Source: Paracoccus sp. JM45
Lineage (GTDB): Bacteria; Pseudomonadota; Alphaproteobacteria; Rhodobacterales; Rhodobacteraceae
Assembly (NCBI RefSeq): GCF_003590715.1
Contig: NZ_QQVY01000001.1
Coordinates: 62,001-126,000 of the forward strand
DNA length: 64,000 bases
Direction: 5' to 3'
Shown: in pieces, positions 1 to 64,000 of the stretch
Numbering within the stretch: position 1 is the stretch's first letter
Layout: each line of letters starts with the position of its first letter
The notes under the pieces: model-generated
Seen by the model: only the letters and a program-made list of their open reading frames with translations
What the model was told of the DNA's origin: nothing
Databases searched by the model: none
Translations under genes and position numbers: made by a program

Positions 1-151
1 CACGCAGAACCAGCGCACCGATGGCACGCAGGCTGGCAAAGCTGCGATGCTGGCGCACTTCTTTCAAGACGCCTGTATTTTGCAGGCGATTGTGCTGCGG
101 CAGCGATGGACGACCGGACAGTGGTTTGGAAATCTGGGACATGTGGGACAT
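1..151 (-). CDS. kpsM: Capsule polysaccharide export ABC transporter permease, KpsM-like (5' part only)
   Basis: The first 50 codons of a gene that runs off the left edge. The visible peptide begins MSHMSQISKPLSGRP and ends with RSFASLRAIGALVLR, which resembles the segment just before the first membrane helix of KpsM-type permeases (usually followed by an E-x-x-x-x-YG-x-SPGG motif, here outside the window). KpsM forms the inner-membrane channel of the group 2 capsule exporter with the ATPase KpsT. The start was taken at the upstream ATG; a second in-frame ATG lies three codons later. It is divergent from kpsE-kpsT, which supports the assignment. The identification rests on a short stretch plus context. 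Confidence 0.7.
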   Translation of the reverse strand, partial: MSHMSQISKPLSGRPSLPQHNRLQNTGVLKEVRQHRSFASLRAIGALVLR

Positions 152-183
152 GGATCCGCGCCATAGCGCTTTTTGCTGATCAC

Positions 184-216
184 GATCCTCAAGAGGATCA
201 GTGCTGGAACTGTTCC
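184..216. promoter_or_regulatory. Palindromes between kpsM and kpsE (candidate operator)
   Basis: The 120-base divergent intergenic region holds a 7-bp inverted repeat, GATCCTC-AA-GAGGATC (184-199), followed by an 11-bp palindrome GGAAC-T-GTTCC (206-216). Both are seen directly. A location between two divergent export genes fits an operator or overlapping promoters, but no regulator is visible in the window and no convincing -35/-10 pair was assigned. Confidence 0.3.
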
Positions 217-271
217 TTTCGCTTATGTATGAGAGCAGCGAAGACTTCAACAAGACAGGCGGGGTAAGCGC

Positions 272-1666
272 ATGTCCGCCCAAGACGATAAACCGGAAAT
301 GACCATCCCACGGGACAACCAGACATCCGGTCCGGACGAAAAGCCGGCGCAAGGCCAATCCAAATCCCCATCGCCAGCCGTGAACGGTCCCAACCGGAAA
401 CCCGGTCCCAAACCGGGGCAAGGGCGTATGGGCCAGGGCAAGCCTGGCGGTATGATGCGCGCTGGCGGACCTGCCAAGCACGGAAGGCCCGGTAAACTGG
501 GTGGTCCGATGAAGCAGCGCATGCAGACCGCGATGCAAAAGCCGGTTCTTCCGACAGCCAGCCCCGCAAAGCTGGAAAAGCGTCATTTCGGCATGGTCAT
601 CAGCTTTGTGCTGTTCGTGATCCTGCCGTCTTTTCTAAGCGGGTTCTATCTTTATACCCGTGCGGCGGATCAATATGCCTCCTTCGTCGGGTTTTCCGTG
701 CGCAGCGAAACGACGTCCAGCACGACAGATGTGCTGGGTGGATTGGGATCACTGGTGGGGGCAACCTCAAGTTCGACCAGTGATACCGACATCCTCTATA
801 AATTCATCCAGAGCCGCGATCTGGTCGAACGGGTGAATGAAAATCTGGACCTGCGCGAAATCTGGTCCAAGGCCCCCGACGATCCCATCTTCAGCTATCA
901 CGGTGGTGACGCGTTAGAGGATCTGGTTAAGGAATGGGAAAGCAAGGTCCGTATCTATTATGATAACGGCATGATCGACCTGCGTATTCTGGCCTTCGAT
1001 CCCCTTGATGCCCAGAATATTGCCAAGGCCATTCTTGACGAAGGCGGCACGCTGATCAACGAATTGAACGATATCGCCCGCGAAGACGCGCTGCGCTATG
1101 CACGAAGCGAGCTGGAACGGTCGCAAACCCTGCTGCGCGAGGCGCGCCAGAACGTCAGCGAATTCCGCAACCGCTATCAACTGGTTGATCCGACTGCCGA
1201 TGTACAAAGCCAGATCGGCGTGGTGACATCGTTGCAACAGCAGCTGGCCGAACAGCTGGTGTCTTTGGGTATGCTTCAGGCCAATGCCCAGTCCAATGAT
1301 CCGCGCATCAGCCAGACCGATCTGCGTATCCAGATCATCCGCGAACAGATCGACGCCGAACGTGAAAAATTCGGCTCGGACAGCGAGGATGTCGCCTTGT
1401 CCGAACTGGTCGGCCAATACGAGGTACTGGCCGTTGATCGCCAGTTTGCTGAAACCAGCTATACCGCCGCACTGGCCTCCTATGAAAGCGCCCGCGCCGA
1501 AGCTGTGCGACAGTCCCGCTATCTGGCAGCCTATATCCGACCGACCTTGGCACAAGAGGCTGAATTCCCGCAGCGCACCAAGCTGCTGCTGACGATTATC
1601 GGCTTTTTGTCGGTCCTCTGGGTCATCGGCAGCCTTGTCTTCTATAGCTTGCGCGACCGCCGATGA
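272..1666 (+). CDS. kpsE: Capsule polysaccharide export inner-membrane protein, KpsE/Wzz-type
   Basis: Periplasmic adaptor of an ABC-dependent capsule exporter (polysaccharide co-polymerase 2 family), linking the KpsMT pump to the outer-membrane exporter. Two membrane helices are visible, at about residues 107-127 and 438-459, enclosing a large periplasmic domain with a predicted helical coiled-coil stretch (about 270-360, rich in Q, E and R). The first 105 residues are an unusual cytoplasmic tail rich in Gly, Pro, Lys, Arg, Gln and Met, almost certainly disordered. At 464 residues it is longer than typical KpsE (about 380), the excess being this tail. It overlaps kpsT by 4 bases (ATGA), so the two are translationally coupled. 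Confidence 0.85.
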   Translation: MSAQDDKPEMTIPRDNQTSGPDEKPAQGQSKSPSPAVNGPNRKPGPKPGQGRMGQGKPGGMMRAGGPAKHGRPGKLGGPMKQRMQTAMQKPVLPTASPAKLEKRHFGMVISFVLFVILPSFLSGFYLYTRAADQYASFVGFSVRSETTSSTTDVLGGLGSLVGATSSSTSDTDILYKFIQSRDLVERVNENLDLREIWSKAPDDPIFSYHGGDALEDLVKEWESKVRIYYDNGMIDLRILAFDPLDAQNIAKAILDEGGTLINELNDIAREDALRYARSELERSQTLLREARQNVSEFRNRYQLVDPTADVQSQIGVVTSLQQQLAEQLVSLGMLQANAQSNDPRISQTDLRIQIIREQIDAEREKFGSDSEDVALSELVGQYEVLAVDRQFAETSYTAALASYESARAEAVRQSRYLAAYIRPTLAQEAEFPQRTKLLLTIIGFLSVLWVIGSLVFYSLRDRR

Positions 1667-2337
1667 TTCATCTGCAGAATATCTGCAAGGCCTATAACCT
1701 GAACGGCCGCCGTAAGATCGTCGCGGATGATATTACGGCGACCTTTCCTTCGGGGAAATCGGTTGCGCTGCTGGGCCGGAACGGTGCGGGAAAATCATCG
1801 CTGTTGCGGATGATTTCGGGGGCGATGCTGCCCACATCGGGCAAGATCCTGTCCACCGGCACGATCAGCTGGCCGGTCGGTTTTTCGGGGTCGTTCAACG
1901 GCGAACTGACGGGCGAACAGAACTGCCGCTTTGTGGCCCGCGTCTATGGTGTCAACACCCGTGAGTTACTGGCCTTTGTAGAAGACTTTGCCGAACTGGA
2001 TGAACACTTCCATCTGCCGTTCAGAACCTATTCCTCGGGGATGAAATCCAGACTGGCCTTCGGGTTGTCAATGGCCGTCCCCTTCGACACCTATCTGGTG
2101 GACGAGGTATCAGCCGTGGGTGACGCCGCCTTCAAGGCGAAATCGAACCTTGTCTTCAACGAACGCATGTCACGGTCAGGGGCAGTGGTTGTGTCCCACT
2201 CGATGGGGATGCTGCGCGCGACCTGCCATGCAGGCGCGGTGCTTGATAATGGCAAGCTGACCTATATGGATGATCTGGAAGAAGCAATTGCGCTGCATAT
2301 GGAAAATATGCAGCGCATTCAGGACCAGCAGTCCTAG
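1663..2337 (+). CDS. kpsT: Capsule polysaccharide export ATP-binding protein KpsT
   Basis: ATPase of the capsule ABC exporter, 224 residues, a normal length for KpsT. Walker A is GRNGAGKS at 38-45, the ABC signature region is YSSGMKSR at about 123-130 (an SSG form typical of polysaccharide exporters), Walker B is TYLVDE at 143-148, and the switch histidine is in VVSHS near 179. It follows kpsE with an ATGA overlap. No biosynthetic or processing gene of the capsule locus follows: the next gene is on the other strand, three bases away, so this is the right-hand end of the capsule locus. Confidence 0.93.
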   Translation: MIHLQNICKAYNLNGRRKIVADDITATFPSGKSVALLGRNGAGKSSLLRMISGAMLPTSGKILSTGTISWPVGFSGSFNGELTGEQNCRFVARVYGVNTRELLAFVEDFAELDEHFHLPFRTYSSGMKSRLAFGLSMAVPFDTYLVDEVSAVGDAAFKAKSNLVFNERMSRSGAVVVSHSMGMLRATCHAGAVLDNGKLTYMDDLEEAIALHMENMQRIQDQQS

Positions 2338-2340
2338 GCC

Positions 2341-2733
2341 CTATTGGACCTTGACCCACGCCTGGCTTTTGCAAAGCAACCCGCCTGCGACGCATCCTGA
2401 CAGGCTTAGCTGGTTCCCCGCCACCGTGGCCTTGCCCGCATAGATTTTGTTGTTCGAAGGACGCCACACCTGCCCCTGATATTTGCCACCCCCTTGGGGT
2501 GCCATATCGATAACGATCTGGCGTCCGATATTGGGGGATTGATATTCCTGCGTGCCTTTGAACGCACGGGTAATGGTGCCGCAATAGGCTAGCCCGCAGG
2601 GGGCGATGGCAACATGGGCAAAGGTCCCCTCATCGGGCTGGGTTTGCCACAGACCCTCGATCGGGTCTGCTGTGGCGGCTGTGGCGGCTGTGGCGCCAAG
2701 CGCCAGAACGGCTGCCAGAATAATATGACGCAT
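2341..2733 (-). CDS. Exported DUF2147 family protein
   Basis: A 130-residue protein with an N-terminal signal peptide (MRHIILAAVLALGATAATA, cleavage probably after an Ala near residue 20) and a body typical of DUF2147: the start GLWQT, a central ...CG.YCG motif, and a C-terminal C-x6-C pair (SGCVAGGLLC). The domain is a small beta-barrel of unknown function found in the periplasm of many proteobacteria. It stands alone, convergent with kpsT and divergent from hisA, and its stop lies three bases from the kpsT stop. Family assignment is by recognisable motifs; the role is unknown. Confidence 0.8.
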   Translation of the reverse strand: MRHIILAAVLALGATAATAATADPIEGLWQTQPDEGTFAHVAIAPCGLAYCGTITRAFKGTQEYQSPNIGRQIVIDMAPQGGGKYQGQVWRPSNNKIYAGKATVAGNQLSLSGCVAGGLLCKSQAWVKVQ

Positions 2734-2787
2734 GATCTCTCCTCCTCAGGATGGGTCATGATGATCGGCGGATCATGCACCATGCAA

Positions 2788-2820
2788 GCATGACGTCAGG
2801 TCGGGGCCTTTACGTCATGC
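2788..2820. repeat. 9-bp inverted repeat in the hisA leader
   Basis: GCATGACGT (2788-2796) and ACGTCATGC (2812-2820) form a perfect 9-bp inverted repeat with a 15-base spacer, 50 bases ahead of the hisA start. The first arm contains the palindrome TGACGTCA. A separate small palindrome ATGATC-GGCG-GATCAT lies at 2761-2776. They could be an operator or a leader hairpin for hisA-hisF-hisE, or relate to the divergent DUF2147 gene. Function is not known. Confidence 0.35.
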
Positions 2821-2870
2821 ACCGGCCCGTGGCAAAGAACAGCCAACCCAATCCGCGCGAGGCATGCGAC

Positions 2871-3587
2871 ATGATCCTTTATCCCGCCATCGACCTGAAA
2901 GACGGAAATTGCGTGCGCCTGCTGCGCGGCGATATGGAGGCCGCCACGGTGTTCGGCAGCGACCCTGCCGCACAGGCCCGCGCGTTTCAGGATGCCGGTG
3001 CCGAATGGCTGCATCTGGTCGATCTGAATGGCGCGTTCGAAGGTAAGCCCGTCAATGCCGCCGCGGTCGAGGCGATCATTGCCGCCACCGACATTCCCAC
3101 CCAGCTGGGCGGCGGCATCCGCGATATGGCCACCATCGAAAGCTGGCTGGAGCGCGGGCTGACGCGGGTAATTCTTGGGACAGTCGCGGTCGAAAACCCC
3201 GATCTGGTGCGCGAAGCGGCAATGGCCTTTCCGGGTCGTATCGCCGTCGGCATCGACGCACGCGCCGGCCGTGTGGCCACCCGTGGCTGGGCGACGGAAA
3301 CCGATGTGATGGCCACCGATCTGGCCCGCCAGTTCCAGGACGCAGGCGTTGCCGCGATCATCTATACCGACATCGACCGCGACGGTGCGATGGGCGGCCC
3401 CAACGTGCAAGCGACCGAGGCTTTGGCTCGCGCCGTGAACATCCCCGTCATCGCATCTGGTGGGGTGTCGTCGATGGCCGATCTACAGGCGCTGGCAGAC
3501 ACGCATATCATTGCGGGCGCGATTTCGGGACGTGCGCTTTATGATGGTGCGCTGGATCTGACGCAGGCGCTGGCGGCGTTGAAGTAA
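2871..3587 (+). CDS. hisA: Phosphoribosylformimino-AICAR isomerase HisA
   Basis: Cytoplasmic (beta-alpha)8-barrel enzyme of histidine synthesis that isomerises ProFAR to PRFAR. The chosen start gives [21 protein letters not shown], the canonical N-terminus, with catalytic Asp in PAIDLKDG; the second half carries the matching [14 protein letters not shown] motif. At 238 residues it has the normal length; an in-frame ATG 120 bases upstream would add an unconserved extension and was rejected. It is the first of hisA-hisF-hisE. The usual upstream partners hisB and hisH are absent, and the capsule locus lies there instead. Confidence 0.97.
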
Positions 3588-3669
3588 CCCCCTCTGGCTG
3601 TGGCGGCGATTTGGCTTTAGAAGGCTGGGAAAATGCCGCCGCGTCATGCGGCTTTGGAAAGGTCACGCG

Positions 3670-4431
3670 ATGCTGAAGACGCGCATCATTCCCTGTCTTG
3701 ATGTGGCCGATGGCCGCGTCGTCAAGGGCGTCAACTTTGTCGATCTGATCGACGCCGGCGATCCGGTCGAGGCGGCACGCGCCTATGATGCCGCCGGTGC
3801 GGATGAAATCTGCTTTCTGGACATCCATGCCACCCATGAAAACCGTGGCACCATGTTCGATATGGTCACGCGAACGGCCGAACAATGCTTTGTGCCACTG
3901 ACCGTCGGTGGCGGGGTTCGCACCCATAACGATGTGCGCGCGCTGCTGTTGGCGGGGGCCGATAAGGTCAGTTTCAATTCCGCCGCTGTGGCCGACCCTG
4001 ACGTCGTTGCTGCCGCCGCCGACCGTTTCGGCAGCCAGTGCATTGTCGTGGCCATTGATGCGAAGACCGTTGCCGATGGCCGCTGGGAAATTTTCACCCA
4101 CGGCGGCCGCAAACCGACCGGCATCGATGCGGTGGAATTCGCCCGTCTGGTCGAATCCAAAGGCGCGGGTGAAATCCTGCTGACCAGCATGGACCGTGAC
4201 GGTACGCGGTCGGGGTTTAACCTGCCCCTGACCCGCGCGATTGCCGATGCGGTCAATGTGCCGGTCATCGCCTCGGGCGGGGTTGGCACGCTGGACCATC
4301 TGGTCGAAGGAGTCACCGAAGGCCACGCCAGCGCGGTTCTTGCGGCCTCGATCTTCCATTTCGGCACCTATACCATCGCCGAGGCCAAGGCCCATATGGC
4401 CGCCGCCGGTATTCCCATGAGGCTGACATGA
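3670..4431 (+). CDS. hisF: Imidazole glycerol phosphate synthase cyclase subunit HisF
   Basis: Cyclase half of imidazole glycerol phosphate synthase; with the amidotransferase HisH it converts PRFAR and ammonia to IGP and AICAR. The start at [20 protein letters not shown] is canonical (catalytic Asp in CLDV, the second acid in VVAIDAK). Half-barrel repeats TVGGGVRT and IASGGVGT carry the two phosphate-binding sites. Length is 253 residues, as expected. An 82-base gap separates it from hisA and a 4-base ATGA overlap joins it to hisE. HisH must be encoded elsewhere. Confidence 0.97.
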
Positions 4432-4745
4432 CCGCCATCCAGCGCCTTGCCGCCACCATCGAATCGCGTAAATCGGCTGATCCCGAGAGCAGCTGGACCG
4501 CCAAACTGCTGGCCAAAGGACCCGAAAAATGCGCCGAGAAATTCGGCGAAGAATCGGTCGAGGCGATTATCGAGGCTGTAAAAGGCGACCGCGAACGCCT
4601 TACCTCGGAAGCGGCAGACGTGATTTTTCACCTGTTTGTGATGTTGGCCGCCCGCGATGTCTCGTTGGCCGATGTCGAGGCAGAGCTGGCGCGCCGCGAA
4701 GGTGTGTCCGGCCTGACCGAAAAGGCAGCGCGAACGCAGAAATGA
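4428..4745 (+). CDS. hisE: Phosphoribosyl-ATP pyrophosphatase HisE
   Basis: Second enzyme of histidine synthesis, hydrolysing PR-ATP to PR-AMP. It is a stand-alone HisE of 105 residues of the all-alpha MazG-like fold, with the recognisable run [20 protein letters not shown] and the metal-binding acidic patch [10 protein letters not shown] ... [11 protein letters not shown]. HisI (cyclohydrolase) is not fused and not in the window. It overlaps hisF by ATGA and ends the cluster; an imperfect hairpin (4774-4790) follows without a clear T-run. Confidence 0.96.
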
Positions 4746-4871
4746 CGCGTTAAACCACGCGCAAATGATCCCCAAGGGGTTGAAACCCTTCCCCTTGACC
4801 AACCACAAGGGCTATAAGCCCAGCAATCGCCGCGCAACACGCGGCCTGACCAAAACACGGCAGAGGACGGC

Positions 4872-5387
4872 ATGAGCAACGATTCCAACAACGACAAGCA
4901 CCACGAAGGCGATGTGGCTTTCATCAAGTCGCTTGCCCAACTGCTGAACGATAGCGAATTGAACGAAATCTCGGTCAAGCGTGACTATGGCGAACATGAC
5001 CGCCTGACGGTCAGCCTGACCAAGCAGGGCAAGCAGGTCGTCTATGCCGCAGCAGCCCAGCAGGCCGCAGCAGCACCCGCCGCCGCCCCCGTTCCGGCCC
5101 TTGCTGCACCGCAAGCAGCACCAGCGGCGGTCAACGAAGATCCGGCCAGCCTGCCGGGTATCGTCACCTCGCCCATGGTTGGCACGGCCTATCTGTCGGC
5201 TGAACCGGGCGCCGCGCCTTTTGTTCAGGTCGGTCAGGTCGTCGCCGAAGGCGATACGCTGATGATTGTCGAAGCGATGAAAACCATGAACCACATTCCG
5301 TCGCCCCGCGCCGGAACGGTCAAGCGCATCCTGATCGACGACGGCAGCCCCGTTGAATTCGGCGCGCCCCTGATGATCGTCGAGTGA
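4872..5387 (+). CDS. accB: Biotin carboxyl carrier protein of acetyl-CoA carboxylase
   Basis: Carries the biotin that moves carboxyl groups from AccC to the carboxyltransferase in the first step of fatty-acid synthesis. The protein has an N-terminal helical region (1-55), a flexible Ala/Pro linker (about 58-90) and a C-terminal biotinyl domain with the biotinylation site EAMKTM (Lys137). Length 171 residues is normal. The accC start follows 11 bases after the stop, the usual accBC operon. Confidence 0.96.
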
Positions 5388-5398
5388 GGCAAACACCC

Positions 5399-6745
5399 AT
5401 GTTCGACAAGATTCTCATCGCCAACCGAGGAGAGATCGCGCTGCGCGTGATCCGTGCCTGCCGAGAAATGGGCATCGCCTCGGTTGCGGTCCATTCCACC
5501 GCCGATACCGACGCAATGCATGTTCGCATGGCCGACGAATCGGTCTGCATCGGCCCGCCGTCCTCGACCAACAGCTATCTGTCGATGCCTGCGCTGATCT
5601 CGGCCTGTGAAATCACCGGCGCGCAGGCGATCCATCCCGGTTACGGTTTCCTGTCGGAAAACGCCGGTTTCGTGCAGATGCTGGAAGATCACGACATCAC
5701 TTTTATCGGCCCCCGCGCCGAACATATCCGCATTATGGGCGACAAGATCACCGCCAAGGACACGATGAAGGCGCTTGGCGTGCCTTGCGTTCCGGGCAGT
5801 GAAGGTGGCGTGAACGACGTCGACGAGGCCAAGCGCGTCGCCGCAGAAATCGGATATCCGGTCATCATCAAGGCAACAGCCGGTGGTGGCGGTCGTGGTA
5901 TGAAGGTCGCCGAAAACGAAACCGGTCTGGAAGTCGCCTTCCGCACCGCGCGTTCCGAGGCAAAGGCCGCTTTTGGCAACCCCGACGTCTATATCGAAAA
6001 ATACCTGCAACGCCCCCGCCACATCGAGATTCAGGTTTTCGGTGACGGCAAAGGCCGTGCGGTGCACTTGGGTGAACGCGACTGTTCGCTGCAACGCCGC
6101 CACCAGAAGGTGCTGGAAGAAGCCCCCGGCCCCTCGATCACCGCCGAACAGCGCGAACGTATCGGTGCGGTTTGCGCCAATGCCGTTGCCAAGATCGGCT
6201 ATGCCGGTGCCGGCACGATTGAATTCCTGTTCGAGGACGGGGAGTTCTATTTCATCGAGATGAACACCCGCCTTCAGGTCGAACATCCGGTGACTGAAGC
6301 GATTTTCGGTGTCGATCTGGTGCGCCAGCAAATCCGTGTCGCTGCCGGTCTGCCGATGGAATTCCAGCAGGAAGATCTGGCCATCAACGGCCATTCGATC
6401 GAAGTGCGGATCAATGCTGAAAAAGTGCCAAGCTTTTCACCCTGCCCCGGCAAAATCACCCAGTATCACGCCCCCGGCGGTCTGGGTGTGCGGATGGATT
6501 CAGCACTCTATCAGGGGTATTCGATTCCGCCCTATTACGACAGTCTGATTGGCAAGCTGATCGTCCACGGTCGCGACCGGAACGAGGCATTGGCCCGTCT
6601 GTCCCGCGCCTTGGGTGAACTGATTGTCGACGGTGTCGATACGACCGTCCCGCTGTTCAGCGCATTGTTGGAAGAACCCGATATCCTGTCGGGCGATTAT
6701 TCCATCCACTGGCTGGAACGCTGGCTGGCCAAACATTACGCCTGA
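5399..6745 (+). CDS. accC: Acetyl-CoA carboxylase biotin carboxylase subunit
   Basis: ATP-grasp enzyme that carboxylates biotin on AccB using bicarbonate and ATP. The start [16 protein letters not shown] is canonical; a GTG five codons earlier overlaps the accB stop and is less likely. The glycine-rich ATP loop is [12 protein letters not shown], and the active-site segments [16 protein letters not shown] and EVRINAE are intact. At 448 residues it has the standard length, with no frameshift. It forms a unit with accB and is followed after 4 bases by aat. Confidence 0.97.
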
Positions 6746-6749
6746 GGCA

Positions 6750-7382
6750 ATGGTGCTGACGCCCTCGCAATTGCTGACCGGCTATGCGCGGGGCGTCTTT
6801 CCGATGGCCGAAAGCGCCGATGACGACCGGCTGTATTGGTTCGATCCTCCTTTGCGGGGGATCTTGCCCATTGGCGGCGTCCATGCGTCGCGTTCGCTTT
6901 TACGCGATCTGCACAAAGGCGGTTGGAGCGCGCATCTGGACAGCGATTTTCATCAGATGGTCGCGATATGCGCCGACCGTGACACCACATGGATCAATGC
7001 GCCGCTTGCGGATCTATATGACAAACTGCACCGTGCTGGACATGCCCATGCGATCGAAATACGCCATAGCGGAATTTTCGCTGGTGCAATTTTCGGCGTG
7101 ACATTAGGCGCGGCATTTTTCGGTGAATCCATGGTGTCTGGCCGGACCAACGGGTCCAAGATGGCCCTGCTTTGGGCCTCGAACCACCTCAAGCGATGCG
7201 GTTTCACCTTGTTTGATACGCAGTTTCTGACGCCACATCTGAAGCGAATGGGCGGCAGTGAGATTGATCGCGAGACTTATCATGAAAACCTGTCGTCAGC
7301 CCTGAAACGGGCAGCAGATTTCAATGCTGCACCGCTGGTCAGCGCGGATCAGCTTTGGCAGGACATAACCCAAACGTCGTAA
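6750..7382 (+). CDS. aat: Leucyl/phenylalanyl-tRNA-protein transferase
   Basis: Adds Leu or Phe from aminoacyl-tRNA to proteins with N-terminal Arg or Lys, making N-degrons for ClpS and ClpAP. The protein of 210 residues opens with LTPSQLLTGYARGVFPMAE and contains the family's WFDPPLRGILP and the GNAT-fold core VTLGAAFFGESMVSG. The start chosen lies 4 bases beyond accC; the frame upstream only overlaps accC. The end overlaps the convergent DUF2155 gene by 34 bases. ClpS, the adaptor reading its products, is encoded at 62.8-63.1 kb. Confidence 0.96.
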   Translation: MVLTPSQLLTGYARGVFPMAESADDDRLYWFDPPLRGILPIGGVHASRSLLRDLHKGGWSAHLDSDFHQMVAICADRDTTWINAPLADLYDKLHRAGHAHAIEIRHSGIFAGAIFGVTLGAAFFGESMVSGRTNGSKMALLWASNHLKRCGFTLFDTQFLTPHLKRMGGSEIDRETYHENLSSALKRAADFNAAPLVSADQLWQDITQTS

Positions 7383-7699
7383 CGCGCATCATCCAGCGCC
7401 GATAGTGCCGGAGAGCTGGCAATCATCCACCCGCTGAAAACCGTAGTATTCTGGCGCAGGTCGGTGACAGACAGTTGTGCAAAAGCGTCCGAGCTGGGGT
7501 CGCTTGACGGATAGCGGCATTCCCCAACCCGAACTTCCAGACGGCCATAGTTCACGGCGTCCCCTACCGGAACAACCAGATCGGTCGTTCGACCCGATAC
7601 CTTATCCAAACCACGAAGCATTGCAGCACTGCCTTGGCGAGTATCTTGCGCCATAACAGGCGCTGTCATCAGTGCAAGGCAGAAAATGGCTTTGATCAT
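7349..7699 (-). CDS. Exported DUF2155 family protein
   Basis: 116 residues with an N-terminal signal peptide (MIKAIFCLALMTAPVMA) and the DUF2155 body: LRGLDKVSGRTTDLVVPVG, then a Cys-containing VGECRYP motif, the SGWM segment and a closing DVWVMSCQ. The family is alphaproteobacterial, probably periplasmic, of unknown role; the two conserved Cys may form a disulfide. It is the last gene of NDUFA12-mlaD-DUF2155, overlapping mlaD by 4 bases, and its 3' end overlaps aat on the other strand. Confidence 0.88.
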   Translation of the reverse strand: MIKAIFCLALMTAPVMAQDTRQGSAAMLRGLDKVSGRTTDLVVPVGDAVNYGRLEVRVGECRYPSSDPSSDAFAQLSVTDLRQNTTVFSGWMIASSPALSALDDARYDVWVMSCQS

Positions 7700-8169
7700 G
7701 GTGCTGTTCCTGCCTCATCAGCGGATTGGCTGTCGACGAATTTCATCATCAGTTGCAATAGACTGACAGCCCCTTGAACATCCTCAATCTCGTCGCCTGG
7801 TTCAAGGTTGTCCATACTGCCGCCGGGTTGTAGCTGGATATACGATCCACCCAGCAAGCCATCTGACTGAATCAATGCCGCACTGTCAGCGGGTAATACG
7901 ATATCATTGGGAATTTGGAAAACGGCGTCGGCAAGATAGGTCTGCGGATTCAGGCGGATGTCGCTGACGCGTCCTATCTTCACACCCGCAAGACGGATCT
8001 CGGTCCCGACAGTAACGCCGTCAACATCGGGAAACGAGGCTGTCACCTGATAACCCGCCGCGCCAGACCATTGCCCCTGCGCGGCCCAAGCCAGAAAGCC
8101 TGCGGCGACAGCCAGAACAAGACCGCCTGCAACCAGTTCGGCCCGTCCTTCATGCGCCGGTTGCGGCAT
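7696..8169 (-). CDS. mlaD: Phospholipid-transport MCE protein MlaD
   Basis: Single MCE-domain protein of the Mla system that moves phospholipids between outer and inner membranes. An N-terminal membrane helix (about residues 10-30, AELVAGGLVLAVAAGFLAWA) is followed by the MCE domain (about 40-115) with YQVTASFPDVDGVTVGTEIRLAGVKIG-type sequence and the QSDGLLGGSYI loop. Length 157. The ATG one base after the NDUFA12 stop was preferred over one 24 bases upstream inside that gene. The other Mla genes (mlaE, mlaF, mlaC) are not in the window, so this component is separated from its partners. Confidence 0.9.
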   Translation of the reverse strand: MPQPAHEGRAELVAGGLVLAVAAGFLAWAAQGQWSGAAGYQVTASFPDVDGVTVGTEIRLAGVKIGRVSDIRLNPQTYLADAVFQIPNDIVLPADSAALIQSDGLLGGSYIQLQPGGSMDNLEPGDEIEDVQGAVSLLQLMMKFVDSQSADEAGTAP

Positions 8170-8170
8170 A

Positions 8171-8545
8171 TTATTCAGGCTGCCACGCGTCATAATCGCT
8201 GCGCGACACGGGCGCCACACGGCTGATCGATCCGGCTGGCACATAGGCTTCGGTCGTGCCTGTCATATTCGGCTTATGTGGTTGGGACCAAGTGCGGGTC
8301 GGAACGGCGACCTCGGTCGGGGGTTCGTTCCATGTGTGGTGCAGCCAACCGTGCCAATCGGGGCTGATCCGGCTTGCCTCGGCTTCGCCATTATAGATCA
8401 CCCAACGACGCTTGCTATCTTTCGACTTATAGAAAACGTTGCCATTTCCGTCTTCGCCGACCTTGATACCGTTCCGCCAAGTCCAGAACTGGGTGTTAAG
8501 CGTCTGGCTGTTCCACCAGGTCAGAAAGCGCAATGGATAGGACAT
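8171..8545 (-). CDS. NADH:ubiquinone oxidoreductase NDUFA12-type accessory subunit
   Basis: Homologue of the mitochondrial complex I accessory subunit NDUFA12 (B17.2), found in alphaproteobacteria. The 124-residue protein shows the conserved [19 protein letters not shown], the RRWVIYNG and PDWHGWLHH motifs, and the C-terminal Y-x-P-x-SR tail. It is the first gene of a three-gene minus-strand unit with mlaD and DUF2155, a linkage common in Rhodobacterales. The main nuo operon is not present here. Confidence 0.93.
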
Positions 8546-8638
8546 CGATAGGACCTCACCGATCAGAATTACTTGACGATATGCCCCATCCGGCCACCAA
8601 GGTCCAGCCTTGGCATGCCGAATGGCATCCTGGCGGGA

Positions 8639-9904
8639 TTACCCCGCCGAGGCGCTTTCTTTCTTGGGATCGGCGTGGATCAGCAGCGGCTTGGCTGTCG
8701 CCAATTCGACGGCGTCCTCATTCACGACAACCTCTTCAACGGTATCCATACCGGGCAGTTCGAACATAGTTTCCAGCAGGATGCCTTCCATGATCGAACG
8801 CAAGCCACGGGCACCGGTTTTGCGCTTGATGGCGCGTTTGGCAATCGCGGTCAGCGCTTCGTCGGTAAAGGTCAGTTGCACACCTTCCAGATCGAACAGG
8901 CGCTGGTATTGCTTGACCAGAGCGTTCTTGGGCTTGGTCAGAATGATAATCAGCGCTTCTTCATCCAGATCTGTCAGCGTCGCGATCACCGGCAGACGAC
9001 CAACGAATTCCGGTATCAGACCGAATTTCAACAGATCCTCAGGCTCCAGATCCTTGAAGGTTTCGCCCACGCCCTGATCGGTGTTTTCCTTCACGGCAGC
9101 GCCAAAGCCCATGGCCGTGCCTTTGTTGCGCTGCTGGATAATACGGTCCAGACCGGCAAAAGCACCACCGCAGATGAACAGGATGTTCGTGGTGTCCACC
9201 TGCAGGAATTCCTGCTGGGGATGCTTGCGACCACCTTGCGGCGGAACGCTGGCCACGGTCCCTTCCATGATCTTCAGCAGCGCCTGCTGGACACCTTCGC
9301 CCGACACGTCGCGCGTGATCGAGGGGTTGTCCGACTTGCGCGTGATCTTGTCGACCTCATCGATATAGACAATGCCGCGCTGTGCGCGTTCAACGTTATA
9401 TTCGCTGGACTGCAGCAGCTTCAGGATGATGTTTTCAACATCCTCACCGACGTAACCCGCTTCGGTCAGCGTCGTCGCATCGGCCATGGTGAAGGGCACA
9501 TCCAGAATGCGCGCCAAGGTCTGCGCCAGCAGCGTCTTGCCACAACCGGTCGGACCGATCAGCAGGATGTTCGACTTTGCCAGCTCGATATCGGATTTCG
9601 AGCCATGGTTCAGACGCTTGTAGTGGTTGTGCACCGCCACGGCCAGAACGCGCTTGGCGTGTTCCTGACCGATGACATAATCATCCAGAACACCGCAAAT
9701 ATCACGCGGTGTCGGAACGCCCTCACCCATTTTCAGGCCATTGGACTTCGTTTCCTCGCGGATGATGTCCATGCACAGCTCGACGCATTCGTCGCAGATG
9801 AACACGGTGGGTCCAGCGATTAGTTTGCGAACCTCGTGCTGGCTCTTGCCGCAAAAGCTGCAATAGAGCGTATTTTTGCTGTCGTTGCCGGACTGGTTGG
9901 CCAT
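8639..9904 (-). CDS. clpX: ATP-dependent Clp protease ATP-binding subunit ClpX
   Basis: AAA+ unfoldase that feeds tagged proteins into ClpP. The N-terminal zinc-binding domain has Cys15, Cys18, Cys37 and Cys40 (YCSFCGK ... FICDEC). Walker A is GPTGCGKT at 117-124, Walker B is [10 protein letters not shown], and the substrate pore loop GYVGEDV and ClpP-binding loop IGF-type region (TAMGFGA) are present. Length 421 matches the family. clpP lies upstream on the same strand, 159 bases away; the gap has no ORF and could hold a separate clpX promoter. Confidence 0.97.
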
Positions 9905-10063
9905 CGTCCACTTCCCTCATTGCCGCCTGTGCGCTTTCGCCGGCGGGCGACGACGGGGGTTCCCGCGCGCCGCGTCTTCGGATTGCCCGTGCCAACCTGT
10001 GCCAGCACGAGTATTTGTCGCTATGTTAAGGGCCAGCAGAGCCCGTCACAATCCCCAAGCGGC

Positions 10064-10696
10064 CTATTTCTTTTCAGGTTCGGCCTTGCCACGCGGTGCC
10101 ACGACCTCATCAATCAGCCCAAAGTCCTTGGCTTCTTCGGGCGACATAAAGCGGTCACGCTCAAGCGCTGCTTCCACTTCTTCCAGCGGGCGACCTGTAT
10201 GTTCGACATAGACGTCGTTCAGACGGCGCTTCAGCTTTTCGGTTTCACGCGCATGGATCAGGATATCCGTTGCCTGCCCCTGATACCCGCCGGAAGGTTG
10301 GTGCACCATGACGCGGCTGTTGGGCAGCGAATAGCGCAGACCCTTTTCGCCAGCAGCCAGCAGCAGCGACCCCATGGACGCCGCCTGCCCCACCACCAGC
10401 GTCGAAACGCGCGGGCGGATGTATTGCATCGTGTCATAGATCGACAGACCCGAGGTGACGACACCACCGGGGCTGTTGATATACATGCTGATATCCTTGT
10501 TGGGGTTTTCAGCCTCAAGGAAAAGCAACTGCGCGCAGATCAGCGTGGACATGCCGTCATGGACAGGACCGGATACAAAAATGATCCGTTCCTTCAGCAA
10601 ACGCGAAAAGATATCATAGGCCCGTTCCCCGCGAGAGGTCTGTTCGACCACCATAGGAACAAGGGTGTTCATGTAGAATTCTGCCGGATCGCTCAT
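10064..10696 (-). CDS. clpP: ATP-dependent Clp protease proteolytic subunit ClpP
   Basis: Serine peptidase forming the double-heptamer chamber of ClpXP/ClpAP. The start [20 protein letters not shown] is the usual N-terminus; the frame extends further upstream but without conserved sequence. Catalytic triad: Ser108 in GQAASMGS, His132 in VMVHQPSGG and Asp181 in ERDRFM. Length 210. It is upstream of clpX and divergent from pth; the 167-base divergent gap must hold promoters for both. No heat-shock promoter could be assigned with confidence. Confidence 0.97.
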
Positions 10697-10863
10697 ATAC
10701 TGTCCTTGCCTGTCTAGTCCTTGTCCCCGCGATTCGTCCGGGCGTTCGCCCCTGTCGTAGCCGCGATAGGTTGACAGAGTCTTAGTAACCAGCAAGGTCA
10801 GCCGCAAGGGATGGAACGAAATTCGCCCCGTGCAATCGCTGCATGGGTAAACAGGAGAAGCGC

Positions 10864-11559
10864 GTGAAACTGATTGTAGGGCTGGGAAACCCCGGTGCAA
10901 AATATGCAGCCAACCGTCATAATATCGGCTTCATGGCCCTTGATCGCCTTGCTGATGATCATAATTTTACGCCGTGGAAAGCACGCTTTCAGGCGCTGAC
11001 CAGCGAAGGCAGGCTGGGCAATACGCGTGCTACGCTGCTGAAACCGCAGACATTCATGAATCTTTCCGGCCAATCCGTGGGCGAGGCGATGCGCTATCTG
11101 AAGCTGACGCCGGATGACGTGATTGTGCTGCATGACGAACTGGATCTGGTGCCCGGAAAGGCCCGCGTCAAAAAAGGCGGCGGCCATGCGGGTCACAACG
11201 GTTTGCGGTCGATCCACCAGCACATCGGAGCAGAATATCACCGCGTCAGGCTGGGTATCGGCCATCCGGGCCATAAGGATCGGGTGGCGGGCTATGTCCT
11301 GTCGGATTTTGCCAAGGCCGAACAGGACTGGCTGGATGATGTAATGCGCGGCATTTCGGACGGTGGCGCGGCACTGGCGACGGGCGACGGCGGCAGGTTC
11401 CAGAACGCGGTTGCTGCGCGGGTAAATCCCGCTCGTAACAGTGGCACGGAAACCCCTGAAAAAGCGTCGGAAAAGCCCGCCCAACGCGCGGAAAAACCGG
11501 CCCCTGCCCCTACGGCATTTGCCGATAAGCTGAAGTCATTGACGGACAGGTTCAAATGA
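10864..11559 (+). CDS. pth: Peptidyl-tRNA hydrolase
   Basis: Releases tRNA from prematurely dropped peptidyl-tRNAs. The GTG start chosen gives (M)[22 protein letters not shown], with catalytic His at residue 19 and Asn at 9, and is preceded by an AGGAG-like site 6-10 bases upstream; the ATG 21 bases earlier lies before that site and is unlikely. [10 protein letters not shown] and VLHDELDL (catalytic Asp) are present. Beyond the catalytic core there is a charged, Pro/Lys/Glu-rich tail (about 190-231) common in Rhodobacterales. The stop overlaps the next gene by ATGA. Confidence 0.95.
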
Positions 11560-12983
11560 CCACACACATCAGGCAGGCATTCCGCGAACAAGCTGTTGCC
11601 TGCCGCAATCTGGGTTCGCCCTTTACCGCAGCACTTTGTGACAGCCTGGCAGACAACCTTCAGGCCGATCAGGGCGCTGTGGCCGCGCATGTTCTGAACT
11701 GGCAGGGTGATCCGCGCAGCGGTGCGGATTCCGTGCCCTTGCGCCTGTGCGGTGCGTTACACGCATTGGTGCTGACCGACGCTGACCCTGAATTATCAGC
11801 GGCCTATGCCCAACGCCATCTTCCGGCGCAGCAACTGGTGTCGACGCTGCAAGAACACAGCGCCCATGTGCTGGACTGGCTGACCTTGCCCCCGCAAACG
11901 AACGAAGTCGCCCGCTCTGCCCCGCTGATCGCCAGTGCCCGCTTTCTGTCGGGACTTGCTCCGCATACCCTACATCTGCGCGAACTTGGTGCCTCGGCCG
12001 GATTGAACCTGAATTTCGACAAATACCATCTGGGTGATGCGACACAGGGCGTCGTCCTGCGCCCCGACTGGCAGGGCAATATGCCGCAAGGTGATTTCAC
12101 GATCGCAAGTCGTCGTGGTGTCGATCTGAACCCGCTTGATCCCGAATGTGACGGTTTGCGGCTGATGGCCTATTGCTGGGCCGATCAGGATCAGCGGTTG
12201 GCGCGCTTGAAGGCGGCGCTGGAACTGGCCACGGACAATCCGCCAACCGTTGATCGGGGCGATGCAGGCGCGTGGTTGGCCGGACAGCTTTCAAACCCCG
12301 CACAGGGCACCACGCTGGTCTTCCACACCGTCGCCGCACAGTATTTTCCGCCCGCGACCCAAGCCGCTTGCAGCGATGCACTGACCAACGCGGGCCGGAA
12401 CGCAACCGCGGATGCCCCCCTTGCCCACCTCCAAATGGAGGCTGACGGCGGTGACGGTGCCGCCCTGACCCTGACGCTGTGGGACGGGCAAAGGCGCGAC
12501 TGGTCGCTTGGCCGCGCCGATTTTCACGGAAGATGGGTCCGCTGGAAGCCAACCCTCCTTTGGCAAGAAACACGGGGCTTATCCCCAAGCCGACCTGAAA
12601 CGAAAGGCGCAGATATGGAACCATCGGTGAATGTCCTTGGGACGAAGCTATTGCCCTGTTCAACCGATCCGGTCACGGGATTTTACCGCAACGGATGCTG
12701 CGATACCGGCCCCGAGGATCAGGGAAGCCACACCGTCTGCGTGATTCTGACTGACGAATTTCTGGCCATGTCGCGCTATCTTGGCAACGACCTGACAACA
12801 CCACGACCCGAATACGGCTTTGCAGGACTGAAGGCAGGCGATCGTTGGTGCCTTTGTGCCAGCCGTTTTCTTCAAGCGGCACAGGAATTTGCCGCACCGG
12901 TCGTGGTGATGGAATGCACACATAAGCGCGCCTTGGAGGTGGTCCCGTTCGAGCTGTTACAGAACCACTCCAGAAACGACTAG
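11556..12983 (+). CDS. DUF2332-DUF2237 two-domain protein (apparent fusion)
   Basis: One uninterrupted frame of 475 codons carrying two families normally found as separate proteins. Residues about 1-335 are DUF2332 (signatures: RELGASAGLNLNFDKY and YCWADQDQRLARL), a family of unknown role with a Rossmann/methyltransferase-like look. Residues 354-475 are a complete DUF2237 domain (NVLGTKLLPCSTDPVTGFYR, CCDTGPED, PRPEYGF, GDRWCLCA) starting with its own Met at 12615, preceded by AAAGG at 12603-12607, so internal initiation is possible. The linker 336-353 is unlike either family. It may be a true fusion, or two genes joined by an indel near 12.55-12.60 kb; a TGA lies one frame away at 12596. Coupled to pth by ATGA. 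Confidence 0.8.
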   Translation: MTTHIRQAFREQAVACRNLGSPFTAALCDSLADNLQADQGAVAAHVLNWQGDPRSGADSVPLRLCGALHALVLTDADPELSAAYAQRHLPAQQLVSTLQEHSAHVLDWLTLPPQTNEVARSAPLIASARFLSGLAPHTLHLRELGASAGLNLNFDKYHLGDATQGVVLRPDWQGNMPQGDFTIASRRGVDLNPLDPECDGLRLMAYCWADQDQRLARLKAALELATDNPPTVDRGDAGAWLAGQLSNPAQGTTLVFHTVAAQYFPPATQAACSDALTNAGRNATADAPLAHLQMEADGGDGAALTLTLWDGQRRDWSLGRADFHGRWVRWKPTLLWQETRGLSPSRPETKGADMEPSVNVLGTKLLPCSTDPVTGFYRNGCCDTGPEDQGSHTVCVILTDEFLAMSRYLGNDLTTPRPEYGFAGLKAGDRWCLCASRFLQAAQEFAAPVVVMECTHKRALEVVPFELLQNHSRND

Positions 12984-12991
12984 GGTATAGA

Positions 12992-13013
12992 AAAGGGGCC
13001 AAAGGGCCCCTTT
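12992..13013. terminator. Bidirectional intrinsic terminator between DUF2237 and trpB
   Basis: A 9-bp perfect stem, AAAGGGGCC / GGCCCCTTT, with a 4-base loop sits between two convergent genes. The A/T ends of the stem give short U-tracts in both directions, so it can end both the pth-DUF transcript and the trpB transcript. Confidence 0.75.
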
Positions 13014-13018
13014 CCGGT

Positions 13019-14245
13019 TCAAGCCTGAATGTCGGCGCCCAGATGCTTGGCGACGGTAAAGATATCCTTATCGCCGCGACCGCACATATTCATCACAATC
13101 AAATGGTCGGCGGGCAGATCGGGCGCAATCTTGATAACATGGGCCAGCGCGTGGCTGGGTTCCAGCGCCGGAATGATGCCTTCCAGCGAACAGCACATCT
13201 GGAATGCGGCCAAAGCCTCATCATCGGTGATGCTGACATATTCGGCGCGGCCCATATCCTTCAGCCATGCATGTTCCGGCCCGATACCGGGATAATCCAG
13301 ACCGGCGCTGATCGAATGGCCCTCAAGGATCTGCCCGTCATCGTCCTGCAACAGATAGGTGCGGTTACCATGCAGCACGCCCGCACGACCGCCTGACAGG
13401 CTGGCGCAATGTTCCATCCGGTCATCGACGCCCTTGCCGCCGGCTTCGACGCCGATGATACCGACCTCCTTGTCGTCAAGGAAAGGATAGAACAGACCCA
13501 TCGCGTTCGAGCCGCCACCGATGGCTGCCACCAGCGTGTCGGGCAGACGGCCTTCGCGCGGCATGATCTGTTCGCGGACTTCCTTGCCGATGATCGACTG
13601 GAAATCACGGACCATTGCCGGATAGGGATGCGGACCCGCAACCGTGCCGATGCAATAGAAGGTGTCTTTTACATTGGTCACCCAATCACGCAAGGCGTCG
13701 TTCATCGCATCCTTCAGTGTCCCGCGACCGCTGGTCACAGGCACAACCTCGGCCCCCAGAAGACGCATGCGGAAGACGTTGGGGGATTGGCGTTCAACGT
13801 CATGGGCACCCATATAGACGATGCATTTCAGACCAAAGCGCGCGCAGACCGTCGCCGTGGCCACGCCATGCTGACCCGCGCCGGTTTCCGCAATAATCCG
13901 CGTTTTGCCCATGCGGATCGCCAGCAAAATCTGGCCCAGCACGTTGTTGATCTTATGCGCGCCGGTGTGGTTCAGCTCATCCCGCTTCATATAGATTTTC
14001 GCGCCGCCCAGATGTTCGGTCAGGCGTTCGGCAAAATACAAAGGCGACGGGCGACCCACGTAATGGGTCCACAGATCATCCATCTGTGCCCCAAAGGCCG
14101 GATCTACCTTGGCGCGCTCGTATTCCTCCTCCAGCTCCAGAATCAGCGGCATCAGCGTTTCACTGACGAAACGGCCACCATAGATGCCGAAGCGGCCCTG
14201 TTCATCGGGTCCGGTCTTGAAACTGTTCAGCAGATCGTCGGCCAT
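13019..14245 (-). CDS. trpB: Tryptophan synthase beta subunit
   Basis: PLP enzyme joining indole and serine to give tryptophan. The start [17 protein letters not shown] was chosen because the following [14 protein letters not shown] is the canonical N-terminus; the frame continues upstream without conservation. PLP lysine is Lys98 in HTGAHKINN, and the phosphate-binding loop is GGGSNAMG. Length 408. Its usual neighbours trpF and trpA are missing: it stands alone between a convergent gene and a divergent gene of unknown function. Confidence 0.97.
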
Positions 14246-14432
14246 ATCGTGCGCCTTCGCGTTTGGGATGGTTGATCGGGGCAGTGATATGCCCTTTGCC
14301 TTGTCATAACGGCGAAAGCACGTGGGGTGAAGCCCGCTTGAAACGACCGAAAGCCGCAGCATTCGATGGACGCAACGGTCAGGCGCGATTAAGACCGCCA
14401 TAACGAACCCATAACACCGGAAGTAACTCATC

Positions 14433-15032
14433 ATGCTTTGGAGCATCCGCGCACGTATGAAACCGGCCCTGTCGGTGATCGAGATGATCCCCGATGTCCA
14501 CCGCACCCAAGCCCTGACGGTTTTACGCAAAGCCGCACAGGATGGCCGCGTCGCCGGCATCAGGATTGACGCCGATGACCGTGATCTGGTGCTTTATGAT
14601 GGTCCGGTTGCGCTGATCTCGCCTATCGGGGCACGCCTGTTACGGGCGCTGTACCAACAGGGCAAAATCAAGCTGAAAAAACCTGCAGCCAAGAAACTGC
14701 CGGCGCTGGATGCCTATATCGCAACCGAGGCCGCGTTTCGCGCAGATGTCACCCGCCTGTTGGCCGAGGAAGATGCACGGCTTGATCGCCTTGCCGCCAT
14801 TGTCGCAGATCCCGAATGTGCAACGGCGGATGAACTTACCCCCTATCTGGTTGATAAGATCATTACGGCGAAACTGGGCTATGGCGCATCCGGATCGGTC
14901 AGCTTTGCCGGAATCACAGCCCACCGGACGCGCACAGCCGATGCATCATCCGATGCCCAAACGCTGGATACCGGGAGAATTCTGTGCTGGTGGGTGGATC
15001 AGGACGGTCAGCGCCATGGAGATGTCGACTAA
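14433..15032 (+). CDS. Hypothetical protein, 199 residues
   Basis: I do not recognise a family. The frame starts at an ATG with GGAAG 12-16 bases upstream and has coding-like third-position G/C. The protein has no signal peptide or membrane helix. Around residues 10-95 it is mixed alpha/beta ([37 protein letters not shown]) with a lysine-rich loop [13 protein letters not shown]; 95-145 looks helical and acidic ([20 protein letters not shown]); the C-terminus ends in [18 protein letters not shown]. The 187 bases before it, shared with divergent trpB, contain no other ORF. Likely cytoplasmic; function unknown. Confidence 0.65.
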
Positions 15033-15051
15033 AAGGCTGCTGCCTGACATC

Positions 15052-15186
<135 letters not shown>

Positions 15187-15227
15187 ACTGAGGGTTCTCT
15201 AGCGTAAGTTATTGGCGGTGGAAAGAC

Positions 15228-15755
15228 CTAGTTGCATGAAAATGCAGCTTTGCTTTGATCAATTGACGGATGGGCCAGAGGCTGCCCTTCCTTCAGACCA
15301 AGACGGTCAGCCTCGCCTGCGGCGATTTCAAGAACCATCAGGCGATCAGGGTCCGGATCACCGACCGAGGCACCCGGAATTCCGGTTTCATCCAAAGGGC
15401 GTGCATTGCGGTGGATGTGGCGGATGACCCCTGTTTCATCCAGAAACAGCATGTCCAAAGGCACCAGGGTGTTACGCATCCAGAACGCCACCTGCTGGGG
15501 CCGTTCATAAATAAACAACATACCGGTCCCCTGCGGGACGTCTTTGCGATACATCAGACCCTGTGCGCGTTCGTCTGGGGTATCGGCAATCTCGACTTGC
15601 AGGGACAACTGATTCGCATCGGCTGCCCGAATCACCACCGTGTCGGCTGAACATGATTCGGCGCGCGACGGCTGCTGCGCCATGCCGGCACCTGTGGTCC
15701 CCAGTGCCAGCACAGCCGCCAGCACCGCAGAAAGCATAAGCTTATTCCGCAACAT
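15228..15755 (-). CDS. Exported DUF192 family protein
   Basis: 175 residues with an N-terminal signal peptide (LMLSAVLAAVLALGTTGAGMA) followed by a DUF192 domain: EIADTPDERAQGLMYRKDVP, GMLFIYERPQQVAFWMRNTLVPLDMLF and VLEIAAGEADRLGL. DUF192 proteins are periplasmic or cell-surface beta-rich proteins of unknown biochemical role. The start overlaps the 3' end of the upstream cold-shock gene by 14 bases (an ATG 6 bases earlier is also possible), so the pair is coupled; this linkage of a double cold-shock protein with DUF192 is frequent in Rhodobacterales. Confidence 0.9.
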   Translation of the reverse strand: MLRNKLMLSAVLAAVLALGTTGAGMAQQPSRAESCSADTVVIRAADANQLSLQVEIADTPDERAQGLMYRKDVPQGTGMLFIYERPQQVAFWMRNTLVPLDMLFLDETGVIRHIHRNARPLDETGIPGASVGDPDPDRLMVLEIAAGEADRLGLKEGQPLAHPSIDQSKAAFSCN

Positions 15756-16341
15756 GGACATGGAAATCAAGCTGCCCCATTTCGTCATGCACATGCGCCG
15801 CAAGATCCGTTTCGATCACCGCGTTGTCCCATGATGACACTTGCGCTGCCATCAGCCCGCGCGGGCCTTCGATGACGCGAAGGCAGATCGCCTCGCCTAT
15901 GGCAAGGTCAGCAAAACCGGAATGGCGCACCACCTCAATATGCACAAAAACATCTTCGGGATGCCCGAAAATGTTTGCGAATCCAAAGCCTTTGCTTTTA
16001 TCGAACCATTTTATTCGTGCGGGACGCAGCGGCAGGCTGTCCATATGTTCGATCACTTCGGGATCCAGATCCGCAATCGGCGGAAGCCCGTCACCGGCCG
16101 GCGGATCGATGGAAACAACTTCGGCGGCCTGCGTGCCACGTTTGGTATCTTGCACCAGCACAGCAACCCGCGACTGGTCCGCGACCGAACTGCGTCCGAA
16201 ATTGCGCAGGACATTGGCGTGCAGAAGAACGTCTTCCCCACCTTGGTCATTCACGATGAAACCATAGCCCTTGGTCGCGTCGAACCACTTTACCAGTCCG
16301 GTTACCAATTTGAGGCCAGTATCTTCTGTCATCGTTTGCAT
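15742..16341 (-). CDS. Double cold-shock-domain protein
   Basis: About 199 residues with two cold-shock (OB-fold) domains. The first begins GLVKWFDATKGYGFIVND (RNP1 KGYGFIV) with DVLLHANVL as RNP2; the second begins ARIKWFDKSKGFGFANIF (KGFGFA) with DVFVHIEVVR. It should bind single-stranded nucleic acid, as an RNA chaperone. The start was placed at MQTMTED; a GTG 18 bases upstream and an ATG 9 bases downstream are alternatives. The upstream region carries tandem repeats and a hairpin (see 16374-16433). Confidence 0.92.
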   Translation of the reverse strand: MQTMTEDTGLKLVTGLVKWFDATKGYGFIVNDQGGEDVLLHANVLRNFGRSSVADQSRVAVLVQDTKRGTQAAEVVSIDPPAGDGLPPIADLDPEVIEHMDSLPLRPARIKWFDKSKGFGFANIFGHPEDVFVHIEVVRHSGFADLAIGEAICLRVIEGPRGLMAAQVSSWDNAVIETDLAAHVHDEMGQLDFHVHVAE

Positions 16342-16373
16342 ATTTCCACGCGGTGCCACATTGGCGCAGACAT

Positions 16374-16433
16374 TATGACCACAACAATATGACTACAACA
16401 AATATAACGGCAACGCAGATACAACAGCGTTGC
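16374..16433. repeat. Tandem repeat and hairpin upstream of the cold-shock gene
   Basis: TATGACCACAACAA (16374-16387) is directly followed by TATGACTACAACAA (16388-16401), a 14-base tandem repeat with one mismatch. Next comes a 7-bp hairpin GCAACGC (16410-16416) / GCGTTGC (16427-16433) with a 10-base loop. Read on the minus strand the repeats give TTGTTG, an 18-base spacer and CATAAT, a plausible sigma70 promoter. The region lies 33-92 bases before the cold-shock gene start and is more A/T-rich than its surroundings. Confidence 0.45.
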
Positions 16434-16472
16434 TTAAGTACAGTCTTTGCGTTCGTGACCAATCCGTCAAGC

Positions 16473-17087
16473 TCAGGGTGAAAGGCGCGAAATATCCCAG
16501 CGGCTATCCGCTTGTTTACTCCACATAAAGCGATCATGCAGCCGGAATGCACCATCGGCCCAGAACTCGATCTGGACAGGATTGATCCGGAAACCGCCCC
16601 AGAACGGCGGACGCACCGGATTATTTCCCTGACGCAGCGTTACCTTCGCGACCTCGGCAACCAGTGTCGCGCGGCTGTCCAGCGGGCGTGACTGTTTGGA
16701 GGCCCAGGCACCCAGACGGCTTTTCAGTGCACGGCTGGCGTAATATTCATCGGCCTGCGCGCCCTCTTCACGGGTGACGGTACCGCGGACGCGGATCTGG
16801 CGGCGCAGGGACTTCCAGTGCATCACAAAGGCGGCCTTGCCGGTGTCCCCGATCTGCATCCCCTTGGCGCTGTCGTAATTGGTATAGAAAACGAACGAAC
16901 CGTCGTCCTTCTGCCCGTCGATATCCTTCAGCAACACCATACGGGTATCGGGCATGCCGTCGGCGTCGACCGTGGCCAGCGCGATGGCATTGGGATCGTT
17001 GATCTCGGTTTCCTGCGCTTCGGCCAGCCATGCGCGGACGATATCGAAGGGGTCATCCCCTGCAAAGATTCCGGTGCGATCTGTCAT
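16473..17087 (-). CDS. pdxH: Pyridoxamine 5'-phosphate oxidase
   Basis: FMN enzyme that oxidises pyridoxine or pyridoxamine phosphate to PLP. The 204-residue protein has the split-barrel landmarks [43 protein letters not shown] and the C-terminal [13 protein letters not shown] ... W-x-I-x-RLSP tail that is diagnostic. It stands alone, divergent from fabI with 79 bases between. Confidence 0.96.
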
Positions 17088-17166
17088 GATCCGTTCCTTA
17101 TGCTTGATGCGGCATGGTAAAGGGCCTAATCACCGCTGGAACTGTTGAAAGCGCGAGGGACTGGAC

Positions 17167-17994
17167 ATGTCAAGCGAGCAGAGGTCTGGCCTGATGGCCG
17201 GCAAGCGCGGTCTGATCATGGGTTTGGCCAATGACAAATCGATTGCCTGGGGCATCGCAAAGGCATTGGCTGCCGAGGGTGCCGAACTGGCATTCAGCTA
17301 TCAGGGGGATGCGCTGAAAAAGCGGGTCGATCCTCTGGCGGCACAATTGGGGTCAGACATGGTGCTGCCATGCGACGTGTCGGATGAGGCGTCCGTTGAT
17401 ACGCTGTTCGAAAATCTGGCCGCCAAATGGGACAAGATGGACTTCATCGTCCATGCAATCGGCTTTTCCGACAAGGAACAGCTGCGCGGGCGCTATGCCG
17501 AAACCACGCGCGACAATTTCCTGAAAACAATGGATATATCGGTGTATTCCTTCACCGCTGTTGCCCGTCGGGCGGCCGCGATGATGACGGACGGTGGATC
17601 CATGCTGACGCTGACCTATTACGGCGCCGAACGTGTCATGCCGCATTACAATGTCATGGGCGTTGCCAAATCCGCACTGGAAGCATCGGTCCGCTATCTG
17701 GCCGAGGATTTCGGCAAGGACAACATCCGCGTCAATGCCATCAGCGCCGGTCCGATCAAGACGCTGGCCGCATCGGGCATCGGTGACTTCCGCTATATCA
17801 TGAAGTGGAACGAGCTGAACTCGCCTCTGCGTCGCAATGTCACGCAGGAAGATGTCGGAAATTCGGCGCTATACCTGCTGTCGCGTCTGGGCGCAGGTGT
17901 CACGGGCGAAACCCATCACGTCGATGCGGGCTATCATGTTGTTGGCATGAAGGCCGTTGACGCGCCCGATATTGCAGCGGTCAAGAAAGACTAA
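17167..17994 (+). CDS. fabI: Enoyl-[acyl-carrier-protein] reductase (NADH) FabI
   Basis: Last step of each fatty-acid elongation cycle; SDR-type enzyme sensitive to triclosan in other species. The N-terminal nucleotide motif is GLANDKSIAWGIAKAL, and the catalytic pair is Tyr-x6-Lys in YNVMGVAKSALEASVRYLA, with the second Tyr in TYYGAERVMPHY. Length 275 is normal, with a short N-terminal extension and a C-terminal tail common in Rhodobacterales. The LysE-type gene begins 22 bases after the stop. Confidence 0.97.
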   Translation: MSSEQRSGLMAGKRGLIMGLANDKSIAWGIAKALAAEGAELAFSYQGDALKKRVDPLAAQLGSDMVLPCDVSDEASVDTLFENLAAKWDKMDFIVHAIGFSDKEQLRGRYAETTRDNFLKTMDISVYSFTAVARRAAAMMTDGGSMLTLTYYGAERVMPHYNVMGVAKSALEASVRYLAEDFGKDNIRVNAISAGPIKTLAASGIGDFRYIMKWNELNSPLRRNVTQEDVGNSALYLLSRLGAGVTGETHHVDAGYHVVGMKAVDAPDIAAVKKD

Positions 17995-18016
17995 AGACCA
18001 AAAGGGGCGGCAGGTC

Positions 18017-18631
18017 ATGATTTCGGTTTCTGCCGACCAGCTTGGGCTTTTTGTGGCGACCCTCTCCGTGGCGATCCTGTCGCCCGGTCCGGGCGTCATC
18101 GCCGTCAGTCAGGGTGCCTTTTCTTTGGGTCGCAAACGGGCCCTGCCCTATGGCTGGGGTCTGGCCATCGGCGCATCGGTCTGGTGCCTGTTCGCACTTT
18201 TGGGGCTGACGGTGATTTTCCGCGTTCTGCCTTGGACGCTGGCCGCGATGCATCTGCTGGGCGGAGCATATCTTCTGTATATCGCGTGGAAAATGTGGGT
18301 CCATGCCGTTGATCCCCTGCCCGATCCGATGACAGGTGGACGTGGGTTGAACTTCTGGGCCGGCATGGCGCTGAACGTGTCGAACCCGAAGCCTGCGCTT
18401 TTCTATTCCGCGGTGCTGTTGTCGATCTTTCCGGCCGCATTGGGGCTGGCCGATAAGGGCGCAATCTATGCGACAGCCTTGTCGGTAGAGCTTTTATTCT
18501 ATACCGCACTTGCCAGTTTGATGGCGCTGCCGTGGCTGCGGGACCGCTATTATGACATGAAATTCTGGATCGACCGGGGGGCCGGCCTTGCAATTGCGTT
18601 GCTGGGCCTTTCGCTTGTTCTCAATCCCTGA
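18017..18631 (+). CDS. LysE/RhtB family amino-acid exporter
   Basis: Inner-membrane protein of 204 residues with about six hydrophobic segments and the family signature [20 protein letters not shown] near residue 18, followed by [12 protein letters not shown]. Such proteins export amino acids or derivatives; the substrate cannot be told. The start was chosen at the ATG preceded by GGGGCGGCAGG, not at the upstream in-frame ATG inside fabI. It lies between fabI and the Gpt-type gene on the same strand with 16-22 base gaps, so all three may be co-transcribed. Confidence 0.9.
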
Positions 18632-18647
18632 AGAAGGAAGAAGACGC

Positions 18648-19136
18648 ATGACGGATCGTCTGCCCCACGAAAAAGGTTTTCATATCAGCTGGGACCAGCT
18701 GCACCGCGACGCACGTGCCTTGGCATGGCGGATGGAAGAACAGGAATGGCGTGCCGTTCTGGCCGTGACCCGCGGCGGCCTTGCGCCCGCGATGATTGTG
18801 GCGCGTGAACTGGACATCCGCACGATCGACACGATCAGCGTGAAATCCTATCACAAACAGGAACAATCGGGCCTGACCGTTCTGAAGAAACCCGACCCCG
18901 AACTGATGGGGGATGGCGAAGGCATTCTGGTCGTTGACGACCTGGTCGACAGCGGCCGGACGCTGGAACTGATCCGCGACCTTTACCCCAAGGCGCATAT
19001 GGCGACAGTCTATGCCAAGCCAAAGGGCAAGCCGATGGTGAACAGCTATGTCACCGAGGTCAGTCAGGATACCTGGATCTATTTCCCGTGGGATATGGCC
19101 TTGCAATACGTGCAACCGTTCCGTGGCGAAGACTGA
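18648..19136 (+). CDS. gpt: Xanthine (xanthine-guanine) phosphoribosyltransferase
   Basis: Purine salvage enzyme converting xanthine or guanine plus PRPP to the nucleotide. The type I PRTase PRPP motif is [16 protein letters not shown] near residue 90-105; the N-terminal [19 protein letters not shown] and C-terminal TWIYFPWD (base-binding) match Gpt. Length 162 versus 152 in E. coli. The start follows an AGAAGGAAGA ribosome site. Confidence 0.93.
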
Positions 19137-19274
19137 AAAGTTCCATCACAATTACTTGCATATTTTCACCCTGCCGACCGCAAATCGGCGGGGAACCTCT
19201 GTCCCGATCTGCGCATTGTGAACCCAATAGCGGGATGCAAACGCAACCTGCGAAACGGAAACCAGGAGGAAACT

Positions 19275-19961
19275 ATGCGTAATCTTCTTTTGACCACCGC
19301 CGTCGCCCTGCCGATGACCTTTGGTGCAGCGTTCGCACAAGACACCGCACCGGCGACCGATCCTGCCATGGAAACGACCGAGACGGAAACCATGGGCACC
19401 GACACCATGGCCGAGCCCACCGAGGATATGACCGAGGCTGATGACGCCGCTGCCCAAGCTGCAGCCGCTGAAAAGGTCGAGGTTGAACAAGCCGCCAACG
19501 AATGGCGCGTTGACTGGATCACCGGCACTTCGGTGATGTCGCCCGAAGGTGAAACCATTGGCGATATCAACGACCTGATTGTTGACAGCGAAACCGGCGA
19601 AATGAAAGCCGCGATCATCGGCGTAGGTGGTTTTCTGGGTATCGGCGAAAAGCAGATCGCCCTGCCGTGGACCGACCTGACCGTCAATTCGGACGCACAA
19701 GAGATCACGACCGATCTGACCGAGGAAGAAGCTGACGCGGCGCCAGAATATGTGTTCCGCGATCAAGAAGCCCCTGCAGGTGATATGGCCGCAGATCCGT
19801 CAGCCACCGAACCGATGGCGACCGAGCCGATGGCAACCGAACCGATGGCAACCGAACCAATGGAAGCCGACCCGATGGCGACGGACACCATGGAAGCCGA
19901 TCCAATGGCCGATGACGGCATGGAAGCAGAACCGACCGAAGAGCCGGTTCCCGCAAACTGA
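19275..19961 (+). CDS. Exported PRC-barrel protein with Met/Pro/Glu repeat tail
   Basis: 228 residues. A signal peptide (MRNLLLTTAVALPMTFGAAFA) is followed by an acidic Thr/Glu/Met-rich segment (22-70), a PRC-barrel domain (about 80-150; VMSPEGETIGDINDLIVD, KAAIIGVGGFLGIGEKQIALPW) and a strongly repetitive tail (about 178-225) built from units such as ATEPM, EADPM and ATDTM. Several GATGGCRACCGA units repeat in the DNA. The start follows AGGAGGA by 6 bases. PRC-barrel proteins of this type are periplasmic, function unknown; the number of repeats is likely to vary between strains. Confidence 0.88.
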   Translation: MRNLLLTTAVALPMTFGAAFAQDTAPATDPAMETTETETMGTDTMAEPTEDMTEADDAAAQAAAAEKVEVEQAANEWRVDWITGTSVMSPEGETIGDINDLIVDSETGEMKAAIIGVGGFLGIGEKQIALPWTDLTVNSDAQEITTDLTEEEADAAPEYVFRDQEAPAGDMAADPSATEPMATEPMATEPMATEPMEADPMATDTMEADPMADDGMEAEPTEEPVPAN

Positions 19962-19986
19962 TGCAGCATTCCAGTGGAATATAATT

Positions 19987-20013
19987 CGGCGGCCCGATCG
20001 GGCCGCCGTTTTT
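19987..20013. terminator. Intrinsic terminator after the PRC-barrel gene
   Basis: A perfect 22-base palindrome (19987-20008; arms CGGCGGCCCGA / TCGGGCCGCCG) followed by TTTTT on the plus strand. It ends the PRC-barrel transcript and lies 24 bases from the convergent trpE stop. Confidence 0.85.
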
Positions 20014-20036
20014 CATTGCTCAGCTGTCGGTGGTCC

Positions 20037-21542
20037 TTATGAATTGCCACGAACAAAGCGCGATGCTTCTTCGGCAGCGCGTTGCAAGGCGCGACTTTTG
20101 TTGACTGTCTCTTCAAATTCAGCCTCGGGGTCGCTGTCATAGACGACGCCACCGCCCGCCTGAATATACAGTGCCTTATCTTTGACGACCCCTGTACGCA
20201 GGGCAATGCACATATCCATTTCGCCATTGGCGGAAAAATAGCCTACGGCACCGCCATAGACGCCGCGTTTTTCCGGCTCCAGCTCGTCGATGATCTGCAT
20301 GGCACGGACCTTCGGCGCACCCGAGACAGTGCCTGCAGGCAGACCCGCCAACAGTGCCGACAGCGCATCTTCGCCATCACGCAATTGCCCGACAACGTTC
20401 GAAACAATGTGCATCACATGGCTGTAACGCTCGATGATGAATTGTTCGGTCGGGCGAACTGTTCCGGGTTTTGAGACACGACCGACATCATTGCGGCCCA
20501 GATCCAGCAGCATCAGATGCTCGGCCAGTTCCTTCTGGTCGCCCAGCAGGTCGGCCTCGAGCGCGCGGTCCTGTTCTTCGTCCGCGCCACGTGGTCGGGT
20601 GCCCGCGATGGGACGAATGGTAACTTCGCCATCACGCAGACGCACAAGAATTTCAGGGCTGGCACCGACAATCTGGAAACCGCCCATATTTAGGAAGAAC
20701 ATGAAAGGTGACGGATTGGTCCGGCGCAAGCTGCGATACAGTGCAAAAGGCGGCAGCGGGAAATCCAGCCGCCAGCGTTGTGCTGGCACGACCTGAAAGA
20801 TGTCACCGGCGCGGATATAATCTTTGGCCTTTTCAACAGCGGCCAGATAATCCGGTTTGGTGAAATTCGACACCGGCGCGCCGATCTGGACCTCGTCGCC
20901 CAAGGCACGTGGTTCGGTCGGCTGGCGGTCAAGCGCGCGCAAAGCCTCCATCACGCGTTCGGCGGCGCGGGCATAGGCGGCGCGGGCGTTGTCATTACCG
21001 TCATGCCATGCGGGTGCACAAAGCGTCACTTCGCCTTTGACCCCGTCCAATACGGCAACGACGGAAGGTCGCAGCATCATCGCATCAGGCAGATCCAGCG
21101 GGTCGGGGTTCACATCGGGAAGATGTTCGACCAGACGGATCATGTCATAGCCCAGATAACCGAAAAGACCGGCAGCCATTGGTGGCACACCGTCCGGCAT
21201 TGTCTCGATCCGGCTTTCGGCAATCAGCGCACGCAGGCTGTCCAGCGCGGGACGGTCATCATCCTGAAATTCGTCCGAAAACCGGGCCTGACGATTAAGC
21301 CGTGCTTTGCCATTACGGCATTCCCAGACCAGATCAGGCTTCATCCCGACGATGGAGTAGCGTCCGCGAACCTCGCCTCCGGTCACAGATTCCAGCATAA
21401 AGCTTTGCGGTGCGGCCTCGGCCAGTTTCAGCATCAGACTGACGGGCGTATCAAGATCGGCTGCCAGCCGAATCGTCACCAACTGGTTCTGACCGGCATC
21501 CCATTGGGCTTGAAACGCGTCGAAATCGGGCGTCAGTTGCAT
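20037..21542 (-). CDS. trpE: Anthranilate synthase component I
   Basis: Chorismate-using subunit of anthranilate synthase, the first committed step of tryptophan synthesis. 501 residues with the LLES(V)TGGEVRGRYSI feedback-inhibition region near the N-terminus (LESVTGGE) and the C-terminal catalytic core: GASPEILVRL, PIAGTRPRG, HLMLLDLGRNDVGRV, HIVSNVVG and YGGAVGYFS. It overlaps the ppiD stop by 1 base (TAATG), so it is coupled to ppiD; trpG is on the other strand 3.9 kb away. Confidence 0.97.
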   Translation of the reverse strand: MQLTPDFDAFQAQWDAGQNQLVTIRLAADLDTPVSLMLKLAEAAPQSFMLESVTGGEVRGRYSIVGMKPDLVWECRNGKARLNRQARFSDEFQDDDRPALDSLRALIAESRIETMPDGVPPMAAGLFGYLGYDMIRLVEHLPDVNPDPLDLPDAMMLRPSVVAVLDGVKGEVTLCAPAWHDGNDNARAAYARAAERVMEALRALDRQPTEPRALGDEVQIGAPVSNFTKPDYLAAVEKAKDYIRAGDIFQVVPAQRWRLDFPLPPFALYRSLRRTNPSPFMFFLNMGGFQIVGASPEILVRLRDGEVTIRPIAGTRPRGADEEQDRALEADLLGDQKELAEHLMLLDLGRNDVGRVSKPGTVRPTEQFIIERYSHVMHIVSNVVGQLRDGEDALSALLAGLPAGTVSGAPKVRAMQIIDELEPEKRGVYGGAVGYFSANGEMDMCIALRTGVVKDKALYIQAGGGVVYDSDPEAEFEETVNKSRALQRAAEEASRFVRGNS

Positions 21543-23446
21543 TACTGGACCTGTGCGTTGATGGCGTTGATCGCCTGCTGGTTGATCTGCACCTTCGAAT
21601 TACGTTGCACATGGCGGGCGTAATATTCGAAGATGTCCCCTTGCAGCGACTGGTTCAGGCGCGATTTAACACCATCTAGAATCTGCACGGCTTCGTCGCT
21701 GGACAGATCGGCATCTTCGATCTGGTCAAGGCGCAGCACAAAAACGCGGTCGCCTGCATCCACGACACCGACGTCGCCGGGTTCGGCCATGGTAAAGGCC
21801 TGTGCCAGCAGTTGTTGCGGCAGATCCTGCATATAATCGCTGCGCGACATGCCGGTTTCGATGTTCCATTCGACCGGCGTCGCAGGCTGGTCTTCGGCTG
21901 CGGCATCAACCTGCGGTTCGGCATCGACACCCGGGGCAGTCTTGGCCACAGCTTTCAGCCGTGCTTCGGATGCGCGATCCAGCAGACGGCGCTGCAATTC
22001 GGCCTCTTTCCAATCGGCCAGAACATCGTCGCGGACATCTTCGAAGGTAATCAGGGTCGGCGGGACGATTTCGTCCAGACGCATGGCGAACACGCCCCCA
22101 TCGGCCAATTCGAACAACTGCGGAAAATCACTGGTGGAAATATCGATGGCGCGTTCGCGGAACGCTTCGTATCCGGTGATGCTGCCGCTTTCGGGATCGC
22201 CTTCGACGGTCCAATCGACCTGACCCAGCTGCATTTCGGTGTCATCGGCAAGCTCTTCCAAGGTTGCGCCACCGGCCAGCAAATCCTCAAAATCCGAGGT
22301 GCGGCTGCGGATCTGACGCGCAGCGCCGCTGAGGGCGGCTTCACCGCGCAGATCATCGCGGGCATCCTCGAAGGAAATATCGACGGGGTCCAGAATCGCA
22401 TTCACCGAAAACAGTGCCGGACCCAGATCGGTTTGCACGGGACCGACAACGCCGGGCTGCTGGGCGGCAAAGACGTCATCAGCCGCCTGCCCCAATGCGC
22501 CACGGGTCACTTCGCCCAGATCGATATCATCCAGCTCAAGGCCGCGTTCGACGACGAAATCCTCGAATGTATTTGTGCCTGCGTCGATGGCAGCACGCGC
22601 AGCCTCGGCTTCTTCGACCGAGGGGAACACAAGACGACCCACCATCCGGCGTTCGGGGCGCTGGAACTGGTCGATGTTCTGGTCATAGACCGCGCGCAGG
22701 GCGGCGTCATCCAGTGTCACTTCGGACGACAGCATGTCGGGCGTGACCCAAGCATAGCTGATCTTGCGGGTCTCGGGCGCGGTAAAGCGATCGCCGTTCG
22801 CCTCGTGCCAAGCTTTCAGCGTGGCTTCATCGGGGTCGGCGATGGGTTCGGCCAGATCATCCACGGTCAGTTCGCGCCATGCGAAATCGCGGGTCTGCAA
22901 CAACCAGCGGGCGGTCTGGTCAACCATCGGATTGGGGGCCGTCACGCCATTTGCGACCGCATTCTGCAGCAGGACGCGGGCTTCGTCGTCACGGACGCTG
23001 GCCTCGAAATCGGCTTCGGTCAGGCGTTCGCGGTTCAGGACATCGGAATAGGCGGCACGGTCGAAGCTGCCATTGGGGCCTTGGAAGGCACCGGCGTTCA
23101 TGATCGTCTGCGCGACCTGTTCATCGCCGACCGATACACCGATGCTGCGTGCCTGTTCGGCCAAAGCGGCGGCACCGATCAACTGGCCTTGCACAGCCGC
23201 GGGCAACCCCATCTGCTGGGCCTGCGCCATGGTGATCTGCTGGCCCGTCTGTTGGGACAGGGTCTGCATCTGTGATTGCAGGGCGCGGGCGTATTCATCC
23301 GCAGTGATCTTGGTATCCCCGACCGAGCCGACCTCGGTCGTGCCCCCTGAAAAGCTGGTGACGCCGAAGCCCCCCAACCCCATAACCATCAGACCCAAAA
23401 GGATCCAGACGACGGTCGATTTGCCCTTGGTTCGCAGCTGTGACAT
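21542..23446 (-). CDS. ppiD: Periplasmic folding chaperone / peptidyl-prolyl isomerase PpiD (SurA_N type)
   Basis: 634 residues: an N-terminal membrane anchor (about 12-32, VVWILLGLMVMGLGGFGV), a SurA-like N-terminal chaperone domain (about 35-165), a parvulin-like region in the middle (about 235-360) and a long C-terminal region. The N-in, C-out topology fits an inner-membrane chaperone of the periplasm that helps outer-membrane proteins fold. The start was chosen at MSQLRTKGKSTVVW; the frame upstream lacks conservation. It lies upstream of trpE, an order seen in other Rhodobacterales. Confidence 0.9.
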   Translation of the reverse strand: MSQLRTKGKSTVVWILLGLMVMGLGGFGVTSFSGGTTEVGSVGDTKITADEYARALQSQMQTLSQQTGQQITMAQAQQMGLPAAVQGQLIGAAALAEQARSIGVSVGDEQVAQTIMNAGAFQGPNGSFDRAAYSDVLNRERLTEADFEASVRDDEARVLLQNAVANGVTAPNPMVDQTARWLLQTRDFAWRELTVDDLAEPIADPDEATLKAWHEANGDRFTAPETRKISYAWVTPDMLSSEVTLDDAALRAVYDQNIDQFQRPERRMVGRLVFPSVEEAEAARAAIDAGTNTFEDFVVERGLELDDIDLGEVTRGALGQAADDVFAAQQPGVVGPVQTDLGPALFSVNAILDPVDISFEDARDDLRGEAALSGAARQIRSRTSDFEDLLAGGATLEELADDTEMQLGQVDWTVEGDPESGSITGYEAFRERAIDISTSDFPQLFELADGGVFAMRLDEIVPPTLITFEDVRDDVLADWKEAELQRRLLDRASEARLKAVAKTAPGVDAEPQVDAAAEDQPATPVEWNIETGMSRSDYMQDLPQQLLAQAFTMAEPGDVGVVDAGDRVFVLRLDQIEDADLSSDEAVQILDGVKSRLNQSLQGDIFEYYARHVQRNSKVQINQQAINAINAQVQ

Positions 23447-23514
23447 GGCGCGGCCTTCCTCGTGGTCGTGTCTGTGCAAGTCTTTAGGACGCCGCGCCCC
23501 GCGCCACAAGTAGA

Positions 23515-24690
23515 TCAGACCCCCAGAAGTGCCAGACGTCCGGCAAGTGCGGTAATTCCTGCGGTATCGACATTGGCAAATGCCAGACGCAGATGCCGCG
23601 CCCCTGCCGGGTCATCCGCAGGCGTAAACATCGTGCCCGGCAAGGCCAGCACACTGATGTCCGACACCATGCGCCGCGCCAGAGCGGCCGAGCTTTCGTC
23701 GAATGGATGTTCCACCCAGGCGAAATACGCCCCCGCAGATTTCAGCGTCCACCCCGACAGACCGGCCATCGCCGCGCGGGTCGCATCACGCCGTGCCAGA
23801 ATTTCCAACCGTTCGCCCGCCAGCCAGTCGTCCAGATGTTTCAGACCCCAGACGGCCCCCACCTGCCCCAGTTGCCCCGGCGAAATGGCCAGCGTGTCCA
23901 GAAATTTTTCAACCTGCGCCAGCCTATTTCCCCCTGCGATCAACGCTCCAACGCGATGTCCTGTCAGCCTGTAGGCTTTGGAAAAGCTGTAAAGCTGGAT
24001 CAGGGTTTCATCCCAATCGGGCCGCGTCAGCAGGTCATGGGGTGCCCCCGTCCGGCTGTCAAAATCGCGATAGGTTTCATCAACCACCAGCGCCAGCCCA
24101 TGACTTTGGGCCAGATCGAAGAATTGCCCCACCAGTTCGGCAGGGTATTCCGCCCCTGACGGATTGTTCGGTGTCACCAACACAATGGCACGGGTGCTCG
24201 AGGTGATCAGGGCGCGAGCCTCTTCGGGGTTGGGCAGCATATTGTCGCGGCAAGGCAGCGGCACGGCCTGAACGCCGGACATATCCAGCCACATTTTATG
24301 ATTGAAATACCACGGCGTGGGCACAATCACCTGATCGCCCGCCCCCGCCAAGGACGCCATCGCCGCGCAGAATGCCTGATTACAACCTTGCGTGATCGCA
24401 ACATTCCCTTCGGTCAATGACCCGCCATAAGCGGTTGAAAAGCATTCGGCGACCGCCTCGCGCAGGTCGGCATTGCCAAGAACCGGACCGTAAAGATGCG
24501 CCTCGGGGCTGTGAAGAGCTGCCTCCGCGATGGCTTGGCGCAACCCCATGGGGGGCGATTCCACCGGCGCCGCCTGACTGACATTGATCAGCGGGCGTTC
24601 GGGCGGGAAATCGACGCCCTGCAACCAGCGGCGCGCCTCCATCACGGGGGGCAGGAAGGTCGCGGCAAGGGCGGGGTTCAAGGGCTTCAT
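23515..24690 (-). CDS. PLP-dependent aminotransferase, class I/II
   Basis: Fold-type I aminotransferase of 391 residues. Recognisable are the YGPVLGNADLREAVA segment, the NNPSGAEY motif (Asn that contacts PLP), DETYRDF (Asp pairing with the pyridine nitrogen), the Schiff-base lysine Lys238 in SFSKAYRLTGHRVG, and the C-terminal arginine in HLRLAFAN that binds the substrate carboxylate. The substrate is unknown. It overlaps the stop of the upstream gene by 1 base (TGATG). ppiD begins 68 bases downstream. Confidence 0.9.
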   Translation of the reverse strand: MKPLNPALAATFLPPVMEARRWLQGVDFPPERPLINVSQAAPVESPPMGLRQAIAEAALHSPEAHLYGPVLGNADLREAVAECFSTAYGGSLTEGNVAITQGCNQAFCAAMASLAGAGDQVIVPTPWYFNHKMWLDMSGVQAVPLPCRDNMLPNPEEARALITSSTRAIVLVTPNNPSGAEYPAELVGQFFDLAQSHGLALVVDETYRDFDSRTGAPHDLLTRPDWDETLIQLYSFSKAYRLTGHRVGALIAGGNRLAQVEKFLDTLAISPGQLGQVGAVWGLKHLDDWLAGERLEILARRDATRAAMAGLSGWTLKSAGAYFAWVEHPFDESSAALARRMVSDISVLALPGTMFTPADDPAGARHLRLAFANVDTAGITALAGRLALLGV

Positions 24691-25277
24691 CAGTTACGTT
24701 CCATCTTACGCAGATCGGTCAGATCGGGGGGCAGCGACAGGTCAAGGCCCGGCGCGGGCAGACGGGGGATGCTGTCCTGTGCACCGGTATCGTCGGGGTC
24801 GCGGGACAATTGCGGCAGGCTGTCTTGCGGCGCATCCACTGAAAAGCCCGGCAGGCTGCGGGCCATCGGCGCATTCCCCGCTGCAGCGGGAAGTTGTACA
24901 TCGGGGACCGGATCAAAGGTCGCGGGTTGCGATTGTGACGGCATCCGGTCGCCGGTCAGCGTTTCGGGGCGGGCATTGTCATCGGTCACCAGACGTGGCG
25001 CGGGTTCGGCGCGCGGCGCAGCCACGGCTGCAGGTTCACTGACGCGGTCGCTGTCGCCCCCGCTGATCGGTGATGGCGCGCGGGGCGCAAGATCACCCGC
25101 GCGACCGAATTCCGACCCCACCGGCAATTCCATCTGCCCCGAGGGCGTTACATCGCCCTTGGCCATCGGCTGTGACCTGTTATCCGCCGGCAAGGGTGCC
25201 AGCAGCGACAGTCCCGTCAGAACCACCGCGCCAACCAATGCGCCATGGACGACACCTGTCAGAATTCCCCGTGCCAT
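24690..25277 (-). CDS. Membrane-anchored Pro-rich protein, similar to the N-terminus of YibQ-type deacetylases
   Basis: 195 residues from an ATG with GAGGGACGA just upstream. Residues 1-35 (MARGILTGVVHGALVGAVVLTGLSLLAP) form one membrane helix; the rest is a low-complexity, Pro/Ala/Asp-rich periplasmic stretch ending DLTDLRKMERN. In Rhodobacterales the 'divergent polysaccharide deacetylase' YibQ begins this way and then has a catalytic domain, and in Rhodobacter sphaeroides yibQ lies by trpE and trpGDC. Here no deacetylase domain follows, so this may be a truncated YibQ or a separate anchor protein. The resemblance is from memory of the family and needs a search. Coupled to the aminotransferase by TGATG. 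Confidence 0.6.
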   Translation of the reverse strand: MARGILTGVVHGALVGAVVLTGLSLLAPLPADNRSQPMAKGDVTPSGQMELPVGSEFGRAGDLAPRAPSPISGGDSDRVSEPAAVAAPRAEPAPRLVTDDNARPETLTGDRMPSQSQPATFDPVPDVQLPAAAGNAPMARSLPGFSVDAPQDSLPQLSRDPDDTGAQDSIPRLPAPGLDLSLPPDLTDLRKMERN

Positions 25278-25418
25278 TCGTCCCTCTTGTCGCTTCGAAC
25301 GCTCTCGCGCCATTTTGATCGGCTGGTCTTGACCCTTGGCCGCGCTTTGCCCCATCTATAGCGGACGCTTTTCCTAGGGGGAACCGCCCCCATTTCTTGG
25401 CCGCAAGGTGATCTGCAC

Positions 25419-26012
25419 ATGATCCTTCTGATCGACAACTATGACAGCTTTACCTGGAATCTGGTCCATTATCTGGGCGAGGCAGGGGCAGATGTCACCG
25501 TGCGGCGCAATGACCAGCTGACCGTGCAGGACGCCCTGGCGTTAGAGCCCGAGGGAATCGTCATCTCTCCGGGGCCGTGCGATCCCGATCAGGCGGGGAT
25601 CTGTCTGGAGCTGATCAACGCCGCTGCGGAACGTCGCATTCCACTGCTGGGCGTTTGTCTGGGCCATCAATCTATCGGTCAGGCCTTTGGTGGCAAGATT
25701 GTCCGTGCCACCCGCATCCTGCATGGCAAGGTCGATGCCATCAGCCATGACGGCACAGGGGTCTTTACCGGTCTGCCGTCCCCTATGAATGCCACCCGCT
25801 ATCATTCGCTGACCGTGCAGCCCGAAAGCCTGCCTGACTGCCTGCGCGTCACGGCGACATCTGACGACGGCACGATTATGGGCCTGATCCACCGCGACCT
25901 TCCGATCGAAGGGGTGCAGTTCCACCCCGAATCCATCGCCTCGGAAAACGGGCACGAGATGATCCGCAGTTTCCTGACCCGCTGCACTACCACGCCCAAG
26001 GTGGCCGCATGA
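25419..26012 (+). CDS. trpG: Anthranilate synthase component II (glutamine amidotransferase)
   Basis: Supplies ammonia from glutamine to TrpE. Class I amidotransferase of 197 residues: [19 protein letters not shown] at the start, nucleophile Cys in [15 protein letters not shown], and the His/Glu pair in [13 protein letters not shown]. It is the first gene of trpG-trpD-ung-trpC-moaC-moeA, all joined by 4-base overlaps or short gaps; the 141-base gap upstream, shared with a divergent gene, must hold the promoter. I saw no Trp-rich leader peptide. Confidence 0.97.
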
Positions 26013-27028
26013 CCGATATCCGCCCGCTGATCGGGATCGCAGCCACCCGCCCCATGACCGGCCCCGAGGCCGAAACAGCCTTTTCGGCCCTGTTCGACGG
26101 GGCCGCGACCCCCGCCCAGATCGGCGGGTTGCTGATGGCCTTGCGGGTGCGCGGCGAAACGGTTGACGAAATCGCCGCCGCCGCCCGCGCGATGCGGGCG
26201 CGGATGAACCGCGTCACGGCGCCTGCCGGTGCGATGGATATCGTCGGCACGGGCGGGGATGGCAAAGGCACGCTGAATATTTCCACCGCTGCGGCATTTG
26301 TGGTGGCCGGTGCGGGCGTTCCGGTGGCCAAACATGGCAACCGGAACCTGTCGTCGAAATCCGGGGCGGCCGATGCGCTGGTCAAGATGGGCATCAACGT
26401 CATGGGTGGCCCCGCCGTCGCACAGCGCGCCATCTCCGAGGCAGGCATCTGCTTTATGATGGCCCCGATGCATCACCCCGCCATGCGCCATGTCGGTCCG
26501 CCGCGCACCGAGCTTGGCACAAGAACCGTCTTCAACCTTCTGGGACCGTTGACAAATCCGGCCTCGGTCCGTCGCCAGCTGACCGGCGCTTTCAGCTGCG
26601 ACTGGATCAGACCCATGGCCGAGGTGTTGCGCGATCTGGGGTCGGATGCCGCATGGCTGGTGCATGGCGGTGACGGCACGGATGAACTGAGCATCGCCGA
26701 GGAAAGCCATGTCGCCGCGTTGAAAGACGGCCAGATCACCGAATTTACCATCACACCCGAAGACGCCGGTCTGCCCCGCCACCCGTTCGAGGCAATCATC
26801 GGCGGCGAACCTTCGCATAACGCCGCAGCTTTCCGCGCTTTGTTGGAAGGTCAAAAAGGGGCCTATCGTGATGCCGTTTTGTTGAATTCGGCTGCGGCCC
26901 TGCTGGTGGCAGATAAGGTCAGTGACCTGCGTGATGGCGTAAAAATGGCAGCCGAATCCATCGACAGCGGCGCGGCCAAAGCCAGCCTGACTGCCCTGTC
27001 CCAAGTCACCGGCCCGCCCGAGGCATGA
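26009..27028 (+). CDS. trpD: Anthranilate phosphoribosyltransferase
   Basis: Joins anthranilate and PRPP in tryptophan synthesis. 339 residues; the PRPP motif [14 protein letters not shown] and the conserved [21 protein letters not shown] and GPLTNPA segments are intact. It overlaps trpG by ATGA at its start and ung by ATGA at its end. Confidence 0.97.
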
Positions 27029-27663
27029 CCCCGCCCCCCGAATGGGCGCATCTGCCCTTCTTCCAGAATCAATGGCCCGCAATTCGCGACCGCCTAGCGC
27101 AGCATCCCGATTGGTTGCCCGGCCCCGACAGGGTTTTCGCTGCCCTGCAAGCGACGCGCCCGCGCGACACCCGCGTCGTCATTCTGGGACAGGACCCCTA
27201 TCCGACGGTCGGTCATGCCAACGGGTTGGCGTTTTCAGTCACGCCCGAAACGCCGCTGCCACGATCACTGCGGAATATATTCAAGGAACTGTACGACGAT
27301 ATCGGCAGCGCCCCGTCGAATGGCGATTTGTCCGGCTGGGCGCGCCAAGGGGTTCTGCTGCTAAACACCGCCCTTTCCGTTCTGCCAGGACAGGCTGGCG
27401 TCCATGCCAAATGGGGCTGGCAGGAACTGGCGCGTCAGGCCGTGGCCGACGCACAGGCGCATGGACCGCTGGCGTTTCTGCTTTGGGGAAACCACGCGCA
27501 GAAAACGCTGTCCGATCTGGCCCGCCCACAGGATCTGGTCATTGCCACGGCACATCCTTCCCCCCTTTCCGCACGACGGGGCTTTTTTGGCAGTCAGCCG
27601 TTCAGTCGCATCAATGACTGGTTGGCCGGCAAAGGCCGCACGCCCATCGACTGGACCGCTTAG
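27025..27663 (+). CDS. ung: Uracil-DNA glycosylase, family 1
   Basis: Removes uracil from DNA. 212 residues with the water-activating loop [18 protein letters not shown] (Asp and Tyr kept; the usual His after PY is replaced by Pro), [19 protein letters not shown] and the [14 protein letters not shown] leucine/His loop. The family-1 call rests on GQDPY and HPSPLS. It sits inside the trp cluster, starting in a 4-base overlap with trpD and 42 bases before trpC, which is unusual. Confidence 0.93.
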
Positions 27664-27705
27664 GTCCCCTTCCCATGCCCTGCTGGCACAGATAGAACCG
27701 GACCC

Positions 27706-28497
27706 ATGGATATTCTTGAAAAGATCAAGGCCTATAAGCTGGAAGAAATCGCTGCCGCCAAGGCCGCGCACCCGCTGGCCGATGTCGAGGCCGCCGCCCG
27801 CGCCGCCTCGGCCCCTCGTGGTTTTACCCGTGCTTTGGACGCGGCTGCCGAACATGGTCCTGCGTTAATTGCCGAAATCAAGAAGGCCAGCCCCTCGAAA
27901 GGGTTGATCCGCCCCGATTTCGCGCCCGCCGAACTGGCCCGCGCCTATCAGGCCGGTGGTGCGGCCTGCCTTTCGGTACTGACCGATGGTCCCAGCTTTC
28001 AGGGCGCACCCGAATTTCTGACGGATGCACGTAACGCATGCGATCTGCCCGCATTGCGCAAGGATTTCATGCACGACACCTATCAGGTCGCCGAGGCCCG
28101 CGCATGGGGTGCCGATTGCATCCTGATCATTATGGCATCCATCGATGACACACTGGCCGCCGAGCTGGAAGACGCTGCACTCCATTGGGGCATGGACGCC
28201 CTGGTTGAGGTCCATAACGCCGCAGAACTGGAGCGTGGCCTGCGTCTGAAGTCACCGATGATCGGGATAAACAACCGCAATTTGAAGACGTTCGAGGTGA
28301 CACTTGATGTGACACGCGAACTGGCGCCGCGCATCCCTGCCGATCGCCATGTCGTCTGCGAAAGCGGTCTGTTTACCGCGTCGGATCTGGGCCAGATGAT
28401 GCAGGTTGGCGCGCGTCGCTTCCTGATCGGCGAAAGCATAATGCGTCAGGACGATGTCACCGCAGCCACCCGCGCCATTCTGGATGTCCCCGCATGA
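27706..28497 (+). CDS. trpC: Indole-3-glycerol phosphate synthase
   Basis: (beta-alpha)8-barrel enzyme forming the indole ring from CdRP. 263 residues with the signature [18 protein letters not shown], the FMHDTYQV segment and the phosphate-binding [12 protein letters not shown] and [10 protein letters not shown]. TrpF is not fused. It follows ung and overlaps moaC by ATGA. Confidence 0.97.
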
Positions 28498-28967
28498 CCC
28501 TGACACATTTCGACGCCGCAGGTCAGGCGCATATGGTTGATGTGTCGGCCAAAGAAGAAACCGCCCGCGAAGCGGTGGCGACCGGCTGCGTCATCATGGC
28601 TGCGGAAACCTTGGCTTTGGCCAAGGGCGGTGCGGCCAAGGGTGACGTGCTGGGTGTGGCGCGTCTGGCCGGAATCATGGGGGCCAAACGCACGGCTGAC
28701 CTGATCCCGCTGTGCCATCCGCTGCCCATTGCCAAGGTCGCGCTGGAACTGACGCCGGACGACACCCTGCCCGGCATCCGCGTCACCGCGACCGTCCGCA
28801 CGACCGGTCGCACCGGCGTAGAAATGGAGGCGTTGACCGCAGTCAGCACCGCATGCCTGACCATCTATGACATGTTGAAGGCCGCCGAAAAATCGATGCA
28901 GATCACCGACATTCGCCTGTTACGGAAAGAGGGTGGCAAATCCGGCCTCTATGAGGCGCAACCATGA
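28494..28967 (+). CDS. moaC: Cyclic pyranopterin monophosphate synthase MoaC
   Basis: Works with MoaA (45.8 kb here) to turn GTP into cyclic pyranopterin monophosphate, the first molybdopterin intermediate. 157 residues with [33 protein letters not shown] and [21 protein letters not shown], all diagnostic. It overlaps trpC and moeA by 4 bases each. Confidence 0.97.
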
Positions 28968-30142
28968 TCACCGTCCCCGAGGCGCTGTCCCGCGTTCTTG
29001 CATTGGCGGGCAAACCGCAGGCAGAAACAATCGGACTGGCACAAGCCCACGGTCGCGCCTTGCTGGAACCGGCAGTGGCGCGATTAACCCAACCCCCGTT
29101 CAATGCCTCGGCGATGGATGGATATGCGATGCGCGCTGTCGATATGGCGGGGCCGATGCAGGTGGTGGGAACAGCCGCAGCGGGCCACCCGTGGCAGGGG
29201 CAGGCATCCGCAGGACAGGCACTGCGGATATTCACCGGCGCTGCGGTGCCCGATGGTTTCGACCACGTCGAACTGCAGGAACATATCGACCGTAACGGTG
29301 ATGTCATCACGGTTACTACCAGATCATCGGGCAGCAACATCCGCGCCAAAGGCAATGATTTTGCCCAAGGCGATGTCATGCAGGCCGGACGCGTCTTGTC
29401 AGCCGCCGACATCGGCCTGTTGGCGGCGATGAACCTGCCAAAGGTAACAGTCGCGAAACGACCGGTTGTTGCCATTCTTGCAGGTGGCGATGAACTTCTG
29501 CCCCCCGGCAGTGACCCGCAGCCGGGCCAGATCATCAGTTCGAACGATCTGGCGATTGCTGCAATGGTTACCCAAGCGGGCGGGGTGGCGAACATTCTGC
29601 CGATCGCACGGGATACGGATGGAAGTCTGCGCGCTAGTTTTGCGGCCGCACGCGGAGCCGATCTGATCGTAACGATCGGCGGCGCCTCGGTTGGGGATCA
29701 TGATCTGGTTGGCAAGATTGCAGCGGAACTGGGTTTGGACCGTGCATTCTATAAAATCGCGATGCGGCCCGGAAAGCCGCTAATGGCAGGAAAACTGCTT
29801 GAATCCGCAATGCTGGGATTGCCTGGAAATCCGGTCTCTGCAATGACTTGCGGGATTTTATTCATGCAACCTCTGATCCGCGCGATGCAAGGACTGCCAG
29901 CCGGTATCCGGACTGAACATGCCCTACTTGGCGTTCCCCTAAAGCCAGAGGGACCGCGCCAGCATTACCTGCGTGCCAAGCTGGATCGGACCGGCATGAC
30001 CCCTGTCATCACGCCGTTTTCGGATCAGGATTCCGCACGACTGTCCCTGATGTCGCAAGCTGATGCTTTGCTGATCCGTCCCGCCCATGACCCGCAAAAG
30101 AATGGTGGCGAGGTAGTGGAATACATTCCGCTTGGCCTCTGA
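28964..30142 (+). CDS. moeA: Molybdopterin molybdenumtransferase MoeA
   Basis: Inserts molybdate into adenylylated molybdopterin. 392 residues with the four MoeA domains: the N-terminal [10 protein letters not shown], the FTGAAVPDG segment, the MPT-binding GGASVGDHD and the [10 protein letters not shown] motif. Downstream partner of moaC in the same transcript. A 96-base gap with an SOS box separates it from lexA. Confidence 0.97.
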
Positions 30143-30204
30143 CAATTAACTGTTTTTTCATCTTGTCCCTTTCAACTGATTGACGTGATTCGGGCCATGG
30201 GCTA

Positions 30205-30219
30205 GAACATTAACAGAAC
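30205..30219. promoter_or_regulatory. SOS box (GAAC-N7-GAAC) before lexA
   Basis: GAAC (30205-30208), seven bases, GAAC (30216-30219), ending 19 bases before the lexA start. This direct repeat is the established LexA recognition sequence of alphaproteobacteria, and its placement fits lexA autorepression. Confidence 0.9.
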
Positions 30220-30238
30220 AGAGTCATGAGGCCGGGCA

Positions 30239-30958
30239 ATGCTGACAAAAAAGCAGATCCAACTGCTGGAATTTATTCAGAAGCGGATGGTCCGCGATGG
30301 GGTGCCGCCTTCCTTCGATGAAATGAAGGATGCGCTGGACCTGCGGTCGAAATCCGGTATCCACCGTCTTGTCACAGCGCTGGAAGAACGCGGCTTTATC
30401 CGCCGCCTTCCCCATCGCGCCCGCGCGTTGGAGGTTTTGCGCCTTCCAGATGCACTGGCACATCTGGCGTCCCCCACCACCCCCGAGGTTGATAAGCCCG
30501 CATTTGTGCCGCGCGTCATTTCAAATTCACGCCCCGCCCGCCCACGCGGTGCGATGACAGTCGTGGACAGCCCCGCGGTTCAGGTGCCGCTGATGGGTCG
30601 CATTGCCGCCGGTGTCCCGATCGAGGCGATTTCGGAAGTCTCGCATCACGTGGCGGTTCCCGGCACAATGCTTGCCGGTCGCGAACATCACTATGCGCTT
30701 GAGGTGACGGGTGATTCGATGATCGAAGCGGGCATCAACGACGGTGATGTCGTGGTGATCCGTGAACAGGACACCGCTGAAACCGGCGATATCATTGTCG
30801 CGCTGGTCGACAATCAGGAAGCAACTCTGAAGCGCTATCGCCGCAAAGGCGCGATGATTGCGCTAGAGGCGGCAAATCCGGCCTATGAAACCCGCCTGTT
30901 CCCCGAGGATCGCGTCCGCATTCAGGGTCGTCTTGTTGGGCTGATTCGCAGTTACTAA
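30239..30958 (+). CDS. lexA: LexA repressor
   Basis: SOS repressor and self-cleaving serine protease. 239 residues: winged-helix DNA-binding domain (about 1-68; [37 protein letters not shown]), a linker, then the S24 domain with the Ala124-Gly125 cleavage bond in GRIAAGVPI, Ser160 in TGDSMIEAG and Lys198 in EATLKRY. An SOS box lies upstream. Convergent with hemC. Confidence 0.97.
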
Positions 30959-30961
30959 ACG

Positions 30962-30993
30962 ATAGGGCGCACCATTCACATGGCGCGCCCTAT
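30962..30993. terminator. Hairpin between lexA and hemC
   Basis: ATAGGGCGC (30962-30970) pairs with GCGCCCTAT (30985-30993), and inside it CCAT pairs with ATGG around TCAC with one mismatch between the stems. There is no T-run on either side, so it may be a weak or Rho-assisted terminator of the convergent genes. Confidence 0.45.
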
Positions 30994-31029
30994 GTCATTC
31001 CGGCTGCGGCAAAACCACGCGGCTGTGCA

Positions 31030-31959
31030 CTACATTTCCATAAAATCAGGACCACCCCGACCCAGAAGTTCGGTCGCCAGATCCTTACCCATCGCCGGTC
31101 CCTCCGCGATCAGTCCTTCACGGGTGCCGCTGATCACCGCACTGCCGTCGGGGCGCAAAATCTCACCGCGCAGAGTCAGACGGTCGCCGATGACTTCGGC
31201 CAATCCGGCGATCGGCGTCTGGCACGATCCGTCAAGGCGCGCCAGAAACGCACGTTCTGCGTCGATGCGATATCCGGTTTCAGTATCATGCAAGGCTGCA
31301 AGCAATTCGGCCATCATCAGATCGTCCAAACGACGCTCGATCCCGATTGCACCCTGCGCGACGGCAGGCAGCATTTCTTCCGGGTCTATCCCGCTGCGCG
31401 CGACATGGACCATATCAAGGCGGCGCAAACCTGCCATCGCAAGGAAGGTCGCGACGGCAACCCCATCCTCCAGCTTTCTTAATCGGGTCTGCACATTACC
31501 GCGAAATTCGACCAGTTTCAGATCGGGACGGCGGTGCGCCAATTGGGCTCGACGGCGCAGACTTGACGATCCGACTGTCGCCCCCTGCGGCAATTCGGCA
31601 ATGGAACCGACATGCAGACTGACAAATGCGTCGCGAACATCTTCGCGCGGCAACAGGCAGTCGATAATCAAACCACCGGGCTGCAGGGTCGGCATGTCTT
31701 TCATCGAATGCACGGCAATATCGATAGCGCCGTTTGTCAGCGCCTCTTCGATTTCGCGGGTAAACAGCCCCTTGCCCCCGATCTCTTTCAGGGGGCGATC
31801 GGTAATCCGGTCACCGGTCGTCTTGATGACGACGATTTTAAAGGCATCGGCAGCCAGGCCGTGGGCGGACATCATGCGATCGCGCGTTTCATGGGCCTGG
31901 GCCAATGCCAGAACCGATCCGCGGGTGCCGATCTTGATGGGACGGGTGGTGTCGGGCAT
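31030..31959 (-). CDS. hemC: Porphobilinogen deaminase (hydroxymethylbilane synthase)
   Basis: Polymerises four porphobilinogens in haem and chlorophyll synthesis. 309 residues from the chosen start MPDTTRPIKIGTRGS; an ATG 9 bases earlier and more distal ones are possible. RGSVLALAQA, the VHSMKDMPT segment and the cofactor-binding Cys in RLDGSCQTPIAG are present. It is divergent from hemE with an 82-base gap, a typical arrangement in these bacteria. Confidence 0.96.
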   Translation of the reverse strand: MPDTTRPIKIGTRGSVLALAQAHETRDRMMSAHGLAADAFKIVVIKTTGDRITDRPLKEIGGKGLFTREIEEALTNGAIDIAVHSMKDMPTLQPGGLIIDCLLPREDVRDAFVSLHVGSIAELPQGATVGSSSLRRRAQLAHRRPDLKLVEFRGNVQTRLRKLEDGVAVATFLAMAGLRRLDMVHVARSGIDPEEMLPAVAQGAIGIERRLDDLMMAELLAALHDTETGYRIDAERAFLARLDGSCQTPIAGLAEVIGDRLTLRGEILRPDGSAVISGTREGLIAEGPAMGKDLATELLGRGGPDFMEM

Positions 31960-32041
31960 CTGTTTCATGCCTTTGGCATAGCTTCCCGAGCCGTGCTTGA
32001 CAACGTCTGTCGCCTCGCTTTCAAGGGGCATAGGAGGCTAT

Positions 32042-33070
32042 ATGACCAAACTTCTGCTGCGTGCCCTGGCGGGCGAGACTTTGCCCACCCCCCCGATCTG
32101 GATGATGCGCCAGGCCGGTCGCTATCTTCCGGAATATCGCGCCACGCGTGCCAAGGCCGGTGACTTTCTGTCACTGTGCTATAACCCCGAACTGGCGGCC
32201 GAGGTGACGTTGCAGCCGATCCGCCGCTTCGGCTTTGACGGTGCGATCCTTTTTGCCGATATTCTGCTGGTGCCGCAGGCGCTTGGCGCCGATCTGTGGT
32301 TCGTCACGGGCGAAGGCCCGCGCCTGTCGACCATCACATCGGCAAAAGACTTCGCGCAGCTGAAATCCGTAGAGGATATCCACGAACGTCTGAACCCGAT
32401 CTACCAGACACTGAAAATCCTGTCCAAGGAACTGCCGCGCGAAACGACCCTGATCGGTTTTGCGGGCGCGCCATGGACCGTGGCCACCTATATGATTGCC
32501 GGTCGCGGCACCAAGGATCAGGGGCCTGCCCATGCCTTCAAATCTACCGACCGTGCCACCTTTAGCGTGCTGATCGATCTGATCACCGAAGCAACCATCC
32601 TGTATCTGTCTGCCCAGATCGAGGCTGGGGCCGAGGTCGTCAAGATATTCGACAGCTGGGCGGGCAGCCTGAAGGGCCGGGATTTCGACGATTTCGCTTT
32701 GGCCCCGGCCAAGCGCATCATTGCCGCCCTGAAAGAACGCCACCCTTCCATTCCGGTCATCGCCTTCCCGCGCGAAGCGGGCGATCGCTATATCGGCTTT
32801 GCCAAAGCAACCGGTGCGGATTGCGTGGCGCTGGACAATTCGGTTTCGTCCGAATGGGCAGCCGAAAATGTGCAGGTCGACGGCTGTGTGCAAGGCAATC
32901 TGGCGTCAGGCCATATGGTCACAGGTGGGCCGGATCTGGTTTCCGAGGCACAGCGCATCACCCGCAGCCTGCGCGGTGGACCGCATATCTTCAACCTTGG
33001 CCACGGCATTACCCCCGATGCGGACCCCGACAATGTTGCCCGCATGATCGAGGCTGTCCGCACCGCCTAA
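32042..33070 (+). CDS. hemE: Uroporphyrinogen decarboxylase
   Basis: Converts uroporphyrinogen III to coproporphyrinogen III. 342 residues with the canonical [19 protein letters not shown] near the N-terminus, [13 protein letters not shown] and the [16 protein letters not shown] tail. The start is preceded by AGGAGGCTAT. Its stop shares four bases (CTAA) with the stop of the convergent SPOR gene. Confidence 0.97.
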
Positions 33071-33954
33071 CGCGGCATTGCGCCAGCGTATCCTGTCTGG
33101 CGCAATGTCACCAAAGCCTCGACCAGTGTTTTACGGTCGAGGAACGGACCGGCCATGATAACCCGCATGCCTCTGGCCTTTTCGTTGATACGGGTCTGGG
33201 CCACGGGATAGCCCTGCCCAGACAGCGCCCGCAGAACGATCAGTGCGTTTTCCCCATCCTCGAATGCGCCGACTTGTATGTATCGGGCCGATGCGGGGAT
33301 TATTTCCAGCATAGGCTTCGATACCCGCGGCGGGCTTGGCCTGCGGGCTACAATTGCACTGGCCGTTTTGGTCGCGAGTCTGGCCGCAGGCACGTCAGAT
33401 TTGGCCGCAGCCGCCGGTGCCAACCCGCCAGCTTTCATTCCCGCACACAGCCCCAATGCAGCCTGCGGAATGGGCGTGGTATCTGTATCGGGTTCATATC
33501 CAAGCTGCGCACAGACGTCCTGTGATATCTGCAACCCGCTGGCCTGCCGCAAGGCGGGGGCGACAAACAAGGCGTCCTTCAGGGTTGTCTGGATTGGATC
33601 GGCGGCGGGCACCGGGGCCGCATGGCGCGTTTCAGCAGGGCGCGGATCGGCAGACCATTCACCGGGGCGTAAATGCTGGGTCAGCTGTTCGATCAGCAGA
33701 GTTTCGGCGTCCGGTTCTTCCACCAAGGGGGCAGCATCCGCGCGATTGACACCGATACTGGGGGGGAACCCGCAAAGCGGTTGCCCTGCCCCGTCCAGAC
33801 GCGCCGTCCAACCAGCATCGCTGTGCGCAAAAACGCAACCGGTGTTGTCGATATATTGCGTTCCTGCAAATCCGTCAGGCGGCGTGGAAACCGGCGCGGC
33901 ATCTGCTGCCGCACCCGTCATTAAAATCATCGCTAGCCGAAATATCCGCGTCAT
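33067..33954 (-). CDS. Exported SPOR-domain protein
   Basis: 295 residues: a signal peptide ([15 protein letters not shown]), a middle region with two Cys-containing segments ([25 protein letters not shown] ... ALGLCAGM) and a Pro/Ala linker, then a C-terminal SPOR domain (about 220-295; [39 protein letters not shown]). SPOR domains bind denuded peptidoglycan glycans at the septum, so it is probably a periplasmic cell-wall protein. The start was chosen at an ATG after AAGGTGGACGGC. Confidence 0.85.
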
Positions 33955-34021
33955 CTGCCGTCCACCTTGTTTTGCCCCGACATTAGGGAAAAACCGTGAA
34001 ACGGCAGTTAACGCATCCGGC

Positions 34022-34651
34022 TTATTTCGTGCCGAACATCCGGTCACCCGCATCGCCCAGACCCGGAACAATATAGCCGTGGTCATCCAGCTTTTCGTCC
34101 AGCGATGCCGTAAAGATCGGCACATCGGGGTGGGCCTGACGCATCCGTTCAACGCCTTCGGGCGCGGCCAGCAGGCACAAAAAGCGCATGTTTTTCGCGC
34201 CGCGTTCCTTCAGCATATCAATTGCCGCAACTGATGAATTGCCCGTGGCCAGCATCGGATCGACGACGATCGTCATACGGGCGTCCAGTTCTTTCGGCAC
34301 CTTGCAGTAATATTCGACCGGCTTCAGTGTTTCGGGGTCGCGGTACAGGCCGACAAAACCGACCCTCGCACCCGGAATCAGTTCCAGAATACCGTCCATC
34401 AGACCGTTGCCTGCGCGCAGGATGGAAATCAGCGCCAGCTTTTTGCCTTCCAGCGTGGGGGCCTCCATTTCACACATGGGGGTCTGGATCGTCATCGTGG
34501 TCAGTTCCAGCTCTCGCGTCACCTCATAGGCCAGCAGCAGGCTGATTTCGCGCAGCAGGCGGCGGAAGCCTGCGGTCGACACCTCTTTCTGGCGCATGAT
34601 CGTCAGTTTGTGCTGGATCAGGGGATGGTTGACGACGGTCAAATGAGGCAT
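34022..34651 (-). CDS. upp: Uracil phosphoribosyltransferase
   Basis: Salvages uracil to UMP. 209 residues with the N-terminal [15 protein letters not shown], the PRPP loop [16 protein letters not shown] and the RMFGTK C-terminus, all typical. Last gene of cdd-deoA-deoB-add-upp; its start overlaps the add stop by 1 base (TGATG). A short hairpin with a T5 run follows on the minus strand around 33990-34004. Confidence 0.97.
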
Positions 34652-35610
34652 CAGGCGAATTCCTTTTTCAGGCGGTCTTTGGTCGCCGCATCGCAGAACA
34701 CGGCTTCGGCGGCCCAGAGGTTGATCTGTCTGAACTCGGTATCGCCCCAGCCAAAGGTCGATGCAAGCCGGTCGTATTCATCGCGCATCGTCGTATGGAA
34801 GAACGGCGGATCATCTGTGGACACCGTCACCCGCACACCCGCATCGGCCAGCCGCACGATGGGGTGCTTGTCCCATGACGGATAAACCCCAAGGGCGATG
34901 TTCGAACCGGGGCAGACCTCAAGCGTGATTTCCTGTTCGGCCAGATCGCGGACCAGTTGCGGATCATCAATCGACTGAACGCCGTGACCGATGCGGGTGC
35001 AGCCCAGTTCCAGCGCCTGACGCACGCTTTGCGGTCCGCCCCATTCACCGGCATGACAGGTCAGGCCCAATCCCGCCTCGCGCGCGAAATCATAGCTGTA
35101 TGCGAAATCGGTCGCCTGATGCATCTGTTCGGCACCGCCCATCCCGAAACCGGTGATCCAGCCGCCAGCGGTTTCCGCGGCACAACGCGCGGTCAGCTTG
35201 CCGCGATCGGGGCCGAAATGGCGGATCATGGTAACAATGCCACGGCTGTCGATGCCTTGTGCGCGGCCCTTATCGGCAACCTCGGTCATGGCGGCCAGAT
35301 AATCGCGCCATGCCGACAGATCGCCACCGCCACAGAATTCGGGTGACACAAACAATTCGGTATAGATGACGCCCTCTTCGGCGCAGCGTTCCAGAACCTC
35401 GGCCAGCAGACGGGCGTAATCGCGCGGGGTTTTCAGGACACTGGTCGCCGCTTCATAGCATTGAAGAAATCCGGCAAAATCATCATAGGCATAGGCACCG
35501 CGTTCGTCAAAAACGCCGGTCAGATCGGCGCGTTTTTCCTTGGCGACCGCGCGGATAAAATCGGGCGGGGCGGCACCTTCCAGATGCAGATGCAGTTCGA
35601 TTTTCTTCAT
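34651..35610 (-). CDS. add: Adenosine deaminase
   Basis: Zn enzyme converting adenosine to inosine (adenine is an alternative substrate in this family). 319 residues; metal ligands in LHLHLEGA and [10 protein letters not shown], catalytic Glu in that same HAGE motif, and Asp residues in [11 protein letters not shown]. Located between deoB and upp with 1- and 4-base overlaps, so it is part of the nucleoside-salvage operon. Confidence 0.95.
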
Positions 35611-36785
35611 AGGAAAGAGATCCCGTGTTTGGGGGCTGCAAGCCCCAGATGTTCCATGACCGAGGCACCGATATCTCCAAAGCCCACCTGCCCCACCGAA
35701 CGCGCCCCTGCCCCATGGGCCAGTACCGCGACGCGTTCACGGGTGTGATCCGTCCCGCGCCAGCTGGGGTCATTGCCATGGTCGGCCGTGAAAATGGCCA
35801 GATCATCAGGGCCGAGGGTCGCCAGAAAGCGCCCTACGACAGTGTCGAACCATTCCAGCTGGGCGGCATAGCCGGCAACATCACGGCGATGGCCGAAGTT
35901 GGTGTCGAATTCAACGAAATTGGCAAAGGTCAGACTGCCGTCCTCGGCCTCTTGGCCAAGACGGATCAGATGGTCACCCAGATCCGCGTCGGATTTGCCC
36001 TTATGCAGATGGGTGATGCCGCGATGGCTGAAGATGTCGCCGATCTTGCCGATCGCATGGGTCACGCGGCCCGCATTCGTCGCAATATCCAGAATGGTAT
36101 CATCCGGGGGGGCGATGGCGAAGTCACGACGGTTCGGCGTGCGTTTGAAGCTGCCTTCCTGCCCCAGAAAGGGACGGGCGATGACCCGTCCGACACGCAT
36201 CTTATGCAGCATCGGCGACAGGTCCTGACACAGCTGGATCAGACGGTCCAAACCGAAGACATCCTCATGCGCGGCAATCTGCAGCACGCTGTCGACCGAG
36301 GTATAGCAGATCGGCCAGCCGGTCTGCAGATGTTCGACGCCGAAATCATCAATCACCTGCGTGCCTGATGCGTGGCAATTGCCAAGGATACCGACCGTAC
36401 CAGCCAGTTCGCAAATACGCGCGGTCACTTCGGGCGAAAAAGCCGGCGTGGTGTTGGGAAAGTAATGCCAGTCCCAAGGCACCGGAACACCGGCAATTTC
36501 CCAATGCCCCGAAGGCGTATCCTTACCGCGCGAGATTTCGGTCGCGCCCCCCCACAGCCCTTGCGGTTCCACCATCAACCCCGGCGCGTCATCACCCGAG
36601 GCCAGTTTGACCGCCGCCCCCAGCCCAAGCGCCGCCAGATGCGGCATGTCCAGCGGGCGGGCCTGTGCGATATGGCCGACGGTATTCGCGCCGGTATCGG
36701 GCAAGCCGTCGTTGAAATACTGGTCCGCATCCGGCGCACCGCCAATGCCGACACTGTCCATGACAATCAGGAAGGCGCGGCTCAT
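35607..36785 (-). CDS. deoB: Phosphopentomutase
   Basis: Interconverts (deoxy)ribose 1- and 5-phosphates from nucleoside phosphorolysis. 392 residues of the alkaline-phosphatase superfamily: metal site in IVMDSVGIGGAPDA, catalytic Thr in KDTPSGHWEIAG, and C-terminal metal ligands in FTADHGNDPSWRGTDHTRE. It overlaps deoA and add by 4 bases each. Confidence 0.97.
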   Translation of the reverse strand: MSRAFLIVMDSVGIGGAPDADQYFNDGLPDTGANTVGHIAQARPLDMPHLAALGLGAAVKLASGDDAPGLMVEPQGLWGGATEISRGKDTPSGHWEIAGVPVPWDWHYFPNTTPAFSPEVTARICELAGTVGILGNCHASGTQVIDDFGVEHLQTGWPICYTSVDSVLQIAAHEDVFGLDRLIQLCQDLSPMLHKMRVGRVIARPFLGQEGSFKRTPNRRDFAIAPPDDTILDIATNAGRVTHAIGKIGDIFSHRGITHLHKGKSDADLGDHLIRLGQEAEDGSLTFANFVEFDTNFGHRRDVAGYAAQLEWFDTVVGRFLATLGPDDLAIFTADHGNDPSWRGTDHTRERVAVLAHGAGARSVGQVGFGDIGASVMEHLGLAAPKHGISFL

Positions 36786-38068
36786 GCGGTGATCCTTTCG
36801 CGGATCAGGGGGCCGGAATGGCCGTCATCACCCAAGTGATAGGCCGCCTGCACCGCCGCAATCGCAACCTGCGCTGCGGTCTCATCGGCGGCATGGACAA
36901 AGCCCAAGGGCCGGTCGGGGCCGACATCATCACCCAGCTTGGCCATCCGGTCCAGACCGACGCGGGGGTCGATGACTTCACCCGCGCGCACGCGCCCGCC
37001 ACCAAGGGCCACAACGGCATGCCCAAGGGCAGTCACATCGATACGGGCCACGCGACCCGCCGCAGGGCCGTAAACCGGCATGATTACCGGTGCGGGCAAC
37101 AGATAGGCCTGCGCCTGTTCCATCAGATCAGTCGGACCGCCTTGGGCGGCAACCATCCGGCCAAACACCTGGGCTGCGGCACCGCTGTCCAATGTGCTTT
37201 CCAGCCCGTCCGCCGACTGTCCAGCCAGCCGCAAGCATTCAGCGGCCAAAGCCAGCGTCAGGTCGCGCAAAGCCCCCTTTTCGCCCTGCAGGACGCGGAT
37301 CGCCTCGGCCACCTCCAGCGCGTTACCGGCGCTGCGGGCCAGCGGTTGGTCCATATCGGTGATCATGGCCGAGGTGACGCAGCCCGCCCCATTGGCCGTA
37401 TCGACCAAAGCACGGGCCAGACGCGGCGCGCTGTCGGGCTTTTTCATGATCGCCCCCGACCCTGCCTTAACATCCAACACCAAGGCATCCAGACCTGCGG
37501 CCAGCTTCTTGGACAGGATCGACGCGGTGATCAGGTCGATGGATTCCACCGTGCCGGATTCGTCGCGAATGCCGTAAAGGCGCTTGTCCGCAGGCGCGAC
37601 ATCCCCCGTCGCGGAAACGATCGCACAGCCGACCTGCCGGACGATCCGGGCGAAATCCTGTTGCGGCTGATCGCAGATGAAGCCCGGGATCGACTCCAAC
37701 TTATCCAGCGTGCCGCCGGTGTGGCCCAAACCACGACCCGACACCATCGGCACAAAGACCCCGCGTGCCGCCAGCAGCGGTGCCAGCACAAGGCTGACCG
37801 TATCGCCAATACCGCCGGTGGAATGCTTGTCCACCACAGGCCCCGACAGGTCCCATTGCAACACCTGCCCCGAATCGCGCATGGCCCGCGTCAGGGCCAC
37901 CCGTCCGGCGGGGCCTGCGCCTTTGGTCAATATCGCCATGGCAAATGCCGCGGCCTGTGCGTCACTGACCGATCCGTCAGCCAGACCTTGGGCGATCAGG
38001 GCCGCGCCGGGACCGTCCAACCCACGACCGTCGCGAACAGAGGCGATAACGGGACGGGGATCTGTCAT
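36782..38068 (-). CDS. deoA: Thymidine phosphorylase
   Basis: Phosphorolyses thymidine to thymine and deoxyribose 1-phosphate. 428 residues with the phosphate-binding VDKHSTGGIGDTVSL and the SGRGLGHTGGTLDKLE signature. Overlaps cdd and deoB by 4 bases. Its product is used by DeoB, next in the operon. Confidence 0.97.
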   Translation of the reverse strand: MTDPRPVIASVRDGRGLDGPGAALIAQGLADGSVSDAQAAAFAMAILTKGAGPAGRVALTRAMRDSGQVLQWDLSGPVVDKHSTGGIGDTVSLVLAPLLAARGVFVPMVSGRGLGHTGGTLDKLESIPGFICDQPQQDFARIVRQVGCAIVSATGDVAPADKRLYGIRDESGTVESIDLITASILSKKLAAGLDALVLDVKAGSGAIMKKPDSAPRLARALVDTANGAGCVTSAMITDMDQPLARSAGNALEVAEAIRVLQGEKGALRDLTLALAAECLRLAGQSADGLESTLDSGAAAQVFGRMVAAQGGPTDLMEQAQAYLLPAPVIMPVYGPAAGRVARIDVTALGHAVVALGGGRVRAGEVIDPRVGLDRMAKLGDDVGPDRPLGFVHAADETAAQVAIAAVQAAYHLGDDGHSGPLIRERITA

Positions 38069-38463
38069 GATGCATTCGTCATATGGCCCGCATCGAAACG
38101 GCCGGGCAGTAAATCACCGATTGTCGTTTCCAGACGCGCACCATCAGTTGTGGCAAGGATAACGACCGTATCTTCGGCACCGAATTCGGCCAGCTTCTGG
38201 CGACAGCCGCCGCATGGCGGGACGGGGTTCGGGCTGTCGGCGATGACGGCGACTTTGGTCAGGCGCGTCTCTCCGGCGGCGATCATTGAGGAAATGGCAC
38301 CGGCTTCGGCGCAAGTGCCTTCGGGATAGGCCACGTTTTCCACGTTGCATCCGCGATAGATTGCCCCCGACTCGCCCCGGATGGCCGCGCCGACCTTGAA
38401 TTTCGAATATGGCGCATAGGCCCGTTCGCGCACATCCTGCGCCGCATCCAACAAAGACATCAT
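38065..38463 (-). CDS. cdd: Cytidine deaminase
   Basis: Deaminates cytidine and deoxycytidine. 132 residues of the homotetrameric type, with the catalytic Cys/Glu in TCAEAGAIS and the zinc pair in VPPCGGCRQ. First gene of the five-gene salvage operon; its 155-base divergent gap with maeB must hold the promoters. A second Met directly follows the first. Confidence 0.97.
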   Translation of the reverse strand: MMSLLDAAQDVRERAYAPYSKFKVGAAIRGESGAIYRGCNVENVAYPEGTCAEAGAISSMIAAGETRLTKVAVIADSPNPVPPCGGCRQKLAEFGAEDTVVILATTDGARLETTIGDLLPGRFDAGHMTNAS

Positions 38464-38619
38464 CCGTCCCCTTGTGTTATTTCTGTCAATTTGCGCGTCT
38501 GCGGCGATCAGTGCAAGCGGGCCGTCCCGTTCTGCCGTGCAAACGCAGCGTAGAAGGCTGCTGTTCCCCGCGATATAAATGGTTTAACGGTCAACCAATT
38601 CCGAAACCGGAGGTGAGTC

Positions 38620-40899
38620 ATGGAAGATCGCAGGCAGGATAAAGCACGTCAGGCGGCGCTGGATTATCACGAATTCCCGCGTCCCGGGAAGCTGGAGATC
38701 CGCGCAACAAAGCCGATGGCCAATGGCCGCGATCTGGCCCGCGCCTATTCGCCCGGCGTGGCCGAAGCCTGTCTGGAAATCAAGGCCGATCCCGCGACTG
38801 CTGCCCGCTATACCAGCCGTGGCAATCTTGTGGCGGTGATCTCCAACGGCACTGCGGTTCTGGGGCTGGGCAATATCGGTGCGCTGGCATCCAAGCCGGT
38901 AATGGAAGGCAAGGCTGTTCTGTTCAAGAAATTCGCCGATATCGATTGCTTCGACATCGAGGTGAACGAACCTGACCCCGTCAAACTTGCTGAAATCGTT
39001 TGTGCGCTGGAACCCACCTTCGGTGCCGTCAATCTTGAGGACATCAAGGCACCCGATTGCTTTGTCGTCGAAAAAATCTGCCGTGAACGGATGAACATTC
39101 CGGTCTTCCACGACGACCAGCACGGCACCGCCATTGTTGTAGGTGCTGCCGCCACCAACGCGCTGCGGATTGCCGGAAAGCGGTTCGAGGATATCAAGAT
39201 CGTCTCCACCGGCGGCGGCGCTGCCGGCATCGCTTGTCTAGATATGCTGCTGAAGCTGGGCGTCAAACGCGAAAACGTCTGGCTGTGTGACATCCACGGG
39301 CTGGTCTATGAAGGCCGGACCGAGGATATGAACCCGCAAAAGGCTGCCTATGCCCAAGCCTCGGACAAGCGTATCTTGGGCGATGTGATCGACGGTGCCG
39401 ATCTGTTCCTCGGGCTGTCAGGCCCCGGCGTGCTGAAGCCTGAAATGGTTGCCCGCATGACCGATCAGCCGATCATCTTCGCGCTGGCCAACCCCAATCC
39501 CGAAATTGATCCCGATGCCGCGCGTGCGGTCAAACCGAATGCGATCATAGCCACCGGTCGCAGCGATTATCCCAATCAGGTCAACAACGTATTGTGCTTC
39601 CCATTCATCTTCCGCGGTGCGCTGGATGTCGGTGCGACAACCATCAATGACGACATGAAGATCGCCTGCATCGAAGGCATCGCCGCCCTTGCCCGCGCCA
39701 CCACCGCAGCCGAGGCTGCCGCCGCCTATCGCGGTGAAACGCTGACCTTCGGGCCGGACTACCTGATCCCCAAACCCTTCGATCCGCGTCTGGTCGGTGT
39801 CGTCAGTTCCGCCGTGGCTAAGGCCGCGATGGAAACCGGCGTCGCCGCCCGCCCGCTGGAGGATCTTGAGGCGTATAAGCATAAGCTGGACAGCTCGGTC
39901 TTCAAATCGGCGATGATCATGCGTCCGGTCTTCGAGGCTGCCGCCACCACCGAACGCCGCATTGTCTTTGCCGAGGGCGAGGATGAACGCGTCTTGCGCG
40001 CCGCCAACGCCATGCTGGAAGAAACCACCGATGTCCCGATCCTGATCGGCCGCCCCGAGGTGATCGCCATACGCGCCGAACGCGCAGGCCTGCCGATCCG
40101 GCCCGATGTCGATTTCCAGATCGTGAACCCCGAAAACGATCCGCGTTACCGCGATTACTGGGAAACCTATCACGGGCTGATGGCCCGTCGCGGTGTCAGC
40201 CCCGACATCGCCCGCGCCATCATGCGCACCAACACCACCGCCATCGGCGCGGTCATGGTCCACCGGAACGAGGCTGACAGCCTGATTTGCGGCACCTTTG
40301 GCCAATACAGCTGGCATCTGGAATACGTCCGCCAGATTCTGGCGCGCGACGGTCTGCATCCGACGGGTGCGTTGTCGATGATCATTCTGGAAGACGGCCC
40401 GCTGTTTATTGCAGACACCCAGTGCCACAACGACCCCACCCCGCATCAGGTGATGGAGGCCGTGCTGGGTGCTGCCCGCCACGTGCGCCGCTTTGGCCTG
40501 ACGCCGAAAATCGCGCTGTGCAGCCATTCGCAATTCGGCAATACCGACAGCTATTCGGGCCGCAAAATGCGTGATGCGCTGGAAATGCTGGACGCGCGCG
40601 AACCCGACTTCATGTATGACGGCGAAATGCACGTCGATGCGGCACTGGACCCCGAATTGCGCGAACGGATCTTCCCGAATTCGCGTCTGGAGGGTGTCGC
40701 CAACGTGCTGGTCTTTGCAGGCACCGATGCGGCATCCGGCGTGCGCAACGCGCTGAAGATGCGCGCCAGCGGGCTTGAGGTGGGGCCGATCCTGATGGGT
40801 ATGGGCAACCGCGCACATATCGTCACGCCCTCGATCACCACACGCGGCCTGCTGAACATGAGCGTGCTGGCAGGCACCCCCGTCAACCACTACGGCTGA
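38620..40899 (+). CDS. maeB: NADP-dependent malic enzyme with phosphotransacetylase-like C-terminal domain
   Basis: Oxidative decarboxylation of malate to pyruvate. 759 residues: malic enzyme domain (about 1-430; YSPGVAEAC, DIDCFDIEVN, VFHDDQHGTAIVVGAA, VSTGGGAAGIACLDML) and a PTA-like domain (about 435-759) that lacks enzymic activity in studied MaeB but serves regulation and oligomerisation. The chosen ATG follows CGGAGG. A strong terminator follows. Confidence 0.96.
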   Translation: MEDRRQDKARQAALDYHEFPRPGKLEIRATKPMANGRDLARAYSPGVAEACLEIKADPATAARYTSRGNLVAVISNGTAVLGLGNIGALASKPVMEGKAVLFKKFADIDCFDIEVNEPDPVKLAEIVCALEPTFGAVNLEDIKAPDCFVVEKICRERMNIPVFHDDQHGTAIVVGAAATNALRIAGKRFEDIKIVSTGGGAAGIACLDMLLKLGVKRENVWLCDIHGLVYEGRTEDMNPQKAAYAQASDKRILGDVIDGADLFLGLSGPGVLKPEMVARMTDQPIIFALANPNPEIDPDAARAVKPNAIIATGRSDYPNQVNNVLCFPFIFRGALDVGATTINDDMKIACIEGIAALARATTAAEAAAAYRGETLTFGPDYLIPKPFDPRLVGVVSSAVAKAAMETGVAARPLEDLEAYKHKLDSSVFKSAMIMRPVFEAAATTERRIVFAEGEDERVLRAANAMLEETTDVPILIGRPEVIAIRAERAGLPIRPDVDFQIVNPENDPRYRDYWETYHGLMARRGVSPDIARAIMRTNTTAIGAVMVHRNEADSLICGTFGQYSWHLEYVRQILARDGLHPTGALSMIILEDGPLFIADTQCHNDPTPHQVMEAVLGAARHVRRFGLTPKIALCSHSQFGNTDSYSGRKMRDALEMLDAREPDFMYDGEMHVDAALDPELRERIFPNSRLEGVANVLVFAGTDAASGVRNALKMRASGLEVGPILMGMGNRAHIVTPSITTRGLLNMSVLAGTPVNHYG

Positions 40900-40905
40900 T
40901 ACCTT

Positions 40906-40935
40906 CGGGGGGCGATGGATTCGCCCCCCGATTTT
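40906..40935 (+). terminator. Terminator after maeB
   Basis: A perfect 10-bp stem CGGGGGGCGA / TCGCCCCCCG with a five-base loop (40906-40930), followed by ATTTT. Confidence 0.8.
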
Positions 40936-41021
40936 GCAAAATGCGAACCCGCGCAAAGCGGGTTTTGCGGCAGGGACAACTTTGCAAACCCCTGACCGTC
41001 CGTGATGGCCATATTTGCAGA
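40933..41021. promoter_or_regulatory. TTTGCAAA motifs upstream of the propionyl-CoA synthetase gene
   Basis: TTTGCAAA occurs at 40933-40940 (in a 10-base palindrome TTTTGCAAAA) and at 40981-40988; a degenerate copy TTTGCAGA is at 41014-41021. The word matches the binding motif reported for short-chain fatty acyl-CoA regulators (ScfR, such as PccR of Rhodobacter sphaeroides, and RamB), which control propionate and acetate genes. The 4-base spacing of the doublet reported for PccR is not seen here. Its place before prpE makes the link plausible; it is an inference. Confidence 0.5.
40946..40966 (+). repeat. Second hairpin behind maeB
   Basis: AACCCGC (40946-40952) and GCGGGTT (40958-40964) with a GCAAA loop, then TT. 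It lies between the maeB terminator and prpE and could be a back-up terminator or part of the prpE control region. Confidence 0.45.
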
Positions 41022-41107
41022 ATCCCCCTGATCACAGGCGCTAACATGCTTGCGTGATCCCGTATGTCTGGCGCAACAATGTGCAAGCTGACTTGTGGGG
41101 GGACGGC

Positions 41108-43000
41108 ATGACATATCACGACATCTATGCGGATTGGCAACACAATCCCGAAGCTTTCTGGATGAATGCCAGTCAGGCCATTGATTGGACCCGACCACCA
41201 AGCCGCGCCTTTTTCGATCAGGGACCAGCGGGCGAATGGTTCGCCGATGGCATGGTCAACACCTGCTGGAACGCCATCGACCGCCATGTTCAGGCAGGGC
41301 ATGGCGACCGGATGGCCGTGATCCACGACAGCGCGATGACCGGTCAGGTCCAGCGTCTGACCTATGCCCAGTTGCAGGATCAGGTTGCGCGGCTGGCGGG
41401 GGTTCTGGCGGCGCATGGGGTGACCAAAGGCGACCGTGTCCTGATCTATATGCCGATGATCCCCGAAGCCTTGCAGGCGATGATGGCCTGCGCGCGGATC
41501 GGTGCCATCCATTCGGTCGTCTTTGGCGGATTTGCAGCGCATGAACTGGCCGTCCGCATCGACGATGCCCGCCCCAAAGCCATGCTGGCCGCGTCCTGCG
41601 GGTTAGAGCCGAACCGCGTCGTCCCCTATAAGCCGCTGATGGATCAGGCACTGGACGAAGCGACGCATAAACCTGATCTGTGTGTGGTCTTCCAGCGTTC
41701 CGACTGCAAAGCGGCGATGACGGCGGGGCGCGATCTTGACTGGACGCAGGCCGTGGCCGATGCCACCCCCGTTGATTGCGTGACGGTCGAAGGCAACCAC
41801 CCCGCCTATATCCTCTATACGTCGGGTACGACCGGCCAACCCAAGGGCGTTGTCCGCCAAACTGCCGGTCATCTGGTGGCTTTGGCGTGGAGCGTGCCGC
41901 ATATCTATGACATCCATGCGGGCGATGTTTTCTTTGTGGCATCCGATGTGGGTTGGGTCGTGGGCCACAGCTATATCGTCTATGGCCCGCTGATTGCAGG
42001 TGCGACGACGGTGATATTCGAAGGCAAGCCCGTAGGCACCCCCGACGCGGGCACCTTCTGGCGGATCATTTCCGATCACCGCGTCAAAAGCTTTTTCACC
42101 GCGCCCACCGCCATCCGTGCCGTGCGTCGCGACGACCCTGACGGGACACTGATCGAAAAATACGACCTTGGCAATCTTAAGGCGCTGTTTCTGGCGGGCG
42201 AACGTGCCGACCCCGACACCATCACATGGGCCGAAAACCACCTGAAGGTTCCGGTCATCGACCATTGGTGGCAGACGGAAACCGGCTGGGCGATTGCTGC
42301 CAATCCGGTCGGTGCGGGGCTGTTGCCGGTGCGCAAAGGCAGTCCCTCGGTTCCTATGCCCGGCTATGACATCCATGTTCTGGATGAGGCTGGCCATCAG
42401 GTCCCTGCCGGAACATTAGGGGCGATTGCGCTGAAACTGCCCCTGCCGCCCGGCACATTGCCGACGCTGTGGAACGCCGAGGACCGGTTCCGCAAAGCCT
42501 ATCTGGACCATTTCCCCGGCTATTACGAAACCGGCGATGCCGGATATGTCGACGATGACGGCTATGTCTTTATCATGGCCCGCACTGACGATGTGATCAA
42601 CGTCGCAGGCCACCGCCTGTCCACCGGCGCGATGGAAGAGGTTCTGGCATCCCACCCTGCCGTTGCGGAATGCGCGGTGATCGGCGTCGTCGATACGTTG
42701 AAAGGGCAAGCGCCACTGGGGCTGCTCTGTCTGAAAAAGGGCGTGACCACCGCCCCCGACCAGATCCTGACCGAGGTGGTCCGCATGGTCCGCGACCACA
42801 TCGGCCCTGTGGCGGCCTTCAAGACCGCCTGCATTGTCGACCGTCTGCCCAAAACCCGATCCGGCAAAATCCTGCGGGCAACGATGGCCAAGATTGCCGA
42901 TGGCGAGGAGATGAAAACCCCCGCCACCATCGACGACCCCGCCATTCTGGATGAAATCCGCATCGCGCTGGCAGGGGTCGGTTATCCCTGCGAAGGCTGA
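41108..43000 (+). CDS. prpE: Propionyl-CoA synthetase
   Basis: Adenylate-forming acyl-CoA ligase that activates propionate. 630 residues: acetyl-CoA synthetase-type N-terminal MTYHDIYADWQHNPEAFW, core motif YILYTSGTTGQPKGVVR, WWQTETGWAI, GDAGYVDDDGYVFI and the catalytic lysine near the end in KTRSGKILRATM. PrpE-like features (RQTAGH) distinguish it from Acs. The ATG after a G-rich site (GGGGGGAC) was taken; an ATG 54 bases earlier is not conserved. Convergent with aroA, 6 bases away. Confidence 0.9.
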   Translation: MTYHDIYADWQHNPEAFWMNASQAIDWTRPPSRAFFDQGPAGEWFADGMVNTCWNAIDRHVQAGHGDRMAVIHDSAMTGQVQRLTYAQLQDQVARLAGVLAAHGVTKGDRVLIYMPMIPEALQAMMACARIGAIHSVVFGGFAAHELAVRIDDARPKAMLAASCGLEPNRVVPYKPLMDQALDEATHKPDLCVVFQRSDCKAAMTAGRDLDWTQAVADATPVDCVTVEGNHPAYILYTSGTTGQPKGVVRQTAGHLVALAWSVPHIYDIHAGDVFFVASDVGWVVGHSYIVYGPLIAGATTVIFEGKPVGTPDAGTFWRIISDHRVKSFFTAPTAIRAVRRDDPDGTLIEKYDLGNLKALFLAGERADPDTITWAENHLKVPVIDHWWQTETGWAIAANPVGAGLLPVRKGSPSVPMPGYDIHVLDEAGHQVPAGTLGAIALKLPLPPGTLPTLWNAEDRFRKAYLDHFPGYYETGDAGYVDDDGYVFIMARTDDVINVAGHRLSTGAMEEVLASHPAVAECAVIGVVDTLKGQAPLGLLCLKKGVTTAPDQILTEVVRMVRDHIGPVAAFKTACIVDRLPKTRSGKILRATMAKIADGEEMKTPATIDDPAILDEIRIALAGVGYPCEG

Positions 43001-43006
43001 TCGCAC

Positions 43007-44338
43007 TTAGCCAAGGCTTGCGCCAAGGCGGATCATCAGCGGCTCGAAATCGGGGAAAGAGGTGGTGATCGGCGTTGCATCGTCAATCTGCACAGGGTTT
43101 TGCGTCGCAAGGCCCAGCACCATGAACGACATGGCGATGCGGTGATCCAGATGGGTCACAGCATTGCCACCACCCGCCACCGTTGCCGCGCCATGCACGG
43201 TCATGGTGTCATTGGTTTCCTCGACCTTGACGCCATTGGCCTCTAGCCCGCGGGCCATCGCATCAATGCGGTCGCTTTCCTTGACGCGCAGTTCCGCCAC
43301 GCCGTTCATAACGGTCGGGCCTTTGGCAAATGCCGCAATCACCGACAGGATCGGGAATTCGTCAATCATGCTGGCCGCGCGTTCGGCGGGCACAGTGACA
43401 CCCTTCAACGGGCCATGACGGACGACCAGATCGGCAACGGGTTCGCCGCCTTCCTCGCGCGTGTTTTCAAAGGTGATATCCGCACCCATTTCCAAAAGCG
43501 TGACATAAAGGCCGTCGCGCGTCGGGTTGCGACTGACACCGGGCACGCGGATTTCACTGCCCGGCACGATCAGCGCAGCCGCGACAGGGAAGGCCGCGCT
43601 AGAGGGATCTCGCGGCACAGCAACCGGTTGTGCACGCAATTCGGGGCGACCTGTCAGGGTGATCTTATGGCCATCTTCGGTCGTTTCGGACCGGATTTCC
43701 GCACCGAAACCTGCCAGCATACGTTCGGAATGGTCACGCGTCGGTTCGGATTCAATCACGACCGTTTCACCGGGCACGTTCAACCCGGCCAGCAGGATCG
43801 CCGATTTGATCTGCGCACTGGCCACCGGCGTGCGATAGGTCAGCGGCACGGGATCAGCCGCACCTTCGATGGTGATCGGCAGGCGATCACCTTCGCGGGC
43901 GGTGATGTGCGCGCCCAATTGCGCCAGCGGCACGGTCACACGCGCCATTGGGCGGCGCGACAGGCTGGCATCGCCGGTAAAGGTCGCGGTGATGGCGGTC
44001 GTGGCCATCGCCCCCATGATCAGGCGGACACCGGTGCCCGAATTGCCGCAATCGATCACGCCCTCGGGCGACCGGAAACCACCGACGCCGACGCCATGCA
44101 CGCTCCATTCGCCTTTGCCGTGCTGGGTTACTTCCGCACCGAAAGCGCGCATGGCTTTGGCGGTGTCCAGAACATCCTCGCCCTCCAGCAGGCCGGTGAT
44201 GCGGGTTTCACCTATGGCCATCGCGCCAAGGATCAGGGCGCGGTGGCTGATGGACTTGTCGCCGGGGATCAGCGCCTCGCCCGTCAGGGGGCCGCTGCGG
44301 CGAGAGGTCATCGGACGGGCTGGGGCGGAATGCGACAT
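43007..44338 (-). CDS. aroA: 3-phosphoshikimate 1-carboxyvinyltransferase (EPSP synthase)
   Basis: Sixth step of the shikimate pathway. 443 residues with [15 protein letters not shown], the LDCGNSGT-type segment ([15 protein letters not shown]), the DEFPILSV segment with catalytic Asp/Glu and the [10 protein letters not shown] motif near the C-terminus. It has Ala where class I enzymes have Gly in the LRPL-G-x-R glyphosate region, so the class cannot be told by eye. The upstream gap (114 bases) is divergent with the AlkD-like gene. Confidence 0.96.
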
Positions 44339-44452
44339 GGGATACCTCGTGATTTTGCGGGTCTTTTAGCCTGCAGGCCGCGCCGCTTCCACCATCTTCT
44401 TGAGGCTTTGCCCGCACGCGCCTAGAAGGACCCCAGAAAACAGGAGAATTTC

Positions 44453-45190
44453 ATGCAGGAACTGGACCAGCTGCGCGCTTTGGCCAATCCCGAACTGGCC
44501 GAACGCATGGCCGCGCGACATAAAAGCGGCCGCGAGACGCTTGGCCTGACGCCTGCCCAAATCGAGGCCGCCGTCACCGGATGGCGCGAAGGGCTGGATC
44601 TGGACGGCCGCGTGGCCCTTGCGCGTCAGTTGTGGGACAGCAATATCCACGAGGCACGCCTTGCCGCCCCCCGTCTGCTGGTGCAGGCCCGCATCCCGCA
44701 GGATGACGCTGTCTGGGCAGCGATCCTTGACTGGTCGGCCAAGATGGATGGCCCCGATATTACCGATGCCGTCACCACCGCCGCATCGCGCCGCGTCGTG
44801 GCGCATCCCGAACGGATGGATGTGATGCTGGACTGGGCACAATCGTCCAGCCCGTGGTTACGTCGCGCGGCACTGATGGCCACCCTGCCTTGGGCCAAGA
44901 TGAATAACCCCAAGCCCGAGGACGTCGATATCCGCGAACGCGTGCTGGATTGGACCTTGCATCTGGCCGATGACAGCAACGGTGCCGTCCGTCAGGCGAT
45001 CGAGACATGGCTGCGCGATCTTGCCAAACGTGCGCCCGAACGCGTGGCCGAATGGCGCAGCACGCGCGCCGCTGACGTTGCGGGTGCCTTGGCCTTGCGC
45101 GCCGAAGCCGAACCGACTGCTGAAAACCCTGCGGCAGATAGCGCGCCGCGGGATCAGCAGGCTCCGTCAGATCCCGATCAGGATTTGTAA
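44453..45190 (+). CDS. AlkD-like DNA alkylation repair family protein
   Basis: 245 residues of all-helical HEAT-like sequence, similar to the DNA alkylation repair family (PF08713): ALARQLWDSNIHEARLAAPRLL, WSAKMDGPDITDAV, SPWLRRAALMATL, VRQAIETWLRDLAKRAPERV. The Trp-Asp pair usual in the active AlkD pocket (W-D-x-x-D) appears here as KMDGPDITD, so activity is uncertain. A Pro/Asp/Glu-rich tail closes it. The 3' end overlaps the convergent lipoprotein gene by 13 bases. Confidence 0.8.
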   Translation: MQELDQLRALANPELAERMAARHKSGRETLGLTPAQIEAAVTGWREGLDLDGRVALARQLWDSNIHEARLAAPRLLVQARIPQDDAVWAAILDWSAKMDGPDITDAVTTAASRRVVAHPERMDVMLDWAQSSSPWLRRAALMATLPWAKMNNPKPEDVDIRERVLDWTLHLADDSNGAVRQAIETWLRDLAKRAPERVAEWRSTRAADVAGALALRAEAEPTAENPAADSAPRDQQAPSDPDQDL

Positions 45191-45678
45191 ACCTCAAGCG
45201 TCGGCAGATCGGTCAACGAGACGCCCAGCAATTGCAGCGCAGGCAGGGACACCTGACTGCCGCTGCCGCCACCGGTCAGCGGGATCAATTCCACCTTGGC
45301 CGATTTTTTGGTCGCGGGGTTTACGATCCGCCCCATGGCCCTTTCCTTGACCAGCGGCGTCTTGATCCACAACCCCCCCTCGGATGGATTGCCAAGCGAC
45401 CCGATTGTGGTGCCCAGCTTGGTTTCACCGCCCGCTACAGGGATTTGTGCCGCAGCCTCGCGCTGTTCCTTGGTGGTTGTGTCCAGCTGCGCGGGCGTTG
45501 CGCGGGCTGCCGGACGCGGCGCAGGGGCGCGGGTGATTGCGGTGGCGGCAGATACCTGTTCGGCGGTGGCTGCGGTTGCGGGTTCGCCGGTCGGGCGATC
45601 CTCGGTCTTGGCGGTCTGGGTGCAACCGGCCAGTGCCAGCCCAAAGCCCATCGTCACGGCAAGGGATGTCATGCGCAT
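45178..45678 (-). CDS. Predicted lipoprotein
   Basis: 166 residues with a lipobox LALAGC (mature Cys about residue 19), an Ala/Thr/Pro-rich spacer (about 20-75) and a conserved-looking end (KLGTTIGSLGNPSEGGLWIKTPLV, VNPATKKSAKVELIPL, GSQVSLPALQLLGVSLTDLPTLEVY). Such 'D-galactarate dehydratase'-like or SH3-like outer-membrane lipoproteins occur in Rhodobacterales, but I assign no function. ATG codons 6 bases apart (MRM) give two possible starts. Divergent from moaA. Confidence 0.75.
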   Translation of the reverse strand: MRMTSLAVTMGFGLALAGCTQTAKTEDRPTGEPATAATAEQVSAATAITRAPAPRPAARATPAQLDTTTKEQREAAAQIPVAGGETKLGTTIGSLGNPSEGGLWIKTPLVKERAMGRIVNPATKKSAKVELIPLTGGGSGSQVSLPALQLLGVSLTDLPTLEVYKS

Positions 45679-45798
45679 CGGCGTCTCCTGTCTCTTTGTC
45701 TTTGGGCCCACCTTAGGCACGAGAAAAGTGAAAGGTCCACTGGCAGTCCTGTGATCCTGCCCATTGTTCAGGACGCCTTGCGTGCCTAGATTGCAGCC

Positions 45799-46806
45799 AT
45801 GGACATGCACGCACCCCTGATTGACCCCTTCGCCCGCCCCATCAACTATTTGCGGGTGTCGGTCACTGACCGCTGCGATTTCCGCTGTGTGTATTGCATG
45901 GCCGAACATATGCAGTTCCTGCCCAAAGCAGAGCTGCTGACGCTGGAGGAGCTGGACCGCCTGTGCACCACCTTCGTCGGTCTGGGCGTTCGCAAGCTGC
46001 GCATCACCGGCGGTGAACCGCTGGTCCGGCGCGGCATCATGGGGTTTTTCCGCCAGATGTCCCGCCATCTGGGTAAGGGTCTGGATGAATTGACCCTGAC
46101 CACCAACGGCAGCCAGTTGGGCAAATACGCGGCTGAATTGTATGAATGTGGTGTCCGCCGCGTGAATGTCTCACTGGACACGCTGGATACGGCGAAATTT
46201 GCCGAAATCACCCGCTGGGGCCGTTTGGCCCAAGTGCTGGATGGCATCAAGGCCGCGAAAGCCGCCGGATTGCAGGTCAAAATCAACGCCGTGGCGCTGA
46301 AGGGTGTGAATGATGTCGAATTGTTCGATCTGGTCAAATGGTGTAGTGACGAAGGCCATGACCTGACCTTCATCGAGGTGATGCCGATGGGCGACCTTGG
46401 AAACGAGGATCGACTGGACCAATATTGGCCCCTGTCAGACCTGCGCGACCAACTGACCGAACGCTTTACCTTACTGGATCTGGCCGAACGCACTGGCGGC
46501 CCTGCCCGATATGTCAAACTGGCCGAAACGGGTCAGAAGATCGGCTTTATTACCCCGATGACGCATAATTTCTGCGAAAGCTGCAACCGTGTGCGCGTCA
46601 CCTGCACGGGCGAATTGTTCATGTGTCTGGGTCAGGAAGATAACGCCGATCTGCGGGCACCATTGCGGGCATATTCCGACGACACGGCCCTGCGTGAAGA
46701 AATCCGCAATGCAATCTCGCGCAAACCTAAGGGCCATGATTTCGATTATTCCCGCCAGAAAATCGAAGGCCAGATGACCCGCCACATGAGCCATACTGGC
46801 GGTTGA
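45799..46806 (+). CDS. moaA: GTP 3',8-cyclase MoaA
   Basis: Radical SAM enzyme for the first step of molybdopterin synthesis, with MoaC. 335 residues: SAM cluster Cys26-x3-Cys30-x2-Cys33 in [20 protein letters not shown], the C-terminal cluster [15 protein letters not shown], and the terminal Gly-Gly (HTGG) that is functionally important in MoaA. It is 17 kb from moaC-moeA, in its own unit. Confidence 0.97.
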
Positions 46807-46862
46807 TCTGGCTGGTATTTTGTTAACGACTTGTTAACCTTTCAGAGGTGTATTTTGAAAGG

Positions 46863-47003
46863 TTGAATCGTAAAACTGATTTGTCTGGCAGCATTGGTTG
46901 CACCGCAAATAGCATTAGCCCATGGCGGAGGATGCCGTAAAACTCTCCTCCGGGGCAATGCTGTCACATGGATAATTCCCGCGGGTCCGTCCATTGCCAC
47001 TAA
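46863..47003 (+). pseudogene. Frame-disrupted small secreted Cys/His-rich protein
   Basis: No intact frame exists, but three pieces join into a sensible small protein: a signal peptide (LICLAALVAPQIALA), HGGGCRK in one frame, then PPGQCCHMDNSRGSVHCH and TAA (47001-47003) in another. The breaks fall in two A4 runs, at 46872-46875 (one A too many if the start is TTG at 46863) and 46939-46942 (one A too few). Alternatively the start was ATG, now ATC at 46867, with AAAGG in front, needing only the second break. The Cys/His pattern with terminal VHCH recalls small YHYH-type exported proteins. It may be a pseudogene or a sequencing error in homopolymers. Confidence 0.6.
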
Positions 47004-47018
47004 ATTCTTAGGTTGAAA

Positions 47019-48152
47019 TTATTCTGCCGCGGCTTCGGCTGTGGCAGCTTCGGCGGTCAGTTTTTCGGCGCGTTCCTCGACCAGTTCGACGATGTGATCG
47101 ACCATCTTTTCGTTCGACAGCTTATGGCTTTGCTTGCCGGCCATATAGATCATGCCGCTGCCCGCACCGCCGCCGGTAAAGCCCAGATCGGTCATCAGCG
47201 CCTCGCCCGGGCCATTCACCACGCAGCCGATGATCGACAGGCTCATCGGGATCTTGATATGTTCCAGACGCTTTTCCAAAGCCTCGACCGTCTTGATGAC
47301 GTCAAAGCCCTGACGGGCGCAGCTGGGGCAGGAAATGATCTGAACACCACGGGTCCGCAGACCAAGGGATTTCAGGATCTCGAACCCGACTTTCACTTCC
47401 TCGACCGGATCGGCGGAAAGGCTGACGCGGATGGTGTCACCGATACCGGCCCAGAGCAGGTTGCCCATGCCGATAGCGGATTTGACCGTGCCACCGACAA
47501 AGCCGCCCGCCTCGGTGATGCCCAGATGGATCGGTGCGTCGGTGACATCGGCCAGCTGCTGATAGGCAGCAGCCGCCATGAAGATATCGCTGGCCTTCAC
47601 ACTGATCTTGAATTCATGAAAGTCGTTGTCCTGCAGGATCTTGATGTGATCCATACCGCTTTCGACCATCGCGTCGGGGCAAGGTTCACCGTATTTGTCC
47701 AGCAGATGCTTTTCCAGACTGCCCGCATTCACGCCGATCCGGATCGAACAGCCGTAATCCCGCGCAGCCTTGATCACCTCGCGGACGCGTTCGGGGCTGC
47801 CGATATTACCGGGATTGATCCGCAGACAGGCAGCGCCCGCCTGCGCGGCCTCGATCGCGCGTTTGTAGTGGAAATGGATATCCGCCACGATGGGCACGGG
47901 GCTTTGGCGGCAAATTTCTTTCAGCGCATGGGTGGTTTCCTGATCGGGTGCGCTGATGCGGACGATATCGGCACCGGCATCGGCGGCGCGGATCACCTGA
48001 TCCAGCGTGGCGCGGACATCATGGCCATTGGTATTGGTCATCGTCTGGACACTGATCGGCGCGTCGCCCCCGACGGGCACATTGCCAACCATGATCTGGC
48101 GGGATTTCCGACGCTCGATATTGCGCCATGGACGGATCGGGTTCAGCGACAT
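47019..48152 (-). CDS. ispG: 4-hydroxy-3-methylbut-2-en-1-yl diphosphate synthase IspG
   Basis: [4Fe-4S] enzyme of the MEP isoprenoid pathway. 377 residues from the start [20 protein letters not shown], which has GGAGG seven bases upstream; an ATG 42 bases earlier was rejected. Iron-sulfur Cys are in SCPSCARQG and [24 protein letters not shown] marks the barrel start. The C-terminus is Ala/Glu-rich ([14 protein letters not shown]). The stop is 15 bases from the disrupted small gene's stop. Confidence 0.96.
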
Positions 48153-48225
48153 CAGAAAGCCTCCGGTGGACGGGTTGCCCTTCAGATATGCCATGCAGGG
48201 CAGGACGACAACCGCCCCCCATGCA

Positions 48226-48891
48226 TCAAGCTGTGGGAATGGCCAGTGCTGTCAGGATTGTGCCCAGACAGGCACGCGGCAACATGACCAGCATCCGGCC
48301 ATGAATATGCAATGATACCAGACCGGTCGCCCGGTTCGAGGTCCCGACACGTCCGCCCGGCATGAATTCGATGTCATCGATCGGCCATTCCAGCCCGCTG
48401 CTGGTCCCCCGCGTCGGCCCCATCGGATAAAGCGAGACCCGCGTTCCGGGCATCAAAGGCAAGGTGATCCGCCGTGGCGCCACGAAGACGACGTCATTCG
48501 GGGCGATCATGATAACCCTTGGCCCTTCCGCCGTGACCATGGCAGTCAGGGCGGCCAATGTGTGATCCAGCCGCAACCCTGCAAACCCCACGGCCATGAC
48601 CACGGGGGCGTCTATGCGTGTCAGGCATTTGACGAAATCGGTGCTGTCCTGTTCTTCGATATGCAGCAGACGATCCGCAGGAATCGATGCCCGCGCAGGC
48701 GGAGAAATGCTGTCCAGATCACCCATCACCCAATCGGGCATTCTGCCAAGCGACAGGGCGCGATCAGCCCCGCCATCGGCGGCCACCAAAGTCGGTGCGA
48801 TGGTCATGGCCAGCGCAAGATCGGCGGGGCTGACCTCACCCCCGCCGATAACGGTCACGCCCCGGTTGCTGATCACGGGGCGCGCGATCAT
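48226..48891 (-). CDS. thiN: Thiamine diphosphokinase
   Basis: Converts thiamine to thiamine diphosphate. 221 residues with [29 protein letters not shown] and the C-terminal beta-domain ([22 protein letters not shown]). The start overlaps the DUF2842 stop by ATGA. The 73 bases before ispG hold nothing recognisable. Confidence 0.93.
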
Positions 48892-49100
48892 TCGTCCTTG
48901 CCGACGCCGCGAAAGACGTTCTTGAACGGCAATGCCCAAAGAATGCCCAGGAGGACATAGATCCCAACCTCGATCAGGATGGGCTGGCGGCCAAAACGCG
49001 TGTCCAGCCAGTTCATCAGCGTCACGGCAACAACCACATAAAGCGGCAATCCGACGACAAGGATCAACAGGGACAGGCGCTTGCGGGTCTTCAGGTTCAT
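48888..49100 (-). CDS. DUF2842 small membrane protein
   Basis: 70 residues with two membrane helices (about 9-30 and 44-60), the TRKRLSLLILVVGLPLYV opening and the PILIEVGIYVLLGILWALPF ending characteristic of DUF2842. Inner-membrane, function unknown. It precedes thiN with a 4-base overlap and lies 66 bases after purA. Confidence 0.9.
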   Translation of the reverse strand: MNLKTRKRLSLLILVVGLPLYVVVAVTLMNWLDTRFGRQPILIEVGIYVLLGILWALPFKNVFRGVGKDE

Positions 49101-49166
49101 TGCGTTGTTTCCTTTGCAAAGGGCGCCGTCATGGCGACGGCGCCCCCGGCAGTTCCGGATCGGGGA

Positions 49167-50459
49167 TCAATCCTCGAAGGGGTCGGTTACCAGAATGGTA
49201 TCATCACGTTCGGGACTGGTCGACAGCATTGCCACGGGGCAATGGATCAGTTCTTCGACCCGACGGACGTATTTGATGGCAGCAGCGGGCAGATCGGCCC
49301 AGCTGCGGGCACCTTGGGTCGATTCCTGCCAGCCGTCCATTTCTTCATAGATAGGGGTGACTTTGGCCTGAAGGGCCGCCGCCGTGGGCAGGTAATCATA
49401 TTTCACGCCGTCAATTTCATAACCGACGCAGATTTTCAGCTTCTTGAAACCGTCCAACACGTCCAGCTTGGTCAGGGCAATGCCGCTGACGCCGCTGATC
49501 GCACAGGTCTGGCGCACTAGAACCGCATCGAACCAACCGCAGCGACGCTTGCGTCCCGTTACGGTGCCGAATTCATGGCCCCGTTCGCCAAGGCGCTGGC
49601 CGTCCGCGTCGTCCAGTTCGGTCGGGAACGGACCTTCGCCAACACGGGTGGTATAGGCTTTGACGATGCCCAGCACGAAATCGATCGCGCCCGGACCCAT
49701 GCCGGTGCCAGAAGCCGCAGCACCCGATGTGGTGGTCGAGCTGGTGACATAGGGATAGGTGCCGAAATCAATGTCCAGCAGGCTGCCTTGTGCGCCCTCG
49801 AACAGGATACGCTTGCCCGATTTGCGGGCGTCGGACATGACCTTCCAGACCGGCTGGGCATAGGGCAGCAATTGCGGCGCGATTTCCAGCAGCTTGGCCT
49901 TCAGATCGGCACGGTCGATGGGGTCCGCGCCCAGACCCTTACGCAGCGCATCGTGATGCGCCAGCAGGCGGTCCAGACGGTCGTCCAGCGTCTTCTCATC
50001 GGCCAGATCGGCCAGACGGATCGCACGGCGACCGACCTTATCCTCGTACGAGGGGCCGATGCCGCGACCGGTCGTGCCGATCTTGGCCTTACCAGCGGCT
50101 TCTTCGCGCAGCTTGTCCAGATCCTGATGCAGCGGCAGGATCAGCGGGGTGTTTTCCGCGATCATCAGGTTATCGGTGCTGATCTTGACGCCCTGCGCCG
50201 CCAGCTTGTCGATTTCCGCAAACAGCGACCAAGGGTCCAGAACCACACCATTGCCGATGATGGCCAGCTTGTCTTCGCGCACAATCCCCGAGGGCAGCAG
50301 CGACAGTTTAAAGACTTTACCGTCGATCACCAGCGTATGTCCGGCGTTATGGCCGCCTTGGAACCGCGCGATCACATCTGCGCGTTCAGACAACCAGTCA
50401 ACGATTTTGCCTTTGCCTTCGTCGCCCCATTGCGCACCGACAACCACAACATTGGCCAT
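49167..50459 (-). CDS. purA: Adenylosuccinate synthetase
   Basis: First committed step from IMP to AMP. 430 residues with the GTP-binding [17 protein letters not shown], the catalytic HNAGHTLV, the [14 protein letters not shown] loop and [17 protein letters not shown]. Normal length. Transcribed with DUF2842 and thiN following on the same strand; slyX is 87 bases upstream. Confidence 0.97.
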
Positions 50460-50477
50460 GGACGATCCTTCCGTTTT

Positions 50478-50523
50478 CCGAAATCTTTTCGGATTGGACT
50501 TAGCGCATCCCCCTGCGCGGGGG
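50478..50523. repeat. Two hairpins between slyX and purA
   Basis: CCGAAA-TCT-TTTCGG (50478-50492) and CCCCC-TGCGC-GGGGG (50509-50523) lie in the 87-base gap. On the minus strand the G/C stem comes first after slyX, so it may end slyX transcription or belong to the purA leader. No T-run follows. Confidence 0.35.
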
Positions 50524-50546
50524 AAGCAGCGATTTCGGCCCGCGAC

Positions 50547-50765
50547 CTAGTAATGCGGCGGTGGCTGGTCCGCGACGGCGATGCTGCCGTCACTTTGGGA
50601 CTGGCGTTCGGCCTCGGCGCGCATCAACATATCAAGACGGCGCGTCAGTCGGGAAATATCCTGATCCTGACGTGCAATCACCTCGGATAAATCGTCGGTC
50701 ACGCGGGTCAGATAGGCCAAAGCCTCCTCTAGTTCGGTGATACGGTCGTCGGGCTTCTTGTCCAT
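50547..50765 (-). CDS. slyX: SlyX family protein
   Basis: 72-residue coiled-coil protein: DRITELEEALAYLTRVTDDL, VIARQDQDISRL and the C-terminal PPPHY that marks SlyX. Function unknown. The chosen start (MDKKPDD) is preceded by GGAAGG; the longer frame upstream runs inside hisS on the other strand and is a shadow. Divergent from hisS, 57 bases away. Confidence 0.92.
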   Translation of the reverse strand: MDKKPDDRITELEEALAYLTRVTDDLSEVIARQDQDISRLTRRLDMLMRAEAERQSQSDGSIAVADQPPPHY

Positions 50766-50822
50766 GTCGGCTCCTTCCGTTAAGTCGGCGTTTGGATTTG
50801 GCCCCGTAAAGGCACAGGAACC

Positions 50823-52307
50823 ATGGCAAAAGATCAAAAGAAGCAGCCCCGACCCAAGGCCGAGACGCCCAAGGGCTTTCGCGACTATTTCGGCGCGGAT
50901 GTCACCGAACGCAAGCAGATGCTGGATCGCATCGCTGCAATCTATCATCGCCATGGCTTTGATCCGCTGGAAACCAGCGCGGTCGAAACGGTGGATGCCT
51001 TGGGCAAATTCCTGCCCGATGTGGACCGCCCCAACGCCGGCGTCTTTGCGTGGCAGGAAGAGGCTGTCCCGGGTGGCGGCACCGCTGGCGACTGGCTGGC
51101 GCTGCGCTACGATCTGACAGCGCCCTTGGCGCGTGTGGCGGCGCAGTTCCGCAACGACCTGCCCAGCCCGTACCGCCGCTATGCGATGGGGCCTGTCTGG
51201 CGCAATGAAAAGCCGGGCCCGGGCCGCTTCCGCCAGTTCTATCAATGCGACGCCGATACGGTGGGCAGCGCATCGGTCGCGGCAGACGCCGAGATATGCG
51301 CTATGCTGGCCGACGCATTGGAGGCCGTGGGCATCGCCCGTGGCGATTTCATGGTCCGCATCAACAACCGCAAGGTGCTGAACGGCGTGCTAGAGGCTGC
51401 ATCCGTCAGTGCCGATCAATCCGATGACGTGCTGCGGACCATCGACAAATTCGACAAGGTTGGCCGCGATGGCGTGCTGTCCCTGCTGACCACCGGTCGC
51501 CGCGATGACAGCGGCGCACAGATCGACGGTGTCGGTCTGACCGCGGAACAGGCGGCCCCCGTGCTGGCCTTCCTGACCTCGAAAGGTGACGACAACGCCG
51601 CAACGCTGGCCAACCTGCGCGCCGCCGTCGGGGCATCTGAAATCGGGGCCGAGGGCGTGGGCGAACTGACCCAGATCGCCGATATGCTGGCCGCGATGGG
51701 CGTGGCCGAAGATCGCGCCGTCATCGACCCCTCGGTCGTGCGCGGCCTTGGCTATTACACCGGCCCCGTGTTCGAGGCTGAGCTGACCTTCGAAATCCTT
51801 GACGAAAAGGGCCGCAAGCGTCAGTTCGGATCGGTCGCCGGTGGCGGTCGCTATGACGGGCTGGTCGAGCGTTTCACCGGCCAGAAGGTCCCAGCCACCG
51901 GCGTCAGCATCGGCGTTGACCGCCTGTTGGCCGCACTGCGCGCCAAGGGTCTGGCGGGGGAAACCGACATCGGTCCCGTCGTCGTGACCGTCATGGACCG
52001 CGACCGGATGTCGGATTACCAATCCATGGCCGCCGATCTGCGCGCCGCAGGCATCCGCGCCGAGGTTTATCTGGGCAACCCCAAGAACTTTGGCAACCAG
52101 TTAAAATATGCCGATAAACGCGCATCCCCCGTTGCCATCATCCAGGGCGGGAATGAGGCCGAGCGCGGTGTGGTTCAGGTCAAGGACCTGATCCTTGGGG
52201 CAAAGATCGCCGCCGAGGCGACCTTGGACGAATGGAAATCCCAGCCTGCGCAGACCGAAGTCGCCCGCGCCGATCTGGTCGCTGAAGTCCGGCGGATTCT
52301 GGGATGA
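50823..52307 (+). CDS. hisS: Histidyl-tRNA synthetase
   Basis: Class II aminoacyl-tRNA synthetase. 494 residues with motif 1 region, motif 2 ([26 protein letters not shown]), the histidine-specific loop [12 protein letters not shown] and motif 3 ([12 protein letters not shown]), and the C-terminal anticodon-binding domain. This long form is typical of Rhodobacterales. It overlaps hisZ by ATGA. Confidence 0.96.
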
Positions 52308-53365
52308 TCGGCAAGCGTGACAAGCAGGCCATCGGCCAGACCCTGCTGGCGGCCTTCCGCGGTGCGGGTGCGGTGGAAATTGCCCCTGACATCCTGCTGC
52401 CTGCCGAAAGCCTGCTGGATCTTTATGGCGAAGACATCCGCGCCCGCGCCTATGTCACTGCCGATCCGATCCGTGGGGAAATGATGCTGCGTCCCGATTT
52501 TACCGTTCCGGTGGTTCAGGCGCATATGGAAAATGGTGCCGAACCCGCAAAATACTGCTATCTGGGCGAGGTGTTCCGCAAACAGGACATGGGCGACATC
52601 CGCCCCGCCAACCCCCGCGACAACGAATACTTGCAGGCGGGGTTCGAGCTGTTCAGCCGTGACCCCGATGCCGATGCCGAGCTGTTTGCACTGTTCCACG
52701 GGCTGCTGGCCCCTTACGGCGTCACTGCACAGATGGGCGATATGGGCTTGTTGCTGGACGCGGTTGCCGGCCTGCCACTGACCGAAGATCGCGCCTATGC
52801 TCTGTCCCACCACATCTGGCGGCCCGGTCGTTTCGACCGCCTTCTGGCGCGGTTCTCAACCCCGACGCCGATGCATAAATTCGACGAACCGGCCGCCGCA
52901 TGGGCCGGACTTCGCACGCCCGATGAAATGACCCGCCGCATCGCCCGCCTGCAGGCCGATGCCGCCGTGGCCCCCTTGCCCGCGATCTGGACCGAACGGT
53001 TGGAGCGTTTGTTCAACCTTCACGCACCCGCAACGCAGGCCCTGCCCGCGCTGCATGAACTGGCCGATGATATGCCCGCCATCGCCCCGGCCGTGGTACG
53101 TATCGCCACGCGGATGCAGGCCATCGCGGATCGTGGCATTGATCTGGACGGTATTATCTTTGACGCCAGCCACGGTCGCACGACGCTGGAATATTACGAC
53201 GGCTTCACCTTCAGCTTTGTGGCCAATCATGACGGCTGGCCCCCAGTTGCCTCGGGCGGGCGTTACGATGCGCTGACACGGGTTCTTGGCAAGGGCCGTG
53301 AAATTCCCGCCGTGGGGGGCATCATCCGCCCCGGCCTGATCGCCGAACTGGAGGCTGACGCATGA
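52304..53365 (+). CDS. hisZ: ATP phosphoribosyltransferase regulatory subunit HisZ
   Basis: HisRS-like paralogue without charging activity that binds histidine and supports short-form HisG. 353 residues with HisRS-type motif remnants ([48 protein letters not shown]) but no anticodon domain. Located between hisS and hisG with 4-base overlaps at both ends, as expected for its partner. Confidence 0.95.
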
Positions 53366-54042
53366 TCCGTCTGGGTGTGCCGTCCAAGGGGCGGCTGATG
53401 GAGCAGACCTTTGACTGGTTTGCACAGCGCGGCGTGACGCTGTCGCGCAGCGGGTCCGACCGCGAATATGCCGGACGGGTGGACGGTGTCGAAGGCGTGT
53501 CACTGGTGCTGCTATCGGCGGGTGAAATCCCCCGCGAACTGGCCGCTGGCCGGATCGAGATGGGCGTCACGGGCACCGATCTGGTTTGTGAAAAGCTGGC
53601 GGGCTGGAAATCCGATCTGGTGGAATTGGCCCCGATGGGTTTTGGCCATGCCGATCTGATCATCGCCGTGCCGGAATGCTGGCGCGATTGCCGTGATCTG
53701 GATGATTTCGCAGCCATCGCCCGTGATTTCCGCGCCGAACACGGCTTTCGCCTGCGGATCGCGACCAAATACCACCGCCTTGTCCGCGCATGGCTGGCCC
53801 AGCACGAGGTGGCCGATTACCAACTGGTCGACAGTCAGGGCGCGACCGAAGGTACCGTCGCCAATCTGACAGCCGAGGCGATCGCCGACATCACCTCATC
53901 AGGGGCGACGTTGCAGGCCAATAACCTGCGGATTTTGCAGGCGGAACCGATCCTGCGATCGCAGGCGACGCTGTTCGCCAACCGTGCTGCCCAAGGGGCG
54001 CAGATGGATGCCTTTCTGACCCAGCTGGGGCTGACCGCCTAA
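53362..54042 (+). CDS. hisG: ATP phosphoribosyltransferase, short form
   Basis: First enzyme of histidine synthesis. 226 residues, the short form lacking the C-terminal regulatory domain and so requiring HisZ. RLGVPSKGRLMEQT, the GVTGTDLVCEK and DSQGATEGTVANLTAEAIADITSSG PRPP-binding segments are present. Its stop shares four bases (CTAA) with the stop of the convergent metal exporter. Confidence 0.97.
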   Translation: MIRLGVPSKGRLMEQTFDWFAQRGVTLSRSGSDREYAGRVDGVEGVSLVLLSAGEIPRELAAGRIEMGVTGTDLVCEKLAGWKSDLVELAPMGFGHADLIIAVPECWRDCRDLDDFAAIARDFRAEHGFRLRIATKYHRLVRAWLAQHEVADYQLVDSQGATEGTVANLTAEAIADITSSGATLQANNLRILQAEPILRSQATLFANRAAQGAQMDAFLTQLGLTA

Positions 54043-54950
54043 AGCAGCATCGCCGTCGACACGGCGGCGATCAACAAGCCCGCCCCCAATTGCATCAGGC
54101 CCGGTAACCAGCGTGCCACCTGTGCAAAGGGGCCGGTCTGCGGCAACAGGGCAAAGCTGCCCTGCCGCGCCCAGACCGCCAGTCCCGCCACCGCCAGCGT
54201 GACCGAGGCCGTCCCCAGCCCCATCGCCAATGTGCCCAGCACGCCCGCGCCGAAAATCTGCATCCGCCACGTCAGGATCAACAGGAACAGCGCCCCCGTG
54301 CAGGGCCGCGCTGCAATACTGGCGATCAGCAGGATCGCGTCCCGCCATGATCGCGTTTGCGCCACCTGTTGTGGCGTCGGACCATGCGCGTGGCCACAGC
54401 CGCAATCAGGCCCGTGATCATGGTCATGATGATCATGCTGCCGCGTCAAAGCAGACAGCATCCGCACACCGCGAAACGCCAGCCACAACCCGACCATCGC
54501 AACCAGGGCCGTGCTGATGTCGGCCATGCGATCCTCGGTCAGGCTGGTCAGTGTTTCACGTGTCAGGTTCAGGAAGGTGATGCCCCCCCAGACCAGCGCA
54601 ATCGCCGCCCCCGCCTGCGCGACCGAGGCAAGAACCGACAGAACCGCCAACCGCCGCAGCGGCACCTGCGTGCCAAAGCCGTAACTGCCGATCACCAGCT
54701 TGCCATGCCCCGGCCCGACGGCATGCAAAAAACCATAGCCGAAACACACACCCACCAACCCCAGCAGCGCGCCCGGTTCCCCCGACCGCAAGGCGCGCAA
54801 GGCCCCCGCCATCATGCTTTGGGCCTGTCGCTGTTGCATGGCGGCCCATGCTTGCAATTCGGCCAGACCGCCGCTGAACCACAGCAGGGCGATGACAATC
54901 CCGACGACCAGCCCGGTCAGGGCCAGCATGCGAACCATTCGTGCGTTCAT
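54039..54950 (-). CDS. Nickel/cobalt exporter, NicO (RcnA-like) family
   Basis: 303 residues with about six to seven membrane helices. A metal-binding His-rich loop, QHDHHDHDHGPDCGCGHAHG (about 175-195), sits between helices, and the HAVGPGHGKLVIGSY segment is a family signature. It should export or import Ni2+/Co2+. It begins in a 4-base overlap (ATGA) with the DUF1007 gene; another ATG 15 bases earlier lies inside that gene. The end abuts hisG. Confidence 0.9.
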   Translation of the reverse strand: MNARMVRMLALTGLVVGIVIALLWFSGGLAELQAWAAMQQRQAQSMMAGALRALRSGEPGALLGLVGVCFGYGFLHAVGPGHGKLVIGSYGFGTQVPLRRLAVLSVLASVAQAGAAIALVWGGITFLNLTRETLTSLTEDRMADISTALVAMVGLWLAFRGVRMLSALTRQHDHHDHDHGPDCGCGHAHGPTPQQVAQTRSWRDAILLIASIAARPCTGALFLLILTWRMQIFGAGVLGTLAMGLGTASVTLAVAGLAVWARQGSFALLPQTGPFAQVARWLPGLMQLGAGLLIAAVSTAMLL

Positions 54951-55612
54951 TCTGTCGCTCCGCAAACAACCCTGACCTGATCGGCCCCCGCATCGCCGAT
55001 ATCGACGGTCAACATCTCGGCCTGTGCCATACTGTCGTCATCCAGCGCATCAGAGACCGCCTTGTTATAGGCCGCCGCCGCCGCCACCGGATCACCACTT
55101 TGCAGATCGATCCGGCAATCATCGCGGCCGGTGATGGCCGGTGCTTCGGGCATGGAAAACTGTACATAATATTCGGGGTCATAGACCTGTATCTGCACCG
55201 GTTTGTCCCCCTGCACCGGCACATCCAGCACCCTCACATGGGTCGAGATCAGCCGCCCGTCCTGATAACGCGCCGTGAAATCGCGCCCCGGCTGCATGGC
55301 GACTGGCGTGCCGTCGACCGTCGGGAACAGCCGGCCATCAAAGCCCGGTTCCCATTCGGAATCAAAGCCTTGCAACTGGCGGGTCTCATCCTCGGTCAGG
55401 ATACCGTCGCCATCGGGGTCAAGGACCATATCCTCGATGATCAGCAGCGAATAGAAATCATCATAGGCCCATTGCACCGTGATCTGCGCCAGATCGCCGT
55501 CTGCATTGTAATCCATACCCAGACCCGCATCGATATAGACATGCGGATGTGCCATGACGATTGCAGGGGGCAATGTCAGTGCAAGCGTCAGGCAGGCAGT
55601 GCGGGCGAACAT
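54947..55612 (-). CDS. Exported DUF1007 protein with an EF-hand-like loop
   Basis: 221 residues with a signal peptide (ACLTLALTLPPAIVMA) and an N-terminal HPHVYIDAGLG motif (metal-like His pair) typical of DUF1007. Residues about 65-76 read DPDGDGILTEDE, the D-x-D-x-D-x-x-x-x-x-x-E calcium loop pattern. DUF1007 genes commonly sit before NicO-type transporters and are thought to be periplasmic metal partners. Coupled to the exporter by ATGA. Confidence 0.88.
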   Translation of the reverse strand: MFARTACLTLALTLPPAIVMAHPHVYIDAGLGMDYNADGDLAQITVQWAYDDFYSLLIIEDMVLDPDGDGILTEDETRQLQGFDSEWEPGFDGRLFPTVDGTPVAMQPGRDFTARYQDGRLISTHVRVLDVPVQGDKPVQIQVYDPEYYVQFSMPEAPAITGRDDCRIDLQSGDPVAAAAAYNKAVSDALDDDSMAQAEMLTVDIGDAGADQVRVVCGATE

Positions 55613-55777
55613 GGACGGGGCTTTCCTTATGGAATCGCCCCCAGTTACGTCCATCCGGCCTGCCATGCAAATCACTGCTTTGCGTCCGCGCAGCACTCGG
55701 CGCGATTTTACAAGCCGCTGCACCGGAACCTGAAACCCTACGTGTCTGTTGGCATATGTATCTGGAAAGGGCCTTCG

Positions 55778-56752
55778 ATGACATCTGCTAGACGAACCCC
55801 GACGCTGCTGGGCATTGCCGCAGCGGCCTTACTTCTGGGTGGATGCGCGGCAATCGTCGACAAGCGCGCCACCACCCGCGAAGCAGAGTTCGAGGCCCGG
55901 TTCCCCCCCACAGGCCAGCTGTTGCAGGTAAACGGAACGACGGTTCACGCCGATATCCGCGGTCAGGGGCCCGATCTGGTCCTGATCCATGGCGCCAGCG
56001 GCAACACCCGCGATTTCACCTTCGATCTGGTCGATCGTCTGACCGATCATTACCGTGTCATTGCCTTTGATCGCCCTGGCCTTGGCTGGACCGACCCCAT
56101 CGGTGACCAGACCGACAATCCGCTGGCACAGGCCGAGCTGTTGCGCGCAGCGGCACAGCAGCTGGATGTGAAAAACCCGATCATTCTGGGCCACAGCTAT
56201 GGCGGCGCTGTGACAATGGCATGGGCGCTGCGCGATCCGTCAGGGCCTGCGGCTTTGGTGCTGGTATCGGGCGCCACATATCCGTGGCCGGGTGAGCTGA
56301 GCGGTTGGTATGACTTCATCAACAGCAGTATCGGCGAACATACCGCCGTGCCTTTGATCACTGCCTTTGCCCCCGAAAGCCGTGTCGATGACATCGTGGC
56401 GGGGATCTTCGCGCCGCAAGACCCGCCTGCGGGATATGTCGATTTCATCGGCGCGGGACTGTCGGCGCGGCGGGCCAGCCTGTCGGCCAATTCCAAGCAG
56501 GTCGGCCATCTGAAACCCTATCTGGCAGCGATGGCCCCGCATTATCCCGAACTAACCATGCCGATAGAGATCGTGCATGGCGACGCGGATGACACCGTCT
56601 ATCTGGATGTCCATTCAGGGCGCATGGCACGCGAATTGCCCAACGCCAGTCTGACGGTTCTGCACGGCGTCGGCCATATGCCGCATCATGCCGACCCGCA
56701 GGCCATTGTCGACGCCATCGACCGCGCGGCGGAACGTGCCGGTGTCAGGTAA
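55778..56752 (+). CDS. Alpha/beta hydrolase lipoprotein
   Basis: 324 residues. A lipobox LLLGGC anchors it (Cys near residue 23), followed by an alpha/beta hydrolase domain: oxyanion HGASGN region (DLVLIHGASGNTRDF), nucleophile Ser in GHSYGGAV, acid in HGDADDTV and catalytic His in GVGHMPHH. Substrate unknown; the membrane-anchored form suggests a periplasmic target. The ATG was chosen over the long upstream frame, which only overlaps the DUF1007 gene. Confidence 0.88.
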   Translation: MTSARRTPTLLGIAAAALLLGGCAAIVDKRATTREAEFEARFPPTGQLLQVNGTTVHADIRGQGPDLVLIHGASGNTRDFTFDLVDRLTDHYRVIAFDRPGLGWTDPIGDQTDNPLAQAELLRAAAQQLDVKNPIILGHSYGGAVTMAWALRDPSGPAALVLVSGATYPWPGELSGWYDFINSSIGEHTAVPLITAFAPESRVDDIVAGIFAPQDPPAGYVDFIGAGLSARRASLSANSKQVGHLKPYLAAMAPHYPELTMPIEIVHGDADDTVYLDVHSGRMARELPNASLTVLHGVGHMPHHADPQAIVDAIDRAAERAGVR

Positions 56753-56810
56753 GGCCCCTTGCGCCCTGCTGCCGTAAGCCTCACGTTAATGGCAAATCAA
56801 AGGGGGCATT

Positions 56811-57470
56811 ATGCTGACCATTCACGGCGTGGCGCGGTCGCGCGCATCCCGCATCATCTGGCTGTGCCACGAATTGGGCCTGCCATTCCTGCATCGTCCG
56901 GTCATTCAGGCCTATCGTCTGGCGGATGCATCCGCCGAAGATGCGCCACCCAACACCCGCAGCGCGGATTTTCTGGCGCTGTCGCCTGCTGGCGCGGTTC
57001 CGGTCCTTCAGGACGGCGATCTGACCTTGACGGAATCGCTGGCCTGCACGCTGTATCTGGCGCGCAAACACGGTGGCCCCATCGGCCCGCAGGATGCATC
57101 CGAAGACGGCTTGATGATGCAATGGTCATTCTATGCCGCGACGGCCATCGAACCCGATGCACTGACCATTCTGTATCTGCACAACCGTGGCACCCTGCAA
57201 TCCGCCGAAGATACCGGACTGGTCGCCGAGGCTGCGACGCGTCTGGTCCGCCCGCTGAAGGTCGTTGACGATCATCTGGCGCTGCACGGCCATCTGGTCG
57301 GGGACCGCTTCACCGTGGCCGACCTTAATATGGCCGAGGTTTTACGCTATGCCCAAGGGCATCATGAACTGATGGGCCAATTTCCTGCCCTGCAGGCATG
57401 GCTGACCGCCTGTCAGCAACGCCCCGCATTTGGCGCGATGTCAGCCGCGCGCGAGGCAGAGGCTGCCTGA
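56811..57470 (+). CDS. Glutathione S-transferase family protein
   Basis: 219 residues: N-terminal thioredoxin-like half (MLTIHGVARSRASRIIWLCHELGL, GAVPVLQDGDLTLTESLACTLYLA with the ESLA motif binding glutathione) and a helical C-terminal half (LVGDRFTVADLNMAEVLRYA). Ser or Tyr usually activates the thiol; here Ser10 and Ser13 of SRAS are the candidates. Substrate unknown. 58 bases after the hydrolase, on the same strand. Confidence 0.92.
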   Translation: MLTIHGVARSRASRIIWLCHELGLPFLHRPVIQAYRLADASAEDAPPNTRSADFLALSPAGAVPVLQDGDLTLTESLACTLYLARKHGGPIGPQDASEDGLMMQWSFYAATAIEPDALTILYLHNRGTLQSAEDTGLVAEAATRLVRPLKVVDDHLALHGHLVGDRFTVADLNMAEVLRYAQGHHELMGQFPALQAWLTACQQRPAFGAMSAAREAEAA

Positions 57471-57579
57471 TTGCACCGCAATCCATGGTGTTGGCGGCAT
57501 GATGGCCCACAAGCCCTTGCCGCCCGCCCCTATGGCATGAGATAACCGCCCCACACACGCGACAGAACGAGCATACCAG

Positions 57580-59538
57580 ATGGCCGATGACCTTCTTTCA
57601 GGCGACCACAGCGCCGACGCCTATTCCGCATCCTCGATCGAGGTGTTGGAGGGGCTAGAGCCTGTGCGCAAACGCCCCGGCATGTATATTGGCGGGACGG
57701 ATGAACGCGCCTTGCACCACTTGGTGGCGGAAATTCTGGACAACTCGATGGATGAGGCCGTGGCAGGCCACGCCAGCCGCATCGAGATCGAATTGCTTGC
57801 CGATCACAGCGTGGTCGTGCGCGACAACGGTCGCGGCATTCCCATTGACCCGCACCCCAAGTTCCCCGGCAAATCCGCGCTGGAGGTGATTTTATGCACC
57901 CTGCATGCGGGGGGTAAGTTTTCGGGCGATACCTATGAAACCTCGGGCGGTTTGCACGGGGTTGGTGCCTCGGTCGTCAACGCGCTGTCCGACAGCATGA
58001 TCGTGCAGGTTGCCCGCAACAAGGAACTGTTCGAACAGCGTTTTTCACGCGGCATTCCGCAAGGTCCGGTCGCTAAGATCGGTGCGGCCCCCAACCGGCG
58101 CGGCACCACCGTGACCTTCCATGCCGATGAACAGATCTTCGGCCATCACCGATTCAAGCCCGCCCGCCTGATGAAGATGGTCAAATCCAAGGCCTATCTG
58201 TTCAGCGGCGTTGAAATCCGCTGGAAGACCGAAATCGACGACGGCGAAACCCCGCGCGAAGCCACCTTCCATTTCCCCGGTGGTCTGGCCGATTATCTGG
58301 GCGAAACCCTGACCGGTGCCAGCACCTATTCCGAACGCCCCTTCGCAGGCAGCGTCGATTTCAAGCGGTTCAATGCACCGGGTAAGGTCGATTGGGCGGT
58401 GAACTGGACGCCAGGTCGTGACGGTTTTATCCAATCCTATTGTAACACCGTTCCCACCCCCGAAGGCGGCACGCATGAAGCGGGTTTCTGGTCTGCGATC
58501 CTGAAAGGCATCCGTGCCTATGGTGAATTGGTCAATAACAAGAAAGCCACCAATATCACCCGCGACGATCTGTTGACCGGTGGTTGTGCACTGGTCAGCT
58601 GCTTTATCCGCGAACCGGAATTCGTCGGCCAGACCAAGGACCGGCTTGCCACGGTCGAAGCCTCGCGCTTGGTTGAAAACGCGGTGCGCGACCATTTCGA
58701 CAACTGGCTGGCCGCCGATACCAAATCGGCCGGTGCCATTCTGGACTTCCTGATCCTGCGCGCCGAGGAACGCCTGCGCCGCCGTCAGGAAAAGGAAACG
58801 GCCCGCAAGACGGCGACGAAAAAGCTGCGCCTTCCCGGCAAGCTGGTCGATTGCAGCGCCACCAACCGCGACGGCACCGAATTGTTCATCGTCGAGGGGG
58901 ACAGCGCCGGCGGCAGTGCAAAAATGGCCCGCGACCGCAAGACGCAGGCGCTTTTGCCCCTGCGCGGTAAAATCCTGAACGTGCTTGGGGCTGCGTCCTC
59001 AAAGATGAGCTCGAATCAGGAAATCAACGATCTGTGTCAGGCGCTTGGCGTGGCGATGGGAACCAAGTTCAACATCGATGATCTGCGCTATGACAAGATC
59101 ATCATCATGACCGATGCCGACGTCGATGGCGCGCATATTGCCAGTCTGCTGATGACCTTTTTCTTTACGCAGATGCGCCCGATGATCGACCGCGGACACC
59201 TGTATCTGGCCTGCCCGCCGCTATATCGCCTGACGCAGGGCGCGCAGCGGGTCTATGTCGCCGATGATGCGGAAAAAGAACGGATGATGGCCAAAGGTCT
59301 GGGCGCTCGCGGCAAGATCGACGTCCAGCGCTTCAAGGGTCTGGGTGAAATGGACGCAAAAGACTTGAAAGACACCACGATGAACCCCGCCACCCGCAGG
59401 CTGATCCGTGTCAGCATCGATGATGATGAGGGCGGCGAAACCGGTGATCTGGTGGAACGCCTGATGGGCAAAAAGCCGGAATTGCGCTTCCAGTATATTC
59501 AGGCCAACGCGCAATTCGTGGAAGAGCTGGACGTTTAA
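57580..59538 (+). CDS. parE: DNA topoisomerase IV subunit B
   Basis: ATPase subunit of topoisomerase IV, which separates daughter chromosomes. 652 residues: GHKL ATPase (LDNSMDEAVAGH, DNGRGIP, GGLHGVGASVVNALS), transducer and Toprim domain (EGDSAGGSAKMARDR, MTDADVDGAHI). The ParE type rather than GyrB is suggested by the length (no 160-residue insert) and HLVAEILDNSMDEA. A bidirectional terminator follows. Confidence 0.95.
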   Translation: MADDLLSGDHSADAYSASSIEVLEGLEPVRKRPGMYIGGTDERALHHLVAEILDNSMDEAVAGHASRIEIELLADHSVVVRDNGRGIPIDPHPKFPGKSALEVILCTLHAGGKFSGDTYETSGGLHGVGASVVNALSDSMIVQVARNKELFEQRFSRGIPQGPVAKIGAAPNRRGTTVTFHADEQIFGHHRFKPARLMKMVKSKAYLFSGVEIRWKTEIDDGETPREATFHFPGGLADYLGETLTGASTYSERPFAGSVDFKRFNAPGKVDWAVNWTPGRDGFIQSYCNTVPTPEGGTHEAGFWSAILKGIRAYGELVNNKKATNITRDDLLTGGCALVSCFIREPEFVGQTKDRLATVEASRLVENAVRDHFDNWLAADTKSAGAILDFLILRAEERLRRRQEKETARKTATKKLRLPGKLVDCSATNRDGTELFIVEGDSAGGSAKMARDRKTQALLPLRGKILNVLGAASSKMSSNQEINDLCQALGVAMGTKFNIDDLRYDKIIIMTDADVDGAHIASLLMTFFFTQMRPMIDRGHLYLACPPLYRLTQGAQRVYVADDAEKERMMAKGLGARGKIDVQRFKGLGEMDAKDLKDTTMNPATRRLIRVSIDDDEGGETGDLVERLMGKKPELRFQYIQANAQFVEELDV

Positions 59539-59540
59539 GG

Positions 59541-59574
59541 AAAAAGCCCCTCTGCCGATGCAGGGGGGCTTTTT
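59541..59574. terminator. Bidirectional terminator between parE and hemF
   Basis: AAAAAGCCCCTCTGC pairs with GCAGGGGGGCTTTTT around CGAT (with one bulged G), giving a strong stem with T5 on both strands between convergent genes. Confidence 0.85.
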
Positions 59575-59583
59575 AAATTTCCG

Positions 59584-60450
59584 TCAGACCCATTTGGCCA
59601 GTGGTGGCAGGCTCATCAATACCGCATCGGGGTTGTGGCCGGTTTCCAGCCCGAATTTGGTCCCGCGATCATAGACCAGATTATATTCGGCATAGAGCCC
59701 GCGATGCACCAATTGCGTATCCTTATCCGCATCGGTCCAATCCGTGGCCATGCGTTTTTGCACCAATGGCAGGAAGGCGGGCAGGAACGCCTCGCCCACG
59801 GCGCGGGTAAAGTCGAAATCGGCCTGCCAGTCGCCGGTGTTTAGATCATCATAAAAAATGCCGCCAACACCACGCGCGCGACCGCGATGCGGGATGAAGA
59901 AATATTCATCCGCCCATGCCTTGAACCGGTCATAGTAATCCGCGCCATGCACGGCACAGGCATCGCGCAGAGTGTCATGGAAATGCGCCGTATCTTCTGC
60001 GTATTCGATACAGGGGTTCAAATCGGCACCGCCCCCGAACCACATCGCACCGGGGGTCCAGAACATACGGGTGTTCATATGGACTGCGGGCGCATGGGGG
60101 TTTTGCATATGCGCGACAAGGCTGATGCCGCTGGCCCAGAAGCGCGGGTCCTGATCCATGCCCGGAACGCCGCGTGCCGCCATGGCCGCTTGGGCGCGCG
60201 GGGCAAGGGTTCCGTGAACCTCGGACCAGTTGACACCGACCTTTTCGAAAACCCGTCCGCCACGCATCACCGACATCAAACCGCCGCCGCCATCATTGTC
60301 GCGGGTCGTCGGGGTGACTTCGAACCGGCCTGCAGGTTCGCTGCCTGATCCCTGATCCTCAAGCTTTTCGAATGCGGTGACGATCCGGTCACGAAGTTGC
60401 TTGAACCAATCTGCGGCTTGGCGGCGCTGTTCGTCCATGTCGGCCCTCAT
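59584..60450 (-). CDS. hemF: Oxygen-dependent coproporphyrinogen III oxidase
   Basis: Aerobic haem synthesis step after HemE. 288 residues with the conserved HMNTRMFWTPGAMWFGGGADLNPCIEY-type segment (begins VHMNTRMF), RGRARGVGGIFYDDLN, YAEYNLVYDRGTKFGLETG and a C-terminal ILMSLPP-type motif (VLMSLPP). An ATG 12 bases in (MDEQRR) is an alternative start. Divergent from the small lipoprotein. Confidence 0.96.
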   Translation of the reverse strand: MRADMDEQRRQAADWFKQLRDRIVTAFEKLEDQGSGSEPAGRFEVTPTTRDNDGGGGLMSVMRGGRVFEKVGVNWSEVHGTLAPRAQAAMAARGVPGMDQDPRFWASGISLVAHMQNPHAPAVHMNTRMFWTPGAMWFGGGADLNPCIEYAEDTAHFHDTLRDACAVHGADYYDRFKAWADEYFFIPHRGRARGVGGIFYDDLNTGDWQADFDFTRAVGEAFLPAFLPLVQKRMATDWTDADKDTQLVHRGLYAEYNLVYDRGTKFGLETGHNPDAVLMSLPPLAKWV

Positions 60451-60514
60451 ATGTGATTTGCAAAGCCACCTCTGCTGCGGCTAGCATCCGTTACCTGCTG
60501 TAATGAGAGCGACG

Positions 60515-60934
60515 ATGCCCCGCAACACTACCCTTGCCCTGATGATCGCCCTGCCCTTTGGTCTTGCGGCCTGCGCCACGCCGCAGGAACGCTGCATTTC
60601 ACGCAATACCGATGAATACCGCACCGTCAGTCGCCTGTTGGCGCAGGTCGAGGGCAATTTGTCGCGGGGCTATGCATGGCAGGAACGGCAGGTTGTCCGC
60701 AGCCGTCCGTCGCAATGCCGACAGCGCCGCCGCGACAAAAACGGCGAGGAATACGTCAGAACCTATACCTGCTGGCGGGATTACGTAGACAACGAACGTT
60801 ACCGCGTGCCGATCGATCCGGCCTCGGAAACCCGCAAGCGTGACAATCTGGCGGAACGGCAAAAGGCCTTGGCCACGCGCGCCAAGGCGGCGGTGGACGC
60901 CTGTCGCACCGCCTATCCCGAGGAAGCAGCCTAA
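60515..60934 (+). CDS. Small Cys-containing lipoprotein of unknown function
   Basis: 139 residues with lipobox GLAAC (Cys near residue 20) and a basic, Arg-rich body (SRPSQCRQRRRDKNGEEYVRTYTCWRDYVDN) with Cys at CISRN, SQCR, TCWR and DACRTAY, which could form two disulfides. The ATG at 60515 is preceded by GAGAGCGACG; one at 60503 is an alternative. Not a family I recognise. Its stop shares CTAA with the convergent SDR gene. Confidence 0.75.
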   Translation: MPRNTTLALMIALPFGLAACATPQERCISRNTDEYRTVSRLLAQVEGNLSRGYAWQERQVVRSRPSQCRQRRRDKNGEEYVRTYTCWRDYVDNERYRVPIDPASETRKRDNLAERQKALATRAKAAVDACRTAYPEEAA

Positions 60935-61737
60935 AGGATCTGCGCCGTGACCGGATCGGCCAGACTGCGGCCACCATCCACGGTCAAAATCTGGCCGGTC
61001 ACGAAACGCGCGCCATCGCTGACAAGATAATGCACCGCCTCGGACAATTCATCTGCCGGGGCAATGCGCCCAAGTGGCGTGCCCGCAATGATCTGGGCGC
61101 GCTTTTCAGGGTCTTCCTTCAAGGCGCATTGCAATTCATGCGACATGACGCTGCTGAAGCTGACACCGTTCACGCGGATGCGGTGTTCGGCCAAAGCCAG
61201 CGCCAGCCCCCGCGTTGCCTGTTCCTGCGCCGCGCAAGCGATGGAGTATCCCAGCATCGTCGGCACCGGACGCCGCGCAGCCAAGGTCGAGATATTGACG
61301 ATGGCACCTGTCTGGGCAGTCGGACCTTCACCCTCGGCCTGTTTGATCATGCGTTTGGCGACGATCTGCGAAAGGCGCAAACCGGCCAGCATATTCTGGC
61401 GCAGCATTTCTTCAAGCGCGTCCATATCAGTGTCCAACGGATCGCTGTTGCGTACAAAGCGATGCGCGTTCACCAGAATATCCACACGGTCGAAGGCATC
61501 AAGAGTTGCCGATAACAAATTGGCCATACACAGTTTTTCGGACATATTGCCCGCAAAACGACGCACTTGCGTCTGGTCGTCGTGATAATCCGAAATGACC
61601 GAATTCAGGGCAGCTTCGTCATTGTCCGCAAACATGACCGATGCACCGCGTTCGGCCAGATGGCGGGCGATGGCCAGACCGACACCGCGTGCAGCGCCTG
61701 TCACAATGGCAACTTTGCCCTGAACCGACATGCTCAT
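60931..61737 (-). CDS. SDR-fold protein without the catalytic lysine
   Basis: 268 residues of classical short-chain dehydrogenase fold. The cofactor motif TGAARGVG (13-20) and D38 (FADND, suggests NAD) are normal; Ser150 and Tyr164 are present, but the YxxxK lysine is replaced (YSIAC, Cys168), and the NNAG motif reads VNAH. Proteins of this kind often keep the fold but lose oxidoreductase activity. The C-terminal TGQILTVDGG is standard. It overlaps the methyltransferase gene by 4 bases, so a role with the methyltransferase is possible. Confidence 0.85.
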   Translation of the reverse strand: MSMSVQGKVAIVTGAARGVGLAIARHLAERGASVMFADNDEAALNSVISDYHDDQTQVRRFAGNMSEKLCMANLLSATLDAFDRVDILVNAHRFVRNSDPLDTDMDALEEMLRQNMLAGLRLSQIVAKRMIKQAEGEGPTAQTGAIVNISTLAARRPVPTMLGYSIACAAQEQATRGLALALAEHRIRVNGVSFSSVMSHELQCALKEDPEKRAQIIAGTPLGRIAPADELSEAVHYLVSDGARFVTGQILTVDGGRSLADPVTAQIL

Positions 61738-62771
61738 CTGCGGCGACCTTTTGCTGTACCGGATTTGGCGGCAGCACCCTTGCTGGCCGAGCCTTTGCCA
61801 GCAGCTGTTGCCTCGATGATCTTGAAGCGGGTATCGCCGCCGATTTCATGGACCTGACCGAAATATTGCGACAGCACGGTTTCATAGGGCAGATGGCGGT
61901 TGGCCACCATCCACAGCTTGCCCGCACCGGTCAGCAAACGCGCAGCAGTCGCGATGAATGCCGCCCCCAGCTTGGGATCGGCCTGACGCCCTTCATGGAA
62001 AGGCGGGTTCATGACGATGCCGTTCACCGGATCGGGCAGACGGAAATCGCGCGCGTCGGCCCAATGGAACTTGGCGCGCGGATCGGTGACATTCTTGCGG
62101 GCGGATTCGATGGCGGCATGGTCGGCTTCGACCATATGCAACACCTCGACGCCGGGGCGGGCCAGAACCTGCGCGGACAGCCAGCCCCAGCCAGCGCCCA
62201 GATCAACCATGCGCGTCGGCAGTTTTTCAGGAAGGTGATCCGCCAGCATCTGTGATCCCGGATCGATCCCGTCCGCCGAAAAAACGCCCGGCAGGGTGAT
62301 AAAGCCTGGCGCAGCATCGGTTTCACGGCTTGCCCAATCTTCGGGCAGCCATTCACCGGCGGGAATTTCAACACGGAATATCTTGCCATGCGCCTTGCTG
62401 TGCACATCAGTCACAGGGGCCAGCTTACGCAATTCCTTGACCATCGCGTCGACACCATCGGTCTTTTGACCGTCGATCCACATCGACGCACCGGCAGACA
62501 ACCGACCAGCCGCATCGGCAATACGCGCCCTTGATGCGGCCTTGGCGCGCGACAGACGGACGACGGCCAGATCGAAGCTGCCGGTGGCATCGGTCGCAAC
62601 GCGATAGCCGCGGGTGGACAAGCCGTCATATTCGGCAAAATTGCCCTGAACGATCAGCATACGCTGCGGGTCCAGCGGTGACAGATCATCGGCTGCTGCT
62701 GCGCCGAAAAATAGTACTTCACCCTCCGGAGCGCCGTCCGGAAAGGCCAGATCCAATCTTGGATTTGTCAC
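61734..62771 (-). CDS. rsmC: Class I methyltransferase, RsmC-like
   Basis: 345 residues: an N-terminal non-catalytic domain and a C-terminal SAM-binding domain with VDLGAGWGWLSAQVLARP (motif I) and the NPPFHEGR motif that marks amino-group methylation of guanine in rRNA. This is the pattern of 16S rRNA G1207 methyltransferase RsmC. The C-terminal tail is Lys/Ala-rich. It overlaps the SDR gene by ATGA; clpS ends 4 bases before its start. Confidence 0.85.
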   Translation of the reverse strand: MTNPRLDLAFPDGAPEGEVLFFGAAAADDLSPLDPQRMLIVQGNFAEYDGLSTRGYRVATDATGSFDLAVVRLSRAKAASRARIADAAGRLSAGASMWIDGQKTDGVDAMVKELRKLAPVTDVHSKAHGKIFRVEIPAGEWLPEDWASRETDAAPGFITLPGVFSADGIDPGSQMLADHLPEKLPTRMVDLGAGWGWLSAQVLARPGVEVLHMVEADHAAIESARKNVTDPRAKFHWADARDFRLPDPVNGIVMNPPFHEGRQADPKLGAAFIATAARLLTGAGKLWMVANRHLPYETVLSQYFGQVHEIGGDTRFKIIEATAAGKGSASKGAAAKSGTAKGRRR

Positions 62772-62775
62772 GTAA

Positions 62776-63093
62776 TTACTCTTTTTCCATGGTGCATTGC
62801 AGGGGGTGCTGCTGGCGGCGTGCCAGTTCCATCACCTGGGCGACCTTCGTTTCGGCCACCTCATGTGAAAAGACGCCCACCACGGCGACACCCTTGCGAT
62901 GCACGGTCAGCATAATCTCGATGGCTTGGGCATGGGTCAGGTGGAACAGGCGTTCCAGCACATGCACGACAAATTCCATCGGCGTAAAGTCGTCGTTCAG
63001 CAGCAGCACCTTATACATGGGCGGACGCTGGGACCGCGTCCGCGGCTTGACCGCAAGATCGAAATCATCGTCAGGCGTGTCGGGATCGGTCAT
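62776..63093 (-). CDS. clpS: ClpS adaptor protein
   Basis: Adaptor that brings N-degron substrates to ClpA. 105 residues from [11 protein letters not shown]; starts at 63105 and 63120 are also possible. The core [20 protein letters not shown] with the Asn/Asp-rich binding site and [17 protein letters not shown] matches the family. Aat (6.7 kb) makes the N-degrons it would read. The frame continues upstream without conserved sequence. Confidence 0.93.
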
Positions 63094-63360
63094 CCAATGC
63101 GTCATCGTGGCTAAGGTCATCCATTTGGTGCTGCAACGAAAGGTTGCCCGACGGATCGGGCATTGCATCTGCAAAATATAGCGCAAACTGGCGCGGATAA
63201 AAGCCCCCCACCCCCGCATCTGTCGCGATGACAGTTCCAACTTCGCGATAAATTACTTGAATGCGCGGTTTCCGGAATAAAACTGCCGTGCTATTATGGG
63301 TTGATTAACGACGGGCATGCGACAAACGACAGGCCCGCATGAGGCAGAAAGACAGCGACA
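63094..63360. other. Intergenic region before the D,D-carboxypeptidase
   Basis: 267 bases without a supported gene between clpS (minus) and the carboxypeptidase (plus). It is divergent, so it should carry promoters for both. A TATTAT hexamer at 63292-63297 has a loose TTTCCG 17 bases upstream, a weak sigma70 candidate for the carboxypeptidase. Nothing else was recognised. Confidence 0.4.
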
Positions 63361-64000
63361 GTGACCCGAATCCTTACCGCATTCCGGCTGTGGAGCCATG
63401 CCCTGCTTGCCGTGTTGCTGCTGGGCCTTCCCGCCGCCGCAGCCCCCTTCGCCGCTTATGTGATGGACGCACGCACAGGCCAGCCCATCTATACGCAGAA
63501 CGCCGACACACGGCTTCATCCGGCATCCCTGACCAAGATGATGACGCTTTATCTGGCCTTCACGGCCATCGAAAGCGGCCAGATCAGGCTTGATTCCAAG
63601 TTCACCGTATCGTCCAACGCTGCGGCTGAACCGCCATCAAAGCTGGGTCTGCGCGCAGGCCAGCAGATCGAATTGCGTTATCTGATCCGCGCCGCAGCGA
63701 TCAAATCGGCCAATGACGCAGCCACCGCCATCGGCGAAGGCATCGCGGGATCCGAGGATGAATTTGCCCGCCGCATGACCCAGATGGCCCGCGCTTTGGG
63801 GATGAACAACACCCAATTCCGCAATGCGAACGGTCTGACGCTGGAAGGTCACTATTCAAGTGCCCATGATATGAGCATTCTTGGCCGCCATCTGTTCTAT
63901 GACTTCCCACAGTATTACAACATCTTCTCACGCCGTTCGGCGGATGCGGGAATCGCGCAGGTCTCCTCGACCAACCGCCGCTTTCTGGATGCCTATGAAG
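63361..64000 (+). CDS. D-alanyl-D-alanine carboxypeptidase, PBP5/6 type (5' part)
   Basis: Trims peptidoglycan stem peptides. The frame is open from the GTG start to the window edge (213 codons). A signal peptide (residues about 10-30, LLAVLLLGLPAAAAP) precedes the penicillin-binding fold; the SxxK nucleophile motif is SLTK (56-59) and the SxN motif is SAN (116-118); the KTG motif lies beyond the edge. RNANGLTLEGHYSSAHDMS is typical of DacA/DacC. The start may be elsewhere since no ribosome site is strong. Confidence 0.92.
   Translation, partial: MTRILTAFRLWSHALLAVLLLGLPAAAAPFAAYVMDARTGQPIYTQNADTRLHPASLTKMMTLYLAFTAIESGQIRLDSKFTVSSNAAAEPPSKLGLRAGQQIELRYLIRAAAIKSANDAATAIGEGIAGSEDEFARRMTQMARALGMNNTQFRNANGLTLEGHYSSAHDMSILGRHLFYDFPQYYNIFSRRSADAGIAQVSSTNRRFLDAYE

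Follow-up and report, generated by a model that had tools for sequence, protein, structure and literature searches.

The gap between moaA and ispG in Paracoccus sp. JM45 holds what we take, with a probability of about 0.85, to be a copy, disabled only recently, of a very small gene encoding an exported peptide, whose intact relatives would act by the mechanism proposed below. The gap lies within a stretch of 64,000 nucleotides, referred to here as the window. The peptide trace in it is genuine, as seen both by direct reading and from orthologs at the same position in related genomes, and the intact relatives encode, by sequence, a signal peptide and, after it, a module some 27 residues long that is strongly conserved.

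A broken peptide gene between moaA and ispG

The initial annotation had described the gap as containing the remnant of a small secreted Cys/His-rich protein, read in two frames. Orthologs in the same gap of three Paracoccus genomes (G111, G113 and G010) bear this out, and the parts of the peptide do lie in two frames, HGGGCRK in one and SPPGQCCHMDNSRGSVHCH with its stop codon in the other (Table 1). A signal-like stretch precedes HGGGCRK, and together the two frames match the pattern HGGGCRK-x-SPPGQCCHMD-x3-G-x-VHCH plus signal peptide, apart from the residue at the lesion. A six-frame scan of the window for HGGGC[RQ]K, PGQCCH and V[HY]CH found each only in the relic. Both matches of the family profile in the JM45 genome fall on the relic locus, and there is no second copy at E 0.001. 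The coding stretch begins at about 46870 rather than at 46842, as originally annotated, and runs to 47003.

Table 1. Features of the moaA-ispG gap and its flanks, in window positions.
Feature	Positions	Strand	Remarks
moaA (GTP 3',8-cyclase), flank	45799..46806	+	TIGR02666 above cut-off
TTAA-N7-TTAA box TTAACGACTTGTTAA, candidate CtrA-type full site	46823..46837	.	ends 32 nt before former start codon
AAAGG, candidate ribosome-binding site	46858..46862	+	spacing as in G111
GTA replacing start codon (G111 GTG, G113 ATG)	46870..46872	+	start lost
Signal-peptide remnant VKLICLAALVAPQIALA	46870..46920	+	lacks 12 nt present in G111 and G113
HGGGCRK, first part of mature module	46921..46941	+	direct reading
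AAAAC lesion (AAAAGC in G111 and G113)	46939..46943	+	one base gone, frame shifts
Remaining mature module, SPPGQCCHMDNSRGSVHCH + TAA, shifted frame	46944..47003	+	direct reading
ispG (flavodoxin-dependent), flank	47019..48194	-	NF001540 above cut-off

Alignment of the window with the same-gap orthologs reveals three lesions: (i) GTA stands in place of the start codon, with the upstream AAAGG kept; (ii) 12 nt are deleted inside the signal sequence relative to G111 and G113; and (iii) the ortholog sequence AAAAGCTCT appears as AAAACTCT, one base fewer. An intact reading frame with a start codon is therefore absent from the window copy, which makes it a pseudogene member of the family, and with its start lost, its signal sequence shortened and a base missing from the module it is not expected to yield a working product. 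A pseudogene in decay, one of the options originally offered, is what these differences from the intact orthologs describe, and the nature of the breaks is other than was supposed. Instead of two indels in A-runs there is a start-codon substitution and a one-base deletion; on the simplest reading the base missing there is the G of a Ser codon, AGC, and not an A. The breaks had been placed at two identical CGTAAAACT contexts. The second does have the missing base, the window being one base short there relative to CGCAAAAGCTCT; the first has no indel, only GTA where the orthologs have GTG or ATG, and the alignment with G111 is free of indels from TTGAAAGG to CTGGC. The identity of the two contexts looks like coincidence.

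Intact and eroded copies in the same gap

A search of the genus with 1 kb around the site matched 122 of 125 genomes, the closest over the whole kilobase being G111 (82%), G113 (76%) and G010 (74%). From 30 genus loci we extracted the moaA-ispG gap of the 15, the window included, that had both flanking genes. An intact gene in one frame is present in G111 (Paracoccus sediminilitoris DSL-16), G113 and G010, and eroded traces are present in G084 and G125; the motifs HGGG, CCH, VHCH and PGQC are all missing from nine of the 15, four of which, measuring at least 880 nt, were judged by these motifs alone. The initial annotation had pointed to this gap in related genomes as bearing on its reading: a gene or trace is found in five of the 14 other gaps, those of the closest relatives, and none of the motifs in nine.

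Over the 26 module codons outside the lesion, the window differs from G113 by 12 silent and no replacing differences, from G111 by nine silent and two replacing, and from G010 by 14 silent and three replacing. The module codons that differ from G113 only silently, together with the still intact upstream box, indicate that the decay of the window copy is young. In a moaA+ispG tree (FastTree, 11 loci) the eroded G084 is sister to the intact G111 (support 0.988) and the window lies outside this pair (1.0), from which it follows that at least two independent losses of the gene have occurred in this gap; G125 is placed elsewhere, with weak support. The moaA-ispG gap thus offers a natural series of intact, freshly broken and eroded copies.

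A sequencing or assembly error, by which the strain itself would carry an intact gene and only the deposited letters be wrong, is improbable. It would explain why the mature module outside the lesion reads like an intact one. The homopolymer error that the initial annotation had considered nevertheless accounts poorly for lesions of three unlike kinds: a substituted start codon, the loss of 12 nt and the loss of a single base, the last of which is better read as a missing G than as a shortened A-run. A nearby species has, moreover, eroded the same gene independently, and a comparison of ORFs from the G111 and G113 stretches with the window, at more than 50% identity, turned up no convincing frame break elsewhere. 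Some of the ORFs in this comparison are themselves opposite-strand shadows; 23 of the 25 listed for G111 match a single window frame, as do all 11 listed for G113, and the two exceptions, which lie partly opposite moaA or ispG and extend into the next gene, are probably spurious.

Recoding, the third of the original options, would have to combine a -1 frameshift at the second CGTAAAACT with a non-standard start to give the full peptide. The amino acid conservation of both halves agrees with this, but the same-gap orthologs are read in one frame, the start codon has been lost as well, and the upstream frame reads CGT AAA ACT, so that a one-base backward slip would set the AAA tRNA on TAA and there is no X-XXY-YYZ site. 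We regard such a mechanism as very improbable. That two short peptides arose by chance in an intergenic gap is scarcely credible: the ORFs are very short, as such a view would have it, yet it is contradicted by the positional orthologs, by the pattern of silent sites and by over 200 homologous stretches.

A family of small exported peptides

The search of databases with the joined peptide that the initial annotation had envisaged yields many homologs. Its members share an exported module some 27 residues long, HGGGCRKSSPPGQCCHMDNS-x-G-x-VHCH. In GTDB contigs a profile built from 11 relatives gave 236 confirmed stretches; the 80 best of these are proteobacterial (Alpha, Beta and Gamma) by their titles, and the family is also found on 38 IMG/VR contigs. 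It is carried by 16 of the 125 genus genomes, the window and the eroded G125 included, and by 39 of 394 genomes of the family Rhodobacteraceae, again including the window. Phage records gave no match, unlike IMG/VR. Five plasmid records were matched by the joined peptide (tblastn) with no annotated feature beneath the match, which is only a hint of missed annotation since PLSDB gene tables have gaps and almost no genes are listed for two of the records.

Across 85 copies, H1, G2-4, C5, K7, S9, G12, C14, C15, H16, G22, H25, C26 and H27 never vary, and pairs of copies differ on average by 12.4 silent and 3.2 replacing codons. The 85 are what remains of 92 copies after removal of seven whose 27-codon frame ended other than in HCH. 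The invariance is partly built in and overstated, because retrieval required an exact AHGGGCRK or [PA]GQCCH[MA]D and each copy had to fit our strict pattern; looser searches return the variants RGGGC, HRGGC, HGGGCRR and CCHAG. The module is almost unchanged across three proteobacterial classes, whereas its signal peptide, its position and whether it is present at all vary, which suggests a strict biochemical task. In many Rhodobacteraceae copies (L204, L206, L207 and L209-L216) extra residues seem to lie between the signal peptide and HGGG, and the mature peptide may therefore not always begin with the module. A few genomes have two copies or a tandem piece: Halomonas litopenaei (L087) has two copies in one locus, and Paramesorhizobium deserti (L076) a partial tandem duplication.

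Some family copies are prophage cargo, given that the copy of L230 (3001-3144) lies beside a phage tail tape-measure gene and that of L231 (3001-3135) near a major head protein gene. Ten ORFs neighbouring the gene in ten IMG/VR loci comprise one match each to a tape-measure, a major head and an SbcC-like family, two matches to families of unknown function, and five ORFs that match nothing.

The family consists of conserved small exported peptides that have no over-cut-off model in Pfam or NCBIfam, and the strings HGGGCRK, GQCCHMD and HGGGCRKSSPPGQCCHMD occur in none of the papers searched. A peptide below the usual thresholds of gene calling and family building may be widely missed. Two direct handles on its role are the nuclease neighbour and the CtrA-type boxes described below.

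Relationship to known families

For 11 relatives, Pfam returned no family up to E 1 except PepSY_2 at 0.33 for one member, and PHROGs returned only four unnamed families, each for one member at E 0.066 or worse. NCBIfam gave no over-cut-off match for the joined window peptide or ten relatives, and a PDB sequence search gave only two matches (E 0.35 and 0.8). The PtrA model NF041599 matched four of 11 members with a best E of 4.2e-4; it was rejected at no more than 20.2 bits against a cut-off of 31, and the low scores and the span over residues 1-26 indicate that the match is mainly to the signal peptide. AimP, CpxP, mini_HHHH and a Vmc-like signal model, each matching single or few relatives far under cut-off, were likewise set aside.

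The closest likeness is to YHYH_alt (NF033223, cut-off 30 bits). The joined window peptide scores 11.4 bits against this model, and three of ten relatives match at E <= 1 with 15.5, 13.2 and 11.5 bits, all under cut-off. Compared profile to profile (hhalign, signal peptides included; 13 family members against five of the six genus YHYH_alt proteins, one being omitted), the two align over 43 columns with a probability of 96% and E 4.4e-9. Both have a signal-like N-terminus, and YHYH_alt shows H-[GP]-G-G ... CH-x5-G-x-[YF]-HCH, in which the spacing after CH is common to the two as CH-x5-G-x-[YV]-HCH, the peptide family having V for Y. In contrast to YHYH_alt, the peptide family has GGG and CH set five residues further apart, carries two additional Cys (in GGGC and as the first of CCH) and lacks a C-terminal domain, its total length being mostly 46-52 residues. 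The genus YHYH_alt proteins are about 100-110 residues long, with a C-terminus that we take to be Excalibur-like. From these sequence patterns we read the relationship as distant kinship or convergence, not membership.

A further likeness, by description only, is to the YHYH domain of jumbo phages, for which the excerpts of PMC7824862 report a Zn site predicted from conserved His. That domain is phage-borne, as some peptide copies are; unlike the peptide family, it occurs in fusion with tail proteins or lectins, and a His triad with an Asp characterises it.

An AlphaFold model from 13 sequences predicts a signal helix and a C-terminal hairpin with strands at 36-39 and 44-47, in which C36-H37 lies opposite H46-C47. 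Its quality is moderate, with a pLDDT of 76.8 overall and 83-86 by blocks at the hairpin, and a pTM of 0.34.

An SNase-type nuclease neighbour

ORF clustering of the best 80 GTDB loci found a sole recurring neighbour, an SNase (PF00565) present in ten of them, all ten over the Pfam cut-off. Nine of the ten genes adjoin the peptide gene at no more than about 410 nt, upstream or downstream and on either strand (L070, L073, L075, L081, L082, L109, L119, L138 and L140), and the tenth, in L122, lies at a distance of about 2 kb. The members of this cluster are separate ORFs, with only two long frames touching the peptide gene; a third neighbour cluster was rejected as a true neighbour, as all six of its ORFs overlap the peptide gene.

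When a profile made from the ten was run over the ORFs of all loci, it also matched L118 and L120 (GTDB), 3-4 kb away, and 6 of 38 IMG/VR, 1 of 20 genus, 2 of 5 plasmid, 2 of 29 Rhodobacteraceae and 1 of 17 YHYH_alt loci, against none of 71 control loci (293 kb); these locus sets overlap slightly, L201 resembling L140. Of the ten further matches in IMG/VR, genus, Rhodobacteraceae and YHYH_alt loci, which were checked against Pfam, eight were confirmed (four IMG/VR, one genus, two Rhodobacteraceae and one YHYH_alt), and L246 and L264 gave no Pfam match. In IMG/VR the SNase gene lies directly beside the peptide gene in L241, L244, L249 and L250. Most family loci, the window and its three same-gap orthologs among them, have no SNase neighbour. 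Among the papers searched, any two of YHYH, excalibur and thermonuclease together returned nothing related by title.

An upstream TTAA box and CtrA

The TGTTAAC repeats at 46821-46838, noted earlier as a promoter candidate, contain the TTAA-N7-TTAA box TTAACGACTTGTTAA, and this arrangement recurs upstream of relatives. According to the excerpts of PMC6180460, the full CtrA site of Rhodobacter sphaeroides is TTAA-N7-TTAA, as in the window, and sites with 6-bp spacing occur at flgB2p and fliI2p; those of PMC4046655 use TTAA-N7-TTAAC as the CtrA site of D. shibae. The R. sphaeroides promoters of PMC6180460 are flagellar with mapped starts, whereas the sites at the peptide genes are predicted only.

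Among 92 distinct copies of the family, paired TTAA motifs occur at spacing 6 five times, at spacing 7 three times and at other spacings from 2 to 15 three times in all, compared with zero, one and seven times in 616 control windows. All eight boxes at spacing 6 or 7 are upstream of the 27 copies labelled Rhodobacterales by title or genus; none is found at the other 65, many of which are alphaproteobacterial. Control upstream stretches of this first set gave 0 of 163, that is, 2 of 165 less two matches that proved to be boxes of the family itself, approached from ORFs on the opposite side. In a second set, the 26 pattern-fitting loci of 29 from the Rhodobacteraceae search, a box at spacing 6 or 7 precedes 12 copies, compared with 1 of 260 further stretches from these loci. 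Fisher's test gives p values of 6e-8 for the first set and 2e-13 for the second; both are too small, since the copies are related to one another and the controls are probably largely coding.

Duplicates and four loci that misfit the pattern (L095, L109, L129 and L139) had been dropped from the first set; no box precedes L095, L109 or L139, and a wider pattern also missed L129. Adding L109 and L139, labelled Rhodobacterales by title, and L166, labelled by genus, brings the first set to 8 of 30. With the three boxless loci that had been left out restored (L200, L203 and L217), the second stands at 12 of 29; the readings of L200 and L203 may be non-genuine copies, as the wider pattern places them far from the expected position. 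The upstream sequences of L196 and L201 in the second set match copies of the first, and neither has a box.

All six genus YHYH_alt proteins over cut-off (L170-L175) have overlapping TTAA-N6/7-TTAA boxes just upstream, and a box is found at YHYH_alt in three of the seven loci read from eight further Rhodobacteraceae loci. By their upstream sequence, the genus YHYH_alt genes may be CtrA targets. Among the papers searched, CtrA together with excalibur yielded nothing related by title.

Within the JM45 genome the box is not enriched, TTAAC-N5-GTTAA having six sites compared with five for a reversed control. The window box is one of the six; another, TTAACCTTGGGTTAA (L152, at 1501), precedes a GH108 endolysin-like gene, and a further one lies between a histidine kinase gene and a PAS-domain protein gene. 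The excerpts of PMC6473078 link an endolysin/holin pair to the release of gene-transfer agents (GTA) and divL to CtrA control, and describe the competence genes of D. shibae as CtrA-regulated; it is our guess that the box-associated genes of JM45 are counterparts of those. The genome encodes a CtrA-like protein at 341 bits, under the family cut-off of 350, and its gene is apparently split, with model positions 1-194 near an end of contig C3 (L191) and 193-224 near an end of contig C6 (L192).

Proposed function of the intact relatives

In Rhodobacterales, CtrA would activate the intact gene through the TTAA-N6/7-TTAA box tens of bases upstream, as the predicted sites suggest. The product would be exported to the periplasm or the outside and cleaved at A-x-A|H, so that the mature peptide would start with His. 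Its Cys and His residues, C36-H37 facing H46-C47 in the model, might then hold a metal ion or form disulfides, and the Cys/His content together with the predicted hairpin leads us to favour metal binding. The recurring SNase-type neighbour suggests a role with nucleic acids, in which the peptide would help, restrain or accompany exported breakdown or uptake of nucleic acid, placing it putatively beside nucleases.

It is quite possible, though we lean against it, that the intact family is not a metal peptide at all and is instead stabilised by disulfides, for example as an inhibitor or partner of a nuclease or as a secreted signal. Four Cys in an exported module of 27 residues could pair, and the SNase gene is the one recurring neighbour; against this, the CH-x5-G-x-[YV]-HCH spacing held in common with YHYH_alt would rather favour metal ligands.

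The widest form of the metal-binding proposal is tentative and, taken whole, unlikely: that these peptides are overlooked exported metallopeptides of about 27 residues, spread partly by prophages from alpha- to gammaproteobacteria, which, alongside exported SNase-type nucleases, act on nucleic acid beyond the inner membrane, belong in Rhodobacterales to a CtrA regulon with the YHYH_alt-Excalibur proteins, and are repeatedly gained and lost. If it were true, the peptide would act in a process timed by CtrA, for instance DNA uptake or receipt of gene-transfer agents, and the window relic would be an illustration of that repeated gain and loss.
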